Assembly (NCBI GenBank): GCA_027624675.1
Contig: JAQBTZ010000012.1
Location: 1-11,888 of the forward strand
DNA: 11,888 nucleotides
Source of the DNA: a bacterium
Lineage (GTDB): Bacteria; Patescibacteriota; WWE3; 2-01-FULL-39-13; JAQBTZ01
Direction of reading: 5' to 3'
Each line of letters opens with the position of its first letter. The first letter of the stretch is position 1. Positions 1 to 11,888 of the stretch are shown here, in pieces. The notes beneath the pieces were generated by a model that searched no databases, had not been told where the DNA came from, and worked only from the letters and a program-made list of their open reading frames with translations. The position numbers were made by a program, and so were the translations under genes.

Positions 1-1
1 T

Positions 2-1531
2 ATTTTACTTAGATTGATTTTTTTGAACGTAAATTATACTGAGTGGGGAGATACGTTTCGAATGGTTAGGGCCTCAGATTTTTTAAGTCATCTTAGCTGG
101 CCTTGGGATGAAAAAAGATGGCCATTTTACTCTTTACTTTTAGTTCCTGGAATTTATTTAAATGCGCCTATTTTATGGGGAAGACTGCTTGGCATTATTA
201 TCTCGTCTCTCACTTTAACTTTTATTTATTTAATATATCTAAATTTTATTAGTAAGGATAAAAGATATGCAATTTTAGCAAGTTTTATTACAGCCTCAAC
301 CTCAGTTTTTTCTTACTGGAGTATTAGGGTTATGGCAGACCCATTTTTTTCCCTTGTTGTAATATCTTATACTTATTTGTTTTTTAAGGTTTTTTCAGCT
401 AAAAAACTTTTACTAACTCAACAAATCTTGATGACAAGTTTATTGCTTATAGCAACAATGACAAGGCTTGAGGGAGTTTTTTTAGTTACTGCAATGGGTT
501 TATATTTATTACTAAACAAAAGGTTTAAAGATATTTTATTTATAGCTGTTCCACAAATATTGATTTATCTTCCGTGGACAATTTATGCTAAATTTATATA
601 CTCAGGACCTGTTCAAAATGATTATTTAACAGAGGCAAGTAGATTTGTATTTAATCTCGAAAAATTTGCGTATTTTTTTACTTACACAGCTTTTATCTTA
701 ACTATTCCAATATCAATATATTTTATATATGTTGGAATACGACACCTTAAGGTAAATAATTTAAAAAACAGTATCTTTCTTTTCCCCTTATTATTTATTT
801 CGCAGGAGTTTCTTTTAGGCTTTATCTGGACGCCATCTTTACCAAGAATTTATATGCCTATTGTTCCATTTCTTACTATATTATTAGTATTTGGTTTAGA
901 AAAGGTAGATAAATTTAAAAAAGGTTTTGTAATATGGTCAGTTGTTTTAACTACGTTGTTTGCAGTATTACAATATACACAACGCCTATACTTTTTTGGA
1001 GTTTCTAAGTTTCCGTTTGCTGTTTTAGTGCTAGCCTCGTTTCTCATAATTTTGCTTATTGTCTTATTCTCAAAATTTTCAAAAAAAATTATTGTTAGCT
1101 ACTTTTTATTAGTTTGCTTATTAATTTCATTTACCACAATTTATAATCAAAAAGATATTTACAAAACAGTTAGGCAAGCTACACAGTATTTAGAAAACAA
1201 ACAGGGAAAAGTTGCGTATGCCGATGAGACAGGTGTAACAGAGTGGTATTTAAAAGATGATAGTTACTATCTTAATTCAACTAAAAGTTACAGTTACAAA
1301 GAGATGCTTAATTTGTTTAAACAAAACAATGTTAAGTATGTACTAGCAACATCTGAGTTTAACAGAGGAAGTAAGTTTGATGATATAAAGGAAAATCAAG
1401 ATTACACATTGCTAGTAACTTTTTACCAACCAATTAGAGATTTGTTTGATAAGTATTTAGATAACATTGGAATCATAAACGATAAAGATTATACTGTGTT
1501 TGTAACACAGATTTATCAAGTAAACTATTAA
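2..1531 (+). CDS. GT39-like membrane glycosyltransferase, 5' end cut by window edge
   Basis: Probable polyprenyl-phosphate-sugar-dependent glycosyltransferase of the GT-C fold (GT39/ArnT-like), transferring a sugar at the outer face of the membrane. The frame is open to base 2 with no convincing start: a TTG at 14 is possible, but the first membrane helix seems partly missing, so I treat the gene as 5'-partial (509 visible codons). Near the start, an acidic stretch (TEWGD, visible residues 13-17) is where the family carries its catalytic acid in the first outer loop. WPFYSLLLVPG (about 40-50), RVMADPFF (109-116) and TRLEG (154-158) match recurrent GT39 positions. About ten hydrophobic helices follow, then a soluble C-terminal domain of roughly 110 residues. 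The gene ends TAA one base before the ATG of the GT2 gene. Family assignment is good; sugar and acceptor are unknown. Confidence 0.8.
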   Translation: MLLRLIFLNVNYTEWGDTFRMVRASDFLSHLSWPWDEKRWPFYSLLLVPGIYLNAPILWGRLLGIIISSLTLTFIYLIYLNFISKDKRYAILASFITASTSVFSYWSIRVMADPFFSLVVISYTYLFFKVFSAKKLLLTQQILMTSLLLIATMTRLEGVFLVTAMGLYLLLNKRFKDILFIAVPQILIYLPWTIYAKFIYSGPVQNDYLTEASRFVFNLEKFAYFFTYTAFILTIPISIYFIYVGIRHLKVNNLKNSIFLFPLLFISQEFLLGFIWTPSLPRIYMPIVPFLTILLVFGLEKVDKFKKGFVIWSVVLTTLFAVLQYTQRLYFFGVSKFPFAVLVLASFLIILLIVLFSKFSKKIIVSYFLLVCLLISFTTIYNQKDIYKTVRQATQYLENKQGKVAYADETGVTEWYLKDDSYYLNSTKSYSYKEMLNLFKQNNVKYVLATSEFNRGSKFDDIKENQDYTLLVTFYQPIRDLFDKYLDNIGIINDKDYTVFVTQIYQVNY

Positions 1532-1532
1532 T

Positions 1533-2243
1533 ATGAATAATAAACTCTCAGTTGTAATCCCTGTTTATAACGAAATAAATACGATAGAAGAAGTATTGGA
1601 AAAAGTTTCAAATTTGTTCTTTGTAAAAGAAGTTATTGCAGTTGATGATGGTTCGAAAGATGGAACTCGTGAGTTGTTAACTAAAAAATATGCAAATGAT
1701 GCAAAAATTAAGGTGATTTTAATGAAACAAAATTCAGGGAAAGGTGCAGCACTAAGAGAGGGGTTTAAGCATATAACCGCAGAATATGTGGTGGTACAAG
1801 ATGCAGACCTAGAATATGATCCAGAAGATTTAGGAAAAATGTTAACTATTGCTATAGAAAAACAGGTTGATGTAGTTTACGGAAACAGATTTGATGGACA
1901 AGGGATGTTTCAGGATTGGGATAAGATGGACTGGAAAAATGCATTAGGAAATAAGGTTGTTCTGCCTGCTTTAGTAAATATTTTATATGGACAAAATATT
2001 CATGATGAGGCTACATGTTACAAGATGTTTAAAACTTCTTTGCTAAAAAGCATCAATTTAGTTTGTAATCGTTTTGAGTTTTGCCCAGAGGTAACAGCAA
2101 AAATCTCAAAGAAAGGCTATAAGATAGTTGAAGTACCAATCTCGTATTACCCTAGATCAATTAAGGGTGGTAAAAAGCTTAATGCTTTAAAAGACGGGTT
2201 AGAAGCAGTTTGGACTTTAGTTAAGTATCGATTTGTTGAGTAA
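1533..2243 (+). CDS. GT2 family polyprenyl/dolichyl-phosphate sugar synthase-like glycosyltransferase
   Basis: A 236-residue soluble GT-A enzyme of family GT2, probably making a polyprenyl-phosphate-linked monosaccharide from a nucleotide sugar at the cytoplasmic face, the donor type that GT-C enzymes use. Visible motifs: the N-terminal nucleotide-binding strand VVIPVYNE (7-14), VDDGSKDGT (37-45), SGKGAALREG (68-77), the metal-binding DAD (90-92) within QDADLEYDP, then DEATCYKMF (158-166), FEFCPEVTAKI (181-191) and YYPRS (205-209). This order is typical of DPM1-like enzymes. No C-terminal membrane helices are present, so it is the short form without the GtrA-like or DPM3-like membrane part. 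ATG follows the upstream stop by one base with no Shine-Dalgarno motif, implying coupled translation. Its place among four GT39 and two DUF2079 genes fits a donor-supply role. The sugar cannot be read from sequence. Confidence 0.9.
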   Translation: MNNKLSVVIPVYNEINTIEEVLEKVSNLFFVKEVIAVDDGSKDGTRELLTKKYANDAKIKVILMKQNSGKGAALREGFKHITAEYVVVQDADLEYDPEDLGKMLTIAIEKQVDVVYGNRFDGQGMFQDWDKMDWKNALGNKVVLPALVNILYGQNIHDEATCYKMFKTSLLKSINLVCNRFEFCPEVTAKISKKGYKIVEVPISYYPRSIKGGKKLNALKDGLEAVWTLVKYRFVE

Positions 2244-2244
2244 C

Positions 2245-3804
2245 ATGTTTTTTAAAAAATATTCAAATTTAATTCAATTGATATCACTTATTTTTCTGAT
2301 GTTGATTGTTTTTTTTATATCCGTAAAACTAGCGAATTTCAAATATAACAATTTTATGTATGGAAAGTTTGATCTTGGCAATATGAGTCAAGTAGTATGG
2401 AATAATAAACATGGCAACTTTAATATGGTTACAGATCAGTTTGGTAATGATATATCTAGGCTTGGTATGTCACATGTTGATTTAACCCTCTTTGTAGTTA
2501 CTCCTCTTTATTTTATAAAGGAAGATCCTAGACTCTTAATATTTTTCCAACAGTTTGTTGTTGTTTTAGGTGCAATTGCAGTATATCTATTGGCCAATCA
2601 ATTATTGAAATCAAAAAATCTAGCATTTTTATGGGGAGTTATTTATTTAGTTTACCCTGCGGTTGGGCATATCTTAACCAAGCAGACCTTTCATGGGGTT
2701 AGTTTATCTGCAGTTTTTCTTTTGTATGCAATATATTTTTATATCAAAAATCAAGCTCAATTTCATAAATATAATCTGATTATTTTCTGGCTACTAATTT
2801 TCCTGACTCTACTTGGAAAAGAGGAGATACCACTTGTAATTAGTATGTTTGGGTTATGGATAGTTTATAAATTTAAAGATATTAAGACAGGTTTATCTTT
2901 GTTTTTGATAGGTATTATATGGTTTCTTGTAGCATTTTTTGTGCTGATTCCAAAATATGAAAATTTAAGATCAGTTGAGTTTGATAAGTTTATAACTAAT
3001 GCCAAAATCTCAAATGTTAACTCTTCTGATTTTTTTAAATCTAACTTTTTTTTGCATCGATATTCGCAGCTTGGTGATTCGTATACTCAGGTTGCATCAA
3101 GTTTAATATTGCACCCGGTAGAGTCGACTAGAGTTAGTATTTCTTCTGATGACAAAGAGGCAATTGTTAATGTTCTTGCTCCATTATTATTTTTACCTGT
3201 TATAGCTTTTCCAATACTCTTAATTTCATTACCAGAAATTGCGATAAATATATTAAGTAACCAGAATATATTTGCAATTGATAACCATAGAGTTTCGATG
3301 TTTATCCCAATAGTATTTTTAGCTAGTTTATATGTTGTTTCAAAACAAGTTCAAAAGTTACAATACATGCTTACAATTTTAATAATTCTTTCTAGTGTTT
3401 ATTTCTCGTTTAAAACTAACAATTTATTACTAATAGAGATATCAAAAAAGATTGGCGTAGAAAAAGTTTTTGCAGATAATATGTTGGATCAAAATCTTGA
3501 TAGGGCAATATCAGACACAGGTTGTATTAATAAAATTTTGAAACAAATACCAGATGATTCAAGTTACACAGGACCAAATTATATGGGTGCTCAGACATCT
3601 TTGAGAAAAACTAATGCAGTTTACCCGATGCGGTTTTACGATGCGGAGTATCTAGCAATTGATGTAAAAGAGTTTAGTGTGCATGCAAATGAGATAGGCA
3701 TTACAGATGAAATGCAAAAAAGTGTTACTGCCCAAATATTTAATTCGGAAAGCTATAAAATAATTGATTCTTGTAAAAGTTTGTTTCTGTTTAAAAGGTT
3801 ATGA
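2245..3804 (+). CDS. DUF2079 family multi-pass membrane protein
   Basis: A 519-residue polytopic membrane protein of the DUF2079 family, probably a GT-C-fold glycosyltransferase; activity is unproven. Hallmarks: an N-terminal helix (9-30), then the outer-loop signature KFDLGNMSQ (41-49) with SHVD (76-79) and TPLYF (86-90), TFHGVS (148-153), and a short acidic GKEE (191-194) after a helix. DNHRVSMFIPIVFLA (346-360) marks a late helix, and a soluble C-terminal part contains GPNYMG (443-448). I chose the ATG one base after the GT2 stop; an in-frame TTG at 2233 would add four residues inside the GT2 gene and is less likely. The stop overlaps the next start as ATGA. It is paralogous to the gene at 5218-7146. 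What is seen is the family signature; the glycosyltransferase role is inference from fold family and neighbours. Confidence 0.85.
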   Translation: MFFKKYSNLIQLISLIFLMLIVFFISVKLANFKYNNFMYGKFDLGNMSQVVWNNKHGNFNMVTDQFGNDISRLGMSHVDLTLFVVTPLYFIKEDPRLLIFFQQFVVVLGAIAVYLLANQLLKSKNLAFLWGVIYLVYPAVGHILTKQTFHGVSLSAVFLLYAIYFYIKNQAQFHKYNLIIFWLLIFLTLLGKEEIPLVISMFGLWIVYKFKDIKTGLSLFLIGIIWFLVAFFVLIPKYENLRSVEFDKFITNAKISNVNSSDFFKSNFFLHRYSQLGDSYTQVASSLILHPVESTRVSISSDDKEAIVNVLAPLLFLPVIAFPILLISLPEIAINILSNQNIFAIDNHRVSMFIPIVFLASLYVVSKQVQKLQYMLTILIILSSVYFSFKTNNLLLIEISKKIGVEKVFADNMLDQNLDRAISDTGCINKILKQIPDDSSYTGPNYMGAQTSLRKTNAVYPMRFYDAEYLAIDVKEFSVHANEIGITDEMQKSVTAQIFNSESYKIIDSCKSLFLFKRL

Positions 3805-5291
3805 AAAAGTTTATAAAAGATAACAAATTTTTAATAATATTTATTTTGTTTTTCTTTTTTATTAGACTTTTCGAGCTAAATGCAGTTGGTGAAACTTGGG
3901 ACGAGATAGCAAAGGTTAGAAACGGTCAATTACACTTAAAGGCAATAAGTCACCTTGATTTTAGTTACAAAACTTGGGAAATCCATAAAGAACATCCTCC
4001 ACTTGGAAAAATATTGTTAGCGCTACCGACTTACCTAACAACAAAGCTAGGGATAACCCTTTTAGATGACAGTGTTTATCAAGTTTCAAAACAGTATAAC
4101 TTTGCTAGGCTTTTGTCGTTGATTTTTGCAAGTGGGACTCTGTTTTTAACCTACTTTATATCTAAAAAATGGTTTAGTAAAACTACAGCTTGGATTGCGG
4201 TTGTAGGCCTTTCTTTATTCCCTCATTTTGTTGCACATTCTTTCATTGCAACCTTAGAATCTCCTCAAACTTTTTTTGTGACTTTATTATTTTTTTTGTT
4301 GGTATATTTTGATAAACATCTTAAAACATCTAATTTAGTATTAATTGCTGTTGTTGTTGCAACAACATTACTGGTAAAACTTTCAAGTATTTTTTTCTTG
4401 CCTCTGCCATTTCTTTTTTCAATTAAAAGTTTTAAAAGATCTGATATACCCCTTTTGCTTAAAGCAAATCTTATAATCTATATTGTAGCAGTGGTAATAT
4501 TTATTCTTTTATGGCCTTGGTTATGGGCAAACCCCTTAGCAAGACTTTTTGAAACATTAGCACATTTTAATGTTTCCCGTACAGAATATTTTATGGGGCA
4601 ACTTATTAGCCCTCCTTTTTATTATTATTTGTACTACTTTGCAATCTCGGTACCAATATTATATTTTGTTGGGTTTGTAATTGGTATTAAAAACATTTTC
4701 TCTAGAAAGTACCTGTTAATACTAATCTGGTTTTTGCTCCCATTTTTAGCAAGTTTTTCCGGGTTTAAGCAAAATGGAGTTAGATATTTACATAGCAGTT
4801 TTCCTGCATTTAGCATATTAGTGGCAGTTGGTTTTAATCAACTATTTCTTAATATAAAAAGAAAATATTTCTTAATGGCAGGGATTTTAATTAGTGTTGT
4901 TATAACAAATGTTTCCGTTTCCCCTTATTACTTAGATTATTATAATATTTTTGTTTCAGTTCGAAATAATGTTTACAACAACCGATTAGCTCAGATTGGT
5001 TGGTGGGGAGAGGGAACAAAACAAGCAATTATATATTTAAATAAAATTTCAGAAAAAAATGATACTTTATGTATTAAAATTACTCCAGCGCATGTTATCC
5101 CTCTAGTTAGCAGTAATTTTATTGTGTATTATGATGACTCTGACATTATCACTTGCAATTCAAAGTATTTAGTAATTAACACTTTAGATAAGTGGCGAAA
5201 GGGTTATGAAATAGATAATGAAATTTATAAACTTATTTACCAACAACAGACATCAGGTTCGCCAATTGTTCAGGTTTTTAAACACAAATAA
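3801..5291 (+). CDS. GT39 family (PMT/ArnT-like) glycosyltransferase, complete
   Basis: A 496-residue GT-C glycosyltransferase and the most canonical GT39 member here. After one helix (9-25) the first outer loop carries WDE (33-35), the expected catalytic acidic pair, and HPPLGK (65-70), the PMT-family signature. FIATLESPQTFF (148-159), LVKLSS (191-196), LLWPWLWANP (236-245), NGVRYLHSSFPAF (325-337), SPYYLDYYN (374-382) and QIGWWGEG (398-405) follow in family order. About ten membrane helices precede a soluble tail (about 410-496). It probably transfers a sugar from a polyprenyl phosphate to an extracytoplasmic acceptor (protein, lipid or glycan). The start ATG overlaps the upstream TGA (ATGA), implying translational coupling; an AAGG lies only two bases before the ATG, too close for a normal ribosome site. 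It is a useful intact reference for the damaged or inserted GT39 genes at 9514 and 10392. Confidence 0.88.
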   Translation: MKKFIKDNKFLIIFILFFFFIRLFELNAVGETWDEIAKVRNGQLHLKAISHLDFSYKTWEIHKEHPPLGKILLALPTYLTTKLGITLLDDSVYQVSKQYNFARLLSLIFASGTLFLTYFISKKWFSKTTAWIAVVGLSLFPHFVAHSFIATLESPQTFFVTLLFFLLVYFDKHLKTSNLVLIAVVVATTLLVKLSSIFFLPLPFLFSIKSFKRSDIPLLLKANLIIYIVAVVIFILLWPWLWANPLARLFETLAHFNVSRTEYFMGQLISPPFYYYLYYFAISVPILYFVGFVIGIKNIFSRKYLLILIWFLLPFLASFSGFKQNGVRYLHSSFPAFSILVAVGFNQLFLNIKRKYFLMAGILISVVITNVSVSPYYLDYYNIFVSVRNNVYNNRLAQIGWWGEGTKQAIIYLNKISEKNDTLCIKITPAHVIPLVSSNFIVYYDDSDIITCNSKYLVINTLDKWRKGYEIDNEIYKLIYQQQTSGSPIVQVFKHK

Positions 5292-7146
5292 ACATATAGT
5301 GTTAATAACAGCTTTTGCAATAGCATTATTAGCATTGTCAGTTGATTATAACTTTGGCCGGTTTTCTAACATGGGTACTTTTAAGTACGATACAGGCAAC
5401 ATGACACAGTTACTGCACAACTCTTTAAATGGACGTTTATTACAGTTTACAGATTATAATGGCGAAAATGTTTTTAGATTTTCAGAGCATGTTGATCCAA
5501 CTATATTATTAGTTATACCATTTTATTTTTTATGGCAATCTCCAAAAACATTGCTGTTTATTCAATCGTTATTGTTAATATGTGCAATAATCCCGCTTTA
5601 TAAGGTTTCACTAATTAAACTTAAAAACAAATGGTTATCAACTTTAGTTGTTTTAACTTTTTTAGTAAGTCCCGTTATTGGAAATTTATTAGTTACTGAC
5701 TTTCATGCTGTCTCATTTTGTGTTTTATTTATCTTATTAGCATATTTGTTTCTATTACTTAAAAAAAATGTTCTTTATTTAATATTTTTTATCTTAGCCA
5801 TACTTTCAAAAGAAAATGTGGCTTTAAGCTTTATCCCTTTTGCATTTGTAATCTATTTTCATTACAAAAATAAAAAAATGGGATTAATAACATTATTAGT
5901 TTCTATACTTTACAGCTATTTGGCGATTGCTGTTTTAATACCTCATTTTAGAGGGGCAGAAGCCTCTGTGCATGCTTCGTTTGATCTTGCATATGGATAT
6001 TTAGGTTCAAGTTATAGTAATGTGTTTTCAAACTTAATACTAAATCCTGTAAATACCTTTAATATCTTAACCGAACCTGATAGGTTAAAATACTTTACGC
6101 ACACACTTTATCTATATGGATTTTTGCCATTGTTCGCCTTTCCATATAGTTTATTAATACTTCCAGAGTTTTTACTTAAAGGATTTTCTAGTATTGGCTC
6201 AATGCGAAACTTTAACTACCAATATACGGCGATAATTACTCCATTTTTATTTATAGCTACAATAAATTATGTGAAAAGGTTTTCAAGATATATTAAGTTT
6301 CAATATTTGTTGTTGGGGTTGATTTTTCTTTTCAATTTAAATTACTCTTTAACTTTAAATAATATTACTTTACAGTTTTTTACAAATAGTTTTAACACTG
6401 TAAAGTCGAAAGAATCAGATGTAAATGTGCAAAATTTATTGCAACCTCGATTTACAACTACGCCGTATAATATAGTTGGATTAATACCAGAGGGAGAAAG
6501 TGTAAGTGCTCCAAACTTTATGGGCGCACATTTATCACAAAGACAATATATTGCAATGTATCCTGCCAAATTTGATCAGTTTCAGAATGTGATTGTAGAA
6601 TATAACCAAACTACACTACCTTCTATAGTTTTTTCACTTTATAAAAGAAATACTTTTTTAGATAACCGGAAAAATGTAGCATCTATACTAACTAATAAAA
6701 ATTATAAATTAGTATTGGCAGAAAATGGTTTAGCCTATTTTAAAAAGGTTGAAAATGGAGGTTATAAAATACCAGTGGTAGATATTACTGCAACTGAAAA
6801 AACTACGATATCAGATAATGTACAAGTTACCAAACCTAAACTTGAAATTATTGATAAACAGTCTTATCTGGTTACTAATATAAATTATAGGGAAAGTAGT
6901 GATAACATAATTATTTATACGTTAAAAACTATATCCAGACAGTTTCAGGTGATTGATTTGTATCGGTATGCTGAGCTAAATAGTAAGTTAGAAGATGCTT
7001 CTGTAATTTCAGTTTTCTTAACAAAATTGGAATTAGAAAATCCAATTGAGGTTACAGTATCTGAACATAGCCTAGATGAAAATTTAACAATTAAATCCAG
7101 TAATAACTTGATTAAATTTGATAATATTAACCCAGATGAAAAATAG
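5218..7146 (+). CDS. DUF2079 family membrane protein with a C-terminal extension
   Basis: A 642-residue polytopic protein paralogous to the product of 2245-3804. Shared signatures: TFKYDTGNMTQ (54-64), EHVDP (90-94), IPFYF (100-104), DFHAV (161-165), LSKEN (196-200), NYQYTAIITPFLF (333-345) and APNFMG (431-436). It continues about 130 residues beyond its paralogue (511-642), a region without membrane helices and rich in alternating hydrophobic/polar residues, looking like an extra beta-rich outer domain. The start is uncertain: ATG 5218 overlaps the GT39 gene by 74 bases, far more than other junctions. TTG 5266 or GTG 5299 (eight bases past the upstream stop) are alternatives. ATG is preferred because residues 11-26 supply basic residues (R11, R15, R19, K25) before the first helix, as the positive-inside rule expects. 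Likely a GT-C glycosyltransferase; function unproven. Confidence 0.83.
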   Translation: MKFINLFTNNRHQVRQLFRFLNTNKHIVLITAFAIALLALSVDYNFGRFSNMGTFKYDTGNMTQLLHNSLNGRLLQFTDYNGENVFRFSEHVDPTILLVIPFYFLWQSPKTLLFIQSLLLICAIIPLYKVSLIKLKNKWLSTLVVLTFLVSPVIGNLLVTDFHAVSFCVLFILLAYLFLLLKKNVLYLIFFILAILSKENVALSFIPFAFVIYFHYKNKKMGLITLLVSILYSYLAIAVLIPHFRGAEASVHASFDLAYGYLGSSYSNVFSNLILNPVNTFNILTEPDRLKYFTHTLYLYGFLPLFAFPYSLLILPEFLLKGFSSIGSMRNFNYQYTAIITPFLFIATINYVKRFSRYIKFQYLLLGLIFLFNLNYSLTLNNITLQFFTNSFNTVKSKESDVNVQNLLQPRFTTTPYNIVGLIPEGESVSAPNFMGAHLSQRQYIAMYPAKFDQFQNVIVEYNQTTLPSIVFSLYKRNTFLDNRKNVASILTNKNYKLVLAENGLAYFKKVENGGYKIPVVDITATEKTTISDNVQVTKPKLEIIDKQSYLVTNINYRESSDNIIIYTLKTISRQFQVIDLYRYAELNSKLEDASVISVFLTKLELENPIEVTVSEHSLDENLTIKSSNNLIKFDNINPDEK

Positions 7147-8617
7147 CTTTGAAAAATGGCAAGTAATTAGTATTATCTCTCGTTTTGGTGCTCAAATTAT
7201 AGGAACATTACAGTGGTATCTAGTCGCTTTAATTCTTCCCGCTCCAAGTTATGGTTTATATTCTATTGTTAGTGGAATTGCAAAGTCTTTTGGTTCTTAT
7301 CAAAACTTAGGTTTACAATCTACCTCCAATCGTGAAATTGCAGCAGCAAAAGACCTTGCACATGCATTTAAGGTGTTTTTTGTAGTAGCAACTTTTAGAT
7401 ATTTTATCTCTATCCCCTTGGCAATATTATTATTTGTTAAATCAACTGCAATATCTTCGCAGTTTGATTCAGATCATACTCGAATAGTTTTTGCACTTAA
7501 GGTTTATGCATTTATAATTTTATTTCAAGCTATACAAGGTATTTTTAATACTGTGTTAGCAGGTTTAAAAAAGTTTAAGATTTTGTTTAGTTATCAGTTT
7601 TTATTTACAATTATCTCATTTGTTATCTCAATTCCACTTGTCTATTTTTTTGATTTTGAAGGAACAATAATTTCTATCTTAATTACTACAATAATATCTG
7701 TTTTAATTCTAGGTTATTTTTCAATTAAAAGTTTTGAGGGGAATTTTGTTCTGCCAACTTTTGCAGAATATAAATTCATTTTAAAAGATATTCTTTCACT
7801 TTCTTTATCAGTTTATATTGTAAAAGTTATATTTAGTAACTGGGAAAATTTAGGAAAAGCAATTATTGGTACATCTTTTATCTTAGCTTTATTAGGAGAC
7901 AAAGCATCATTGCAGTTAGTAGGTGTTTTTGGTATAGCTCTTGCTTACTCAGCAAAATTAATGATGATTTCAGACTCAATAACAGATGTAAATATGACAA
8001 TTTTTACTGAAAAGTATTTAAATGACATTAAAAATTTTGCTTCAGATTTTTTAAGTAATTTTTCTAAAATTTTTATTACAACAACTTTTGTATCAATTTC
8101 AGTATTGTTTTGGAATAAAGAGGTGTTTGATTTTATATTTAGAAACAAATATGCAGGAGCAGAAAAATATGTGCCCGTATTAGTTATAGCGTATTGGGCT
8201 TATTCATTTATTAATATATATAAGTCAAGTATCTATGTACCAGCTAAACGATTGCTGTTGTTAGTAGTAGGGTTTTTGTTGCTTTTAATTACATCGATAG
8301 TTAGCTTTATATGGTTTAGGTTACTTAACATTTTTGATGTAACTTTATCGTTATCTGTTGCAATGATGATTGGTTCTTTAATAACTTATCTGTTTATGAC
8401 TTTTGATCTAAGGATTAAATTTAAGGTCTGGTTTATAAACACTCAGATGTTAATTACATTTAGCTTCTCTTTATTTATGTGTCTCATTTATTTCTATAAT
8501 TTACAGTTAAACTTTAAACTTTTGATGTTTGTGTTGTATTTCGCTATTCAGATGTATTTAATGTTAAAATGGAAAGTAATAAAAGTTCCAGCTAAGAAAT
8601 CGTCATCTCCGATTTAA
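7136..8617 (+). CDS. Polysaccharide/lipid-linked oligosaccharide flippase (Wzx/MVF-like)
   Basis: A 493-residue multi-pass protein of the MOP/MVF flippase type, expected to move undecaprenyl-linked glycan from the cytoplasmic to the outer leaflet. The N-terminus is typical: a basic/amphipathic lead (KNSFEKWQVISIISRFGAQ), a first helix, then a LPAPSYGLYSIVSGIAK stretch (residues about 33-49) and an STSNREIAAAKD loop, a pattern seen in Wzx-like proteins where arginine-rich loops sit between early helices. About 12-14 hydrophobic helices follow to the end. ATG 7136 overlaps the upstream stop by 11 bases; an in-frame TTG at 7118 is less likely. The last five residues (SSSPI) and the stop codon are read from a palindromic repeat, so the C-terminus was probably altered by that element. 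It lies between glycosyltransferase genes, which supports a glycan export role; the cargo is unknown. Confidence 0.86.
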   Translation: MKNSFEKWQVISIISRFGAQIIGTLQWYLVALILPAPSYGLYSIVSGIAKSFGSYQNLGLQSTSNREIAAAKDLAHAFKVFFVVATFRYFISIPLAILLFVKSTAISSQFDSDHTRIVFALKVYAFIILFQAIQGIFNTVLAGLKKFKILFSYQFLFTIISFVISIPLVYFFDFEGTIISILITTIISVLILGYFSIKSFEGNFVLPTFAEYKFILKDILSLSLSVYIVKVIFSNWENLGKAIIGTSFILALLGDKASLQLVGVFGIALAYSAKLMMISDSITDVNMTIFTEKYLNDIKNFASDFLSNFSKIFITTTFVSISVLFWNKEVFDFIFRNKYAGAEKYVPVLVIAYWAYSFINIYKSSIYVPAKRLLLLVVGFLLLLITSIVSFIWFRLLNIFDVTLSLSVAMMIGSLITYLFMTFDLRIKFKVWFINTQMLITFSFSLFMCLIYFYNLQLNFKLLMFVLYFAIQMYLMLKWKVIKVPAKKSSSPI

Positions 8618-8627
8618 TCGGAGATCC
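8601..8627 (+). repeat. Palindromic repeat copy C (CGTCAT-stem-ATCC), perfect 10-bp hairpin
   Basis: CGTC is followed by a perfect inverted repeat at 8605-8625 (arms ATCTCCGATT and AATCGGAGAT around a single central T), then CC. It has the same outline as two further copies downstream (GTC, 21- or 24-base stem-loop, CC) and the same orientation. The TAA stop of the flippase (8615-8617) lies in the middle of the palindrome, and the bases just after it give the AGGA motif of the next gene. Read one frame over it would encode VISDLIGDP, the kind of peptide left by dispersed bacterial palindromic repeats. There is no T run after the hairpin, so it is not a standard Rho-independent terminator. Repeat identity is from pattern, not a database match. 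Confidence 0.75.
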
Positions 8628-8631
8628 AGGA
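8628..8631 (+). promoter_or_regulatory. Shine-Dalgarno motif AGGA for the YbhN-like gene
   Basis: AGGA lies seven bases before the ATG at 8639 and is the only well-spaced Shine-Dalgarno-like motif among the junctions in this window. It directly abuts palindromic repeat copy C and may have been brought in with it. A GGAG (8620-8623) within the hairpin arm is too far away and would be hidden when the stem forms. Confidence 0.55.
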
Positions 8632-8638
8632 AAAACAT

Positions 8639-9514
8639 ATGAAAAAAACAATTATTAAAAGTCTTATAAGCATTTTACTTATTGGCTTTTTATTCACAAA
8701 AGTAGTTAGTTTTTCTGCAGTATTAAAAACGTTTTCACAGATCAACATCTGGTATTTTTTACTAGCTTTTGTAGCTATTTTAGGAAATAACTTTGTAAGC
8801 ACTACCAGATGGAAATATTTAATTGATCATTCGAAAGTTAAGTACTGGTATTTATTTAAGCTATATTTTATCGGTAACTATTTTAATAACTTTTTACCAT
8901 CAAGCATAGGTGGAGATGTTTATAAAATACTCAAACTTAAAAATATAATTGGTGATGGAGCAACAGCTACTGCTGCAACATTTATGGAAAGATTTACTGG
9001 TTTGTTAGCTTTAGCTGTAATGGCAAGCATAGCCTTAACTTTTACATCCTTTTTTCCAGCGTATTACGGTATATTACTTTTGATAATTTTTGTAGGAGGG
9101 TTTTTCTTTGGGCTGTTTATTCTTAATAAATTTCATAAAATGCACCCTAAACTTGAGAAATTTTATATTGTGTTTTTATCTTTTAAAGATAAAAAAGATA
9201 TAGTTATAAAAGCATTTTTACTCTCATTTTTAGTACAAATGTTTTCTGTTCTAACACAGTTAATGGTAGTAAAATCACTTGGGATAAATATATCAACAGT
9301 TTATGCTTTTTTTGCTTTTCCAATATCTGGGTTTATCTCATTTTTCCCAATAAGTTTTAATGGAGTGGGGGTGCAAGAGGCAATGTATATTAAGTTGTTA
9401 GGATTTGTGGGGATAAGTGCTTCACTTGCGGTTGCAGCTTCACTTACATATTTTATTATTAGGGTAGTTTCAAGTTTAATAGGGGCCGTGTTTTATTATT
9501 TTTATAATGACTAA
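8639..9514 (+). CDS. YbhN / lysylphosphatidylglycerol synthase TM-region family protein (UPF0104)
   Basis: A 291-residue membrane protein with about eight helices, of the family related to the N-terminal flippase part of MprF (PF03706 type). Signatures visible: RWKYLID (57-63), YFIGNYFNNFLPSSIGGDVYK (about 76-96, with the LPSSIGGD core at 86-93), TFMERFTGL (114-122) and FPISFNGVGVQEA (236-248), all in family order. It lacks a C-terminal aminoacyl-transferase domain, so it is not a full MprF. Such proteins often lie in glycan or lipid modification loci and are thought to help lipid flipping or export; the exact role is unproven. The gene starts at ATG with an AGGA motif seven bases upstream. 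Its TAA overlaps the next ATG by one base (TAATG). Compared with its neighbours nothing seems missing: length is normal for the stand-alone family. Confidence 0.88.
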   Translation: MKKTIIKSLISILLIGFLFTKVVSFSAVLKTFSQINIWYFLLAFVAILGNNFVSTTRWKYLIDHSKVKYWYLFKLYFIGNYFNNFLPSSIGGDVYKILKLKNIIGDGATATAATFMERFTGLLALAVMASIALTFTSFFPAYYGILLLIIFVGGFFFGLFILNKFHKMHPKLEKFYIVFLSFKDKKDIVIKAFLLSFLVQMFSVLTQLMVVKSLGINISTVYAFFAFPISGFISFFPISFNGVGVQEAMYIKLLGFVGISASLAVAASLTYFIIRVVSSLIGAVFYYFYND

Positions 9515-10395
9515 TGCTTAAATTCCCATACGTCATTCTGAGGCTACTGCCGAAGAATCCAGTATTCAGAAATCAATTAGTTAAATATCTTTTAATATCT
9601 GGCATAGTAAGCATTTTAGTTTTCTTTATAACTACCCCATATGCATTATTAGATTATCAAACTTTTTTCCGAAGTGATGTTAGTACAGGGGCATTTTGGC
9701 AATTTGAGAACATTGGGAAAAATCCTTTAAATCAATTAGTGCCAAATCTTTGGAGTACTTTAACACAAAGGATCCCACAAGTTGTAACCTACCCTGTTTG
9801 GATATTAAGTATACTTGGGTATTTATTAGCCATTTATTATAAGAAAACTAAGTTAATTTTGTTAGGTAGTTTTATGTTTGTTTATATTTTTTATACATCT
9901 ACGTTAACTAGGCAACCAACACATTATTTTTTACCAATTTTCACTTTATTAGTAATACTTGCAAGTAATTTTTTTAATCAAGTTTATAAGATAAAAGGAG
10001 CTAAGGTAATTCAAAATGCAATACTAATATTAGTTATATCTGTAAGTTTTTATAGTTCAATACAAGTTTCAAGAGCTTATGCAAGTATTGATACTCGTAA
10101 TTTAGCTACAGATTGGATAAGTGAAAATGTTGAAAAAGGTATAGTATTTTTTGATGGAGAATACAAACCGTTAATACTAGATAAGAAAGTTTTACTAAAA
10201 AGTCCAGATGGATTAATTACAGAAAGTGTAATACTTAATACAAGCCCAGATTACTTTATATGGACTAAATATATAGGCTCTCCAACACAAGAGAATTATT
10301 ATCATTCAATCTCTGATAAAATAGAAAAAGTGATATATTTTTCAAGAGAAGGAAATTTAGGTCCAGATATTTATATTTACAAAGTTATAAGATGA
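9514..10395 (+). CDS. GT39-like glycosyltransferase, C-terminal half only (N-terminally truncated)
   Basis: A 293-residue protein resembling only the second half of GT39 enzymes. After a 6-residue lead (MLKFPY) and a repeat-encoded segment VILRLLPKNP (7-16) comes a helix ending in TPYALLDYQTFF (41-52), then STLTRQPTHYFLPIFTLL (128-145) and the C-terminal DTRNLATDWISENV (193-206), all positions found in the second half of typical family members. The first outer loop with the catalytic acidic residues and the HPP-type motif is absent, and upstream DNA belongs to another intact gene, so the missing roughly 200-230 residues are not nearby. The frame is open, overlaps upstream as TAATG and downstream as ATGA, so it is probably translated. 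It is likely catalytically dead, a pseudogene-like remnant, or a subunit that pairs with another GT39 protein; the sequence cannot decide. Confidence 0.72.
   Translation: MLKFPYVILRLLPKNPVFRNQLVKYLLISGIVSILVFFITTPYALLDYQTFFRSDVSTGAFWQFENIGKNPLNQLVPNLWSTLTQRIPQVVTYPVWILSILGYLLAIYYKKTKLILLGSFMFVYIFYTSTLTRQPTHYFLPIFTLLVILASNFFNQVYKIKGAKVIQNAILILVISVSFYSSIQVSRAYASIDTRNLATDWISENVEKGIVFFDGEYKPLILDKKVLLKSPDGLITESVILNTSPDYFIWTKYIGSPTQENYYHSISDKIEKVIYFSREGNLGPDIYIYKVIR
9531..9560 (+). repeat. Palindromic repeat copy B, at the N-terminus of the truncated GT39 gene
   Basis: CGTC, a 24-base imperfect stem-loop (9535-9558) and CC. The stem pairs ATTCT with AGAAT, then has facing GA/GA (tandem G-A mismatch), then GGC with GCC around a TACT loop. 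It is in the same orientation as the other two copies. Read in the gene's frame it encodes VILRLLPKNP. It lies at the point where the GT39 homology begins, so it marks the truncation junction. Confidence 0.75.
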
Positions 10396-11888
10396 AAAAG
10401 TCATTATTTTTAAAAATTGATGGTCTAGTTATATTTTTGACATTTGTATTATTTCGGCTAAAAGATTTAGGTATAGACATTATTAACTCTGATGCGTTTT
10501 GGTGGAAAACTAGAACATATAATTTTGGTAACGCATTAAGTCAGCTTGATTTTGCAGGTACTGCTCAAACATATCACCCAGGGGTTACGTTACTTTGGAT
10601 AAACTATATTGCTGTTAAAATTTTCTCAGTTTTAAATAAATTTATATTCAATAACACATTATCAGAAAGGGATCTGTTTTTTATTAATCATATAATTCAA
10701 AAATCATTTTTGGTAGTTGTTTTAGGACTACTTGTAACATTAATTTATATTCAACTTAAAAAGCTTTTTGGAACAAGGTTTGCACTAATTTTCTTTGTAC
10801 TTTTAACTTTTACTCCATTTTTTGTTGCGTTAACAAGAGTATTACACACAGATGGAATATTGACCTTATCAATATTTTTATCGTTTATCTCACTTATGAG
10901 TTTTTATAAGACTGGTCAAAAGATTAACCTTATTTTTTCGGGATTTTGGTTAGGGTTAGCAGTTTTAACAAAAAGTAATTCATTAATTTTTATTCCATTA
11001 GTGTTATTTATTATTATTTTTGAGTATCTAATTAAATCCCCCCCCGTCATTCTGAGCTTGTCGAAGGATCCATCTAAACTCCTCAAACCAATATTATTAC
11101 TCTTCTCAACAGCGCTAGTAACCTTCATTGTTCTGTGGCCTGCAATGTGGGTAACACCCTTTCAAACCCTCTCAAAATATTTATTTGGAATAACAGAGGT
11201 GGGGGTTAGTACTGGTCATATACATTACTTTTTAGGAAAATTTACAGATAATCCAGGAATATTATATTATCCATTGTCTTTACTTGCCAGAGTTGATGAG
11301 ATACTAATTATATTGTTTTTGCTAGGGATTATTTGGTATATAAAGCACAAGTCAAAAGTTGAAAATAGATATATCTTTTACTCGTTAATCTTTATAATTT
11401 TTTATATTGTTATACTAAGTTTTCCTTCTAAAAAGCTAGATAGATATATTTTACCCACTTTCCCATTTATAGCCTTAGTTGCAACATATTTTGTTTCTTC
11501 AATTACTAAAAAATTACATATTAAATTAAGGCTAGTAATTCCAGTGTTACTTATAAATTTGTTAATAACAGATATGCATTTTCATCCAGACTATATGGCT
11601 TACTATTCTAATTTTGTTGGAGGGCCAGATAAAGGTAGACAATATATCGATCCAACGTGGCCAATAGGATATGCAAGTCTAACAAAATACTTTAATAATA
11701 TGGAAAATGCAGAAAATATATCTGTTGCAGTACATGATGAGTTTAGTTTTAGACCGTTTTTTGCCGGAAAAACTATAGATATTGAAAATGCGGATCAGGT
11801 GAAAAATGCGGATTTTATTGTAACCTATTCTTTTATGCCAGAAAAGATAGAGTTACCAAACTTTACTAAAAAAATTGTTTTTAAGGTT
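10392..11888 (+). CDS. GT39 family glycosyltransferase with in-frame repeat insertion, 3' end cut by window edge
   Basis: The frame is open from ATG 10392 (overlapping the upstream TGA as ATGA) to the last base, 499 codons with no stop, so the gene is 3'-partial but nearly full length. It is a GT-C glycosyltransferase: after a first helix, NSDAFWW (32-38) provides the putative catalytic aspartate, then YHPGVTLLW (61-69), LTRVLHTDG (147-155), LTKSNS (192-197), LWPAMWVTPFQT (248-259), LDRYILPTFP (349-358) and GPDKGRQYIDPTWPIG (411-426), followed by a soluble tail. Residues 219-227 (VILSLSKDP) are read from a palindromic repeat inserted in frame in a lysine-bearing cytoplasmic loop. From the LTK/LVK motif to the following LWP motif this protein is ten residues longer than the GT39 at 3801-5291 (55 against 45), matching such an insertion. 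A run of eight C precedes the repeat. Probably functional. Confidence 0.85.
   Translation, partial: MKKSLFLKIDGLVIFLTFVLFRLKDLGIDIINSDAFWWKTRTYNFGNALSQLDFAGTAQTYHPGVTLLWINYIAVKIFSVLNKFIFNNTLSERDLFFINHIIQKSFLVVVLGLLVTLIYIQLKKLFGTRFALIFFVLLTFTPFFVALTRVLHTDGILTLSIFLSFISLMSFYKTGQKINLIFSGFWLGLAVLTKSNSLIFIPLVLFIIIFEYLIKSPPVILSLSKDPSKLLKPILLLFSTALVTFIVLWPAMWVTPFQTLSKYLFGITEVGVSTGHIHYFLGKFTDNPGILYYPLSLLARVDEILIILFLLGIIWYIKHKSKVENRYIFYSLIFIIFYIVILSFPSKKLDRYILPTFPFIALVATYFVSSITKKLHIKLRLVIPVLLINLLITDMHFHPDYMAYYSNFVGGPDKGRQYIDPTWPIGYASLTKYFNNMENAENISVAVHDEFSFRPFFAGKTIDIENADQVKNADFIVTYSFMPEKIELPNFTKKIVFKV
11038..11045 (+). repeat. C8 homopolymer tract inside the GT39 gene
   Basis: Eight consecutive C in an otherwise AT-rich coding sequence, ending in the first base of palindromic repeat copy A. 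It encodes the end of a serine codon and two prolines. Such tracts can slip, and a gain or loss of one base would shift the frame near residue 217; whether it varies is not visible from one sequence. Confidence 0.8.
11045..11071 (+). repeat. Palindromic repeat copy A, in-frame within the GT39 gene
   Basis: CGTC, a 21-base stem-loop (11049-11069), then CC. The stem pairs ATTCT with AGGAT (one G-T wobble), followed by facing GA/GA and a loop closed by G-C (GCTTGTC). Same orientation as copies B and C. In the gene's frame it gives VILSLSKDP, and on the opposite strand SFDKLRMT. Both peptides are ones I associate with a common dispersed repeat of AT-rich, uncultured bacteria; this is recognition from memory, not a search. 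Confidence 0.8.

Follow-up and report, generated by a model that had tools for sequence, protein, structure and literature searches.

The window, an 11,888-nt stretch of a Patescibacteria genome that is probably WWE3-like, carries three copies of a small palindromic element which we assign, with a probability of about 0.8, to the CGTC-tagged REP superfamily, spread by way of dimers and tolerated in frame within genes. Each element would be a non-autonomous palindrome, comprising the tag NGTC, a stem that begins with AT, a short loop and a CYA tail (Table 1). The complete mobile units are probably dimers, of which single copies would be solo or remnant forms, and they may spread as single-stranded hairpins, cleaved at the tag by an HUH-type nuclease that acts in trans and is encoded elsewhere. 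Insertions would persist mostly between genes and, within genes, only where the frame is kept and the loop is tolerant, adding about 9–11 residues; the candidate tolerant spots are GT39 loops, the position before FTTRPDT in LeuRS, the C-terminal half of GltX and the linker of DnaX.

All three elements lie where the initial annotation had placed them and in the same orientation, share the tag CGTC and the tail CCA (three of three for each), and stand singly, not as dimers. A covariance model built from 18 copies, none from the window (R2), although part of these were first picked up by a model whose training included the window copies (R1), matches exactly these three elements. The earlier remark that the first 8.6 kb hold no further copy is borne out, since the next best R2 match, at E 0.13, is the opposite strand of copy 1. 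The stop codon attributed to copy 1 is indeed present (TAA, 8615–8617) and lies inside its loop, and copies 2 and 3 are both read through in frame.

Table 1. Elements and open reading frames in the window.
Feature	Coordinates	Strand	Remarks
ORF, 499 aa	7118..8617	+	terminated by copy 1
CGTC element copy 1	8601..8629	+	R2 E 6.7e-7; DNA fold z -4.4; tag, 9-bp stem, 3-nt loop, CCA tail
LPG_synthase_TM / flippase-like domain protein, 291 aa	8639..9514	+	Pfam PF03706 E 1.3e-40; TIGR00374
GT39-like protein, C-terminal part, 293 aa	9514..10395	+	N-terminal part missing; holds copy 2
CGTC element copy 2	9531..9562	+	R2 E 0.0014; in frame; longer type, stem with tandem G.A mismatches; peptide VILRLLPKNP
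GT39/PMT_2-like glycosyltransferase, 499 aa	10392..11888	+	open at contig end; holds copy 3
CGTC element copy 3	11045..11073	+	R2 E 9.2e-6; in frame; DNA fold z 0.18 (weak); imperfect palindrome, two mismatches; peptide VILSLSKDP

The three copies differ in strength as hairpins. In the window, two palindromes reach a pairing score of at least 7 where 0.1 are expected (60 shuffles), corresponding to two strong copies, and three reach at least 4.5 against 1.4 expected, which leaves the third copy weak. Folding as single-stranded DNA gives a clear result for copy 1 and a moderate one for copy 2 (z -1.8), whereas copy 3 is no better than its own shuffles; a good hairpin for copy 3 is thus not upheld, and its assignment rests on sequence and family. 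Among six copies folded as DNA, three (copy 3 and those in leuS and gltX) do no better than shuffles. The bare outline CGTCAT...ATCC, with 16 matches in the genome and 11 for a backwards control pattern, is hardly above chance and was dropped as evidence; unlike the outline, the whole element exceeds chance by its R2 E-values.

The genome-wide search with a covariance model that the initial annotation had proposed yields 30–41 copies: with R1, 41 matches at E<=10 and 30 at E<=0.032, 14 of these 30 having been part of the training set. Among the 30 best copies, five lie in frame inside genes, namely leuS, gltX, dnaX and the window's pair of GT39 genes, two of the five being genes for protein synthesis; two overlap the stop-codon ends of genes, and 23 are outside ORFs, in support of a palindromic family that settles beside genes and in frame within them. 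The tags of these copies are CGTC in 20, TGTC in seven and AGTC in three, and 27 of the 30 end in CYA (CCA or CTA), both tag and tail being favoured by R1; loops of 3–6 nt and longer occur. The multiple-of-three inner length suggested at first does not hold as a rule, inner lengths of 20, 22 and 23 also occurring, the last in the in-frame gltX copy.

Stem sequences are nearly all different among the host-genome copies, and pairing is kept. In 18 copies, partly selected for pairing, 98.6% of the stem cells are paired and there are 34 double changes, compared with 9.0 in shuffles. In 22 rows collected by the pattern CGTCATTCN{10,18}GAATCC, for which pairing was not required, 73 of the 88 free inner positions are Watson–Crick, with all four paired in 15 of the 22 rows. 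The longer type has 10 stem positions with G.A mismatches. A search of Rfam gave one miRNA-family match, below its cut-off. Clusters of three copies in 2.5 kb occur on five contigs, and some such cluster would arise under uniform placement with P 0.24 (39 of the 41 matches, the two weakest left out), so neither the cluster in the window nor the operon that holds it is special.

These features agree with the CGTC REPs, families CGTC-1 to CGTC-4, as defined in Di Nocera 2013 (PMC3733652): a tag CGTC with TGTC or CCTC variants, a stem of 8–9 bp with AT first, a loop of 4–5 nt, an unpaired CCA tail, a predominance of HH dimers (tags outside) and no transposase association. Our elements share the CGTC/TGTC tag, the AT-first stem, the short loop, the CYA tail and the mostly HH dimers, as well as copies near 3' ends, some copies within genes, and no linked transposase; most copies have the published stem, and the longer type and copy 3 have it in part. 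They differ in their host, Patescibacteria not being among the five phyla listed by that paper, in the AGTC tags and the longer stem with two G.A mismatches of some copies, which fall outside the published consensus used here, and in their sites, in leuS, gltX, dnaX and GT39 genes. By the paper's filing, CGTC-1 and CGTC-4 of R. conorii are RPE-6 and RPE-4 (PMC3733652), so that the likeness to Rickettsia palindromic elements first remarked upon becomes, on that classification, one of family; RPE-4 and RPE-6 also stand in frame within ORFs, in other bacteria and other genes. The Neisseria dRS3 elements are likewise placed in CGTC-1, and are reported there mainly in large clusters (PMC3733652). 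What is apparently new is the host group, the sites, and the occurrence of differing CGTC-type peptides at the same GT39 residue.

As in RPE-type insertion, the reading frame is kept in all five in-frame copies, and homologues lack the segments or carry others while the flanking sequence is conserved. Neither of the refuting outcomes named at the outset, a genome without other copies or homologues that all share the same conserved segments, has occurred. The leuS element stands directly before the FTTRPDT motif, where an alignment with Thermus LeuRS has an 11-residue gap over the element, and the dnaX element lies in the DnaX linker. The Thermus alignment has no clear gap over the element in the C-terminal half of GltX, so insertion is only putative there.

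The proposed dimeric unit recurs in the relatives. R1 finds matches in 10 of 45 genomes of the class, in a patchy distribution of 1–129 matches each, G014, G012, G017 and G044 being, with the host genome, among those rich in CGTC elements; the genome with 129 (about 0.8 Mb, 97% complete) has many that are alike, mostly in tags-outward pairs. Genome G014 has many identical copies, and among its 116 listed places the tags point outward in 33 of 37 close pairs; the host genome has at least four such pairs. Dimer units stand in differing flanks in G014, G012 and the host genome, and in the host genome and relatives unrelated flanks begin directly outside the tags, from which we infer that the elements are mobile. 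In G017 a dimer is part of a larger repeat with shared flanks, and a search of viral contigs for the copy-3 pattern gave no match.

Mobility in the past might still leave old relics that no longer move in this genome, the differences between homologues having built up in an inherited element through compensatory point mutations. That nearly all host copies differ in their stems, while G014 has many identical ones, speaks for this, as does the proposal in Di Nocera 2013 that the CGTC families may be dying out (PMC3733652); the differences among the GT39 peptides, however, concern their type and number and go beyond a few residues. We consider relics possible but somewhat improbable; the idea is compatible with the assignment to the CGTC superfamily, from which it departs only on present activity.

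As to the mobilising enzyme, resident RAYT (Y1 transposase) genes might act on CGTC elements in trans, as is thought for GTAG REPs, which, like the REPINs, resemble our elements in their tagged hairpins and tags-outward pairs and differ in the tag and in their RAYT link, which was not found for the elements here. The host genome has five PF01797 genes, with a CGTC element lying about 130 bp from the ORF of one of them (L012), and PF01797 is present in 8 of the 10 R1-positive genomes of the class compared with 16 of the 35 others. Against this, an AT-starting CGTC/TGTC palindrome (score >=7, a threshold that misses imperfect copies) is found in the flanks of only 1 of 34 RAYT loci, on which count RAYT was rejected as a linked mobiliser; no RAYT flanked by the same REP, as in REPIN/RAYT systems, was seen. 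The repeats shared by three host RAYTs (L010, L012 and L013) are others, 19–24 nt long, L011 has one of 11 nt, and L009 has no shared repeat of at least 11 nt within 200 nt, and two genomes with copies, G013 (83% complete) and G017 (81% complete), have no PF01797 match. We therefore regard mobilisation by resident RAYTs as doubtful. The neighbourhoods of the elements have no common transposase among their genes, those common to different genomes being only housekeeping-like by eye (ABC ATPases, ATP-grasp ligases, FtsZ, NUDIX), and the DUF559 nuclease, present in 4 of 45 class genomes and in none of the ten R1-positive ones, was rejected as mobiliser. CGTC REPs, reported in 2013 as transposase-less and perhaps dying out (PMC3733652), here occupy a small Patescibacteria-type genome, and a gene-content search for the enzyme is therefore tractable.

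It is very unlikely that the elements act solely as signals in transcription or on the mRNA, as terminators or stabilisers, and are retained for that role: of the 25 copies that no ORF encloses, 10 lie at most 60 bp from, or overlap, the 3' end of an ORF, but copies 1–3 are not followed by a T run and ORFs enclose five copies. Palindromes arisen by chance, or ordinary conserved stretches of protein, to which the near-chance outline and the poor fold of copy 3 would lend themselves, have a negligible probability in view of the R2 E-values, which already largely contradict chance, and of homologues that vary or lack the segments between conserved flanks.

Returning to CGTC elements spread as dimers and tolerated in frame, the GT39 genes make it possible to ask directly whether one element takes the place of another at a given position in a protein. 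At the protein level, the CGTC-type peptides found at one and the same residue differ between GT39 homologues, which suggests an exchange of elements at a fixed site; the position would stay occupied while the resident element differs between homologues. The homologues found as DNA among the genome contigs are distant (best <=38%; 32–36% in WWE3), and the best in class genomes, the window aside, is at 42%. Tentatively, and with rather more doubt than conviction, we propose that such sites are reusable: once an in-frame position has been taken, further CGTC elements would re-occupy or overwrite it again and again, either by inserting at the copy already there or by conversion from copies elsewhere. 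The peptide would then change abruptly, with frame and DNA hairpin both preserved, and in ultra-small bacteria REPs that lack a linked RAYT would steadily supply modular peptides for protein loops.

Copy 2 bears on the same point. The initial annotation had put it at a truncation junction, and the GT39-like gene is indeed truncated at the element, since similarity to P0081, a 503-aa GT39 protein (61% to the ORF), starts there. P0081, however, has a different CGTC-type peptide, VILSGAKNL, at that place, so an element probably stood at the site before the truncation, and copy 2 as the maker of the truncated gene was set aside, as far as P0081 shows. Upstream, the ORF ended by copy 1 gave no match in Pfam or NCBIfam and by eye encodes a polytopic, flippase-like membrane protein. 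The operon with the three copies is a sugar-transferase operon.

The three segments that the initial annotation described in one orientation are all present, each on the plus strand (see the table). Taken alone, their common outline (CGTCAT, 14-24 bases, ATCC) is weak evidence for the element, matching 16 times genome-wide versus 11 times for a backwards control. The complete element, as captured by a covariance model, is strong evidence. Model R2, built from the 18 gap-free copies of alignment A7 with the window copies left out, returned the three copies as its top matches in the window (E 6.7e-7, 9.2e-6 and 0.0014; next, copy 1 on the other strand, E 0.13), and is not fully independent of them because some of its 18 copies were located by model R1, which had been trained with the window copies. 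A pairing score of 7 is reached by copies 1 and 2 (two observed versus 0.1 expected from 60 shuffles). DNA folding gave z values of -4.4, -1.8 and 0.18 for copies 1, 2 and 3, so that copy 3 lacks a convincing hairpin of its own by this measure.

The family extends well beyond the window. The host genome comprises 726 kb in 126 contigs, among them the window as contig C7, and is 84% complete. R1, built from 26 copies (15 from the host genome, including the window's three), matches it 41 times at E<=10 and 30 times at E<=0.032; 14 of these 30 belonged to its training set. The stem sequence differs in nearly every host copy. Some are perfect palindromes, e.g., ATTCCCG..CGGGAAT and ATTCTGAA..TTCAGAAT. 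In a longer type, ATTCT-GA-GTC-TACT-GAC-GA-AGAAT, two adjacent G.A mismatches break the stem in eight of the nine copies listed, and one A.G in the ninth. Tandem G.A pairs in such a stem context are probably stable in DNA; the folding tool gives them no stability credit. The stems covary: 93.1% of stem cells are paired in alignment A4 (26 copies; 49 double changes versus 14.8 in shuffles) and 98.6% in A7 (34 versus 9.0), alignments for which pairing was a criterion in choosing many copies. A less biased test used the pattern CGTCATTCN{10,18}GAATCC, in which no more than four pairs are prescribed. Of the 88 free inner positions in its 22 rows, 73 form Watson-Crick pairs; in 15 rows all four free positions are paired and in two, which look like chance matches, none. 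Inner lengths of 20, 22 and 23 also occur, so the multiple-of-three length proposed earlier is no general rule.

We file the window elements as CGTC REPs (tagged palindromic repeats), a kind already known. As defined by Di Nocera 2013 (PMC3733652), CGTC repeats have the tag, an 8-9 bp stem starting with AT, a 4-5 nt loop and a CCA tail, with dimers with tags outside (HH) predominating; intragenic copies are reported there too, some of them in tRNA synthetase and replication genes. The host copies fit the features of this superfamily that were tested, with some deviations. The suspected likeness to Rickettsia palindromic elements holds to the extent that RPE-4 and RPE-6 are filed there under CGTC repeats. 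A search of one literature collection for repetitive extragenic elements in the candidate phyla radiation/Patescibacteria found no papers.

Location of CGTC elements, peptides encoded at in-frame sites, and neighbouring features
Feature	Location	Orientation	Placement	Peptide or sequence
Copy 1	8601-8627	+	overlaps stop-codon end of ORF	
Copy 2	9531-9560	+, sense	in frame, GT39-like ORF 9514-10395	VILRLLPKNP
Copy 3	11045-11071	+, sense	in frame, GT39-like gene (P0001)	VILSLSKDP
Host copy	C52	sense	in frame, leuS	SHSESTAEES
Host copy	C33	sense	in frame, gltX	RHSETEAKNL
Host copy	C38	sense	in frame, dnaX	SHPELVSGS
Homolog P0002			copy-3 site	GHPEFISGS + VILSLSKDP
Homolog P0003			copy-3 site	VIPNLIGNP
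Homolog P0005			copy-3 site	VIPDLIGNP
Copy-1 tail and following bases	8626-8641			CCAGGAAAAACATATG
Eight-C run	11038-11045		last C is first base of copy-3 tag	
Host RAYT gene with flanks	L012 1240-2040		two direct 24-nt copies with palindrome	TTAACAATCAACCCCGCGGGTTGA
Dense repeat array	L196 1171-1916 (genome G017)		diverse CGTC-like and other short repeats	

Among the best 30 host copies, with ORFs of 90 aa or more counted, five lie in frame inside ORFs (copies 2 and 3 among them), two over stop-codon ends (copy 1, as had been claimed, and one on C59) and 23 outside; 10 of the 25 that are not enclosed overlap or fall within 60 bp of an ORF 3' end. Nine weaker matches comprise one over an ORF stop end (C2), one over an ORF start (C47), one within an unsupported, open-ended 130-aa ORF (C41) and six outside ORFs, so that placement covers 39 of the 41 R1 matches, all but the two weakest. 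All five in-frame copies read in sense, which is unremarkable because the longer type is open in two of three sense frames versus one of three antisense frames (by eye). The element-bearing genes were named from Pfam and NCBIfam, except the copy-2 ORF, which matches no family in either and was placed through the homologous protein P0081. Judged by eye from its sequence with the bases that follow, the tail of copy 1 may contribute to the ribosome-binding site for the next gene (start 8639), in which case copy 1 would touch one gene's stop and the next gene's start signal. A C-rich stretch (ccccaccccc) precedes a CGTCAT at L012, a host RAYT (REP-associated Y1 transposase) locus, as the C run precedes copy 3.

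In leuS, an 11-residue gap in the alignment with Thermus LeuRS (1h3n/2v0c) spans the element, immediately ahead of FTTRPDT, and the relative P0088 is likewise 11 residues shorter there (own count). This LeuRS also has 21 surplus residues at a second position, following YYLRYPS. Their DNA holds CCTTCGACAGGCTCAGG, and the stretch is read as a putative decayed antisense copy. A clear gap at the gltX element was not found in the Thermus alignment, so the segment is a candidate insertion by virtue of the element itself. Two in-frame inserts of ~55 residues each, 76% identical to one another, occupy both LeuRS positions in the homolog P0086, and a related insert lies at the second position in P0085; they look like another, longer in-frame element, with no counterpart at DNA level among the loci examined.

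At the GT39 sites, homologs carry different element-type peptides at the same position. We scanned proteins for peptides of which some reverse translation gives the tag, an AT-stem palindrome and ATCY. At the copy-3 site four proteins match, with differing peptides; P0004 (75%) and P0006 (55%) have no CGTC-type peptide there, and SHPKFILES of P0003, aligned near GHPEFISGS of P0002, fails the strict motif. Over the whole set (79 listed related proteins, the copy-3 protein included), nine proteins match with 12 motif matches, some peptides being counted under both types, versus three of 79 residue-shuffled and three of 79 reversed controls; the five proteins that match away from the copy-3 site, like those in the controls, look like chance. 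At the copy-2 site, P0081 has VILSGAKNL (two of four proteins match, controls 0). Among 120 LeuRS proteins three match, one being the host's own, versus two shuffled and two reversed, hence no signal above controls from other LeuRS proteins. These same-site differences between homologs are seen at the protein level and may reflect exchange of elements at a fixed protein site, the most novel possibility here. Among named loci with genes for GT39 relatives, ten come from WWE3 or other Patescibacteria, at 32-36% identity; the host is probably a WWE3-like Patescibacterium.

One copy, copy 2, does sit at the truncation junction assigned to it. The copy-2 ORF aligns to P0081 from about residue 217 of the latter onward, with the element as the start of similarity, and the upstream ORF stops 16 bases ahead of the copy-2 tag. 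However, P0081 carries an element-type peptide within a full-length protein, so an element was probably present at this site before the gene lost its 5' part. Recombination between two REPs would be a plausible cause of that loss.

Within the class, R1 at E<=5e-4, with stricter filters than in the host scan, matches 10 of 45 genomes among the matches listed (G014 129, G017 23, G012 19, host 17, G044 14, G013 6, and one each in G001, G028, G032 and G037). The exact pattern of the short G.A type occurs in five of 239 phylum genomes, host included, and R2 at E<=0.05 has zero matches across 67 named loci (977 kb). Among 116 places listed in G014, 37 neighbour pairs lie <=200 bp apart, 33 with tags outward, two inward and two in the same direction. 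Flanks directly beyond the tags are mostly unrelated in the units examined in G014, G012 and the host; G017 has four near-identical 65-bp units with common flanks, part of a larger repeat, and, separately, a dense array at L196. Many places in G014 share one bit score, and those examined share one sequence, which suggests recent spread there.

The host has five Y1-transposase genes, REP-associated-transposase-like and under the NCBIfam cut-off. An AT-starting CGTC palindrome flanks one of 34 class RAYT loci (host L012), and three host RAYTs have shared repeats of other kinds. Absent transposase linkage is common to the host copies and, according to PMC3733652, to CGTC repeats. PF01797 occurs in eight of 10 R1-positive class genomes versus 16 of 35 others (own tally); G013 and G017, both incomplete, have element copies and no PF01797 match. 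The association is weak, and RAYTs might act on the elements in trans. Inverted shared flank repeats at the host RAYTs L010 and L013 (19 and 20 nt) are TIR-like, and the L012 contig, whose RAYT gene lies between two direct repeats, also carries additional GT39-like genes.
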